The notes under the pieces: generated by a model | What the model saw: the letters and a program-made list of their open reading frames with translations, nothing else | What the model was told of the DNA's origin: nothing | Databases searched by the model: none | Part shown: positions 1 through 43,803 of the stretch, in pieces | How the letters are laid out: every line of letters begins with the position of its first letter | How positions within the stretch are numbered: position 1 is the first letter of the stretch | Made by a program: the position numbers and the translations under genes | NCBI GenBank assembly: GCA_002162795.1 | Contig: MAAY01000077.1 | Coordinates: forward strand, 64,669-108,471 | Length of the DNA: 43,803 nt | Source: Rhodobacterales bacterium 56_14_T64 | GTDB lineage: Bacteria > Pseudomonadota > Alphaproteobacteria > Rhodobacterales > Rhodobacteraceae | Direction: 5' to 3'

Positions 1-946
1 GGTAGTGAAAGCCAAACAACCGCTCGGCCCGCTTGCGGTCGCGCAGTGCCGGGTCAAACGGGCTGAGCACCCGGATACGCCCCGGCGCGGGGCCGATGTC
101 CTGTGCGACATCTACAGTCCCCGGGCGTGCAAAGACACGACGCAAATTTCCGTCCGCATGGATGATTTCGATCTGCTCAAGATCCCCTTGCGCCTGTTGC
201 CTTGCGCACCACGCGCGCGCTTCGCTGGCGGACACCGTGGCCCAAAAGGCGGCAATCTCGCCCGAGGTGGCAAAGCCTAGACGCTCCAAGGCGGCGTTGC
301 ATTTCCAGTTTACTGTTTCGTCCTCATCAACGGGTATCGCGCCGGGGCAGAGATGTTCTTCGATCACCCGCTCGGTCAGGTCATAGCGTTTCTGGAACCC
401 ATTGCGCCCTACCACTGTCAGCGCGCCAGATCGCCAGAGATATTCGAGTGCGGTTTTTGAGGGGTGCCAATCCCACCAACCGCCCGATCCCTTTTTCTCG
501 TCCTTGCCCAGATCCGAAGAGCCAACCGCCCCATGGTCGCGGATGTGTTGCAGCACGCTGTTGAATTGGTCTTCGAACCCATTCCGGTGCCAGTTGCGAT
601 AACGTTTCTTCAGCAGCTTGGCATCGCGTTGAAACCGCAGATGCCACTGCGGGTAGAACTGCATCGGGATCACCGCAGCATCATGGGTCCAGTGCTCGAA
701 CAGGGCACGGTCGCCTTCGTACAGCTGTTTCAGGTGTTTGGGACGATAGGACGGACGGCGAGAATACAGGATCATGTCGTGGGCGCGTGCCACGGTGTTG
801 ATGCTGTCCAACTGGACAAAACCCAGCCGGGTAATCAGCTCCAGCAGATCGTCTCCCTTAGCGTTGCCACTTGGGGATTCAATCAACGCGTGCCGGTCCA
901 TAAACAGGCGCCGGGCGGTGCGGTTGTCAAGCTGTTGCAGGGCCAT
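1..946 (-). CDS. ycaQ: YcaQ/AlkZ-like DNA glycosylase, 3' end cut by window edge
   Basis: The minus-strand frame is open from an ATG at 946 to the left edge, giving about 315 residues without the C-terminus. The protein begins MALQQLDNRTARRLF and belongs to the winged-helix HTH_42 family, whose members excise alkylated bases and unhook DNA interstrand crosslinks. The catalytic region reads GFVQLDSINTVARAH near residues 42-56. The Q-L-D triplet (Q45, D47) is the QxD form of the YcaQ branch rather than the QxQ form of AlkZ. Further family motifs are LFEHWTHDAA and, near the cut end, SPFDPALRDRKRAERLFGF. The ATG shares one base with the stop of the upstream LacI gene (TAATG), so the two are probably translated from one mRNA. 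The family call is firm; the exact substrate is inferred. Confidence 0.85.
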   Translation of the reverse strand, partial: MALQQLDNRTARRLFMDRHALIESPSGNAKGDDLLELITRLGFVQLDSINTVARAHDMILYSRRPSYRPKHLKQLYEGDRALFEHWTHDAAVIPMQFYPQWHLRFQRDAKLLKKRYRNWHRNGFEDQFNSVLQHIRDHGAVGSSDLGKDEKKGSGGWWDWHPSKTALEYLWRSGALTVVGRNGFQKRYDLTERVIEEHLCPGAIPVDEDETVNWKCNAALERLGFATSGEIAAFWATVSASEARAWCARQQAQGDLEQIEIIHADGNLRRVFARPGTVDVAQDIGPAPGRIRVLSPFDPALRDRKRAERLFGFHY

Positions 947-1971
947 TAGCGACGCTTTAGCGTGTCGCCATAGCTGATAGTCGGAGACAGGGTAATCCGG
1001 GTCTCGAGGTCTTCTTCGGGGTTGTCCAGTTGGCTGGCAATGATCTCAGCCGCTTTGCGACCTATTTCCAATCGGCAAGCATCCATAGTGGCCAGTTTTC
1101 GCGGCAATCCCTGCAATAGCTCGACATCATTGAAACCAGCCAGCCCGATCTGGCCCGGTACATCAATGCCCTGATCCAGCAAGTACAGTAACCCACCAGC
1201 CCCGATCATGTCGTTGGAATAATACAGAAAATCCAGATCTGGTGAGCGCTCCAACATTTCCTGAGTCATCTCGCGACCCTTGGCCAAAGCGGACCCCCCC
1301 GAATAAAAATCGCGGTCCTCGATCTCGACACCCTCTTTGGCCAGCGCCTCAGTAAAGCCCTCAAACCGTTTGCGGGCGCGGTGGTCCAGCGGCATTTTGG
1401 TGCCCATGAATCCAATGCGACGATAGCCCGCTTTTAGGATTGCCTTGGCCATTTCGCGCCCGGCACGGCGGTGCGAGATACCCACCATCGCATCGACAGG
1501 TTTGCCATCTGTATCCATGATTTCGACAATTGGGATACCTGCGGCATTCAACATCGAACGGGCGGCTTCGGTGTGCTCAAGCCCGGCGATGATCACCCCG
1601 GACGGGCGCCACGACAGCATCTCGTACAGCACCTTTTCTTCTTTTTCGGGTCGATAATCAGTGACCCCGACAACGGGTTGCAGGGCAGTGGTTTCCAGTA
1701 CCTCGTTAATGCCGGTCAGCACCTCGGGGAACACCATATTGGACAGCGACGGGATGATCACCGCCACCAGATTGACCCGGTTCGACGCCAGCGCTCCGGC
1801 GATTTTGTTGGGCACATAGCCAATTTCTTTGGCAGCGGCTAGCACTTTGACGCGGGTTTTCTCTGAGACGTCACCCCGGTTGCGTAGCACCCGGCTGACG
1901 GTCATCTCAGAGACCCCTGTGGCTTCGGATACATCGCGGAGGGTCAGGGGGCGTTTGTTGTCCGATGTCAC
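946..1971 (-). CDS. LacI-family transcriptional regulator
   Basis: A 341-residue LacI/GalR-type repressor. Residues 10-60 form the DNA-binding headpiece (TLRDVSEATGVSEMTVSRVL, then the hinge-helix region KIAGALASNRVN). The rest is a periplasmic-binding-protein-like effector domain with VAVIIPSLSNMVFPEV and ending SPTISYGDTLKRR. It most resembles the gluconate-type (GntR) branch, but no sugar genes lie nearby to confirm a ligand. The start is GTG at 1971: the frame closes at a stop just upstream with no ATG between, and a GAGG lies 8 nt before it. That GAGG is in the 3' arm of a hairpin (1980-2004). The gene follows nasA after 123 bp and overlaps ycaQ by one base. Confidence 0.88.
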   Translation of the reverse strand: MTSDNKRPLTLRDVSEATGVSEMTVSRVLRNRGDVSEKTRVKVLAAAKEIGYVPNKIAGALASNRVNLVAVIIPSLSNMVFPEVLTGINEVLETTALQPVVGVTDYRPEKEEKVLYEMLSWRPSGVIIAGLEHTEAARSMLNAAGIPIVEIMDTDGKPVDAMVGISHRRAGREMAKAILKAGYRRIGFMGTKMPLDHRARKRFEGFTEALAKEGVEIEDRDFYSGGSALAKGREMTQEMLERSPDLDFLYYSNDMIGAGGLLYLLDQGIDVPGQIGLAGFNDVELLQGLPRKLATMDACRLEIGRKAAEIIASQLDNPEEDLETRITLSPTISYGDTLKRR

Positions 1972-1979
1972 GTTGGCAG

Positions 1980-2004
1980 CCTCATGTTGAATATCTGCAT
2001 GAGG
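1980..2004 (-). promoter_or_regulatory. Hairpin covering the LacI-gene ribosome-binding site
   Basis: The arms CCTCATG and CATGAGG are perfectly complementary over 7 bp around an 11-nt loop. In the minus-strand mRNA the 3' arm contains the only convincing Shine-Dalgarno (GAGG), 8 nt before the GTG start of the LacI gene. It could limit translation of the regulator, or in DNA form serve as an operator for autoregulation. The pairing is seen; both roles are inferred. Confidence 0.45.
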
Positions 2005-2029
2005 TTAGGCAATCGGGCCTCGCAGCACA

Positions 2030-2059
2030 ATGGGGCCAGTGCATGTGCAATGGCCCCAT
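2030..2059 (-). repeat. Strong inverted repeat between nasA and the LacI gene
   Basis: ATGGGGCCA and TGGCCCCAT form a perfect 9-bp stem, and the interior TGCA-TG-TGCA can extend it. It sits 36 bp after the nasA stop, where the nitrate operon would be expected to end. No T-run follows on the minus strand, so it is not a classical intrinsic terminator. It may stabilise the 3' end of the operon mRNA or reduce read-through. Confidence 0.45.
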
Positions 2060-2094
2060 GTGTCAGAGATCGGGCGATATCCGGGTGAATTGGC

Positions 2095-4731
2095 TTATTC
2101 GGCAGCCACTGGGAGGATGAGCGACGGTAACAGTCCCGCCAGTTCTGACCGGCAGGATCCACAGTTGGTGCCGGCATCCACGGCCTCTCCAATGGCCTCG
2201 ACGCAGGTCAGGCTCTGCTCCTCGATTGCAGTCAAAATGGTATTGCGGCCAACGTTGTAGCAGGCACAGACAATTGGGCCGGGGTCGGGCATTCCGGCGG
2301 CTGGGCGGCCGGACAATACGGCATCGCCATCGGTGCCGGGCAGTTGTGCCAGATGATCCCGCGACAGAGCGATGGTGGTTGGCGCCGCAAACAACGCGCC
2401 AACCAGTTGACCATCTTTGTAAAAGGCAAACCGATAGATGCCGCGCGCCGGGTCGCAGAGGCTTTGCTCGGTGGCATCGGAGACGCCAACCAAGTCGCGG
2501 GCATAGGCGGCCCAGTCCTGTGGGGCGTCCATACCTGCCAGCTCGGTTCTCCAGCCGGTCTTGGTGCGGGATAGGGCCCAATAGTCGGATGCCGGCCGCA
2601 TTTGGTTCATCGAGACCGCAAAGCCATGCCATCCGGGCCGGAACTTGGACAGCGCGACCACGGTGGCTTTGCTTTCGGGTTGGCCTGACACGGCATCAAC
2701 CACTGGCGGCACCAGATTGTCGATGCGGGCCGAGGGCGCGGTCTCATTGGTCCAGTGGATTGGGGCAAAGACCTCACCCGGCAATACGGTATCGGTGATC
2801 AGCACCCGCATGATTGCACTGCCCTGTGGACTGTGCACCGAGATCAGATCGGCAGGTTTGAAGCCCTGCTCAGCAGCGTTACGCGGGTGGATTTCCAGAA
2901 ATGGTTCACCCAGATGCGCCGACAGACGTGGTGATTTGGCGGTGCGGGTCATGGTGTGCCATTGGTCGCGCACCCGCCCGGTGTTCAGACGAAATGGGAA
3001 CCGAGGCCCGGTTTTTGCGTTTGGTGCACGGTGTTGTAGCGGCAGCATTCGTGCCTTGCCCGAAGGTGTAAAGAACTTGCCGTCAGCAAAGAAGCGACCA
3101 CCGTTGCGGGCTTGCGTTACCGGCCAGCGGGTTGGTTCCAGTGCGTCATATCCATCTTCGCCCAGGTCGGACAGGCCCGAGATGTCAAAGTCGCGGCCCA
3201 TAGTAGCGGCCTGACCGGACAGTTTGGCATATTCGTCAAAAATCTCCGCGGGGGATGTGTAGCTGAACGCCTCGTTCCAGCCCATGCGGCGGCCAACCTC
3301 GGCTAGGATTTCCCAGTCGGGTTTCGCCTCGCCGGGTGCAGTCAATACGGCGCGTTGGCGGCTGATGGTGCGGTCAGAATTGGTGACGGTGCCCGATTTC
3401 TCGGCCCAGCCGGTGGCAGGCAGCTGCACGTCGCACAAACGCGCGGTATCGGTGGCACCGGTGATGTCACTGACGACGGTAAAGTCGCAGGATTTGATCG
3501 CCGCACTGACCGCATCGGCATCTGGCATCGACACGGCAGGGTTGGTGTGAATGATCCACAAGGCCTTGATCCGGCCATCGCCCACTGCCTTGAACATATC
3601 GACAGCCTTCAATCCCGCAGCAGTGGGCAGGGTCGGCGACTGCCAATAGTCCTGCACCAGTTGCCGGTGATCGGCGTTTTCAATGTCCAGATGGCAGGCC
3701 AACATATTGGCCAATCCACCCACCTCGCGCCCACCCATGGCGTTGGGCTGGCCAGTCACACTGAACGGACCCATGCCGGGCATACCGATGCGACCGGTGG
3801 CAAGGTGGCAGTTCAGGATCGAATTGACTTTGTCACTACCACTTGAGGACTGGTTGACCCCTTGGCTGAACACGGTGACGACGCGTTTGGTATTGATCCA
3901 CAGATCGGTAAATTCGCGAATCTGTTCGGCGTCCAGACCAGTGACTGACGGGTCGCTGTTGCGGGCCGCTTCAAAGGCAGCTTGCGCGCCTTCGACATGG
4001 TCCAGAAACGAAGGATCAGTGGAATCTTTTTCCTCGATTGCTGTCAAAAGTGCGTTGAACAGAGCCACATCTGCGCCGTTGCGCAGTTGCAGGTGCATGT
4101 CAGCGCCATCACAGGATGCAGTGCGGCGAGGATCGACCACGACCAGCTTCATCTCGGGTCGTTCGGCCCGGGCAGCTTGGATGCGTTGGTTCAGAACCGG
4201 GTGGCACCAAGCCAGATTTGATCCGACCAGCACGATCAGATCGGCCTGTTCGAGATCGTCGTAAGTCCCCGGCACGGTATCAGTGCCAAAGGCGCGTTTG
4301 TGGCCAGCCACGGTAGACGCCATGCAGAGCCGGGAATTGGTATCGATGTTGGCCGAGCCCATGAATCCCTTCATCAGCTTGTTGGCGACATAGTAATCTT
4401 CGGTCAGCAGTTGCCCCGAGACATAAAAGGCAACGCTGTCGGGCCCGTGTTCGGCAATGGTCTGCGAAAACTTGGAGGCCACCAGATCCAGTGCGGTATC
4501 CCAGTCGGTGTCAGTACCATTGACGCGTGGGGCCAGCAGGCGATCGTCCAGACCAACTGTCTCCCCCAGCGCATTGCCTTTGGAGCACAGGCGACCACGG
4601 TTTGCCGGGTGATCAGGATCACCGCGTACATCCAAACCACCTTGGCCATCGGCGCGCAGCAGCAGCCCACAACCCACTCCACAATACGCACAGGTTGATC
4701 GAATTTCGGGGAGACCGCTGCCGTCCATCAT
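2095..4731 (-). CDS. nasA: Assimilatory nitrate reductase, molybdopterin catalytic subunit
   Basis: An 878-residue cytoplasmic molybdoenzyme reducing nitrate to nitrite. The N-terminus carries a [4Fe-4S] site with Cys14, Cys17, Cys21 and Cys49 (STCAYCGVGC, then RLCSKG). The large bis-MGD domain follows, with NIDTNSRLCMAS, VLVGSNLAWCHP and VTGQPNAMGGREVG, then the molybdopterin dinucleotide-binding domain near residues 600-720. The last 60 residues form a BFD-like [2Fe-2S] domain (IVCACYNVG and GTNCGSCR), as in the longer bacterial NasA/NasC enzymes. No separate NasB electron-transfer flavoprotein is present in the window. The start overlaps the nirD stop (ATGA). Two ATGs are adjacent; the first is used here. 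Confidence 0.95.
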   Translation of the reverse strand: MMDGSGLPEIRSTCAYCGVGCGLLLRADGQGGLDVRGDPDHPANRGRLCSKGNALGETVGLDDRLLAPRVNGTDTDWDTALDLVASKFSQTIAEHGPDSVAFYVSGQLLTEDYYVANKLMKGFMGSANIDTNSRLCMASTVAGHKRAFGTDTVPGTYDDLEQADLIVLVGSNLAWCHPVLNQRIQAARAERPEMKLVVVDPRRTASCDGADMHLQLRNGADVALFNALLTAIEEKDSTDPSFLDHVEGAQAAFEAARNSDPSVTGLDAEQIREFTDLWINTKRVVTVFSQGVNQSSSGSDKVNSILNCHLATGRIGMPGMGPFSVTGQPNAMGGREVGGLANMLACHLDIENADHRQLVQDYWQSPTLPTAAGLKAVDMFKAVGDGRIKALWIIHTNPAVSMPDADAVSAAIKSCDFTVVSDITGATDTARLCDVQLPATGWAEKSGTVTNSDRTISRQRAVLTAPGEAKPDWEILAEVGRRMGWNEAFSYTSPAEIFDEYAKLSGQAATMGRDFDISGLSDLGEDGYDALEPTRWPVTQARNGGRFFADGKFFTPSGKARMLPLQHRAPNAKTGPRFPFRLNTGRVRDQWHTMTRTAKSPRLSAHLGEPFLEIHPRNAAEQGFKPADLISVHSPQGSAIMRVLITDTVLPGEVFAPIHWTNETAPSARIDNLVPPVVDAVSGQPESKATVVALSKFRPGWHGFAVSMNQMRPASDYWALSRTKTGWRTELAGMDAPQDWAAYARDLVGVSDATEQSLCDPARGIYRFAFYKDGQLVGALFAAPTTIALSRDHLAQLPGTDGDAVLSGRPAAGMPDPGPIVCACYNVGRNTILTAIEEQSLTCVEAIGEAVDAGTNCGSCRSELAGLLPSLILPVAAE

Positions 4732-5063
4732 TCAGCCGCTACTGCAGTAACCGCCGAAGCCGCAATCAGGATGCGACCGTCTTCCAGCTTGATCGGATAG
4801 GTCGCAACCGTGCCTTCGTCTGCGCCTTGGGCTTCGCCAGTCGTCAGATCAAAGACCCAATTGCGCATCGGGTCGGTGACCTTGTTGTCATGCTGGATGC
4901 CGTTCGACAGAGGACCGGCTTTACCAGGCAAATATTCATCCAGCGCAAAGACTTCGCTGGTGGCGGTTCGGAACACTGCGATGTCACCGCGGTGGGTGCG
5001 CACTACGCGTGCACCGCGCAGAGGGATGTCAGTCAAGCTGCCGATATCGATAAAATTGCTCAT
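4728..5063 (-). CDS. nirD: Nitrite reductase (NADH) small subunit
   Basis: A 111-residue NirD, partner of NirB in the cytoplasmic reduction of nitrite to ammonium. It has a Rieske-like fold, but the cluster ligands are absent: the usual CPH and CPLH segments read LPGKAGPLS and DPMRNWVFDL. This is normal for NirD. It overlaps nirB upstream and nasA downstream by 4 bp each (ATGA), which indicates tight translational coupling. Confidence 0.94.
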   Translation of the reverse strand: MSNFIDIGSLTDIPLRGARVVRTHRGDIAVFRTATSEVFALDEYLPGKAGPLSNGIQHDNKVTDPMRNWVFDLTTGEAQGADEGTVATYPIKLEDGRILIAASAVTAVAAE

Positions 5064-7504
5064 TCTGCTGCCACCTTTGTAAAGTCTGCCAGAGGGGTGA
5101 ATTCATGCGCGTCTACGCCCTGTTTTGCGCGCTCGGCCCATGGGTCAATCTGGTAGAATTTCTGCGAGTAATGGAACTTCTCCGCTTTCTCTTTGCGGTT
5201 TTCCAAATCGTCGACGATCTGTTCCTTGATCCAGTCCAGACCCACCTTGGCGATCCATTTGTAAGGGCGGTGCAGATACTGCGCGCCCTCACGGTAGAGC
5301 TGGTAGAACGCACAGGAAACGTCGATGGCCTCTTCTTCACTTGCAACCTGAACCAACAGCTCAGTTTGACGCAGGTCCAGACCCGCCGCGCCGCCAACCA
5401 AAATCTGATAGCCACTGTCCACACAGATGATGCCGAGATCCTTACAGGTTGCTTCGGCGCAGTTGCGCGGACAACCCGAGACGGCCAGTTTGAATTTATG
5501 CGGCGACCAAGCGCCCCACATGGCTTCTTCGATCTTGATGCCCAGACCGGTTGAGTCCTGAGTACCAAAGCGGCAATGTTCGGTGCCAACACAGGTTTTC
5601 ACCGTGCGCAGACCCTTGGCATAGGCCTGACCAGATATCATGCCGGCCTTGCCCAAATCGTACCAGATGGCTGGCAGATCTTCTTTCTTGATACCCAAAA
5701 GGTCGATGCGCTGACCGCCGGTCACTTTGACGGTTGGCACATTGTATTTGTCAGCTGCATCGGCGATGGCGCGCAGCTCGTCCGGGGTTGTGATGCCGCC
5801 CAACATGCGCGGTACAACCGAATAGGTGCCGTCTTTTTGGATGTTGGCGTGGACACGTTCGTTGATGAAACGGCTTTTACCGTCATCCTCGTAAGCACCG
5901 GGCCATGCGCAAACCATGTAATAGTTCAGCGCCGGACGGCAGATGTGACAGCCACAAGAGGTTTTCCAGTCCAGCTCCTGCATTGCTTGCGGGATCGACT
6001 TCAGCTCTTTAGCGATGATCAGCTTGCGCACGTCATCGTGAGACATGTCGCTACACTTACAGATGACCTCTTTCTCGGGCATCCTGAAATCATCACCAAG
6101 GGTGAGGCCCAGAAGGTCAGCCACCAAACCGGCACAACTACCGCAAGACGACGCCGCCTTGGAGGTCGCTTTTACCGCATCCAGCGTATGAGCGCCGACA
6201 TTGATTGCCGCAACAACTTGAGCTTTGGAAATGCCGTTGCAGCCGCAGATTTCTGCATCATCCGGCAAGGCTGCAACGGCTGCCAACGGGTCCATGGTGG
6301 ACCCTCCCTGGTAGGCCGGGCCAAAAATAAGAGTGTCGCGCATGTCCGAGATGTCGGTGGCGTCTTTGATCAGGCCAAAGAACCAGCTGCCATCATCAGT
6401 GTCACCGTACATAACAGCGCCAACCAGCGTGTTGTTTTCAATGACCAGACGTTTGTAGACGCCACGGGCCGGGTCACGGAAAATGATGTCTTCGCGGTTT
6501 TCGCCCTCGGCAAAGTCGCCAGCGCTGAACAGATCACAGCCTGTGACTTTCAGCTTGGTCGACACTTCTTTCTGAACAAACTTAGCTTCTTCACCCAGCA
6601 GGGTTTTGGCGGCAACTTTGGCTTGTTCGTACAGTGGAGCAACCAGACCAAACAGAGCACCGTCATGTTCGACACATTCGCCAACGGCCAAAATGTCTTC
6701 GTTTGAGGTCAGCAGTTGATCGTCAACGTGGATACCACGTCCAACCATGATGCCCGACTCGCCGGCCAGCGCTGTGTTGGGGCGGATGCCAACGGCCATG
6801 ACCAACAGGTCACAGGGGATTTCGGTGCCATCGTCCAGCAGCAGAGCGCGGACCTTGCCGTCTTCGCCCAGGATCTCTTTCGAGTTGGCAGAACACTTAA
6901 CTGTAATGCCCTTATCAACCAGCGCGCGGCGCAGCAGATAGCCGGCGGCTTCGTCTAGCTGACGTTCCATCAGGTGACCCATGATGTGGATCACTGTGAC
7001 ATCAACGCCACGGGCAGCCATGCCAGCGGCAGCTTCGAGTCCCAGTAGGCCGCCACCGATGACAACGGCGCTGTGACCGTCGCCCAGACCCATCATGCGC
7101 TGAGTGTCTTCCAGATCGCGGTAAGCAATCACGCCTTCCAGATCATGACCGGGCAGGGGGATGATAAACGGGTTGGAGCCAGTGCCAAACAGCAGTTTGT
7201 CGTAGGCCAGAATATCACCGTTTTCGGCGGTAACGGTTTTGGCTGCACTATCGACCGAAGCAATCTTTTCACCGAACCGGCAGGTGACGCCGTTTTCTTC
7301 GTACCAGTCGGCGTCGTGGATGACGATTTCCTGGTAGGTTTTGTCGCCGGAGAGCACTGGCGACAACATGATGCGGTTATAATTACCACGCGGCTCGGCG
7401 TTGAACAGGGTGATGTCATAGGCATCAGGATCTGCGTCGCGCAGGTGTTCGATCACCCTGCCCGAGGCCATGCCCGCCCCGATTATTACAAGTTTTTGGG
7501 TCAT
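5060..7504 (-). CDS. nirB: Nitrite reductase (NADH) large subunit
   Basis: An 814-residue siroheme enzyme reducing nitrite to ammonium with NADH. The order is an N-terminal FAD/NAD pyridine-nucleotide-disulfide oxidoreductase domain (VIIGAGMASGRVIEHL, VVIGGGLLGLEAA), a BFD-like [2Fe-2S] domain (ICGCNG and SSCGSCAG), a second Cys-rich segment (ICKCSDMSHDD, SCGCHICRP), then the nitrite/sulfite reductase domains. The [4Fe-4S]-siroheme cysteines lie in TCVGTEHCRFG and SGCPRNCAEATC. I place the start at ATG 7504 (MTQKLVIIGAG), which has a GGAG 8 nt upstream and lies 4 nt after the nrtCD stop. A longer in-frame extension to 7567 would run into nrtCD and has no domain support. No siroheme synthase gene is in the window. 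Confidence 0.95.
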   Translation of the reverse strand: MTQKLVIIGAGMASGRVIEHLRDADPDAYDITLFNAEPRGNYNRIMLSPVLSGDKTYQEIVIHDADWYEENGVTCRFGEKIASVDSAAKTVTAENGDILAYDKLLFGTGSNPFIIPLPGHDLEGVIAYRDLEDTQRMMGLGDGHSAVVIGGGLLGLEAAAGMAARGVDVTVIHIMGHLMERQLDEAAGYLLRRALVDKGITVKCSANSKEILGEDGKVRALLLDDGTEIPCDLLVMAVGIRPNTALAGESGIMVGRGIHVDDQLLTSNEDILAVGECVEHDGALFGLVAPLYEQAKVAAKTLLGEEAKFVQKEVSTKLKVTGCDLFSAGDFAEGENREDIIFRDPARGVYKRLVIENNTLVGAVMYGDTDDGSWFFGLIKDATDISDMRDTLIFGPAYQGGSTMDPLAAVAALPDDAEICGCNGISKAQVVAAINVGAHTLDAVKATSKAASSCGSCAGLVADLLGLTLGDDFRMPEKEVICKCSDMSHDDVRKLIIAKELKSIPQAMQELDWKTSCGCHICRPALNYYMVCAWPGAYEDDGKSRFINERVHANIQKDGTYSVVPRMLGGITTPDELRAIADAADKYNVPTVKVTGGQRIDLLGIKKEDLPAIWYDLGKAGMISGQAYAKGLRTVKTCVGTEHCRFGTQDSTGLGIKIEEAMWGAWSPHKFKLAVSGCPRNCAEATCKDLGIICVDSGYQILVGGAAGLDLRQTELLVQVASEEEAIDVSCAFYQLYREGAQYLHRPYKWIAKVGLDWIKEQIVDDLENRKEKAEKFHYSQKFYQIDPWAERAKQGVDAHEFTPLADFTKVAAE

Positions 7505-7508
7505 AGGG

Positions 7509-9191
7509 TCACTCCGCTGCAATGGGGATTGTGGCTGGTTTCGGGGAGGGGTTGGCGCCATGCGCATAATCTTCGAGGAAGTCGAGAACCTCCTGCCGGT
7601 AGGTGTAGTAGTCCGGGTGCTCCAGCAAGGCCTTACGGGTGCGGGGGCGCGGCAAGTTGACCTCGGTGATTTTGCCGATCGTGGCTTGCGGTCCGTTGGT
7701 CATCATCACCACCCGGTCGGCCATTAGGATCGCCTCGTCCACGTCATGGGTGACGCAGACCGCAGTGACCTTGGTGCGGGACCAGACCTCCATCAGCACT
7801 TCTTGCAGCTCCCAGCGTGTCAGGCTGTCGAGCATGCCAAAGGGTTCATCTAACAAAAGCAGTTTGGGGCTGAGCGCAAAGGCGCGGGCAATGCCGACGC
7901 GCTGCTGGGTGCCGTTGGACAGGCTGTGGGCTGGCATATCCATGGAATCGGCTAAGCCAACGCGCTCGAGGTAGTATTCCACCACATCGCGCAGTTCCTC
8001 GCGCGATGCTTTGGGGTAGACCTTTTCTACCCCAACGGCGACATTTTCCTTGGCGGTTAACCAGGGGAACAGGTTTGGCGATTGAAACACCACCGCGCGT
8101 TCCGGGTCGGCCCCTTCGACGTGCTTGCCGTCCAGCTTGATGGCGCCTTTGGAAATTTCATTGAGGCCAGCGGCCATAGACAACACTGTGGATTTTCCGC
8201 AGCCGGAATGGCCGATCAGAGAAATGAACTCTCCCCGGTTTACCTTGAGGTTAAAATCTTCGACCACGGTCAGCGGGCCTTTGGGGGTAGGGTAGACCTT
8301 GTGCAGCTGGCTGAAGTCGAGAAAGCGTTTTTCGACCATCGTCTTACCGGCTGTTTTCACCGCTGCGGGCAGGCTGTGGATCGGGGTTATGTCTGGCAAT
8401 TGGCGAGTGCCTTCGACCTTGGCCTCGATGCCCACATCCATCAAAAAGCTGGTGACCTCGGTACGCAGAGCCTTGAAACCCTCGTGGTGGTTCATTTCTT
8501 CGCGAATGCGCGGGTGGGGGATGTCCACGATGAAAGGAGTACCCAGCGTTCCATCCGGGTTCAGCGGCACAATGCGGTCGGCCAGTTGGATCGCCTCGTC
8601 CACATCGTTGGTGATCAGAATGCAGGTCTTGGCGTCATTTTGGCAGATCTCCAGGATCTCATCCGCCAGGTTGGCGCGTGTCATCGCGTCCAGCGCCGAT
8701 AGCGGCTCGTCCAGCAGCAGCATTTCGGGGTCCATTGCCAGGGCGCGGGCAATCGAGACCCGCTGCCGCATGCCACCCGACAGTTCCGCCGGACGCCGGT
8801 GCGCGGCAGGGGTAAGGCCAACCATCTGGATGTAATGCTCTACTTTGGCGGCTTTCTCACTGGCAGCCATGCGTGGAAACACTGCATCCACCGCCAGCCG
8901 CACATTGCCGGCAACCGTCAGCCAGGGCATCAACGAGTAGTTCTGAAACACCAGCCCGCGCTCGGGGCTGGGGCCGTTGATCGGTTTGCCTTTGAATTTC
9001 ACGCTGCCCCTGTCCGGGGTTTCTAGCCCGGCGATCATGTTCATCAGGGTAGATTTGCCTGTGCCCGAGAAGCCCAGAATGGCAAGAAACTCACCCTCCT
9101 GGACCTCCAGGTCAATATCATTAAGCACCTCAACGCGATTGGCACCTTCGCCAAAGCCTTTGTGAACGTTATTAAATGTCAGGATTGCCAT
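7509..9191 (-). CDS. nrtCD: Nitrate ABC transporter, two ATPase domains fused
   Basis: A 560-residue protein holding two complete ABC ATPases joined by a linker of roughly 60-80 residues; it powers NrtB. Domain 1 has Walker A GFSGTGKST (40-48), signature LSGGM (137-141) and Walker B LLLDEP, but its H-loop reads ITNDVDEA with Asn195 where His is usual. Domain 2 has Walker A GHSGCGKST (327-335), H-loop VTHDVDEA (His482) and a degenerate signature LSNGT (424-428). Because ABC sites form between domains, both defects fall in one composite site and the other is canonical. The start is ATG 9191, with GGTGA upstream; GTG 9200, overlapping the nrtB stop as GTGA, is the alternative (563 residues). Confidence 0.93.
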   Translation of the reverse strand: MAILTFNNVHKGFGEGANRVEVLNDIDLEVQEGEFLAILGFSGTGKSTLMNMIAGLETPDRGSVKFKGKPINGPSPERGLVFQNYSLMPWLTVAGNVRLAVDAVFPRMAASEKAAKVEHYIQMVGLTPAAHRRPAELSGGMRQRVSIARALAMDPEMLLLDEPLSALDAMTRANLADEILEICQNDAKTCILITNDVDEAIQLADRIVPLNPDGTLGTPFIVDIPHPRIREEMNHHEGFKALRTEVTSFLMDVGIEAKVEGTRQLPDITPIHSLPAAVKTAGKTMVEKRFLDFSQLHKVYPTPKGPLTVVEDFNLKVNRGEFISLIGHSGCGKSTVLSMAAGLNEISKGAIKLDGKHVEGADPERAVVFQSPNLFPWLTAKENVAVGVEKVYPKASREELRDVVEYYLERVGLADSMDMPAHSLSNGTQQRVGIARAFALSPKLLLLDEPFGMLDSLTRWELQEVLMEVWSRTKVTAVCVTHDVDEAILMADRVVMMTNGPQATIGKITEVNLPRPRTRKALLEHPDYYTYRQEVLDFLEDYAHGANPSPKPATIPIAAE

Positions 9192-9196
9192 GCCAT

Positions 9197-10270
9197 TCAC
9201 CGATTGTTTGAGAAGGTGAAAAGGGACTGCAGGGCGAACATCACCCGGTCCAGCATCATGCCGATTATACCGATGGTCAGCACTGCAAGGATGATCCGGG
9301 CCAGCGACTGGCTCGATCCGTTCTGGAATTCATCCCAGACGAATTTGCCCAATCCGGGGTTCTGCGCCAGCATCTCGGCGGCGATCAGAACCATCCAACC
9401 GACCCCAAGGCTTAGCCGCAGCCCGGTAAAGATCAGCGGCAACGCCGAGGGCAGCACCAGCTTGGTGATCTTGCTCCAGAGCGACATTTTCAGCACCTTG
9501 GATACGTTGATCAGATCCTTGTCGATCGAGGCGACACCCAGCGAGGTGTTGATCAGGGTTGGCCACATGGAACAGAGGGTGACAGTGACCGCGGAAACCA
9601 TGAAGGACTTGCTGAACATGCCGTCGTTAGAAACGTAAACGGCGGAGACGATCATGGTGACAATCGGTAGCCAGGCCAGTGGCGATACCGGTTTGAAGAT
9701 TTGCACCAAAGGGTTCATCGCGGCGCTGGCGGTTGGCGACAGCCCGCCCAGAATGCCCAACGGGATCGCAATAGCCGAGGCGATCAGAAAGCCAAAGAAC
9801 ACCGTTTTTATCGAGGTCCAGATCTGGTCGTAATAGCTGGGCGCTCCGGTATATGCGATGTCTTTGACCCGCTCGGGCTTGCCGTCGGCGATCATCTTTG
9901 CATTGCGGTCTTCGACGCGCTGCTGGAATGTGGCCTTCTTTTCGGATTTTGCTACGGCATCATTGTGCAGGGTGACCATTTCCGTCCAGACCTGAGCCGG
10001 GCCGGGGATCACACCCAACGAAGTCTGAACCTTGGGTGCCATCACCCCCCACAGCACAAGAAAGCCAAGGATCGCCAGCAGCGGAACCAGCAGCAGGCGC
10101 CAGATCTCTCCCATCTGGGCGCGTGAGTTGTCGCCGGCTGCGGCCTTCATCACCGGGGTGAGCCATGCCAGCCCCAGCATCTGGAACCATTTGTCAGCCG
10201 CATTTATGCGGGTGAACAGGCGGGCACGGCGAGCCTCGGCGGTGGCAAAATCGGGATCAGCGATGGTCAT
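9197..10270 (-). CDS. nrtB: Nitrate ABC transporter permease
   Basis: A 357-residue inner-membrane permease of the NrtB/SsuC/TauC type. A hydrophobic segment lies near residues 59-80 (LLLVPLLAILGFLVLWGV). A polar stretch with NDAVAKSEKKATF follows, and then the binding-protein-dependent transport core from about residue 150 (IWTSIKTVFFGFLIASAIAI) to the C-terminus. The ATPase-coupling region reads NVSKVLKMSLWSKITKLVLP. It lies between the nrtA stop-proximal gap of 20 nt and nrtCD, which it overlaps or nearly abuts depending on the nrtCD start. Confidence 0.93.
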   Translation of the reverse strand: MTIADPDFATAEARRARLFTRINAADKWFQMLGLAWLTPVMKAAAGDNSRAQMGEIWRLLLVPLLAILGFLVLWGVMAPKVQTSLGVIPGPAQVWTEMVTLHNDAVAKSEKKATFQQRVEDRNAKMIADGKPERVKDIAYTGAPSYYDQIWTSIKTVFFGFLIASAIAIPLGILGGLSPTASAAMNPLVQIFKPVSPLAWLPIVTMIVSAVYVSNDGMFSKSFMVSAVTVTLCSMWPTLINTSLGVASIDKDLINVSKVLKMSLWSKITKLVLPSALPLIFTGLRLSLGVGWMVLIAAEMLAQNPGLGKFVWDEFQNGSSQSLARIILAVLTIGIIGMMLDRVMFALQSLFTFSNNR

Positions 10271-10290
10271 GAAAGTATCCTTTTGCGGGC

Positions 10291-11658
10291 TTAGCCGTGC
10301 ACCACACCGTCATGGACGGTCTGGGTGTCTTTCAGGCCAATAGGCAGGCTATTAAGATAGGCGTTGGGAGTGCGGCCATCGAAGGGGATGCCGTCAATCA
10401 CATCAGCAGCGGGGGTCGGCTGTTTGTAGCCATCGCTGGCGAACGGAAAATCAGCTGCGTCGACCAGACCCTCATCAACCAGCAACTGCGCGGCCTGCAG
10501 GTAGATGTCTGGTTTGTACACCGAGCGGGCCACCTCATCATACCAACTGTCGGGTTTGGTATCGGCGATCTGCCCCCAGCGGCGCATTTGGGTCAGTGTC
10601 CAGACCGCATCCGAGTAGAACGGGTAAGTGGCATGGTGGCGGAAGAAGACGTTGAAATCGGGCGCCGGTCGAATGTCGCCGCTCTCATATTCAAAGCTGC
10701 CGGTCATCGAGGCCGCGATCACATTGCGGTCGGCACCGACGTATTCCCGGCGCGACAGCAGCTCGACCGCCGCCTCTCGGTTGGCGTTGTTGTTTTCGTC
10801 CAGCCAAATGGCGGCGCGGATGAGCGCTTTGACCACCGCCAGGGTGGTGTTTGGATTTTCCCTGGCAAATTCAGCGGAGATGCCAAAGACCTTTTCGGGG
10901 TTGTTCTTCATCAGCTCGTAATCGGTGATCACCGGCACACCGATGCCCTTAATAACCGCCTGCTGGTTCCACGGCTCACCAACGCTGTAGCCATTGATTG
11001 TTCCAGCTTCGAGCGTCGCAGGCATTTGTGGTGGCGGCGTCACCGAGAGCAGGGCCTGAGCCCCGATCTGACCTGTGATGTCCTGTGGACTATAATAACC
11101 GGGGTGGATACCACCCGCCGCGAGCCAATAGCGCAGCTCGTAATTATGCGTTGAGACGGGGAAAACCATCCCCATGTTGAAGGGCCGACCTGCATCATTA
11201 AACTGTTCAATCACCGGCACCAGTGCGCTGGCAGAAATCGGATGCTGTGGACGACCATCCTCTTGTGAGGGAATATGCGGCCGCATGCCGTTCCAAACTT
11301 CTTGGGATACGGTGATGCCGTTGCCATTCAGATCCATCGAGATCGGGGTAATGATATGCGCCTGGGTGCCATAGCCAATTGTGGCCGCCAGCGGTTGCCC
11401 GGCCAGCATGTGGGCACCAGCCAGCTGCCCGTCGATGACACGGTCCAGCAGCACCTTCCAGTTGGCTTGCGATTCCAGGGTCACAAACAGGCCTTCATCG
11501 TCAAAGAACCCCTGTTCATAGGCCACTGCCAGCGGTGCCATGTCGGTCAGCTTGATAAAGCCGATGGTCAGAACATCCTGCTCCAGCTCGAGCGGCTCAG
11601 ATATGGATGGGCTTGCCAGAGTTGTAGCAACACCAAGGCTGCATAGAATTCTCTTCAT
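10291..11658 (-). CDS. nrtA: Nitrate ABC transporter substrate-binding protein
   Basis: A 455-residue periplasmic nitrate-binding protein. It starts with a Sec-type signal peptide ([20 protein letters not shown], cleavage probably before EPLELEQ). The mature protein has the NrtA-type opening [20 protein letters not shown] and the motifs [17 protein letters not shown] and [13 protein letters not shown]. The signal peptide and the transporter genes downstream argue for NrtA rather than its cytoplasmic relative NasS. ATG 11658 is preferred, since it opens the signal peptide and has GGAAG upstream; ATGs at 11676 and 11694 lack a ribosome site. Expression is probably controlled by the hexaloop leader upstream. 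Confidence 0.93.
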
Positions 11659-11964
11659 AGCGAGATGATCTTCCATGTGATTGAGAAACAACAAAAAGCT
11701 TTAGACGCGCTGTGCCATTTGGCGAACGGTCGAGCGGCTTTGCTCCGAAATTCCCAATCGTTGGGAGAGATGCTAAGGCAAGCTCCGTTGCTTGCGATAT
11801 GGTCAGAATTGCGGGTGTTTGCGCCGACGACAACGGATTTTGCCGCATCGCAGCATAAGATGCAGGCAGGTGCCTAATTTTTGGGCACATTTCCTGGGGC
11901 GGGCGCTGAATCGCGACGCTTGGAGAACCGATTACATGGAATCAGCAGAGGGCCAAGTGACGGT
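11659..11964 (-). promoter_or_regulatory. nrtA leader RNA with two-hexaloop ANTAR (NasT) target
   Basis: This 306-nt gap between nasT and nrtA holds no gene. On the minus-strand RNA it contains a perfect 6-bp stem with a 6-nt loop, GCAAGC-AACGGA-GCTTGC (11778-11795), and downstream a 4-bp stem with a 6-nt loop, GAGC-AAAGCC-GCTC (11732-11745). Both loops have A at position 1 and G at position 4, the pattern known for ANTAR antiterminator targets. The two are separated by 32 nt that include another hairpin (11752-11766). A T-rich stretch, AGCTTTTTG, follows at 11693-11701. I could not find a convincing terminator stem before it. NasT is encoded directly upstream. Confidence 0.68.
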
Positions 11965-12549
11965 TCAGGAGAGTAAATCGCTCGCGGTGACGATAGCCTG
12001 AGCGATCTCGGCGATGCGTTTTCCCTGATCCATTGCGCTTTTGCGCAGCAGTTCATAAGCCGCAGCTTCGTCTATACCTCGGGCGCTCATCAGCAAGCCT
12101 TTGGCCCGGTCAATCACCTTGCGCTGTTCCAGTTCCTGCTTGGTATCGCTCAATTCTGTGCGGATTTGGTTCAGCATGGTGAACCGTTGATGCGCAGCCT
12201 GCAGGATGGGCTGCAGCCGCTTTGACTGCAGCCCATCCACCACATAGGCAGAGACACCAGCCTGAAGGGCCGCCCGGGTAAGATCGTCATTCGATTGATC
12301 GACAAACAGCACAACGGCCCGTTTTGTTGGGTCCGAAGCCAATACCAGTTGCTCGGTTTCCAACAGCGATGGAGAACCGGCGTCGATCACCACCAGATCC
12401 GGATTGCCATTGTCGACCCTGCGCGCCAACCCGTCAGGACCAGATATGGTCTCCACGTCAAAGCCACCAGCGTGCTGTAGAGCAGCAGAAATCTGCGATG
12501 CACGGGGCTGAATGCATTCGACAACTAGGATCGAGAGTATCTGAGTCAT
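11965..12549 (-). CDS. nasT: ANTAR-domain response regulator, nitrate antiterminator NasT
   Basis: A 194-residue cytoplasmic RNA-binding regulator. Residues 1-120 form a receiver-like domain (ILSILVVECIQPRAS, LVVIDAGSPSLLE). Its acidic pocket is incomplete, with E replacing the usual paired Asp. A coiled linker (ELSDTKQELEQRK) leads to the ANTAR domain at about 135-194, with VIDRAKGLLMSARGIDEAAA and AEIAQAIVTAS. In characterised systems NasT binds a two-hexaloop leader to stop termination and is held inactive by the nitrate sensor NasS. Here nasT heads the nitrate genes and faces such a leader, but no nasS is adjacent. The ribosome site before the ATG at 12549 is weak. Confidence 0.92.
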   Translation of the reverse strand: MTQILSILVVECIQPRASQISAALQHAGGFDVETISGPDGLARRVDNGNPDLVVIDAGSPSLLETEQLVLASDPTKRAVVLFVDQSNDDLTRAALQAGVSAYVVDGLQSKRLQPILQAAHQRFTMLNQIRTELSDTKQELEQRKVIDRAKGLLMSARGIDEAAAYELLRKSAMDQGKRIAEIAQAIVTASDLLS

Positions 12550-12635
12550 AGCTATCTAAGGCGGTTCGGCTGAGGTCTATGTAAAGAAAGGAGCGTGTTA
12601 CATGTCCTCAGATAGGTGCATCTGCTCAATATTAC

Positions 12636-12651
12636 AGCATAGCTGCTGCCA
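12636..12651 (-). promoter_or_regulatory. Possible sigma-54 promoter upstream of nasT
   Basis: The minus-strand sequence TGGCAGCAGCTATGCT keeps the invariant GG and GC of the -24/-12 class at the right spacing and matches most other consensus positions. It lies about 87 bp before nasT in the 235-bp gap between nasT and the tRNA gene. I saw no clear NtrC enhancer pair, and in some Rhodobacterales NtrC works with the housekeeping sigma factor, so a chance match is quite possible. Confidence 0.25.
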
Positions 12652-12784
12652 GATCCTGAATTCCTGTGCTGGGGGAAAACAGTAAACTCAGGCAATGGCA
12701 GCAAATTTCATTGACAGCGTCTTGCACGGGATTGAGCTCGCAACTGCTATTTGTTAGAGGAGAGTTCAGCTAAGCATTGCGCAT

Positions 12785-12861
12785 GGCCCCGTGGCTCAAC
12801 TGGATAGAGCAGCCCCCTCCTAAGGGGCAGGTTATTGGTTCGAATCCAATCGGGGTCACCA
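12785..12861 (+). tRNA. tRNA-Arg (anticodon CCT)
   Basis: A 77-nt cloverleaf with encoded CCA. The acceptor stem pairs GGCCCCG with CGGGGTC, allowing one G-T pair, with discriminator A. The anticodon stem GCCCC/GGGGC encloses the loop CTCCTAA, giving anticodon CCT for the AGG codon. The T arm is ATTGG-TTCGAAT-CCAAT and the D arm contains GGCTCAACTGGATAGAGC. It stands alone between two minus-strand genes. Confidence 0.95.
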
Positions 12862-12888
12862 TTAATTTGTTAATCACCGGTGGCTGCA

Positions 12889-12915
12889 CCACCCAAATGC
12901 GACGCAATTGGGTGG
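12889..12915. repeat. 27-bp inverted repeat between tRNA-Arg and the cyclase gene
   Basis: CCACCCAA and TTGGGTGG form an 8-bp outer stem; after an A-A mismatch, TGCG and CGCA continue the symmetry. It lies between the 3' end of tRNA-Arg (plus) and the 3' end of the cyclase gene (minus), which converge here. It may serve as a bidirectional transcription end, although neither side has a strong T-run. Confidence 0.45.
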
Positions 12916-12933
12916 CCGTTCCGGTTAAAGATA

Positions 12934-14484
12934 TCAAAGCACGGAAATAGCGAAACTTTCCACGGGCTTGGAGACATTGTGCAAGCTGACCGCACCAAGG
13001 GGCGACGCCATGGACTTGTCACTAAGAATATCGCGGCTGACGACAATTGGATGGCCGCGCGATTTGCCAAAATCCCCCAACCGAGCCGCAATGTTGGCGG
13101 CCTGACCGATAACAGTGAAATCCAACCGCTCGCGCGAGCCGACATTGCCATAGGTGACACCGCCGTAGGCGATGCCGATGGCGCATTCACAATGGTGCCC
13201 GTCTTCCTCTTTTGCGATTTCCTCCAGCCGGGCAACGATAGCGCGGGCTGAATTGAGCGCCTGTGCGCGGGCCTCCGCCGGATTTTCATCGGCGGGGAAC
13301 ACCGCCAGAACAGCGTCGCCGATGAATTTCAGCACTTCGCCGCCGTGGTCATGAATGATTGTTGAAGTGGTTTCAAAAAATTGGTTGAGCAGCTTGATAT
13401 AGGCCACACGGCCCAGTTCTTCTTCAAGACGGGTGGAGCCGCGCAGGTCGCAAAACATGATAGCCGCATCAATATCGTCGCCGTCACCCCGGTGGATCTC
13501 GCCTCCCAACACGCGCGCGCCCGAACGTTTGCCAACATAGGTCTCCAACAAAGACTGCGCATTTTCGCGCTGCATGAAGACCTCGTAAAAGCGCCCGATC
13601 ACAGCCGAGCACTCAAAGATCAGCCCCAAATTGGCGGTTGAAAAGCCGGTGAGATGATCGCTGGTCAGGGTCAGCACATTGATGCTCCCGTCCGAGAACC
13701 GCAGCGGCATTGCAACATAATCGGTGGCACCTTCCTTGCGCAGATCCTCCAAAATCGGGAACGCGTCGGTGGGATGATTGCCGCCAAGCCGGTGACGGAC
13801 CCCGCCCATACCATTGGAGACATGCCGCAGTGGGCTGTTCTGATATGACGGGTGGTCGTGGATCTCATAGGACGGGGCAAAGGTGTTGACCTCACCGTTC
13901 GATTTTTTCCAGACAAAATTCTTACCGGCAATCATCGGGTGTAGCGACCAAACCATCACCGCCATGCGCGACAGGTACACACCCTGCTCCCGCAGTTTGT
14001 CAGCCAGGGCCGCAGTAAACTTTTCCGGGGTTGGCAGATAGGCGGCCTCACGCAGCAACCAGTCGATCACCGGCCCCGAGATATTGCCGTCATCTCGCGC
14101 CAGTATCTCATTATCGCCAAGGTCTAAGTCGGTAAAGGCGCCTGGCATGAAACCAATATGCCCGTTGATCGCCGAGGCTTCGGGCAAGGCCTCGTTATAG
14201 GCCCAGGTTGCGTTCTTTATTGGTGCATCTGGCAGCAGAAGATCGCGGTAAATGGCGGTGCCTTTAAACGGGCAAAACGTCTGCAACTCGGTTCGTTTGG
14301 ACAGGTCGGCGGTCACATCCTCGGGAGGGAAATAGATGGTCGGCTTCAGGCGTGTTTCATACATCACCTTGGCCTTGTCGCTCTGAGCCAGCAGCACCCC
14401 ATTGTGGCGCAGGGTCACCGTCCCGGTGAGCTGTTCAATCAGAATGTCATAGCCATCCTGTTCCGGCTTTACATGCACGTTCAT
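12934..14484 (-). CDS. DUF427-class III adenylate cyclase fusion protein
   Basis: A 516-residue soluble protein with three parts. Residues 1-125 are a DUF427 domain (TIYFPPEDVTADL, TFCPFKGTAIYRDL, GHIGFMPGAF). Residues 135-320 match the sensor-like region often found before alphaproteobacterial cyclases (ending MQRENAQSLLETYVGKRSG). Residues 338-510 are the class III cyclase domain. Metal-binding aspartates are D346 (FCDLRGST) and D390 (KFIGDAVLAVF). K386 and T457 occupy the base-selecting positions in the class IIIb combination, and N464 and R468 the transition-state positions, so the enzyme should be active and make cAMP. No membrane segment is seen. The ATG at 14484 has GAGAGGG upstream. 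The input sensed through DUF427 is unknown. Confidence 0.88.
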   Translation of the reverse strand: MNVHVKPEQDGYDILIEQLTGTVTLRHNGVLLAQSDKAKVMYETRLKPTIYFPPEDVTADLSKRTELQTFCPFKGTAIYRDLLLPDAPIKNATWAYNEALPEASAINGHIGFMPGAFTDLDLGDNEILARDDGNISGPVIDWLLREAAYLPTPEKFTAALADKLREQGVYLSRMAVMVWSLHPMIAGKNFVWKKSNGEVNTFAPSYEIHDHPSYQNSPLRHVSNGMGGVRHRLGGNHPTDAFPILEDLRKEGATDYVAMPLRFSDGSINVLTLTSDHLTGFSTANLGLIFECSAVIGRFYEVFMQRENAQSLLETYVGKRSGARVLGGEIHRGDGDDIDAAIMFCDLRGSTRLEEELGRVAYIKLLNQFFETTSTIIHDHGGEVLKFIGDAVLAVFPADENPAEARAQALNSARAIVARLEEIAKEEDGHHCECAIGIAYGGVTYGNVGSRERLDFTVIGQAANIAARLGDFGKSRGHPIVVSRDILSDKSMASPLGAVSLHNVSKPVESFAISVL

Positions 14485-14691
14485 TGGCCGGGCCCTCTCA
14501 TAATCTTCATCAACGAATTGGAGTGGCTATAATGTGGGGTGTTGTGGGGGGAATACCAGAGCCGACACTCGATATTGAAGCGAGGTGACGACCATCGTTT
14601 AAGCTGATGTTTCTTTTTGCTCAAAATACTCAAACCTGACACGGTCAATGGCTAAGGTTTTGGCGCTCTGGGTTAGCCCGAATACCAAGTT

Positions 14692-15393
14692 TCAGATCAT
14701 CCGGATCACGTCCTTGCTGATGGCCAACACATAGCCACGTTTGGCAATATTTTTGACCAGCAACTCGCTGATCATCTGATTTCCCAGGGTATCGCGCAAC
14801 CGCTTGATGCGGGTGGCGCCGGCGGCTTCCTCGCAATCCGAGGCATCACGGCCAGAAATCACCCCTTCGATTTCGGCGCCTGACATCACATCACCGTCCA
14901 TTCGCGCCTCGGCCAGAACCGACAGGGTCTCAATCGCCGCCGGGGTCAGCCGAAATCCCATGCTGTTGAGGTAAACGGTGTTTTCTTCGCGGCTGATCAG
15001 CAATTCGGTCACCTGAATGCCCGCCCGTTCGATCTGCGCCATGCGACGGTTCAGCATCACCAGCATCGCTAGCACCACAAGTGCTGCCACCATCATTGCG
15101 GTGGCAAACACCATCAGCACAAATATCACCATGCGGTAGCTGCTCAGCGTATCCGAAAACGAGGTGCCTGACTGGGCCAGAATTTCCAGTAGCTTAATCT
15201 CGGCCTGGGTGGTCAGGTCGTTTTCCACAAACAACTGCTCGACCCGCGCATTAAAGGCGTTGGCGTCAGGCAGGGTCAGCAACAACAAAGTGCCGGCCGC
15301 GACCAGCAGTCCTACGATTACGATGATCCCAAATGTAATGACCCGACTGCCGGCGCTGCGGGCCTCAGAAACGGAGATAGTAGGATCCGGCAT
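14692..15393 (-). CDS. Membrane-anchored regulator with C-terminal OmpR-type winged helix
   Basis: A 233-residue protein with two membrane segments (about 18-40 and 88-114), a periplasmic loop of roughly 47 residues (41-87), and a short linker. The C-terminal domain (about 136-228) reads like an OmpR/PhoB winged helix: FRLTPAAIETLSVLAEA, then TRIKRLRDTLG and ISELLVKNIAKRGYVLA, the last corresponding to the wing hairpin. The usual ToxR/CadC order is reversed here, since the DNA-binding domain is C-terminal. The start at ATG 15393 has AAGGAAG upstream; an upstream ATG at 15426 is less likely. It overlaps the secreted-protein gene by 29 bp. I do not recognise a characterised family member. Confidence 0.75.
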   Translation of the reverse strand: MPDPTISVSEARSAGSRVITFGIIVIVGLLVAAGTLLLLTLPDANAFNARVEQLFVENDLTTQAEIKLLEILAQSGTSFSDTLSSYRMVIFVLMVFATAMMVAALVVLAMLVMLNRRMAQIERAGIQVTELLISREENTVYLNSMGFRLTPAAIETLSVLAEARMDGDVMSGAEIEGVISGRDASDCEEAAGATRIKRLRDTLGNQMISELLVKNIAKRGYVLAISKDVIRMI

Positions 15394-15658
15394 CGGGCTT
15401 CCTTTGTTGCAGGCCTTCAGGGCCAAAAACCGATATCACGTTCAGCAGGGTCCAGCCCTGTGATGCAATGCGAGTGCTGATTTCAGACTTAGCGGCACCC
15501 TTCTGGCAAGCACCAGTCAGTTGGATCACTCCATAGTGCAGTCGCAGGGGGTTGTCCTGTTTTGCCTTATAATCGGCATAACAATCCGCAGCCATGGCGG
15601 GCGTGGCCAGCGCCAGAAAGGCGGCAATCAGAGCGGGTTTCAAGAGTAACTGTTTCAT
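15365..15658 (-). CDS. Small secreted protein, partner gene of the membrane regulator
   Basis: A 97-residue protein with a Sec signal peptide (MKQLLLKPALIAAFLALATP, cleavage after AMA) and a mature part of about 74 residues. The mature part has two cysteines (ADCYADYK and TGACQKG) that could form a disulfide. The C-terminal half reads ASQGWTLLNVISVFGPEG, which loosely recalls DUF4177-like proteins, but I do not claim membership. ATG 15658 has AGGA 8 nt upstream; ATGs at 15667 and 15694 are alternatives. Its 3' end overlaps the regulator gene by 29 bp, so the two are co-expressed. A periplasmic ligand or modulator of the regulator is a reasonable guess. Confidence 0.72.
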   Translation of the reverse strand: MKQLLLKPALIAAFLALATPAMAADCYADYKAKQDNPLRLHYGVIQLTGACQKGAAKSEISTRIASQGWTLLNVISVFGPEGLQQRKPDAGSYYLRF

Positions 15659-15685
15659 GTGGGTCATCCTGCGCAATGACGGAGC

Positions 15686-15732
15686 GATATTCAATAACCA
15701 CAGGCAGTTGAGAGTGCTGATATTCGATAACA
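15686..15732. promoter_or_regulatory. Paired direct repeats in the divergent promoter
   Basis: GATATTCAATAAC (15686-15698) and GATATTCGATAAC (15719-15731) match at 12 of 13 positions and are spaced 33 bp apart, about three helical turns. They lie 28 and 61 bp before the secreted-protein gene on the minus strand and upstream of the plus-strand gene at 15826. Repeats on one face of the helix suggest a regulator-binding site, possibly for the adjacent membrane-anchored winged-helix protein. Confidence 0.5.
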
Positions 15733-15825
15733 GGGGGCTGTTATTGCCTGTCTGAGTGGGGTGGCGCCAGGTTGAGGCATCCCGGCCACGTGCCGATCAT
15801 CACTCCTGATTGGAAAGGTTCCATT

Positions 15826-16299
15826 ATGCACTCCGTCAACCGCCCCAACCTGCACCGCAAGTTCATCGCCTTTGTTCTCGCAGCCTCGATTGCGATCACT
15901 GGGTTCTCTGCCGCACCCGCCCGAGCTGATGAAGATGTCGCTAAACTCCTCGCCGGTCTGGCAGTGTTGGGGATCTTGGGTGTAGCGATCAACCGGGATC
16001 GCCACCGTAACAATCATGTGACCCGCGCGCCTGCCGATCCGGTTATCGTTCATCCCCAGCCACGCCCCTTGCCGCCACGTGTGGCGCGTTACGATTTGCC
16101 CGGCAAATGCCTACGCAATTTCCCGGCGTTTCAGAATGGCAAGAACCTGATGGGGCAGAAATGTCTGCAGAAAAACTATCGTCATGCCAATTCATTGCCA
16201 CAGCAATGTCGGGTGACATTCTGGAACGGTCGCCGTCATAAGAACGCGTTCAAACCACGGTGTCTGCGCCGGAATGGCTATCGTATCACTCAGCGCTAA
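15826..16299 (+). CDS. Secreted basic protein of unknown function
   Basis: A 157-residue protein with an N-terminal signal peptide (ending AAPARADED) and a second hydrophobic stretch (LLAGLAVLGILGVAI). The rest is a basic, proline-rich, then cysteine-containing region. Four cysteines occur in GKCLRNF, QKCLQKN, QQCRVTF and PRCLRRN, suggesting two disulfides and a periplasmic or surface location. The ATG at 15826 has AAAGG upstream; a longer in-frame extension to 15772 has no support. It is transcribed divergently from the regulator pair and is followed by an intrinsic terminator. I do not recognise a characterised function. Confidence 0.72.
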   Translation: MHSVNRPNLHRKFIAFVLAASIAITGFSAAPARADEDVAKLLAGLAVLGILGVAINRDRHRNNHVTRAPADPVIVHPQPRPLPPRVARYDLPGKCLRNFPAFQNGKNLMGQKCLQKNYRHANSLPQQCRVTFWNGRRHKNAFKPRCLRRNGYRITQR

Positions 16300-16327
16300 T
16301 TTTCAAACCTTGCAGTATCGAGCAGTC

Positions 16328-16356
16328 AGGGGGGCTTCGGCCCTCCTTTCTTTGTT
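16328..16356 (+). terminator. Intrinsic terminator after the 15826-16299 gene
   Basis: The arms AGGGGGGC and GCCCTCCT pair over 8 bp (one G-T) around a TTCG tetraloop, followed by the T-rich run TTCTTTGTT. It lies 29 bp after the stop codon and before rnhB. Confidence 0.85.
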
Positions 16357-16401
16357 CAGATAGGGCTTGTAACGGTGCGCAATTTTGGCTCTGACAGGCC
16401 T

Positions 16402-17019
16402 ATGGAACAGCCAGATTACAGCCTTGAGAGTGCCGCGCAGCAGCGTGGATATGTGCGGATTGCCGGTGTGGACGAGGTGGGGCGAGGGCCCTTGGCCGGG
16501 CCAGTGACCGCCGCGGCGGTGATCCTTGATCCCCAAAATATTCCCAAGGGGTTGAACGACTCCAAAAAACTGAGCGCCAAGAAACGCGAAGCGGTGGAGC
16601 AGGCGATCTTTGATAATGCTGAAGTGGCGATTGCCCATGCCTCGGTCGACGAGATCGACGAGATCAACATCCTGCGCGCCTCGCATTTGGCGATGGAGCG
16701 GGCGGTGGCGATGCTGGACCCACCCCCTGATTACCTGCTGATCGATGGCAATCTTATCCCTAGGGGGCTGACGCTGCCGTCTGAAGCAGTGATCAAAGGC
16801 GACGGCAAATCAGTGTCGATTGCGGCTGCTTCGATCGTTGCAAAATTGTGTCGCGACCGGTTGATGGTGGATTTGGCGCAACAGTGCCCAGGCTACGGTT
16901 GGGAGAAGAACGCAGGTTACCCGTCTAAGCAGCATAAAGACGCCTTGCAGGTTTTGGGGGTGACACAACATCATAGGCGTTCGTTCAAGCCTATCCACAA
17001 GATGTTGTATCAAGATTAA
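16402..17019 (+). CDS. rnhB: Ribonuclease HII
   Basis: A 205-residue enzyme that cuts the RNA strand of RNA-DNA hybrids and removes misincorporated ribonucleotides. The catalytic carboxylates are visible: D and E in GVDEVGRGPLAGPV, D in YLLIDGN, and D in SKQHKDAL. The motif NDSKKLSAKKRE is also typical. I chose ATG 16402 (MEQPDYSLESAA) because related proteins begin at this point; a GTG at 16375 would add nine residues and has a slightly better ribosome site (AGGG). It is followed after 107 bp by ccrM, a pairing I recognise as common in alphaproteobacteria. Confidence 0.93.
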   Translation: MEQPDYSLESAAQQRGYVRIAGVDEVGRGPLAGPVTAAAVILDPQNIPKGLNDSKKLSAKKREAVEQAIFDNAEVAIAHASVDEIDEINILRASHLAMERAVAMLDPPPDYLLIDGNLIPRGLTLPSEAVIKGDGKSVSIAAASIVAKLCRDRLMVDLAQQCPGYGWEKNAGYPSKQHKDALQVLGVTQHHRRSFKPIHKMLYQD

Positions 17020-17032
17020 AGGGCAGGTATTT

Positions 17033-17071
17033 GATTCAAAAAAGAAATTGACCTCGAATCCCGGATGACTC
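17033..17071 (+). promoter_or_regulatory. ccrM promoter region with three GANTC sites
   Basis: The 107-bp gap between rnhB and ccrM contains GATTC (17033-17037), GAATC (17056-17060) and GACTC (17067-17071), all targets of the CcrM enzyme encoded downstream. A TTGACC at 17048-17053 could be a -35 box, which would put the second and third sites between or over the promoter elements. Two further GANTC sites follow inside ccrM (17174 and 17220). In Caulobacter, methylation of such sites lowers ccrM transcription; the same feedback is inferred here. Confidence 0.6.
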
Positions 17072-17084
17072 ATCCTGTGGATAA

Positions 17085-18230
<1,146 letters not shown>

Positions 18231-18300
18231 CCCCACAGACTACCTAGAAATTTCGGAACACCGCCGGTGCCCGTGACTTGTCACGTGGCACCATACCTTG

Positions 18301-18326
18301 CCCCGCCTATCAGGCGGGGTCTTTTG
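18301..18326 (+). terminator. Intrinsic terminator after ccrM
   Basis: CCCCGCCT and AGGCGGGG form a perfect 8-bp stem with a 3-nt loop, followed by TCTTTTGGTTTT. It lies 70 bp after the ccrM stop and 76 bp before the next start, so it separates ccrM from the cyclase gene. Confidence 0.9.
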
Positions 18327-18401
18327 GTTTTAGACGTTGGAATTGGGGGTTCTTTTTGGTTTAGTCAGTGCATATCTAGGCTCCGTCCCAAAGGAATAGC
18401 C

Positions 18402-19787
18402 ATGACCGACACCACAGTTGCGCCCCTGCCAACATACCGACCCGAACGGCATGTGGATCTTGCTGATGCAGTGGCCGATAACGCCTATGCCGAGGCCACA
18501 CTTGAGGAACACAAAAGGCGAGGTCTGGTGTGGGCCATTCGAGCGCGATGGACCGCGATGCCACTGATCGGGATTATGCTGGTGTTCATAAATCCGACTT
18601 GGAACGTGATGTACTACCACGTGATACTGGGCCTGCTTTGTCTCAATGGTTGGATGATGGGGCGGTTGGGCAAAGTGGGGCGATCAGGCTATGAATTGCT
18701 TCTGATCTTTTTAGACCTGTTGCTGATGACCGTCACTATGGTGGTCCCAAATCCGTTTGCTGCGCAGGATTTTCCGATTGCGATGCAGTATCGGTTTGAC
18801 AATTTCATCTACTTTTACGTGATACTAGCGGCGGGCACGCTGGCCTATTCATGGCGCACGGTGATTGCCATTGGCACCTGGACTGCGGGGATGTGGACGG
18901 TTGCGCTGATTGCGGCGTGGTGGCTGTCGCCGGTGGATGAGGCCCTGCAACAGCGGGCCAGTGATCTGTTTGGTGACAACGATTTGTTGGCCCGATTTAT
19001 GGATCCATCCAGCTTTATGTTCCACCTCAGGGTGCAAGAAGTGGTGGTCTTTGTCATCGTTGCGGTGATCTTGGGATTCTCGGTGCGCCGGTTCAATGCG
19101 CTACTGATGAACAATGCCAGCCTGACCCGTGAACGGGCCAATCTGTCGCGGTATTTCTCGCCCAATGTGGTGGATCAACTGTCACAAAACGATGAGCCGC
19201 TGAAACAGGTCCGCAGCCAAGACGTGGCGATTTTGTTCATCGATATCATCGGCTTTACGCGGATGGCGGCGGGGCTTGATGCGCTGAAAGTGATCGAAAT
19301 GCTGCGCGGATTTCATGGCCGAATGGAGCATGAGGTGTTTCGGCATCACGGCACTCTGGACAAATATCTAGGAGATGGGTTGATGGCGACCTTTGGGACG
19401 CCGATGGCCGGAACTCAAGACGCAACCAATGCCGTGGCCTGCGCGCGCGCAATGATCGTTGCCTTGGATCAGTGGAACCTGGAGCGTCGCCGAAAGGGCG
19501 AGCACGAAATCCACGTGGGCATTGGTATTCATTTCGGCGAAACAGTTCTGGGTGATATCGGCGCAAATCGGTTGGAATACGCAGTAATAGGGACGGCAGT
19601 AAACATTGCCGCGCGGCTGGAGGAGATCTCGCGTCCATTACAGGCCAGGATCGTGATGAGTGACCAACTGCGCGATCAAGTTGGATCTGAGAACGTTGAA
19701 AACAGTTTGGTCGAGGGTTTCGTCAGGCAGGCTGATCAAGACATTAAGGGGTTTGATCAGACAATGACTGTCTGGACTTTAAGTTGA
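18402..19787 (+). CDS. Membrane-bound class III adenylate/guanylate cyclase
   Basis: A 461-residue protein. Residues 50-230 hold about six hydrophobic membrane segments (for example MPLIGIMLVFI, ELLLIFLDLLLMTVTMVV, EVVVFVIVAVILGFSV). A linker with NLSRYFSPNVVDQLS leads to the cyclase domain (275-450). Metal aspartates are D281 (FIDIIGFT) and D325 (KYLGDGLMATF). K321 fills one base-selecting position, but the partner position, Thr in the other cyclase of this window, is Ala394 (EYAVIGTAVN). N401 and R405, the transition-state residues, are present, so activity is expected while the nucleotide preference is less certain. The ATG at 18402 has AAGGA upstream; an in-frame extension upstream runs through the terminator and is rejected. 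Confidence 0.88.
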   Translation: MTDTTVAPLPTYRPERHVDLADAVADNAYAEATLEEHKRRGLVWAIRARWTAMPLIGIMLVFINPTWNVMYYHVILGLLCLNGWMMGRLGKVGRSGYELLLIFLDLLLMTVTMVVPNPFAAQDFPIAMQYRFDNFIYFYVILAAGTLAYSWRTVIAIGTWTAGMWTVALIAAWWLSPVDEALQQRASDLFGDNDLLARFMDPSSFMFHLRVQEVVVFVIVAVILGFSVRRFNALLMNNASLTRERANLSRYFSPNVVDQLSQNDEPLKQVRSQDVAILFIDIIGFTRMAAGLDALKVIEMLRGFHGRMEHEVFRHHGTLDKYLGDGLMATFGTPMAGTQDATNAVACARAMIVALDQWNLERRRKGEHEIHVGIGIHFGETVLGDIGANRLEYAVIGTAVNIAARLEEISRPLQARIVMSDQLRDQVGSENVENSLVEGFVRQADQDIKGFDQTMTVWTLS

Positions 19788-19990
19788 CTTCTACTGGCAG
19801 TGTGGTGCTGCAATGGTTGTAATTAAGGGCGTTTGGCAAAATCTGAAGGCGATTTTAGTTTTTGCGATAACTAAATGTTCAATTATCCCGAACGATTACC
19901 TAGGGAAATGTACATCTGAATGTTACCGGTAATAGAATTTTAAATCGTAGGTTGCATTCTCTGTCGTGTTAACCAGTAAGGGCTGATGCG

Positions 19991-21451
19991 ATGACAGATG
20001 ATGCACGACACCAGATTTCCAAGTGGTTTGATCTCGGAGACGAGAACTCGGATTTACTGGCTGAGCTTGGCAAAGTGCTAACCCCAAAATTTGACCAGAT
20101 TTTGGATGAGTTTTATGAGCTGATCTTGGGCCGATCTGAAACTGCTAGCTTCTTTCAGGATCCCAAAGTTGCCGCACACGCAAAATCGGCGCAGAAAGCT
20201 CATTGGGAACGTCTGTTTTCAGGTAAGTTTGACCGGTTGTATATGGAATCGGCCGAGCGAGTTGGACGTGTGCATTTTCAGATCCAGTTGCCATTCCTGC
20301 TTTATCTTGGTGGATATTCCGAAGCTGGGACCAAGATGCTTGAAATTATTTTGCGCCAAGGCCGATTGGGTAACAAGAAAAAGGTCGCGAAACAGGCCAG
20401 CCTGTTGATTCGGGTAATGATGGCGGATTGCGAGCGCGTGATTGACGCCTATTTTACCGCACAACAAGAAGAGCAGAGCAAAGCGCTGGCGATTATGACT
20501 GATGGTATCGAGCGGCTGGAAAATGGCGACCTTTCCATCAAAATCCGGTCGAGTGAGGGTGGCGGTTTTCCCGAGAAATTTGACGGAATGCGGGAATCGT
20601 ACAATAACCTGATCGACCGTTGGTCTAGTATCATTGGGTCTTCGACTAACAGCGCCCATTCGGTGGACGCCAAAATGGCCACGACATCGCAGATGACACG
20701 GGATTTGGCGGAGCGCTCTGAACAGCAAGCGGCCACCTTGGAAGAGGCAGTGGCAGCGGTCAGTCAGGTGACGGTCGCCACCAAAGAAACCCGCGAAATG
20801 GTTGGGAAGGCAGCGAAAAAGTCAGAGCAAAATCATCTGGATGCTGAAGCAGGTGGAGCCGTGGTCAAAGAGGCAATTGCTGCCGTGGTGCGGATCGAGA
20901 AGTCTTCGGAGCAGATCGCCAAATTTGTAGATGTTATTGATGATATCAGCTTTCAGACCAATTTATTGGCCCTGAATGCTGGTGTCGAAGCAGCCCGTGC
21001 CGGTGACGCCGGACGTGGTTTTGCTGTGGTTGCCTCGGAAGTGCGGGCCTTGGCTGCACGGGCCTCGGAATCGGCGAGTGAAATCAAGTCTCTGATTTCC
21101 GAAAGCGCGGTGCAAGTGCGTGATGGATGTGACCTAGTGCGGCAAACGGGTGAAAGCCTGGAGTGTATTCGGTCTGGTGCCCGCGAGGTATCGAGTGTGA
21201 TGGAGGAAATCACCGACGTGATTGCGACTCAGTCGATGAGCCTTGTTGAGATTGACGCCAGTATGACGGACTTGGGCCATACAACGCAGGATAGCGCAGC
21301 CATGGCGACGAATGTGTTTGAAACAGCAGCCGGGTTGGCTACGGATTCAGCGGCGCTAAAGCATAGTATGGATGGATTTCAGATTGACCGGCGGAGATCC
21401 GATGAAACTGCCATGGATTTGGAATACATCACAGCCGAACGAATAGCATAA
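19991..21451 (+). CDS. Globin-coupled chemoreceptor (HemAT-like), soluble
   Basis: A 486-residue methyl-accepting chemotaxis protein with an N-terminal globin sensor (1-155). The proximal haem ligand is probably His95 in [20 protein letters not shown], matching the H-x3-L-P pattern of globin-coupled sensors. A HAMP-like piece follows ([18 protein letters not shown]), then the signalling domain with its conserved hairpin tip ([35 protein letters not shown]). There is no membrane segment, so it should sense oxygen or another haem ligand in the cytoplasm and signal to CheA. The ATG at 19991 is preferred: another ATG 6 nt upstream meets a stop after two codons. No chemotaxis genes are nearby, and the 203-bp gap before it shows nothing I can name. 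Confidence 0.92.
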
Positions 21452-21460
21452 GGGTAGGCC

Positions 21461-21503
21461 GGACATCCCTGTTTGCCGTTTGGTACCGGCAAGCAGGGAG
21501 TCC
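21461..21503. repeat. Long hairpin after the chemoreceptor gene
   Basis: GGAC and GTCC form an outer stem and CCCTGTTTGCCG pairs with CGGCAAGCAGGG over 12 bp with one G-T, around an 8-nt loop. It begins 10 bp after the stop of the chemoreceptor gene. No T-run follows on either strand, so it is either a weak transcription end or an mRNA-stabilising structure. Confidence 0.45.
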
Positions 21504-21595
21504 AGAAAAAGGCCTCCGCAATCCCGGTTTTGGCGCCTCCTAGTCAAAATCGGGATTGGCCGGAATTATACTGACTTCAGAGACGTGGCGCAGAA

Positions 21596-21685
21596 CTCCC
21601 GCCCGTCGTCGGTCTTCAATTGGAGACACTCCTCCCGTTGGGCCCGGCGCCACGCAAACGCGGCGCCGGGCCCAAGACAGCAAGG
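21596..21685 (+). repeat. Dispersed 90-bp palindromic repeat, copy 1
   Basis: This segment matches 34735-34824 in the same orientation. Shared blocks are CTCCCGCCCGTCGT, CCTCCCGTTGGGCCCGGCGC and GCGGCGCCGGGCCCAAG; the 14-16 nt between the first two blocks differ. The core (21638-21675) is a hairpin with a 14-bp GC-rich stem. It looks like a REP-type extragenic element. The rest of the 357-bp gap (21452-21808) between the chemoreceptor and alkB genes holds only the hairpin at 21461-21503 and no gene I can support. Confidence 0.7.
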
Positions 21686-21808
21686 GATCACGGCTTTTGC
21701 CGTTGGCCCGCGAGGGCGCGGGAGTTTTTGGGGTTGGCTGTCAGCGGGATTAATTGGTCCGAACTGGTAGCTGTCCGTGCCGGCGGCGAATACCTGTCTC
21801 AGAGAAAG

Positions 21809-22942
21809 TTATTTTGGAGGCGGGTTGTCAGCCTTGTTATAAGGCTCCCAATTGGTGATTTCGGGATAATACATCTGCCGCCAACGCCGCACTCGTGGGT
21901 TCATCACGCGGCGCCAAAGGGGCGGGATCATCGCAGCCACCGTCATCACCGGATAGCCATAGGGCAACTGAGGGGCATCCCCAGTGGTGTGATTTTGCAG
22001 CAGCGGAAACCGGCGATCAGGCTTGTAGTGATGATCGGAATGGCGTTGCAGGTTGATCAGCAGCCAGTTTGACGCCTTATGCGCTGCATTCCAAGAATGA
22101 CGCGGTTGAACATGTTCGTATTTGCCGTCGCCCAAATGTTTACGGGTCAAGCCATAGTGTTCGACATAGTTCACCAGCTCCAGCTGCCAGATCGCCACGC
22201 CAGCCTGGACTAGGAACAACAGCAATCCGCTCCAGCCGCCCACCAACAGCGCCAACAGCAGCATTCCGCCCTGTAGCCCCCAATAACGAAAGAACGGGTT
22301 GGACAGGTCGCTCCACGGCAGGTCCTTGCGGGCCAGCATCGCTTTCTCGGCGTTAAAGGATGAATGCAAACTTTGCTTTAGCACCCGTGGGTAGAACCGA
22401 TGAAAGCCCTCGTTATAGCGCGCGGTTACTGGGTCTCGCGGAGTTCCGACATAGCGGTGGTGCACCAGCAGGTGTTCGGACCGGAAATGGGAATAAAGTA
22501 CCATCGACAGAAGGATGTCACCCAACCAGCGCTCGAGTCGGCTTTTTTGATGCATCAACTCGTGGCTGTAGTTGATGCCTATGGTGCCAGTTAGAACGCC
22601 CACGCCAAAGAACACTCCGAATTTTCCCAATCCGGACAGGTGATCGGCGCGGGTCACGTACCAGATCAACACATAGAGCGTTACAAATTGCAGCGGCACC
22701 CAGGTCGAGGTCAGTGCGGTGTACCAGGTCAGGTCCGCGTCGGGGGTTTGTGGATCGGCGTTCTCAAAGTTAAGGCCAAAAACGCCGTCAAGAACCGCGA
22801 ACAAGTACCAGGTTGCCAATGGGGCCAGCAGAATGGTCCAGCCGCCAAAGATGGCACCGACCCACACCAGTGGGAGCAATAGAAAGGATGTCCAGAACGG
22901 CAGCGCGCTTTGCCAGCGGGCGAGGGTTTGCGGGGCAATCAT
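21809..22942 (-). CDS. alkB: AlkB-type alkane 1-monooxygenase (membrane di-iron hydroxylase)
   Basis: A 377-residue integral membrane hydroxylase that oxidises the terminal carbon of alkanes using electrons from rubredoxin. Several hydrophobic segments lie in the first 115 residues (FWTSFLLLPLVWVGAIFGGW and others). The iron-binding histidine motifs are all present: SHELMHQ, SEHLLVHHRYVGTPRDP and LQRHSDHHYKP, plus NYVEHYGL. ATG 22942 is used, with CGGAG upstream; a TTG at 22978 would add 12 residues. No rubredoxin or rubredoxin reductase gene is adjacent, so the donor must be encoded elsewhere. Substrate range cannot be read from sequence. Confidence 0.9.
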   Translation of the reverse strand: MIAPQTLARWQSALPFWTSFLLLPLVWVGAIFGGWTILLAPLATWYLFAVLDGVFGLNFENADPQTPDADLTWYTALTSTWVPLQFVTLYVLIWYVTRADHLSGLGKFGVFFGVGVLTGTIGINYSHELMHQKSRLERWLGDILLSMVLYSHFRSEHLLVHHRYVGTPRDPVTARYNEGFHRFYPRVLKQSLHSSFNAEKAMLARKDLPWSDLSNPFFRYWGLQGGMLLLALLVGGWSGLLLFLVQAGVAIWQLELVNYVEHYGLTRKHLGDGKYEHVQPRHSWNAAHKASNWLLINLQRHSDHHYKPDRRFPLLQNHTTGDAPQLPYGYPVMTVAAMIPPLWRRVMNPRVRRWRQMYYPEITNWEPYNKADNPPPK

Positions 22943-22972
22943 CGAAGAAACTCCGGGTTTTTTAGCGCGCGT

Positions 22973-22999
22973 TGGCAAAAGCCTACGCCGGTTTTGCCA
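22973..22999 (-). terminator. Hairpin downstream of mutY, possible terminator
   Basis: TGGCAAAA and TTTTGCCA form a perfect 8-bp stem, and an inner CC/GG pair extends it after one bulged base. It lies between the mutY stop and the alkB start, both on the minus strand. The T-run is part of the stem rather than after it, so termination is only likely. Confidence 0.4.
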
Positions 23000-23012
23000 T
23001 CAACCCAAGCGG

Positions 23013-24077
23013 TTACTGCCCGTTCCACAGATCAAAGGCCTTGCGCATGACTGTTGGCAAATCGGAGGGGCGAAAGTTGTGGCTAGCGATCCGGAGGTGC
23101 GGTGCATTCGGAACATGATTTGATGGTAGCTCGCCCACTTTCACCTGCAGTATCAGGTGGAAATGCGTAAAGGTATGCCGCACCTCAGCGCCTAGATCCT
23201 GCCAGACTGCCGCAAACGGAGGGTTTGGTTCTGGGGCCTCGGACCAGTCCGAGCCGGGCCAACCCAGCATGCCGCCTAACAGCCCTTTGTCTGGGCGCCG
23301 TTCCAGCAACCAGTCCCCATTGGTTGCCCGTGCCAGATAAACCGTGCCGCGCCGGGTTGGTTTGGGTTTCTTAGGGGTCTTTTGCGGTAGCAGGGGCGCG
23401 GTGCCGGCAACACGTGCCTGACAAGGATCGCGCCACGGGCAGATGCCGCAAGCCGGGGATTTGGGCGTGCAAAGGGTTGCGCCCAGATCCATCACGGCCT
23501 GAGCGTAGTCGCCGGGACGCAAGGCTGGGGTCAATGCGGCGGCGTGGGTTTTCAGTTCTGGCTTAGAGCCGGGTAAGGGTGTGTGGATGTCATATAATCG
23601 CGCCATCACTCGTTCGACATTTCCATCCAGCACGGTCTCTGGCAGGTCAAAAGCGATCGACGATATGGCAGCGGCGGTATATGGGCCGATCCCCGGCAAT
23701 TTGAGCAAGCCATCATAACTCGCGGGAAACACTCCGCCGTGTTCGTTGGTAATCACGCGGGCGCATTTCAACAAGTTGCGGGCGCGGGCGTAATAGCCAA
23801 GACCGGCCCATTCTCCCATCACGTCGCCATCTTCGGCGGCGGCTAGATCTTGAACACTGGGCCAGCGCAACGTGAAGCGATGGAAATAGTCTTTGACTGC
23901 GGCCACTGTGGTTTGCTGCAACATGACTTCGGACAGCCAGATGCGATAGGGGTCGGGGGTCACTCCACTCATGCGGTCGGCGGGACTGATCCGCCAGGGC
24001 AGGGTGCGTGCGTGCACGTCATACCAGGCAAGGATCTGATCGCTCAGCCCCTGTGGACCACTGTCTAAGTCACGCAT
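23013..24077 (-). CDS. mutY: A/G-specific adenine glycosylase
   Basis: A 354-residue base-excision enzyme that removes adenine mispaired with 8-oxoguanine. The catalytic Glu50 lies in WLSEVMLQQTTV, the helix-hairpin-helix in LKLPGIGPYTAAAISS, and the catalytic Asp151 in VLDGNVERVMARLY. The [4Fe-4S] cluster cysteines read CTPKSPACGICPWRDPC. The C-terminal third is the NUDIX-like recognition domain (VYLARATNGDWLLERRP, then HTFTHFHLILQV). The ATG at 24077 is the first in frame and starts MRDLDSG. It is divergent from dciA. Confidence 0.95.
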   Translation of the reverse strand: MRDLDSGPQGLSDQILAWYDVHARTLPWRISPADRMSGVTPDPYRIWLSEVMLQQTTVAAVKDYFHRFTLRWPSVQDLAAAEDGDVMGEWAGLGYYARARNLLKCARVITNEHGGVFPASYDGLLKLPGIGPYTAAAISSIAFDLPETVLDGNVERVMARLYDIHTPLPGSKPELKTHAAALTPALRPGDYAQAVMDLGATLCTPKSPACGICPWRDPCQARVAGTAPLLPQKTPKKPKPTRRGTVYLARATNGDWLLERRPDKGLLGGMLGWPGSDWSEAPEPNPPFAAVWQDLGAEVRHTFTHFHLILQVKVGELPSNHVPNAPHLRIASHNFRPSDLPTVMRKAFDLWNGQ

Positions 24078-24155
24078 TATTTACTCCCCGTGCGGCGGTT
24101 TCTCTGGTTCCCGCCTCTGCGCTCTTTACAATAGGTGCAACAGTCACGCAAAACC

Positions 24156-24686
24156 ATGGCCATGGCATATAGACGATCCTCGACACGCGGCTTTAAACGC
24201 ACCGCCAATTTGCTGAATGAGCAAATACGTAAAACCGGTGAGAGCCGTGGTTTTGCGGTGTCGCGGCTGTTGACGCATTGGGCCGAGATTGCGGGCGCGG
24301 ATATCGCGGCCATCGCCCGACCGGTCAATGTTGGTTATGGTCGTGGCGGATTAGGGGCCACTCTGACAGTGCTGACCACCGGGGCGCAGGCGCCGATGCT
24401 GGAAATGCAAAAGGAACGGCTGCGCGAGAAGGTAAACGCGGTTTATGGCTATAACGCTATTTCCAAAGTGCGGATCACCCAAACCGCGCCGACCGGATTT
24501 GCCGATGGTCAGGTACAGTTTCAGTACGCGCCCGTTGAGCGTGACAAACCCAAACCCGATCAGGTGGCAGTGGCCGAGGCGGCCAAGGCTGCGACCGGAG
24601 TTGAAAGTGATGAATTGCGTCATGCGCTTGAGCGGTTGGGGCAAAATGTATTGAGTAATAACAAAACCCAAGGAAAGGGGACTTAA
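24156..24686 (+). CDS. dciA: DciA-like protein (DUF721), putative replicative helicase loader/operator
   Basis: About 176 residues with a DUF721 core: RGFAVSRLLTHWAEIAGADIAAIARPVNV, shown here in parts as GFAVSRLLTHWAEIAG and IAAIARPVNVGYG. The core has the usual central TLTVLTTGAQAPMLEMQKE and RLREKVNAVYGYNAISKV. DUF721 proteins related to DciA help load or run the DnaB helicase in bacteria that lack DnaC. The C-terminal tail (from about 125) is variable and charged. Starts at ATG 24156 or 24162 are about equally likely, since no strong ribosome site is visible. Its stop overlaps the next ATG by one base (TAATG), so the two genes are coupled. Confidence 0.75.
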   Translation: MAMAYRRSSTRGFKRTANLLNEQIRKTGESRGFAVSRLLTHWAEIAGADIAAIARPVNVGYGRGGLGATLTVLTTGAQAPMLEMQKERLREKVNAVYGYNAISKVRITQTAPTGFADGQVQFQYAPVERDKPKPDQVAVAEAAKAATGVESDELRHALERLGQNVLSNNKTQGKGT

Positions 24687-25360
24687 TGGCCCGTTTGATG
24701 TCTGGTGTCTTAGCTGCCGTTGCAGTGGTTGTGGGGGGCTATGCCCTGATGGGGCCCCGTGCGCCCGGAGCTGTGCCTGAGCTGCCGTTTGTCGGAGCCG
24801 CCACTGCACAAGAGGCTGCTGAGGTTGATACCTCGACCATCACCGAGATGGTTTTGGGAGCCGAAGATGCGCCAGTTACGCTGATCGAGTATGCTTCGTA
24901 CACCTGTCCGCATTGTGCCAATTTCCACTCAGGGGCGTATAAGCAACTCAAGGCGGATTATATCGACACCGGTAAGGTCAAATTCATCTACCGCGAAGTC
25001 TATTTTGATCGCTATGGCTTGTGGGCTTCGATGATCGCACGTTGTGCTGGGCCCGAGAAGTTCTTTGGCATTTCGGATCTGCTGTATTCAAGCCAGTCCG
25101 AGTGGTCGCGGGCCGGCGGTGCGTCTGAGATTGTTGACGAACTTCGTAAAATTGGTCGTTTGGCCGGGATTGAAAATGACGCCCTGGAGGCCTGCTTGGC
25201 GGACGGTGCCAAGGCGCAGACTTTGGTCAGCTGGTATCAGGAAAACGCCGAAGCCGACGGCATTCAGTCCACCCCGTCGTTCATTCTAAACGGAACTGCG
25301 GTTGCAAACCAGGCCTATGATCAGTTCAAGGCGTTGATCGACGCTGAGCTGGAAGGCTAG
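24686..25360 (+). CDS. DsbA-family periplasmic thiol oxidoreductase
   Basis: A 224-residue thioredoxin-fold protein with an N-terminal membrane anchor or signal peptide (MSGVLAAVAVVVGGYALM). The active site is C74-P-H-C77 in YASYTCPHCANFH, the DsbA signature, and the cis-proline loop reads STPSFILNG. It should introduce or shuffle disulfides in exported proteins, consistent with several cysteine-containing secreted proteins in this window. It overlaps dciA by one base and ends just before a hairpin shared with the convergent lpxK. Confidence 0.9.
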   Translation: MARLMSGVLAAVAVVVGGYALMGPRAPGAVPELPFVGAATAQEAAEVDTSTITEMVLGAEDAPVTLIEYASYTCPHCANFHSGAYKQLKADYIDTGKVKFIYREVYFDRYGLWASMIARCAGPEKFFGISDLLYSSQSEWSRAGGASEIVDELRKIGRLAGIENDALEACLADGAKAQTLVSWYQENAEADGIQSTPSFILNGTAVANQAYDQFKALIDAELEG

Positions 25361-25368
25361 TACGAAAG

Positions 25369-25390
25369 CGCCCGGCCCACGTGCCGGGCG
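25369..25390. terminator. Hairpin between convergent dsbA-like gene and lpxK
   Basis: CGCCCGGC and GCCGGGCG form a perfect 8-bp stem with a 6-nt loop. On the minus strand it is followed by GCTTTCG, so it could end lpxK transcription; on the plus strand no T-run follows. It starts 8 bp after the DsbA-like stop codon. Confidence 0.6.
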
Positions 25391-25401
25391 TGACGCCATT
25401 C

Positions 25402-26403
25402 TTAGGGCAAAGGCGCTGCTTTTGTCAGGACTTGTTTCAGAGCGTCATCCCGCGTGATTTGCAACCGAACGGGTAGGGTGATCACCTTTGCGCGGAAGCT
25501 ATCAGGCAGGCGCGCAGCATCCTTTTCGGTGGTGACTAGCTGTGCGCCCAGTAATTTGGCCTCGGCTTCTAGTCGGGTCATCAGCGCGGGCGATAGCGTC
25601 TGGTGATCTTCCAGCGCTTCGGCTCTGCGGATGTCAGCACCTAAAGATTGTAGGGTATCGAAGAATTTTTGCGGATGACCGATGCCGGCAAAGGCCAGGA
25701 CCTTGGTGCCGTTCCAGGGCATGCCGGTTTCCAGCGGCTGCAACTCACCTGTGAAATGCGGCAACCCTTGCAGGCTGCTTTTCCACTGCGCGGCAAAACT
25801 GGCCTGGGCCTTGTCCGATCCAAGCGACAACACCAAATCCGCCCGTTTCAAGCCGACAGGGACCGTTTCACGCAGTGGCCCGGCCGGCAGGCAGCGACCA
25901 TTGCCAAAACCGCGCTGGGCATCGACGACAATTACTGACAGATCCTTGGCCACCGAAGGGTTCTGAAACCCGTCGTCCAGCACGATCACCGTTGCGCCAC
26001 TTGCGGCCGCTGCACTGGCTCCGGCGGCACGGTCGCGAGCCACCCAGACCGTGGTAAAGGCGGCCAGCAACAGTGGCTCGTCTCCGGTTTGTTCGGCGTT
26101 ATGGTGTCTTGGGTCAACCATCACCGGCCCACGCAAGTTGCCCCCGTAGCCACGACTGACCACATGAGGCTCATGGCCCATGCCGCGCAATGCTTCGATC
26201 AGCCAGATGACAGTTGGTGTCTTGCCGGTGCCGCCTGCGTTCAAATTGCCAACGCAGATCACCGGAACACCGGGATCCAATGGGCTGCCCTTGGCAATTC
26301 GACGTGCGGTGGCGCGCTCGTAAATCCAACCGAGGGGGGCTAGCAGAGTGGCGCGCAAGTTAAACGTCTGCGGGGCTTTGTTCCAGAAATCAGGTGGTCG
26401 CAT
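25402..26403 (-). CDS. lpxK: Tetraacyldisaccharide 4'-kinase (lipid A biosynthesis)
   Basis: A 333-residue inner-membrane kinase that adds the 4'-phosphate to the lipid A disaccharide precursor. The Walker A-type loop is [16 protein letters not shown] near residue 52, preceded by the membrane-associating N-terminus ([19 protein letters not shown]). Other LpxK motifs are [17 protein letters not shown] and [19 protein letters not shown]. The ATG at 26403 lies inside the end of the upstream WaaA-like gene (14-bp overlap), which couples two envelope-lipid steps. Confidence 0.94.
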
Positions 26404-27625
26404 GATGTTTCTCGCGCAGGTCCAGCAAATCCTGAATCCTGTCTAACAGTTGGTCAGTCAACTCGGCACCCTCGGTTACAATCTGCCAGCCAGCCACGGC
26501 CATCTCAGCCGCCTTGTCGGGGGCTGAGAGCTGGATGATCTGTACCGTCAATTCGTCCTTGCCGTTAACTTGCAGCGCGGCGCCTGCCTCGGTCAGACGC
26601 TGGTACAGGGGCGCATGACTGCCGACATACGGGCCGTGCAATATGGCAGACCCCAGTGCTGCTGTTTCCATTGGATTATGACCGCCTGCGTTTTTGTGCA
26701 ATGTTCCGGCCAGCAGGCTGAGTGGAGCGACGCGGGACCACAATCCCAGATCTTCGTCACAGGTTAGCAGCACCTGAGTATTGTCGTCCGGGTCTTCGCC
26801 CGCCTCCCAATCAGCGCAGCGCAATCCGATATCTTTCAGCAGGTCACGGGCCGCATCCAGATCCGCGTAAGTTTCAACGGACAGCACCAGCAGCAGGCGG
26901 TGCAACAGGCGCAGGGCGTTGCGATGAGCCCCAACAATTGTGTCAATCTCGTCGATCCGGGTATGAGCCGCCAACCAGACCTGACGGCTGCCCAGAACGC
27001 CTTGCATCCGGTTCAGCTCGTCCTCTTGATAGGCAGAGGGGGTCGCCGAGATGCGCAGCCGTGAAGTTTGGATGAGCTTTTCGGTGGCGATGCCTGACCG
27101 TCGCAGTTGTGACAACGCAGCGGGTGAAGAGGTGAGAATGGCGGTGAAGCTTTCCATCAACTTGCGGCTTTGGTCCGGCAACCAGCGTCGTTTGCGGGCT
27201 GGGAGCTCGTCTGCGTTGACGTCGATCAGCAGCGCGTTGATGCCACGCTCGTTACAGTTCCGCATCAAGACCGGACGGAGGTGGCCGCCGGTCCATAGAC
27301 AGATATCTGGCTGCCAATGATTGAGAAAGGCGCGGACCTCGGTAGGCTGATCGGGGGGGAGCTCTCCAACAGCCAGATCGCAGCCATCTGGCACGCGGAG
27401 GCTGCAGAGCTCTGGCTCGAAGGTGATCATCACCGACAGATCAGGGCGCATTGTTTTTAGCCGTTGGCCCAGGTCGGACAGTGCAAGATAGCGTTCGGTG
27501 CTGGTGGCATGTGCCCAGAGCAGCTCGCCCTTGGGGCGGGGCGGCTGGATGACGGTCTTGGTGGTCGACGCTTTGCGCCAGGGCCTGACCTGTTTGGCCG
27601 TAACAGGGCGGATCGTGCGGACCAT
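26390..27625 (-). CDS. WaaA/KdtA-like glycosyltransferase, divergent acceptor half
   Basis: A 411-residue protein similar to 3-deoxy-D-manno-octulosonic acid transferase, which adds Kdo to lipid A. The donor-binding half is well kept: [20 protein letters not shown], then [20 protein letters not shown]. In the N-terminal half the catalytic Glu of the usual H-x2-S-x-G-E motif is replaced: here it reads [13 protein letters not shown], with E44 and R45 in place of G-E. The ETELWPN motif is also altered, to [10 protein letters not shown]. The membrane-anchor segment at the N-terminus is missing. The place between cysQ and lpxK supports an envelope role, but activity as a Kdo transferase is uncertain. 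The ATG at 27625 follows a 23-codon ORF by 5 nt and has no clear ribosome site of its own. Confidence 0.8.
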
Positions 27626-27630
27626 GAGTT

Positions 27631-27702
27631 TCAGACCAGTTCTTTGAGTGTCGAGATTTTGGATGTTTTACCCGAAAAACCAAGGGAAAGCTGCTGCGCC
27701 AT
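27631..27702 (-). CDS. Possible 23-residue ORF coupled to the WaaA-like gene
   Basis: A short ORF opens at ATG 27702 (MAQQLSLGFS) and ends STLKELV. It has a good ribosome site (GGAG, 9 nt before the ATG), and its stop lies 5 nt before the start of the WaaA-like gene, which lacks a site of its own. It may deliver ribosomes to the downstream start or be the remnant of a longer N-terminus. No conserved family is recognised. The rest of the 159-bp gap before cysQ shows nothing else. Confidence 0.4.
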   Translation of the reverse strand: MAQQLSLGFSGKTSKISTLKELV

Positions 27703-27784
27703 GGTCGTTTTCTCCAGTCTCATTGCTTTTTCCGGATCAGCGGCAACCTACGCCTTTGACATGGCAGGTCAAGCGCTGGCGGGC

Positions 27785-28573
27785 CTAGTGTTCAGGTGTC
27801 GCCAGCGCGGTAATCAGCGCGGTGTGCAGTACAGGATTGGCGGCCACCACGCCGTTCAGCTGAGGATGCGGGTTGTTGAATTTCAATGCGGCACCCAGGC
27901 GGTCCGAGCAATAGCCTCCGGCCTCACGCAGGATCAGATCGCCGGCCGCAATGTCCCATTCCCAACTGGGACGCAGAGTCAGCATCGCATCAAAGCGAGC
28001 ATCGGCCACCTTGGCCATGCGATAGGCCAGCGAAGGGCGATAGCTGCGGGTGAACTCGGGCGCGACACCATCCTGCCAATGATGCGGGTCCATATTGGGC
28101 CGGGCAGCCAAGACATCGGCCTGCGCAAGTTCGGTCAGGTCCGAAATCGCAATCGGCGCGCCATTACATTTGGCTCCCATTCCCGTTTCTGCGGTATAGA
28201 GTAAGTCTCGCTGTGGCAGGTAGATCACCGCTGCAGTCACGATGCCTTTTTCCGCCACCGCCAGCGCATGGGCCCATGTGCGTGAGCCCTCAGTAAAGCT
28301 GCGAGTGCCATCGATGGGGTCGATGATGAACACGCGGTCACAGGACAGGCGGCTTGCAGTGTCCTCCGTTTCTTCGGACAGCCAGCCATAATCAGGACGT
28401 GCCTTGGGCAGCATGTCTTCCAGCATGGCATTGACCGCCAGATCAGCTTCGGTCACCGGACCAGCGCCGCCGGGTTTGTCCCAGCGTTTGGCCTCGGGGC
28501 CGGTGAATTTTGTTGCAATCTCGCCGGAGCGCTCAGCCGCCTGGATCAGGAGTTCAAGGTCAGTTACCGGCAA
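27785..28573 (-). CDS. cysQ: 3'(2'),5'-bisphosphate nucleotidase (inositol monophosphatase family)
   Basis: A 262-residue enzyme that probably hydrolyses PAP, a by-product of sulfate assimilation. The metal-binding motifs are WLSEETED, IIDPIDGTRSFTEG and SWEWDIAAGDLILREAGG, all complete. Inositol or other phosphate substrates are possible in this family. The start is TTG at 28573: the frame is closed just upstream and no ATG is near. The protein begins PVTDLELLIQAAERSGEIA as relatives do, and GAAGG lies about 8 nt upstream. It overlaps the pmbA end by 14 bp. Confidence 0.9.
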   Translation of the reverse strand: MPVTDLELLIQAAERSGEIATKFTGPEAKRWDKPGGAGPVTEADLAVNAMLEDMLPKARPDYGWLSEETEDTASRLSCDRVFIIDPIDGTRSFTEGSRTWAHALAVAEKGIVTAAVIYLPQRDLLYTAETGMGAKCNGAPIAISDLTELAQADVLAARPNMDPHHWQDGVAPEFTRSYRPSLAYRMAKVADARFDAMLTLRPSWEWDIAAGDLILREAGGYCSDRLGAALKFNNPHPQLNGVVAANPVLHTALITALATPEH

Positions 28574-29906
28574 GGGTCATGCCTTCGATTAGCAGGGAGG
28601 GCACCACTCGCGACAAATAGTTGCGCGCGTCATTGGCTGGGATGATGCGCAGCAGCATGTCGCGCAGGTTACCCGCGATGGTGCATTCATTGACCGCATA
28701 GGCGATCTCGCCGTTTTCCACCCAGAACCCGGATGCGCCGCGTGAATAGTCGCCGGTGTTGGGGTTGATGGTGGAGCCAATCATCGACGTGACCAGCAAA
28801 CCGGTGCCCATACCGCTGATCAGATCCTGACGGCTTTGGTCGCCCGGCGTCAGTGCGACGTTCCAGTTTGACGGTGACGGCACGGAGCCAATGCCGCGCG
28901 CGGCATTGCCCGAGCTTTCCAGCCCCAGTTTACGGGCCGAGGCCAGATCGAGGGTCCATCCGGTCAGCACGCCGTTTTCAACAATGGCGCGGCGGCGGGT
29001 GGCCAGGCCTTCGCCGTCAAAGGGGCGCGAGCCGGCGATGCGGGGGCGGAACGGGTCTTCGATCACGGATAGGTTTGTGGGCAACACCTGCTCGCTCATA
29101 CTGTCCTTAAGCCAGGACGATCCGCGCGCAATCATAGCTCCATTGACCGCGCCCAATAGGTGGCCAATCAGCGAGGAAGAAATGCGTTCGTCGAACAGCA
29201 CCGGGTAGCTGCCGGTGTCGGGCTTACGCGCATCCAGACGTTCAACGGCGCGCTGGCCAGCAATACGCCCAATTTCCTCGGCGGAACGCAGGTCACTTTG
29301 AAAGGCGCGCGAATCGCCGTCGTGATCGCGCTCCATTCCTGTGCCTGTGCCCGCAATGCCAACACAGGACAGCGAGCGGCTGGTGCGGCGATATCCGCCG
29401 GAAAACCCGTTTGACGCCGCCAGATGTACCGAACTGGAGCCATAAGACGCACCCGCCGATTGCACCTGAGAGATGCCCTCAATTGCCTGACAGGCGGCCT
29501 CGGCGATCAATGCATCGTTCTTCAACGTCTCAGGGGCGGGCTCGGGCGAGGAATCTTCCAGCTCAAACGCCGCTAAATCCCAGCTTTGGATCAGTTGCGA
29601 GGGATCGGCGAGGCCGGCATAGGGATCCTCGGGGGCTTCTTTTGCCATCGCCACGGCGCGTTCTGCCATGGCAATCAGCGTTTCAGGGCGGGCATCCGAG
29701 GACGACACCAGCGCCTGTTGCTTACCAACAAACACCCGCAACCCCAGATCGATGCCTTCCGAGCGTTCGGCATGCTCCAACGCACCTTCGCGGACCTCGA
29801 TTGAAACGGATTGTCCTTCGGCGGCCATGGCATCGGCGCCATCCGCCCCGGCCTGTTTGGCGGCATCAATCAGGGCATGGCAGAGTTTTTCGGGGGAAAG
29901 GGTCAT
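28560..29906 (-). CDS. pmbA: TldD/PmbA-family metalloprotease-like protein
   Basis: A 448-residue protein of the TldE (PmbA) branch, partner of TldD in degrading unfolded peptides and processing some modified peptides. PmbA-type features include VEVREGALEHAER-like start (seen as EVREGALEHAERSEGIDLGL), SSDARPETL, YPVLFDERISSSLIGHLLGA, and the C-terminal GTGLLVTSMIGSTINPNTGD and YSRGASGFWVENGEIAYAV. The ATG at 29906 has a perfect AGGAGG ribosome site. It is the first gene of the chain pmbA, cysQ, short ORF, WaaA-like, lpxK. No tldD is in the window. Confidence 0.92.
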   Translation of the reverse strand: MTLSPEKLCHALIDAAKQAGADGADAMAAEGQSVSIEVREGALEHAERSEGIDLGLRVFVGKQQALVSSSDARPETLIAMAERAVAMAKEAPEDPYAGLADPSQLIQSWDLAAFELEDSSPEPAPETLKNDALIAEAACQAIEGISQVQSAGASYGSSSVHLAASNGFSGGYRRTSRSLSCVGIAGTGTGMERDHDGDSRAFQSDLRSAEEIGRIAGQRAVERLDARKPDTGSYPVLFDERISSSLIGHLLGAVNGAMIARGSSWLKDSMSEQVLPTNLSVIEDPFRPRIAGSRPFDGEGLATRRRAIVENGVLTGWTLDLASARKLGLESSGNAARGIGSVPSPSNWNVALTPGDQSRQDLISGMGTGLLVTSMIGSTINPNTGDYSRGASGFWVENGEIAYAVNECTIAGNLRDMLLRIIPANDARNYLSRVVPSLLIEGMTLAGN

Positions 29907-29973
29907 TGGCGCCTCCTGAGATGATTTGCGCAGACCCTACCAGCGCCGCCTGTCACCGCAAGGGCAGCAATGG

Positions 29974-30001
29974 AAAAAGGGGCCGCAGATGGCAGCCCCT
30001 T
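29974..30001 (-). terminator. Intrinsic terminator after the first DUF2125 gene
   Basis: On the minus strand AAGGGGCTGC pairs with GCGGCCCCTT over 10 bp (one G-T) around a 5-nt loop, followed by TTTTTCC. It lies 22 bp after the gene stop at 30023. Confidence 0.85.
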
Positions 30002-30022
30002 GGTGGTTTTTATGTGCAGCAC

Positions 30023-31567
30023 TTATTTGATGCGCTGACCGTTGGCCAGAATCTGACCGTCCTCGGTGATTTCTAGCTTGGATTTCAGAGTGTCGTCGCC
30101 GTCACCCGGAACCGCCAACATCCCCATCATCATCCGTGCGCCCATGGCGTCGGATTCTGCGATCAGGCCCATTTGGATCAGCTTGTCGATCAATCCATTG
30201 GCACCCGCGATCTGCAGTTCTGCACTACCCGAAGGGGCAGGCATGCCGTCGAAACTGGTCAGGTCGTCATTGTTGAAGGCAAAGTCACCGGTGCCGGAAA
30301 GGCTGGCGCCAGCGGCTGAGATCAGGAAGTTTTTGACGGTCAGTGCGTTCAGCTCCAGCGGCACGTCGTCGTTGGACAGTTCCATCATTTTGGCAAAGTT
30401 CATGAAGTCCTGGAACACAGTCGTCTGCCCGGTCAGGTTGACGTCAATAGTTGCCGGATCACGAGGCAGAACAGCGGCCGGGTCGAACAACGACCAGAGC
30501 TCCTCGCCGACAGTCAGGCCGCCGAGGTTAAACGCAACAGTGAAGTCTTGTGGAGCGTCCGATGCTGAGATCGGCATGCGGATATCCATGTCGACTGTTG
30601 CCACTTTTGCAGACAGGTCAAAGGGAAGCTCGTGATCAGCAGCGTTCTCAATGGAAACATCGGATCCTCTGCCGGACATCTGGATAGCGTCAGCGTTTGC
30701 GGATACCGAGCCCGAAGAAGTTCCAAATGTCGTTTTTTCGGACACTACCGTTTCACCGTCCAAGTCGACTGATGTCGTTGAGGTGCTGCTGACAGTGCTA
30801 GAGGTGGCCGACAACGCTAGCCCCTGTTTGAGGGCTGCTGCCAAATTTGTAATGGCCATTCCACCAGTCGGCAAGGCGACTGTATAGTTGTTGGTCATTG
30901 TGTTGTAGGTGCCTGAGTGGAGCGTTTTGGCTGCCATCGTATCGAAGGCCTGGGTCTCAAAACCCAGGGATGAAATCTTGGATTGGTCGCTGATGGTGAT
31001 CAAGTCACCCATCTGGAGCCGTGTGGAGCCGTGAACGTCATTGGCACTGCCGGTCACGGCAACTTTTGAAGCATCGAAGCCGAGATCTTCAGCACTGGTG
31101 ATGTTCTGGAGTTCAAAGGTGAAACCATCCATCGCATAGGCAAAGACAATGTCATCGGGAGTTCCCGAGGCAATCAGTGCGGCGTTGTCGTAATTAGCTA
31201 GAACTTCAACTGACAGGTGATCGGTTTCTGGGTTTGGGCCGGTCGCCATCAATGTGTAGACGTGGTCACCGCCCATATCCATCGACACGGTGCCATCGGT
31301 GTTGTTGGTGTATGACAGGGTTGGGTAGAGCAGGGCGATTGAAAACGTCTCTTCGGGTGTTTCGATGGTGAAGTTCAGCTTTGCGTCGGTAAACGTGACG
31401 CTATTACCGTCCCGCGTGGTTGTCGCGGTCAGCTCGCCTCCAATGGTTTCGGCGATCGTCTGATAGCTGTTCCAAAGGTCGTCAGCTGTAATATCAGCCA
31501 GCGCAGATGTGGACGTCAGCGCGGCAAAACTGACAGACAGCAGGGCGGTAGAATTCTTGAACCTCAT
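30023..31567 (-). CDS. DUF2125 secreted protein, paralogue A
   Basis: A 514-residue protein with a clear signal peptide (MRFKNSTALLSVSFAALTST, cleavage after ALA before DITADDLW). The mature part is acidic and rich in Ser, Thr, Asp and Gly, typical of exported DUF2125 proteins of Rhodobacterales; function unknown. It is a tandem paralogue of 31707-33230, and the two share a nearly identical C-terminal tail (MGARMMMGMLAVPGDG, LEITEDGQILANGQRIK). The start at ATG 31567 has AAAGG upstream; in-frame extensions to 31789 run into the neighbouring gene and its terminator. Both genes have their own terminators and nearly identical ribosome sites. Confidence 0.85.
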   Translation of the reverse strand: MRFKNSTALLSVSFAALTSTSALADITADDLWNSYQTIAETIGGELTATTTRDGNSVTFTDAKLNFTIETPEETFSIALLYPTLSYTNNTDGTVSMDMGGDHVYTLMATGPNPETDHLSVEVLANYDNAALIASGTPDDIVFAYAMDGFTFELQNITSAEDLGFDASKVAVTGSANDVHGSTRLQMGDLITISDQSKISSLGFETQAFDTMAAKTLHSGTYNTMTNNYTVALPTGGMAITNLAAALKQGLALSATSSTVSSTSTTSVDLDGETVVSEKTTFGTSSGSVSANADAIQMSGRGSDVSIENAADHELPFDLSAKVATVDMDIRMPISASDAPQDFTVAFNLGGLTVGEELWSLFDPAAVLPRDPATIDVNLTGQTTVFQDFMNFAKMMELSNDDVPLELNALTVKNFLISAAGASLSGTGDFAFNNDDLTSFDGMPAPSGSAELQIAGANGLIDKLIQMGLIAESDAMGARMMMGMLAVPGDGDDTLKSKLEITEDGQILANGQRIK

Positions 31568-31650
31568 GGAAAGCCTTTCAAAATGCTTTGTTCCGAATAT
31601 GTTAGTGCTAACTAAGCGGCTAAGCAGTGAAATTTCAACCAACGCGCGCA

Positions 31651-31684
31651 AATAAAAAGGCCGCCACCCCAAGGGCAGCGGCCT
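31651..31684 (-). terminator. Intrinsic terminator between the DUF2125 paralogues
   Basis: On the minus strand AGGCCGC and GCGGCCT pair over 7 bp with further pairing inside (TGCCC/GGTG), followed by TTTTTATTT. It lies 22 bp after the stop of paralogue B, the same spacing as the terminator of paralogue A, so the duplication appears to have carried its terminator position along. Confidence 0.9.
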
Positions 31685-31706
31685 GAATTTGTGACGTGTG
31701 TAGCGC

Positions 31707-33230
31707 TTATTTAATGCGCTGACCGTTGGCCAGGATCTGACCGTCGCCGGTGATTTCCAGCTTCGAATCCAGCGTGTCTTCGCCATCACCCGGAACAGCC
31801 AGCATGCCCATCATCATCCGTGCGCCCATGGCGTCGCCGTCGGACATCAGGCCCATCGAAATCAGCTTGTCCATCAGTCCATTGGCACCCACCAGTTTCA
31901 GGCTGGCGCTGCCGGTTGGGGCAGGTAGGCCATCAAAGCTTACGAGGTCTTCGTTGTTGAAAGTGAAATCGCCGTTGCCGGTCAGCTTGGCACCCGCTGC
32001 GGACACTTGCAGCTGACGGATTGTTATCGCGTTCAATTCACCAGGTTCTTGTTCGCCCATGTCCACCGCATCGATGGCCTCGGGGTCGAACAGGTCGAAC
32101 AGCAGTTTGCCCTTACCGTCCAGTTCCAGCACAACGGTGGCTGGCTCGTGTGGCAGAACGCCAGTTGGATCAACCATGCCCCACAGCATTTCAGGAACAG
32201 CAAAATCACGCAGTGTCAGACCAAGAGAGAAATCCTGCTCGCTGTCAGACTTGGCAATAGGCATCGACAGTTTGGCGCCATATTCCGCGATAGTCAGCGA
32301 AATCGGAAAGGGCACGTCGCTGCTGGTCAGGTTGATCATGGTTTGCAGTTGCGACAGGTCATAAGACAGCTGTCCATTGCCCATCGCAATGGCGATCTTA
32401 CCGCCTTCGGACGAAGTTTCGAGCCCAAAGGTTTCGCTGTGATCTACACCAGACATGGAGGCATTGCCGCCAGTATAGGAAAATGCGCCGTCAAAGGCGA
32501 AACCTGACGACAACAAGGCACTGACATCGGTAAAATCCAACCCCATCGGAATCGAGCTGGTGCCGCCAAAGCTGAGCCCCTGCAGGCTACCTTTGGCAGA
32601 GCCGCCATTTGGCCCACCGGGTTCCTTGGCACCTAAATCATAACTCAGCGAGGCAATTGTCATGTTCTGATCATAGCTGCGGATATCGCCGACGGTCATG
32701 TTGGTCTTGGTGACCACATCCGTCAGCGAAATGGTGGCTTTGACCATGCCAGCGGGCATTTCTTCGCCGTCAGCCATGACCTTGCCCAGAGCGAGCTCGA
32801 CCAGTGGCGAGGCATAGTCGTAGGTCATGTTTGCGGCATCGCCAGATACCAGCATCGCGCTGCCGTCGTGGGAGTAGATCATTTCACCCGAGGCCTCGTC
32901 TCCGCCACCCGAGAAATTGAAGGTGATCGGAAATTCTGCGGGGAACAGCACGTTGACGGTGCCATCACCATTTTCGACGAACTGAATTTCGGGCAGTCTC
33001 ATCCCAACGGTGGCGTCTTCCTCGGGGATTGGCACCACCATTGATACATCAGAAACCGTGAGGGTGCCGGCGGACAGATTTTCATTGCCATTGACGTCAT
33101 AGCCGGTGCCAGACAGGTATGACTTCCAATCGTCCCAGACGTCTTGAGCGCTGAGGTCGGCCAGGGCTCCCTGAGTGGAGAGGACCAAGATGAATGTTGC
33201 ACCATAACTGCGTGCGAGGAAAACTGACAT
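31707..33230 (-). CDS. DUF2125 secreted protein, paralogue B
   Basis: A 507-residue protein with a signal peptide (FILVLSTQGALA, then DLSAQDVWDDW). It shares the DUF2125 architecture with paralogue A: an N-terminal opening of the type LSAQDVWDDWKSYL, a diverged middle, and repeated blocks such as DPTGVLPHEPATVVLEL and NAITIRQLQVSAAGAKLTG. The last 40 residues are almost the same as in A. It is probably periplasmic or outer-membrane associated. AAAGG lies 8 nt before the ATG at 33230. It is divergent from the SDR gene across a 132-bp gap. Confidence 0.85.
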   Translation of the reverse strand: MSVFLARSYGATFILVLSTQGALADLSAQDVWDDWKSYLSGTGYDVNGNENLSAGTLTVSDVSMVVPIPEEDATVGMRLPEIQFVENGDGTVNVLFPAEFPITFNFSGGGDEASGEMIYSHDGSAMLVSGDAANMTYDYASPLVELALGKVMADGEEMPAGMVKATISLTDVVTKTNMTVGDIRSYDQNMTIASLSYDLGAKEPGGPNGGSAKGSLQGLSFGGTSSIPMGLDFTDVSALLSSGFAFDGAFSYTGGNASMSGVDHSETFGLETSSEGGKIAIAMGNGQLSYDLSQLQTMINLTSSDVPFPISLTIAEYGAKLSMPIAKSDSEQDFSLGLTLRDFAVPEMLWGMVDPTGVLPHEPATVVLELDGKGKLLFDLFDPEAIDAVDMGEQEPGELNAITIRQLQVSAAGAKLTGNGDFTFNNEDLVSFDGLPAPTGSASLKLVGANGLMDKLISMGLMSDGDAMGARMMMGMLAVPGDGEDTLDSKLEITGDGQILANGQRIK

Positions 33231-33362
33231 AAGGCAACCTTTCTGAATAATCTACGGGACCATGGTCGGCAGTTGCGTATTCTGCGTCAAGGGGCCAGAT
33301 TGCCCACCGTTCCCCGTTAACATAGTACCATTAAATGAAATTGCGATTTGGAGATATAACCC

Positions 33363-34112
33363 ATGGAATTCAAGGATAAGACTGTCATCATAACTGGCGC
33401 AAGCCGGGGAATCGGTGCCGAAGCCGCGCGGATTTTTGCAGCTGCTGGTGCCAATGTGGCTTTGCTGGCTAGGAGCGCGGACAGTCTTGCGTCGCTGGCG
33501 GCAGAGATCGGCGACAGAGCGTTGGCACTGGCGTGTGATGTTGCGGATTACGCATCGGTCGAAGCTGCTGTTCAGAAGACAGTTGCGCGGTTTGGCGGGC
33601 TGGATGTGCTGATCAATAACGCCGGAGTGCTGAAACCTATTGCACCTTTGGCCGAGGCTGATCCGGCGGACTGGGCGAAGGTCATTGATATCAACACCAC
33701 GGGTGTGTTCAACGGTATGCGTGCAGTGCTGCCTCTGATGAAGCAAGCGGGTGGCGGGACTATTCTGACGGTCAGCTCCGGTGCTGCACATAATGCTTTG
33801 GAAGGATGGAGCGCCTATTGCACCTCCAAGGCAGGGGCGGCGATGTTGACCACGGCGCTGGATCTTGAAGAGCGTAACAATGGCATCCGCGCTATGGGCC
33901 TGTCACCGGGCACTGTCGCCACACAGATGCAACGCGATATCAAAGCCAGCGGTGTCAATCCGATCAGCGAGTTGAATTGGGAAGACCATATTCCTGCTGA
34001 CTGGCCCGCCAAAACCTTGCTGTGGATGTGCACGTCTGATGCGGACGAATATATCGGCAGCGAAATCAAACTACGGGATGAGGAAATCCGCAAGCGGGCT
34101 GGCCTGATATGA
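33363..34112 (+). CDS. Short-chain dehydrogenase/reductase
   Basis: A 249-residue classical SDR. The cofactor motif is TGASRGIG (11-18), followed by NNAG in VLINNAGVLKP. The catalytic residues are Ser in TVSSGAAHN and Tyr-x3-Lys in YCTSKAGAAML. An Ala-Arg after the second beta strand (LLARSADS) suggests NADPH. The substrate is unknown. Its ATG has a GGAG upstream and its stop overlaps the next ATG by 4 bp (ATGA), so it acts with the crotonase-family protein that follows, perhaps on an acyl-CoA. Confidence 0.92.
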   Translation: MEFKDKTVIITGASRGIGAEAARIFAAAGANVALLARSADSLASLAAEIGDRALALACDVADYASVEAAVQKTVARFGGLDVLINNAGVLKPIAPLAEADPADWAKVIDINTTGVFNGMRAVLPLMKQAGGGTILTVSSGAAHNALEGWSAYCTSKAGAAMLTTALDLEERNNGIRAMGLSPGTVATQMQRDIKASGVNPISELNWEDHIPADWPAKTLLWMCTSDADEYIGSEIKLRDEEIRKRAGLI

Positions 34113-34726
34113 TAAAACTGACGATTGAGGAGTCCGGGCTGTGGATCGTCACACTTAACCGTCCGGACAAGGCCAATGCGCTGACCTCTGTGATGCTGGA
34201 GGAACTGGTTGAGATTGCAAATCGTGCGACAAGCGCGCGCGGGTTGATTCTGACCGGTACCGGCAAGGTGTTTAGCGCCGGAGCTGATCTGAAGGAGGCG
34301 GCTGCGGGTCTGGCGACTTCTCCTCTTTGGGAGCAATTGTCAGCGTCACTTGCTGCTTTGCCGTGCCTGACCGTTGCGGCGTTAAACGGCACTCTGGCAG
34401 GTGGTGCCAATGGCATGGCGCTGGCTTGTGACCTGCGGGTCGCGGTGCCCAGTGCCAAGGTGTTCTACCCGGTGATGAAGCTTGGTTACCTGCCGCAGCC
34501 ATCGGACGCTAAACGTATGGCGGCGTTGATTGGTCCGGCGCGCAGTAAGTTAATCTTGGCGGCGGGGCAAAAGATTTCGGCGCAGCAAGCTTATGACTTT
34601 GGCTTGATTGATCAAATTTCAGAGCCTGACGATCTGATGCAGGTGGCTCGGGATTTGTTGGCAGACAGTTTGACCGCCAAGCCAGAGCTGGCTCAGCGTA
34701 TTCTGGCGATGTGTCAAGATAACTGA
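34109..34726 (+). CDS. Enoyl-CoA hydratase/isomerase-family (crotonase) protein
   Basis: A 205-residue crotonase-fold protein, shorter than the usual 255-265 residues. The oxyanion-hole segments are visible: VFSAGADLKE and LNGTLAGGANGMALACD. The two glutamates that serve hydratases appear to be missing. The usual GGGCELA reads GGANGMA, and the usual PEIKIG reads PVMKLG. It is therefore more likely an isomerase, hydrolase or binding protein of the superfamily than a true hydratase. It overlaps the SDR gene by 4 bp. A palindromic repeat starts 9 bp after its stop. Confidence 0.85.
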   Translation: MIKLTIEESGLWIVTLNRPDKANALTSVMLEELVEIANRATSARGLILTGTGKVFSAGADLKEAAAGLATSPLWEQLSASLAALPCLTVAALNGTLAGGANGMALACDLRVAVPSAKVFYPVMKLGYLPQPSDAKRMAALIGPARSKLILAAGQKISAQQAYDFGLIDQISEPDDLMQVARDLLADSLTAKPELAQRILAMCQDN

Positions 34727-34734
34727 TTCATGGT

Positions 34735-34824
34735 CTCCCGCCCGTCGTTGGTCATCTGCGATGCCCGCCTCCCGTTGGGCCCGGCGCCGCGCAAAGCGCG
34801 GCGCCGGGCCCAAGCCCACCAAGG
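34735..34824 (+). repeat. Dispersed 90-bp palindromic repeat, copy 2
   Basis: The second copy of the element at 21596-21685. Its core (34775-34813) is a perfect 18-bp stem, TTGGGCCCGGCGCCGCGC and its complement, with an AAA loop. It lies 9 bp after the stop of the crotonase gene. The rest of the 382-bp gap up to 35108 has open frames on the minus strand without recognisable content. I see no gene there that I can support. Confidence 0.7.
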
Positions 34825-35108
34825 TTGTGTAGCGCAGCCAGACCACCTGTGGACGCGGGAGCATTGCGAGGAGGTTTTATCGTTGGCGCCGTTTGGCGTG
34901 GAACTCGCGATGACAGACGTCGTATAGCAATATCACTGGCCCAGCCTTGCCACCCTACAGTATTGGGATCAGATGGTGGCGGCGTTGCGGGACCCCGTCT
35001 GGGACCGGTCGGTGGTAAAATGGGCAGATCTGGTCGGACATAGGTGTGCCTTGTAGGTCGTGACATTGCATAAAAAGCGCCAGAGAGTGGATCTGGCATG
35101 GGGGCGAT

Positions 35109-36311
35109 ATGGCAATACAGTATGACGCGGTGGTGATCGGGGCAGGGCCGGCGGGCCTGATGGCGGCGGATGAGCTGGCGCGGGCAGGGCACAGTGTTCT
35201 GGTGGCCGAGGCCAAGCCCTCGGTGGCGCGCAAGTTGTTGATGGCTGGGAAATCCGGATTAAACCTGACCAAAGATGAACCATTTGACCAGTTGATCACC
35301 AATTATGGTGCGGCCGCGGCTTGGCTGTCGCCGATGGTAAAGGAATTCGATGCGCAGGCGGTGCAGAGCTGGGCGCGTGGGCTAGGAATGGACCTGTTTA
35401 CTGGCTCGACCAAGCGGGTGTTTCCCAAGGTGATGAAGGCTTCGCCCTTGTTGCGCGCCTGGTTGGCAGAGCTTGACGGGCAAGGAATACAGTTTCACGC
35501 CCGCTGGCGCTGGACCGGTTGGGAAGGTGAGGCGCTCGTGTTTGACACGCCCGATGGCGTGCAGTCTGTCACCGCAGATGTCACCGTGTTGGCGTTGGGC
35601 GGTGCGAGTTGGGCTCGGCTTGGCTCGAATGGATTGTGGGCCACTGCGCTGGTGGATCGTGGTGTCGAGTTGGCACCGTTCCAACCAGCAAATGCCGGAC
35701 TGCTGGTCCATTGGTCGGATCACATGGCAGCGCAGTTTGGTGCTCCGTTAAAGGGCATCTCGCTGCAGGCAGGGGGACTTTCCTCGCGAGGGGAGGCAGT
35801 GATCTCTCAGCGCGGTCTTGAGGGTGGCGGTATCTATTCGATCTCTGCTGGAGTACGGGACGGTGCACCATTGACGGTGGATCTGCTGCCCGACTTGACC
35901 CTGAAAGAGGTTACCCATCGTCTGTCGCGTCCGCGTGGCAAGGCAAGCTGGGCCAACCACCTGCGCAAGGTGTTGAAACTGGGTGCGGCCCGTAGTGCGG
36001 TTTTGCAGGAATTTGGCCGCCCGTTGCCTCAGCAGCCCGAGGAATTGGCCCGGTTGATCAAAGCTCTGCCGGTGAAACATGCAGGGCTGCGGCCGATCGA
36101 CGAGGCCATATCGACTGCCGGCGGAGTGGCACGCGAGTCGTTGGACGATGGACTCATGCTGAAACAGATACCAAGCGTGTTCTGTGCTGGGGAAATGCTG
36201 GATTGGGAGGCACCGACCGGTGGCTACCTGCTGACCGGCTGTCTGGCCACCGGGCGCTGGGCCGGGCGGGCGGCAGCGCGGCATCTGGGCGAGGCCCGGA
36301 CATCAGGCTGA
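35109..36311 (+). CDS. HI0933/YhiN-family FAD-dependent oxidoreductase
   Basis: A 400-residue flavoprotein. The N-terminal FAD-binding motif is AVVIGAGPAGLMAADELARA, followed by KLLMAGKSGLNLTK, typical of this family (a GNGRCN-like segment). The C-terminus holds the second FAD-contact block VFCAGEMLDWEAPTGGYLLT and ATGRWAGRAAA. Its physiological substrate is unknown in the family. ATG 35109 has GGGGGCG a few bases upstream. It converges on the GST gene over a shared terminator. Confidence 0.88.
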   Translation: MAIQYDAVVIGAGPAGLMAADELARAGHSVLVAEAKPSVARKLLMAGKSGLNLTKDEPFDQLITNYGAAAAWLSPMVKEFDAQAVQSWARGLGMDLFTGSTKRVFPKVMKASPLLRAWLAELDGQGIQFHARWRWTGWEGEALVFDTPDGVQSVTADVTVLALGGASWARLGSNGLWATALVDRGVELAPFQPANAGLLVHWSDHMAAQFGAPLKGISLQAGGLSSRGEAVISQRGLEGGGIYSISAGVRDGAPLTVDLLPDLTLKEVTHRLSRPRGKASWANHLRKVLKLGAARSAVLQEFGRPLPQQPEELARLIKALPVKHAGLRPIDEAISTAGGVARESLDDGLMLKQIPSVFCAGEMLDWEAPTGGYLLTGCLATGRWAGRAAARHLGEARTSG

Positions 36312-36351
36312 ACTTGAGATGTTGCGGGATGTCTTGCTAGCATAATAGTCC

Positions 36352-36394
36352 GGGCAGCGCCTCCCTTTGGGGCGGGCGCTGCCCTTGCTTTTGC
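36352..36394 (+). terminator. Intrinsic terminator between the flavoprotein and GST genes
   Basis: GGGCAGCGC and GCGCTGCCC form a perfect 9-bp stem around a 15-nt loop, followed by TTGCTTTTGC on the plus strand. It lies 41 bp after the flavoprotein stop; the GST gene converges on it from the other side, so it may act in both directions. Confidence 0.8.
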
Positions 36395-36987
36395 TATTCC
36401 TTCAGGTGCGCAAAGGCCCGTTTGAACGCCTCACGCTCGCGCATCGCCTTGGCATAGGTGCGCATGCCTTTGTCGCTGACCGGGAAATCAGCAACCAGCG
36501 CCCAGTTCAGGCAATGGGTGGCGACGATATCGGCGATGGTGAACGTCTCACCCTGCAGGAACGGGCCGACGCTGCCGTTGCCCAGGCGTTGCAGATTGCG
36601 CTCAAATTCCCATTTCAAACTGTCTTTCACTTCGGGAACACGCTTGTCCTTGGGCAGGATAAAACTATGGCGGGCAGCAGTCCACAAAAGTGCATCGAGT
36701 TCATCCAGCAATAGATGGGTCATAGCATCCTGTTGCGCGCGCTCGATTGTGCCAGCCGGATGAGTGAGCTTGCCGTGTTTATCTGCCAGATAGGTGATGA
36801 TCGCCGTCGAATCGGTAATCACAGCGTCACCATCGACCAACACCGGGATCTTGCCCGAAGTGTTCAGCGCCAGCACGTCCGGCTGATGTGGTCCTGCGTT
36901 GATCAGCTCATAAGGCTCACCAAGTTCTTCCAGCATCCAGAGGACGCGAAAGGCCCGGCTTTTGACGCTTCCGTAAAGTTTGTACAT
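36394..36987 (-). CDS. Glutathione S-transferase family protein
   Basis: A 197-residue protein with an N-terminal thioredoxin-like domain (MYKLYGSVKSRAFRVLWMLEE) and the glutathione-contact motifs SGKIPVLVDGD and ITDSTAIITYLADKHG. The all-helical C-terminal domain contains the N-capping segment GETFTIADIVATH. It probably conjugates or reduces electrophiles with glutathione in the cytoplasm; the substrate is unknown. The first ATG at 36987 is used. Confidence 0.9.
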   Translation of the reverse strand: MYKLYGSVKSRAFRVLWMLEELGEPYELINAGPHQPDVLALNTSGKIPVLVDGDAVITDSTAIITYLADKHGKLTHPAGTIERAQQDAMTHLLLDELDALLWTAARHSFILPKDKRVPEVKDSLKWEFERNLQRLGNGSVGPFLQGETFTIADIVATHCLNWALVADFPVSDKGMRTYAKAMREREAFKRAFAHLKE

Positions 36988-37049
36988 TTTGATCCCTTGA
37001 GCTGTTTGAGCGCCACAATGAAACTTGTCGTGCCAAGGTCAAGAGGCGA

Positions 37050-38078
37050 TCAGCGGGGGCGACCCAGCATTGCCAATCGGATCAGAGCGCGCTCCATCAA
37101 TGCCAGTGCAGGGGCAGTTTGCCCAGCCGAGCGCAGCTGCAGGTCAGTATCGGTGAGCAACGTCAGCGCTGTCTCCAGCCGGTCCGCGCCCCAGCCTTGC
37201 GCCTGTCGCAACACACGGTCCCGTCGTTTGCCATACAAAGGTGGGCGCAATCGCCCAATACCCTGAGACGCACCGCCAGGGTGCGAGGCGCAGGCATAAA
37301 GCGTACGAAAGTGCCGGGTGGCACCGATACAAAGCGTCACAGCGTTGGTGCCCTGCGATTGCAACCGACGGATCAGCGGGCCGATTTCACCGCTGCGGCC
37401 TTCGGCGACCACGTTTAACACGTCGTCCAGCGCTGCCTCGGTGGATTGCGGCGCGACCGCGTCAATGTCATCCAGCGATAGCGGGCTGCTGTCGCCGTGT
37501 TTATACAGGGCCAGCTTTTCAATCATTCGTGAAAAGTCACCGGGGCCGATATCATTGGCGATATCGGTCAGGGCTGACATGCTGTCGGTGGGGACGTCGC
37601 GAATCGAGGCTTGGCCAAGAATGCGCTCAATCTCGGCGCGGGATGGCGGGTCGTCGTAGATGCCAACCGCATAGGCGTTGCGATGGCCTTCGAATCCCTT
37701 GCGTAGTTTTGACGTGGCCTTGAGCTGGCCACTAGTGACCACGATCTGCGCATCACCGGGTTGCCATTCGTCCAGTGCCGCAAGAATGGCGGGGGCAGCC
37801 TGATCGTTGGCGTCTTCGACAAAAACTGCGCGGATGCCTGGGAAAAATCCCACCGCCTTGACCGCGTCCAGCAGCTGCGCCGGATCTTTGCGCAACCCAC
37901 CCGCAGACATCCGGGTCAGCCGCATTTCTTCCTCGGCTGCAGGTCCTAACAGCGCGGCCAGCACTTGCTGACGTTTCAGCGCCACCCGCATCGCATCGCC
38001 GCCATAGATCAGGATTCCAGTTTTATCCGGGTCTGGACGGGCGAAATAGCCTTCGGCGTCGCGGGGGCTGAGTTTCAT
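37050..38078 (-). CDS. holA: DNA polymerase III subunit delta
   Basis: A 342-residue clamp-loader subunit that opens the beta sliding clamp. Family features are the N-terminal AAA+-like domain without a Walker A (GILIYGGDAMRVALKRQQV, AVFVEDANDQAAP) and the helical collar with GDFSRMIEKLALY and ATRHFRTLYACASHPGG. The gene overlaps lptE by 4 bp (ATGA), and the lptE-holA pairing after leuS is a familiar alphaproteobacterial arrangement. The first ATG is used. Confidence 0.92.
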   Translation of the reverse strand: MKLSPRDAEGYFARPDPDKTGILIYGGDAMRVALKRQQVLAALLGPAAEEEMRLTRMSAGGLRKDPAQLLDAVKAVGFFPGIRAVFVEDANDQAAPAILAALDEWQPGDAQIVVTSGQLKATSKLRKGFEGHRNAYAVGIYDDPPSRAEIERILGQASIRDVPTDSMSALTDIANDIGPGDFSRMIEKLALYKHGDSSPLSLDDIDAVAPQSTEAALDDVLNVVAEGRSGEIGPLIRRLQSQGTNAVTLCIGATRHFRTLYACASHPGGASQGIGRLRPPLYGKRRDRVLRQAQGWGADRLETALTLLTDTDLQLRSAGQTAPALALMERALIRLAMLGRPR

Positions 38079-38614
38079 GCCGGCGGGGCCAGAGCCAGAG
38101 CCGGGTCTGTAGACAGATCCACAGTGGTTAGAATGCGGGTGTTGATCTGATCCGCCAGTATAACCATCAACCGCTGATGCGCGTCACGCTCACTGGCTAG
38201 GGTTTCCACCGTCGATCCAGTCGCCGAATAGCCGGTAAAGGCTTCCTCATCGCCACTGGCAACCACCTTGCCATCCGATTGGCGGGTCAGCGTATAGCTG
38301 GCCCTGCCAAGAATGGAGTAGCGGGTGATCTGGCTGTCTTCGGTGATGGCCTGACCTTCGTCACGCGTGTCCAGTGTCAGGTCCAGTTGATAGGCCCCAG
38401 CGCCTGCGCGTCCCAGCCGTTGCTCCAAATTCTGTACCAACAGATAGGAATCCACTTCACTGGTCGATGGGATATCCTCGGGGGCCTGCACAGTCACTTG
38501 ACCATATAACGCATCACCGCTTCCGCCGGGGGCATAGACCGGGGTAAAGCCACAGGCGGCCAGAGCCAGAGGCGCCAGCATTACCATCAGAGATCTGCGA
38601 TCAAACAACGACAT
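38075..38614 (-). CDS. lptE: LPS-assembly lipoprotein LptE
   Basis: A 179-residue outer-membrane lipoprotein that forms the LPS translocon with LptD. The signal peptide ends in the lipobox LALAAC with Cys21 as the lipidated residue, followed by [10 protein letters not shown], the family's opening. The region [25 protein letters not shown] is shown in part here as [14 protein letters not shown], also typical. It overlaps the end of leuS by 14 bp and holA by 4 bp. Confidence 0.92.
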
Positions 38615-41147
38615 TCACGATACGTCCCGGCACAACAATCACCTTTTTCGGCGCCTTGCCATCCAGCAGCCTTTGTACAGCTTCTGTTGCCAGCGCCAGT
38701 TTTTCAACCTCTGCTTTGTCCATGTCCTTGGGCACGCTGATTTCCGCGCGGCGTTTGCCGTTGACCTGGATCGGCAGGGTGACCATTTCGTCAATCAGCA
38801 TCGCCGGATCGGCCACAGGCCAAGGTGCAATGGTGATCAAACCTTCACCACCCAGCATCTGCCAGATCTGTTCGGACAGGTGCGGTGTCATCGGTGACAT
38901 CAGCTGGGCTAGGGTCTTAACGGCCTGATTTTTCGCGTCAGACCCAGCCTTGGATTTGGCGAGCGTCGCGGTGAAACCGTACAGTTTGGCAATTGCGGCG
39001 TTGAAACCAAAGCTCTCAACCCCTTTGGTGACCTCTTCGATCGCCTTGTGCATCTCGCGCAGCAGGGCGTCGTCGTTGCCATTGGCCGCAATATCCGATT
39101 CTGCGACTTCGCTGGCAATGCGATAGACACGCGACAGGTGCTTGAACGTAGCTTCGGCACCCGAGGCTGTCCATTCAACGTCCCGCTCGGGCGGCGAATC
39201 GGACAACATGAACCAGCGGGCGGTGTCCGCGCCATAAGACGAAATGATCGCCAGGGGGTCGACCACGTTGTTTTTGGACTTGGACATCTTGGCTGACGGA
39301 ATCACCTGAGCTTCGGCACCGCCGTCGTTCAGGAACGCCTTGCCGTCGCGCAAATCAACTTCTTCGGGGTAATGATACTTGGGGCGGCCATTGTCGCCTT
39401 CGGTCTGATAGATCGCATGTGTCACCATGCCCTGTGTGAACAGCGCATCAAATGGCTCTTTGGCACTTTCGGGCAAGTGGCCACAGATCTGCATCGCACG
39501 GGCAAAGAAGCGCGAATAGAGCAGGTGCAGAATCGCGTGCTCGATGCCGCCGATATACTGATCGACGTTCATCCAATACTCGGCCTCGGCCATGTCGGTC
39601 GGTGTCTCGGCGTTGGGCGCAGTGAAGCGGGCGAAATACCACGACGAATCGACGAATGTATCCATGGTGTCGGTTTCGCGCTTGGCAGGCTCACCACAGG
39701 ACGGGCAGGCGCAGTCACGCCAGGTTGGGTGCCAGTTCAGCGGGTTGCCGGGTTTGTCGAATGTGACGTCCTCGGGCAGCTCGATCGGCAGGTTCTCTTT
39801 CTTTTCCGGCACCACGCCGCAGGCATCGCAATGAACCACGGGAATCGGGCAACCCCAGAACCGCTGCCGTGACAAGCCCCAGTCACGCAGACGGAATTTG
39901 GTGACACCAGTGCCCCACCCAGCCTTTTCGGCAAAATCGACAGTGGTGTTGACTGCGTCCTCGCCTGTGGCCTCGGTCAGCCCGGCAAAGTGATCCACCC
40001 AGCGGACTTTCTCGGACTTGGCGGGCACAAAAGCGGTGTTTGCTACCGGAGTGTCATTGTCGAGCGCAAAGAAGGTGTCGATCACCGGCAGGTCATACTT
40101 GCGGCAGAAATCAAGGTCGCGTTGGTCATGTGCCGGGCAGGCGAAAATCGCGCCGGTGCCATATTCCATCAGGATGAAGTTGGCGATCCAGACCGGCAGT
40201 TCAACCCCGGTCAGCGGGTGCTTGACCTTGATGCCGGTGTCATAGCCCAGCTTGGGCGCGGTCTCGATGGCTTCCTCGGTGGTGCCGCCTTTGCGACATT
40301 CCACAAGGAATTCAGCCAGCTCAGGATTGTCGGCTTCCAAAGCCTTGGCGATCGGGTGGTCCGGCGAGATGCCCACAAATGACGCACCGTTCAGGGTGTC
40401 GGGGCGCGTGGTGTAGACCTCAATCGATTCGCCGCCATCACTGCGCTCAAACGAGAATTGCAGCCCGCGCGACTTGCCGATCCAGTTTTCCTGCATCACC
40501 CGCACCTTGGCGGGCCAGTTGTCCAACCCATCCAGCGCGTCCAGCAATTCTTCGGAATGATCCGAGATCTTAAAGAACCATTGCGTCAGCTCGCGCCGTT
40601 CCACCAAAGCGCCTGACCGCCAGCCGCGGCCGGCCTCGACCTGCTCATTGGCCAAAACGGTCAGATCAACCGGATCCCAGTTCACCACGGCGTTTTTGCG
40701 GTAGACGAGACCTTCCTTGAGGAAATCAAGGAACAGCGCCTGTTGCTGACCGTAATACTCAGGATCGCAGGTAGCAAACTCGCGGGTCCAGTCAATCGAC
40801 AGTCCCAGGGGCTTCATCTGGCCGCGCATTTCCTTGATGTTGTTGTAGGTCCAATCCTTGGGGTGTCCCCCAATTGCGATAGCTGCATTTTCTGCAGGCA
40901 AACCAAAGGCATCCCAGCCCATTGGGTGCAGCACGTTGTGGCCAGTTGCCATCTTGTAGCGCGCTACGACGTCGCCCATGGTGTAATTGCGCACATGGCC
41001 CATGTGGATGCGGCCCGACGGATAGGGAAACATCTCAAGCACATAGTACTTTGGCTTGTCTGCGGTGCGCTTGGCCTGAAAGATTCCGGCCTTTTCCCAG
41101 GCCGCTTGCCAATTTGCTTCGATTTCGGAGGCTTTGTAACGCGACAT
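38601..41147 (-). CDS. leuS: Leucyl-tRNA synthetase
   Basis: An 848-residue class I aminoacyl-tRNA synthetase. The HIGH motif appears as HMGH at residues 48-51 ([15 protein letters not shown]) and the KMSKS motif at K620 ([13 protein letters not shown]). The editing domain lies in between, with [21 protein letters not shown] zinc-type cysteine cluster ([19 protein letters not shown]) is present. AAGGA lies 8 nt before the ATG at 41147. That start shares its A with the stop of a 22-codon ORF that crosses an intrinsic terminator. The gene is followed by lptE and holA with overlaps. Confidence 0.96.
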
Positions 41148-41215
41148 CAGTGCGGTCCTTTAAATAAAAACGCCGGGTCAAGACCCGGCGCTGTCATACT
41201 GAGATTTGTCGGCAT
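41147..41215 (-). CDS. Possible 22-residue leader ORF overlapping the leuS start
   Basis: An ORF opens at ATG 41215 ([11 protein letters not shown]) and runs straight through the terminator hairpin at 41171-41190 and its T-run. It ends in TGA whose last base is the first base of the leuS ATG (TGATG). It has three leucine codons (CTC, CTT and TTA), the last within the T-run, and only a weak ribosome site (TGGA). If translated, it could open the hairpin and pass ribosomes to leuS. It may also be fortuitous. Confidence 0.35.
41163..41190 (-). terminator. Intrinsic terminator between the DUF3576 gene and leuS
   Basis: CGCCGGGTC and GACCCGGCG form a perfect 9-bp stem with an AA loop, followed on the minus strand by TTTTTATTTA. 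It lies 44 bp after the DUF3576 stop and ends only 15 bp before the leuS ATG. LeuS expression therefore needs read-through or a promoter overlapping the hairpin. Confidence 0.9.
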
Positions 41216-41234
41216 GATCCAGAGGCCAGTGGAA

Positions 41235-41723
41235 TCAGAGCTTCTTGTCGGCAATCCGCAACTGGCGTGCCCGCGACAATATGGCGTCCTCTACCGCACG
41301 AGTTGTACTTGCGTTAACGGGACCACTTTTGGTGTGCAGTGATACGTTTAAAGACCGCGCATCCAGTGCTGGATCCTTGATGTGCACCGTAGCGCGGTAG
41401 GATTTTCCGCCACCCGGAGGGGTGCCATATCCAGTGATGATCAAACCGGTAAAGGGATCAACAGACTGCACTGGCAGAAAATCCAAAACATCCAGGGATG
41501 CGGTCCAAAGATAACGATTTACCTGTACAGTTTGCTCAGCGTCCGACGGCCCAAGAGCATCCCAAATGGTGGTTTCGGTTGCAAATTCAGGGTCGGTTGG
41601 ATTGCCGCCGATGACATTTTCATTATAGGCAGATGAGCTTTTGCTGCCCTTTCCCCCGAATAACCCGCAGCCGCTGATCACGGCGAGCAGGGAAAACAGT
41701 CCAATAATCTTGAGCCAGCGCAT
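41235..41723 (-). CDS. DUF3576 lipoprotein
   Basis: A 162-residue protein with a lipoprotein signal peptide (LLAVISGC, Cys19 lipidated) and a DUF3576 body. Recognisable blocks are ATETTIWDALGPSDAEQTV, VNRYLWTASLDVLDFLPVQS and DPFTGLIITGYGTPP. DUF3576 proteins are widespread lipoproteins of alphaproteobacteria, and their position upstream of leuS and lptE fits an outer-membrane role; their function is not known to me. A terminator follows. Confidence 0.88.
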   Translation of the reverse strand: MRWLKIIGLFSLLAVISGCGLFGGKGSKSSSAYNENVIGGNPTDPEFATETTIWDALGPSDAEQTVQVNRYLWTASLDVLDFLPVQSVDPFTGLIITGYGTPPGGGKSYRATVHIKDPALDARSLNVSLHTKSGPVNASTTRAVEDAILSRARQLRIADKKL

Positions 41724-42003
41724 ATGAGGCAGTTCCGTTTCTAGATTGGTTGCGCAGTAGTCCTAGCCAAGGCGCCGGGCTGCAACAAGCTTATTCTTTA
41801 AGAGACTGATCTATATACAGAGCACATCGCGGCCCAAGCGTTAACATACTGTGACATCCTTGCACCAACTCTAGCGGGAATAGAATGGCGCTTTAGCCGA
41901 GCCTTGCACCCATACCCCAAAAAGAGCGAAACGAGGACCGTACTCAGACTTTTGCTGCAACGCATTTGTTTGAATAGAAATCTAAACCCGAGGGAAAAAG
42001 ATT

Positions 42004-42984
42004 ATGAAAAAGATTCTCTTTGCATCGACTGCGCTGGTCGCGACTGCTGGCGTTGCTGCTGCAGACATCAACTTTGGCGGTTACGGTCGTTTTGGTGTTC
42101 GTTATGACGAAAACCGTGGCACAGTAGTTGCTGGAACTAACACTGTTTCGGACACTGTCATCGTAAGCCGTTTCCGTATGAACATCGACGGCGACGCAAC
42201 CACTGACGGCGGCGTACGCTTCTCGGCTCGTGTTCGTCTGCAGGCTGGCGACGCCCGCGCTACTGGTGACCAAACTGCTGCTGGCCTGAACGGCGCTCGT
42301 TTCTCGGTTGAGTACGAAGGTCTGCGTGTTGACGTAGGTAACGCTGCTGGCGCGATCGACAACTTGCCCAACTACTACGGTAACGAGCCTGGCCTGACCA
42401 ACTTCGTTGGCCAGTATGCTGGTGCTAACTACGGTTTCCAAGGCTACACATCCGGTGGCGCTGGCTCTAACGCTGTTTATGCACGTTATGCTGTAGGTGA
42501 CTTCGCTGTCGCAGCTTCCTATGACGAAGCATCCGGCGGTACAGCTGTAGGTACTTCCGGCGACCGTTGGGACATCCACGCTGCATATACTTTTGGCAAC
42601 ATCACAGCTGCTTTGGCTTACGGTGAAACCGACACAACTGTTTCGCAGGACATGACTGTTCTGACACTGGGCGGTTCCTGGGGTGCATTCTCCGGTACGT
42701 TCTTCGTCGGTGACGAAACTGTGAACACTGCTGCTGGCGTATTCGACGCATCTATTTCCGACACTTTCTACGGTCTGTCGGCTGCGTATGACGTTTCTTC
42801 GGCAACTACTATCACCGCTTCTTACGGTGACGGTTCCGGTACTGGTGATGCGCAGGCATATGGCCTTGGTGTTATCCACGATCTGGGCGGCGGCGTATCC
42901 CTGCGCGGCGGTGTTGGCTCGACCAAAACTGGCGCTGGCTCTTCGAGCACAGTTGCAGACTTCGGTGCTCAGTTCAGCTTCTAA
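42004..42984 (+). CDS. Gram-negative porin
   Basis: A 326-residue outer-membrane beta-barrel protein. A signal peptide (MKKILFASTALVATAGVAAA) is followed by DINFGGYGRFGVRYDE, the typical porin opening. Alternating strands run throughout, and the chain ends DFGAQFSF with a terminal Phe, the signature read by the BAM complex. The codon use differs from the neighbours (GCT, GGT, AAC, TTC and ACT dominate), as expected for a very highly expressed gene. GAGGG lies about 9 nt before the ATG. The 280-bp upstream gap probably holds its promoter, but I could not pick it out with confidence. A strong terminator follows. Confidence 0.93.
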   Translation: MKKILFASTALVATAGVAAADINFGGYGRFGVRYDENRGTVVAGTNTVSDTVIVSRFRMNIDGDATTDGGVRFSARVRLQAGDARATGDQTAAGLNGARFSVEYEGLRVDVGNAAGAIDNLPNYYGNEPGLTNFVGQYAGANYGFQGYTSGGAGSNAVYARYAVGDFAVAASYDEASGGTAVGTSGDRWDIHAAYTFGNITAALAYGETDTTVSQDMTVLTLGGSWGAFSGTFFVGDETVNTAAGVFDASISDTFYGLSAAYDVSSATTITASYGDGSGTGDAQAYGLGVIHDLGGGVSLRGGVGSTKTGAGSSSTVADFGAQFSF

Positions 42985-43007
42985 GCTGACCTGAACCACA
43001 CAGTCTT

Positions 43008-43041
43008 AGGGCGGTCCTTTCGAGGGCCGCCCTTTTCTTTT
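43008..43041 (+). terminator. Intrinsic terminator after the porin gene
   Basis: AGGGCGGTCC and GGGCCGCCCT pair over 10 bp (one G-T) around the loop TTTCGA, followed by TTTTCTTTT. It begins 24 bp after the porin stop. Confidence 0.92.
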
Positions 43042-43087
43042 GCGCTCAAACAGTGTTTCTCTGCCCCAAACATATATGAGGGCAGGT

Positions 43088-43738
43088 ATGTCACTGATTG
43101 AAATCAAATCCCGCATTGCCAAGGCCGAGGCCGCCGCCGGGCGTGAGCCGGGTGCGGTGACACTGATTGCCGTTTCCAAAGTGCAACCTGATGAACGTGT
43201 GGCAGCAGTACTGGAGCAGGGGCAACGTTGCTTCGGTGAAAACCGGGTGCAAGAGGCCGCTGGTAAGTGGCCGAATTTTATGCAGCGATTCGAGGGTGTT
43301 GACCTGCACTTGATTGGTCCGTTGCAGACCAACAAGGCCCGCCAGGCGATGGAATTGTGCCACGCCATCCATTCCATTGATCGTCCCAAGCTGGCCAAAG
43401 TATTGGCGCGCCTGGCTCAAGAGTTGGGTCATTGCCCGGATCTGTTCATTCAGGTGAATACTGGTGAAGAAGATCAAAAGGCCGGGATTGTTCCGGCTGA
43501 TGCAGATACCTTTATTGCTGAATGCCGGACGCTAGATTTGCCGATCAAAGGGCTCATGTGTATTCCTCCGGCGGGCGAGGAGGCCTCGGGGCATTTTGCC
43601 TTATTGGCCGAAATTGCGGCTCGAAACGGGCTGGAGGGCCTGTCGATGGGGATGAGCAGTGATTTTGAGGTGGCCATTGCGCAGGGGGCGACCCATGTGC
43701 GGGTCGGGTCGGCGATCTTTGGTCAACGCGACTATTGA
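43088..43738 (+). CDS. YggS/PLPBP-family pyridoxal phosphate homeostasis protein
   Basis: A 216-residue cytoplasmic PLP-binding protein with an alanine-racemase-like barrel and no known catalytic role; it keeps PLP and amino-acid pools in balance. The lysine that binds PLP lies in TLIAVSKVQPDE, and other family blocks are CFGENRVQEA, LHLIGPLQTNKAR and LSMGMSSDFEVAI, ending VRVGSAIFGQRDY. ATG 43088 (MSLIEIKSRIAKAE) is used, with AGGG just upstream; ATG 43076 and a TTG at 43040 are less likely because they extend into or near the porin terminator. Confidence 0.93.
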   Translation: MSLIEIKSRIAKAEAAAGREPGAVTLIAVSKVQPDERVAAVLEQGQRCFGENRVQEAAGKWPNFMQRFEGVDLHLIGPLQTNKARQAMELCHAIHSIDRPKLAKVLARLAQELGHCPDLFIQVNTGEEDQKAGIVPADADTFIAECRTLDLPIKGLMCIPPAGEEASGHFALLAEIAARNGLEGLSMGMSSDFEVAIAQGATHVRVGSAIFGQRDY

Positions 43739-43756
43739 AGCTGAAAAATTCGAATT

Positions 43757-43785
43757 CCCTTGGCTGTGTGATGGCTAGCCAAGGG
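43757..43785 (+). repeat. Hairpin after the YggS-family gene
   Basis: CCCTTGGCT and AGCCAAGGG form a perfect 9-bp stem around an 11-nt loop, 19 bp after the stop codon. No T-run follows, so it may be a transcription end or part of a structure that continues beyond the window. Confidence 0.45.
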
Positions 43786-43803
43786 GTGGAACAATAACCC
43801 TTG

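Follow-up and report, generated by a model that had tools for sequence, protein, structure and literature searches.

A fused nitrate importer ATPase with altered motifs assigned to one of its two ATP sites, and its split relatives

The nrtCD gene and its setting

The window, by which we mean the whole 43,803-nucleotide stretch of DNA analysed, carries a nrtCD gene whose setting, judged by domain matches, is an ordinary nitrate-assimilation gene cluster with all neighbours on the same strand:

2095..4731, minus: assimilatory nitrate reductase-like molybdoenzyme (TIGR01591 and a NasC-type model match best, both below cut-off)
5060..7567, minus: nirB, nitrite reductase large subunit (TIGR02374, 857 bits)
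7509..9191, minus: nrtCD, fused two-domain nitrate importer ATPase of 560 amino acids (ATG at 9191; TIGR01184, 582 bits)
9197..10270, minus: nrtB-like permease (TIGR01183, 152 bits, under its cut-off of 209; PF00528)
10291..11694, minus: nrtA-like substrate-binding protein (PF13379, 286 bits)
11965..12549, minus: ANTAR response regulator, NasT-like (PF03861)

The coding strand of nrtCD is the minus strand, the same frame on the plus strand containing stops, and the window protein (P0001) matches the TIGR01184 ntrCD model in two stretches, the score standing against a curated cut-off of 291.8. The true start of nirB probably lies just past the nrtCD stop. Membership of the nitrate ABC importers is indicated by the adjoining genes, which encode a binding protein (NMT1_2), a permease (BPD_transp_1), NirB and the molybdoenzyme. 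The only NMT1_2 protein among the window frames scanned starts with a signal-peptide-like stretch, and among the same frames no NasS partner of the ANTAR regulator was recognised. Adjoining the regulator is a gene (12934-14484, minus) for a protein with DUF427 (NTP_transf_9) and nucleotide cyclase domains. Another gene with a cyclase domain is found at 18267-19787, and at 19991-21451, on the plus strand, a protoglobin is fused to a chemotaxis signalling domain in an aerotaxis-sensor-like layout.

The ATPase motifs of nrtCD are as follows, with the two sites named according to the composite-site rule discussed below:

9048..9074, minus: domain 1 Walker A GFSGTGKST, intact, residues 40-48 (altered site)
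8769..8783, minus: domain 1 signature LSGGM, residue 137 (completes the canonical site)
8688..8720, minus: domain 1 Walker B (at residue 158), catalytic Glu and D-loop SALD
8607..8609, minus: codon AAC for Asn195 in the domain 1 H-loop ITNDVDEA (altered site)
8187..8213, minus: domain 2 Walker A GHSGCGKST, residues 327-335 (canonical site)
7908..7922, minus: domain 2 signature LSNGT, residue 424 (altered site; the usual family form is [LM]SNGM)
7827..7838, minus: domain 2 D-loop GMLD, with Met453 in place of the Ala of its kin
7746..7748, minus: codon for His482 in the domain 2 H-loop VTHDVDEA (canonical site)

The sequence-only reading of this gene had named LSGGM and Asn195 in domain 1 and LSNGT and His482 in domain 2, and all of these residues are correct in the 560-residue translation; it mentioned neither the strand nor the domain 2 D-loop GMLD. 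A fold predicted from an alignment of 58 sequences (the window protein plus 57 of 116 references) has a mean pLDDT of 85.4 and a pTM of 0.77. In Foldseek searches, the model aligns over its full length to the fused OppD/DppD proteins from two importers with solved structures (TM per target 0.65-0.75, rmsd 6.5-12 Å), whilst its halves align singly to NrtC/NrtD and CmpC/CmpD. In ABC dimers the domain 2 D-loop lies beside the site to which Asn195 and LSNGT are assigned here. D-loops are placed at the centre of the dimer interface in PMC7756269. The composite-site rule given in the same review pairs the Walker motifs and H-loop of one domain with the signature of the other. Applied to the nrtCD sequence, this rule supports the placing of Asn195 and LSNGT in one ATP site, and likewise of His482 and LSGGM in a second site that is canonical; by this rule-based assignment, the H-loop and signature deviations are confined to a single composite site.

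Fused NrtCD proteins and the two domain classes

Relatives were collected from the family (149 genomes, 57 of them with a match at an E-value of 1e-80 or below, two of these matches being partial), the class (385 genomes, 34 matched at 1e-100) and the phylum (398 genomes, 103 matched at 1e-60, many of these being single-domain kin), and 26 further loci were added from a single scan across genome contigs. Fused rows were admitted on length and score, without regard to motif. Together with the window, 120 fused frames yielded 119 distinct rows; the two repeats are L027, which is the window gene itself, and a genome sampled twice. In these rows, with 33 plasmid records left out of the motif counts, the domain 1 H-loop has Asn in 119/119 (the window included) and the domain 1 signature is LSGGM in 119/119. 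One row, L137, stops short of the domain 2 signature; in the remaining 118 readable rows the signature is [LM]SNG, the domain 2 D-loop is GMLD and the domain 2 H-loop has His, without exception. An invariant Asn and SNG on this scale rule out a sequencing error or the oddity of one genome. The degenerate part of the LSNGT signature is thus a family trait, whereas its final Thr, which had been read as part of the same degeneracy, is local: the residue after SNG is Met in 115 of the 118 rows and Thr in three only (the window, L001 and L011). The earlier proposal that LSNGT completes the Asn195 site, leaving the other canonical, is upheld in that the pairing follows from the composite-site rule and its motifs are fixed in the fused proteins, with the rule itself as its basis. 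A changed catalytic Glu, a frequent mark of degenerate sites, is not seen: the domain 1 Walker B reads DEP in 119/119 rows, and across the fused set domain 1 has kept its Walker A, its Walker B and its catalytic Glu intact.

At the DNA level, a pattern for T-N-D-[V/I/M]-D-E-A was found at 57 places in 56 of the 149 family genomes searched. Fifty-five of these places are NrtCD genes, and 55 of the 57 family NrtCD loci contain the pattern; the other two places are a shortened NrtCD-like remnant (L288) and L289, a frame that tblastn does not match to P0001. In the remnant (G126:C33:57000-61000, match at about 1051-1746), a 289-amino acid frame joins the start of domain 1, with LSGGM and ITNDVDEA, to the end of domain 2, and looks like the one-domain product of an internal deletion in a fused nrtCD. 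Two partial matches, L138 (G066:C1, query residues 360-560) and L141 (G857:C39, query residues 307-542), have no domain 1 match nearby and do not lie at a contig end; they are possibly decaying nrtCD copies.

To place these proteins among their kin, 362 distinct domains from 247 loci were compared, identical segments being counted once (397 reduced to 362) and domains below 130 bits or 150 residues being dropped. The domain 1 class comprises 142 domains, all with Asn and all with SGG. The domain 2 class, also of 142, has His throughout, with SNG in 119, SQG in eight, SMG in one and SGG in 14, and a D-loop residue of Met in 130, Arg in 11 and Lys in one. The other 78 domains all have SGG and His, and their D-loop residue is never Met, Arg or Lys. 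The class labels draw on the motifs in these counts, in the tree labels and in the identity comparison below, whilst the fused rows, the masked tree and a sorting by score are motif-free. Sorting all 362 domains by similarity score to each half, with margins set after the data had been seen, gave identical classes and counts, and no domain-1-like row without Asn emerged when score alone was used. In a tree with the motifs masked (140 of the 362 domains, quick method), each class forms one clade with SH-aLRT support of 99, and neither clade contains a canonical row. Eleven residues are class-specific. They include Asn195 and Met453, as well as Phe41 in the domain 1 Walker A and Ser456 after the domain 2 D-loop; Leu164 and Ser165 fall at the domain 1 D-loop, a part of the other site, and the remaining five lie elsewhere.

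The fewest changes required on the tree are one for the H-loop, one for the D-loop (Ala to non-Ala) and three for the signature (degenerate or canonical), with the Asn and the D-loop change each having a single origin. Because these two arose once each, there are almost no independent contrasts from which covariation might be judged: one or two contrast pairs, with a sign test p of 1. The co-occurrence of H-loop, signature and D-loop changes is, in these sequences, striking, yet it is based on very few evolutionary events.

A single origin of both changes would also be expected if site 1 (that of Asn195) had simply drifted in an obligate heterodimer until compensating changes locked it, a neutral ratchet giving the site no function of its own. 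The rates of change in the fused group fit such a history, in that domain 1 diverges faster: mean identity, from at most 2000 sampled row pairs, is 68.2% for the domain 1 core and 82.1% for the domain 2 core, with a smaller gap in the helical parts (70.2% and 77.1%). The domain 1 Walker motifs have not decayed, however, and the H-loop codons argue the other way. Among the 142 domain-1-like domains the Asn is encoded by AAC in 82 and AAT in 60. A single base change would turn either into a His codon, and yet none of these domains, drawn from two phyla, has His. Since both codons are used and His is so close, the pattern speaks for selection on Asn195 rather than drift, as far as sequences can tell, and we regard the ratchet as improbable.

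Split pairs in the Planctomycetota

In two Limnoglobus loci (Planctomycetota) the two ATPase domains are encoded by neighbouring genes. In Limnoglobus roseus (L017) the domain 1 gene (3001-3849) and the domain 2 gene (3846-4724) overlap by four bases, which suggests coupled translation. A search of 294 genomes of the phylum (29 matched at 1e-55), together with one of 298 genomes of one class (14 matched at 1e-80), brought the readable split pairs to 23. Asn is present in 23/23, although 'Asn in every pair' is partly by construction, the 21 pairs in the tree having been chosen with Asn as the mark of domain 1. The signature is degenerate in nine pairs and canonical SGG in 14. Amongst the 21 tree pairs, the degenerate signatures (SQG in seven, SMG in one) all go with a D-loop Met, whilst the 13 with SGG have a D-loop Arg (11), Lys (one) or Met (one). 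Two extra pairs that their loci show incompletely or not in a single frame were read piecewise outside the tree: L229, with Asn, SQG and Met and its two domains in different frames, and L237, with Asn, SGG and Met. No pair among those read combines a signature change with a domain 1 His. Three domain 2 rows have no partner in their own locus, namely L138, L231 (whose partner is L243 in the same genome) and L230 (G1396:C270; SQG, Met), which has no domain 1 match in its 3.4-kb locus. As the two split genes of G1296 lie about 1.4 kb apart, the partner of L230 may be further away.

The split genes carry the same Asn, which rules out an artefact of domain fusion. The earlier emphasis on a single chain is thereby only partly borne out: the protein in the window is indeed fused, but fusion is no requirement, since the Planctomycetota have this asymmetry in two separate genes. 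Across these sequences, the Asn is the fixed element, whilst the signature and D-loop vary, and with 14 of 23 pairs canonical in signature, a degenerate signature is not needed. Relatives having just one of the two changes at random had been named beforehand as evidence against a linked pair of defects. Half of that description applies, 14 of the 23 pairs having Asn with a canonical signature, but the pattern is not random and none is reversed; with only the signature and D-loop varying, the loss of either change at random is ruled out.

A joint tree of the 21 planctomycete pairs and 16 of 118 Pseudomonadota pairs places the Arg/Lys D-loop group in one clade (99/99). A tree that confines the degenerate rows to a single side of some branch passes the AU test (p = 0.298), so the data are compatible with gain of the altered signature or with its reversion. 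The identity gap of the fused group is absent here, the cores of 20 planctomycete pairs standing at 64.0% for domain 1 and 63.7% for domain 2; faster change of the domain 1 core is thus no general rule.

The setting of the pairs, where it can be read from the neighbouring genes, is again one of nitrate use. L017 has NrtA upstream and a NirB-like reductase downstream, L178 an NrtB-like permease, L233 and L236 ANTAR and NMT1_2 genes, L179 and L187 molybdopterin oxidoreductases and L232 a nitrite/sulphite reductase. Downstream of SGG/Arg pairs lie a chlorite-dismutase-like protein (L182, 815-1573) and a 4Fe-4S DmsB-like protein (L183, 3302-3805), a setting which differs from the NirB setting of L017. 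A 4Fe-4S protein flanks L181 and an alginate-export-type protein flanks L231 and L234; several other planctomycete flanks that were tested gave no informative domain.

The split pairs bring into view a second account, in which both sites hydrolyse ATP and Asn195 replaces the switch His at little loss. Its amide might still reach the gamma-phosphate, and variants of the signature (Asn, Gln, Met or Gly) and D-loop (Met, Arg or Lys) would only tune rate or affinity. The canonical signature kept or regained in 14 of 23 pairs agrees with this, as do the intact Walker A, Walker B and Glu of domain 1 and the wild-type-like transport of ABCC1 with Asn or Gln at the NBS2 H-loop (PMC7756269). The intact motifs and the tolerance of ABCC1 also leave the earlier suggestion that one site only binds ATP unsupported in that strict form. 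Against hydrolysis at both sites, the changes in H-loop, signature and D-loop coincide whilst the motifs of the other site are canonical (some class-specific residues do lie elsewhere), SNG is retained in 118/118 of the fused lineage, and it is the domain 1 core that changes faster in the fused group. On balance we think hydrolysis at both sites rather unlikely.

Other two-site ATPases and the working of the altered site

The same genome offers a control. From 122 matches, 45 loci were selected, giving 70 ABC domains in 49 proteins, and among the 66 readable domains the H-loop Asn is confined to the nrtCD protein, which rules out its chance occurrence. Seven fused proteins (L248, L252, L253, L255, L257, L259 and L262) have a degenerate domain 1 signature and a non-His domain 2 H-loop, which together make one degenerate composite site; seven more (L251, L254, L256, L258, L263, L264 and L265) have two canonical sites each. 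We call these RbsA-type and Opp/Dpp-type, labels assigned from motifs rather than by family search. With the window protein, 8 of 15 fused importer ATPases in this sample thus have one degenerate site. The RbsA-type proteins are the mirror image of nrtCD, with the signature of domain 1 and the H-loop of domain 2 changed; in all seven the domain 2 Walker A has also lost its Lys, and in four the DE of Walker B is changed. With its LSGGM and GHSGCGKST, the window protein is not one of them. In one genome, then, a mirror-image defect and no defect provide a fair control for nrtCD.

RbsA and NupO, grouped under the type II importers in PMC11466899, are described there as having, like nrtCD, one chain, two ABC domains and one degenerate composite site. 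With such proteins on record and seven of the type in this very genome, asymmetry in a single-chain importer is not the new kind of arrangement for which it had been taken. The kind, a fused importer in which one site is degenerate, is an established one; what is new is the importer class, the invariant Asn alongside intact Walker motifs, and split relatives that separate the motifs.

Amongst exporters and channels, the ABCC proteins (MRP1, CFTR) and TAP have, like nrtCD, a degenerate site 1. In MRPs the first Gly of the domain 2 signature is Val (PMC9898250), so that the change falls at the same position as in nrtCD. PMC7756269 notes H-loop deviations in ABCC7 and ABCB2/B3, and states that in human full-length ABC proteins degeneracy always falls at site 1 and in every case comes with changes in the domain 2 signature. 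The catalytic Glu is usually changed in the ABCC proteins and TAP, unlike nrtCD, in which the Glu is intact and the H-loop has Asn. The fused OppD/DppD proteins of Mycobacterium tuberculosis (8j5q, 8wdb), single-chain peptide importer ATPases, are among the best full-length fold matches of nrtCD at 22-24% identity, the comparison being of fold rather than motifs; another two-domain ATPase (8s7v_K, TM 0.70) ranks between the OppD and DppD matches. For E. coli DppBCDF, PMC12136057 reports ATP analogues on DppF only in the complex alone, both motif sets being seemingly functional, and that with DppA both ATPases could hydrolyse. Asymmetry thus need not be visible in motifs.

The closest solved relatives in sequence are the cyanobacterial NrtBCD and CmpBCD (PDB 8w9m, 8wm7, 8wm8, 9u9z, 9ua0, 9ua1), nitrate and bicarbonate importers with two different ATPase subunits, to which the halves of nrtCD show 48-50% identity in the fold search. 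Unlike the fused nrtCD, their ATPases are separate proteins, with longer NrtC/CmpC chains (665-690 amino acids). The aligned CmpD and CmpC chains have SGGM, GALD and THD, again unlike nrtCD, and the cyanobacterial domains in the tree have SGG, GALD and His. A structure of NrtBCD with PII is listed for this cyanobacterial relative, which shows the importer class to be controllable at the ATPase. It might be supposed from this that site 1 is a regulatory nucleotide sensor, under energy or nitrogen control, and not a mechanical clamp. No regulator, ligand or extra domain was found here, ABC_tran alone being convincingly above its cut-off in a Pfam scan of the window protein, and we give the idea very little credence. 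On site asymmetry in nitrate importers, the passages of PMC3688454 that were consulted say nothing, and among the matches listed in a literature search on nitrate importer ATPases, with subscription journals thinly covered, no title or abstract deals with it.

The likeliest interpretation, at a probability of roughly 0.6, is that nrtCD combines one altered site, slow or ATP-holding, with one canonical power site. Site 1 would be formed by the Walker motifs of domain 1 and Asn195 and closed by LSNGT, with the altered D-loop GMLD alongside; site 2 would comprise the Walker motifs of domain 2 and His482, closed by LSGGM, and be canonical. ATP would stay longer in site 1, hydrolysed slowly or not at all, and might there hold the two domains near each other, whilst site 2 would fire in each uptake cycle. 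In its favour are the fixed Asn and SNG of the fused proteins, the motif-free recovery of the two domain classes, the codon evidence for Asn195, the nitrate-assimilation setting and, in the fused group, the lower conservation of the domain 1 core, where the Walker motifs of the altered site lie. Against such asymmetric working stand the intact domain 1 Glu, the tolerance of ABCC1, the 14 canonical signatures and the equal cores of the planctomycete pairs.

It is still debated why so many ABC proteins retain an ATP site that works poorly; PMC7756269 discusses the matter with regard to exporters and describes how the pattern arose as enigmatic. In the present case the asymmetry is conserved by a family of type I importers, both fused and split, and its natural variants take H-loop, signature and D-loop apart. 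Tentatively, and with rather less confidence than we place in one slow or ATP-holding site beside a power site, these proteins may represent an ancient nitrate importer class, in which a power site is joined by an altered site whose mark is the invariant Asn of the H-loop, and in which the signature and D-loop take their states as if compensating for one another. The altered site is mostly found in either of two states, an SxG signature with a Met D-loop or SGG with Arg or Lys, and two pairs have SGG with Met. If the reading holds, such a natural series would reveal which element of a degenerate site matters for its working, and growth on nitrate would provide the score for this importer.
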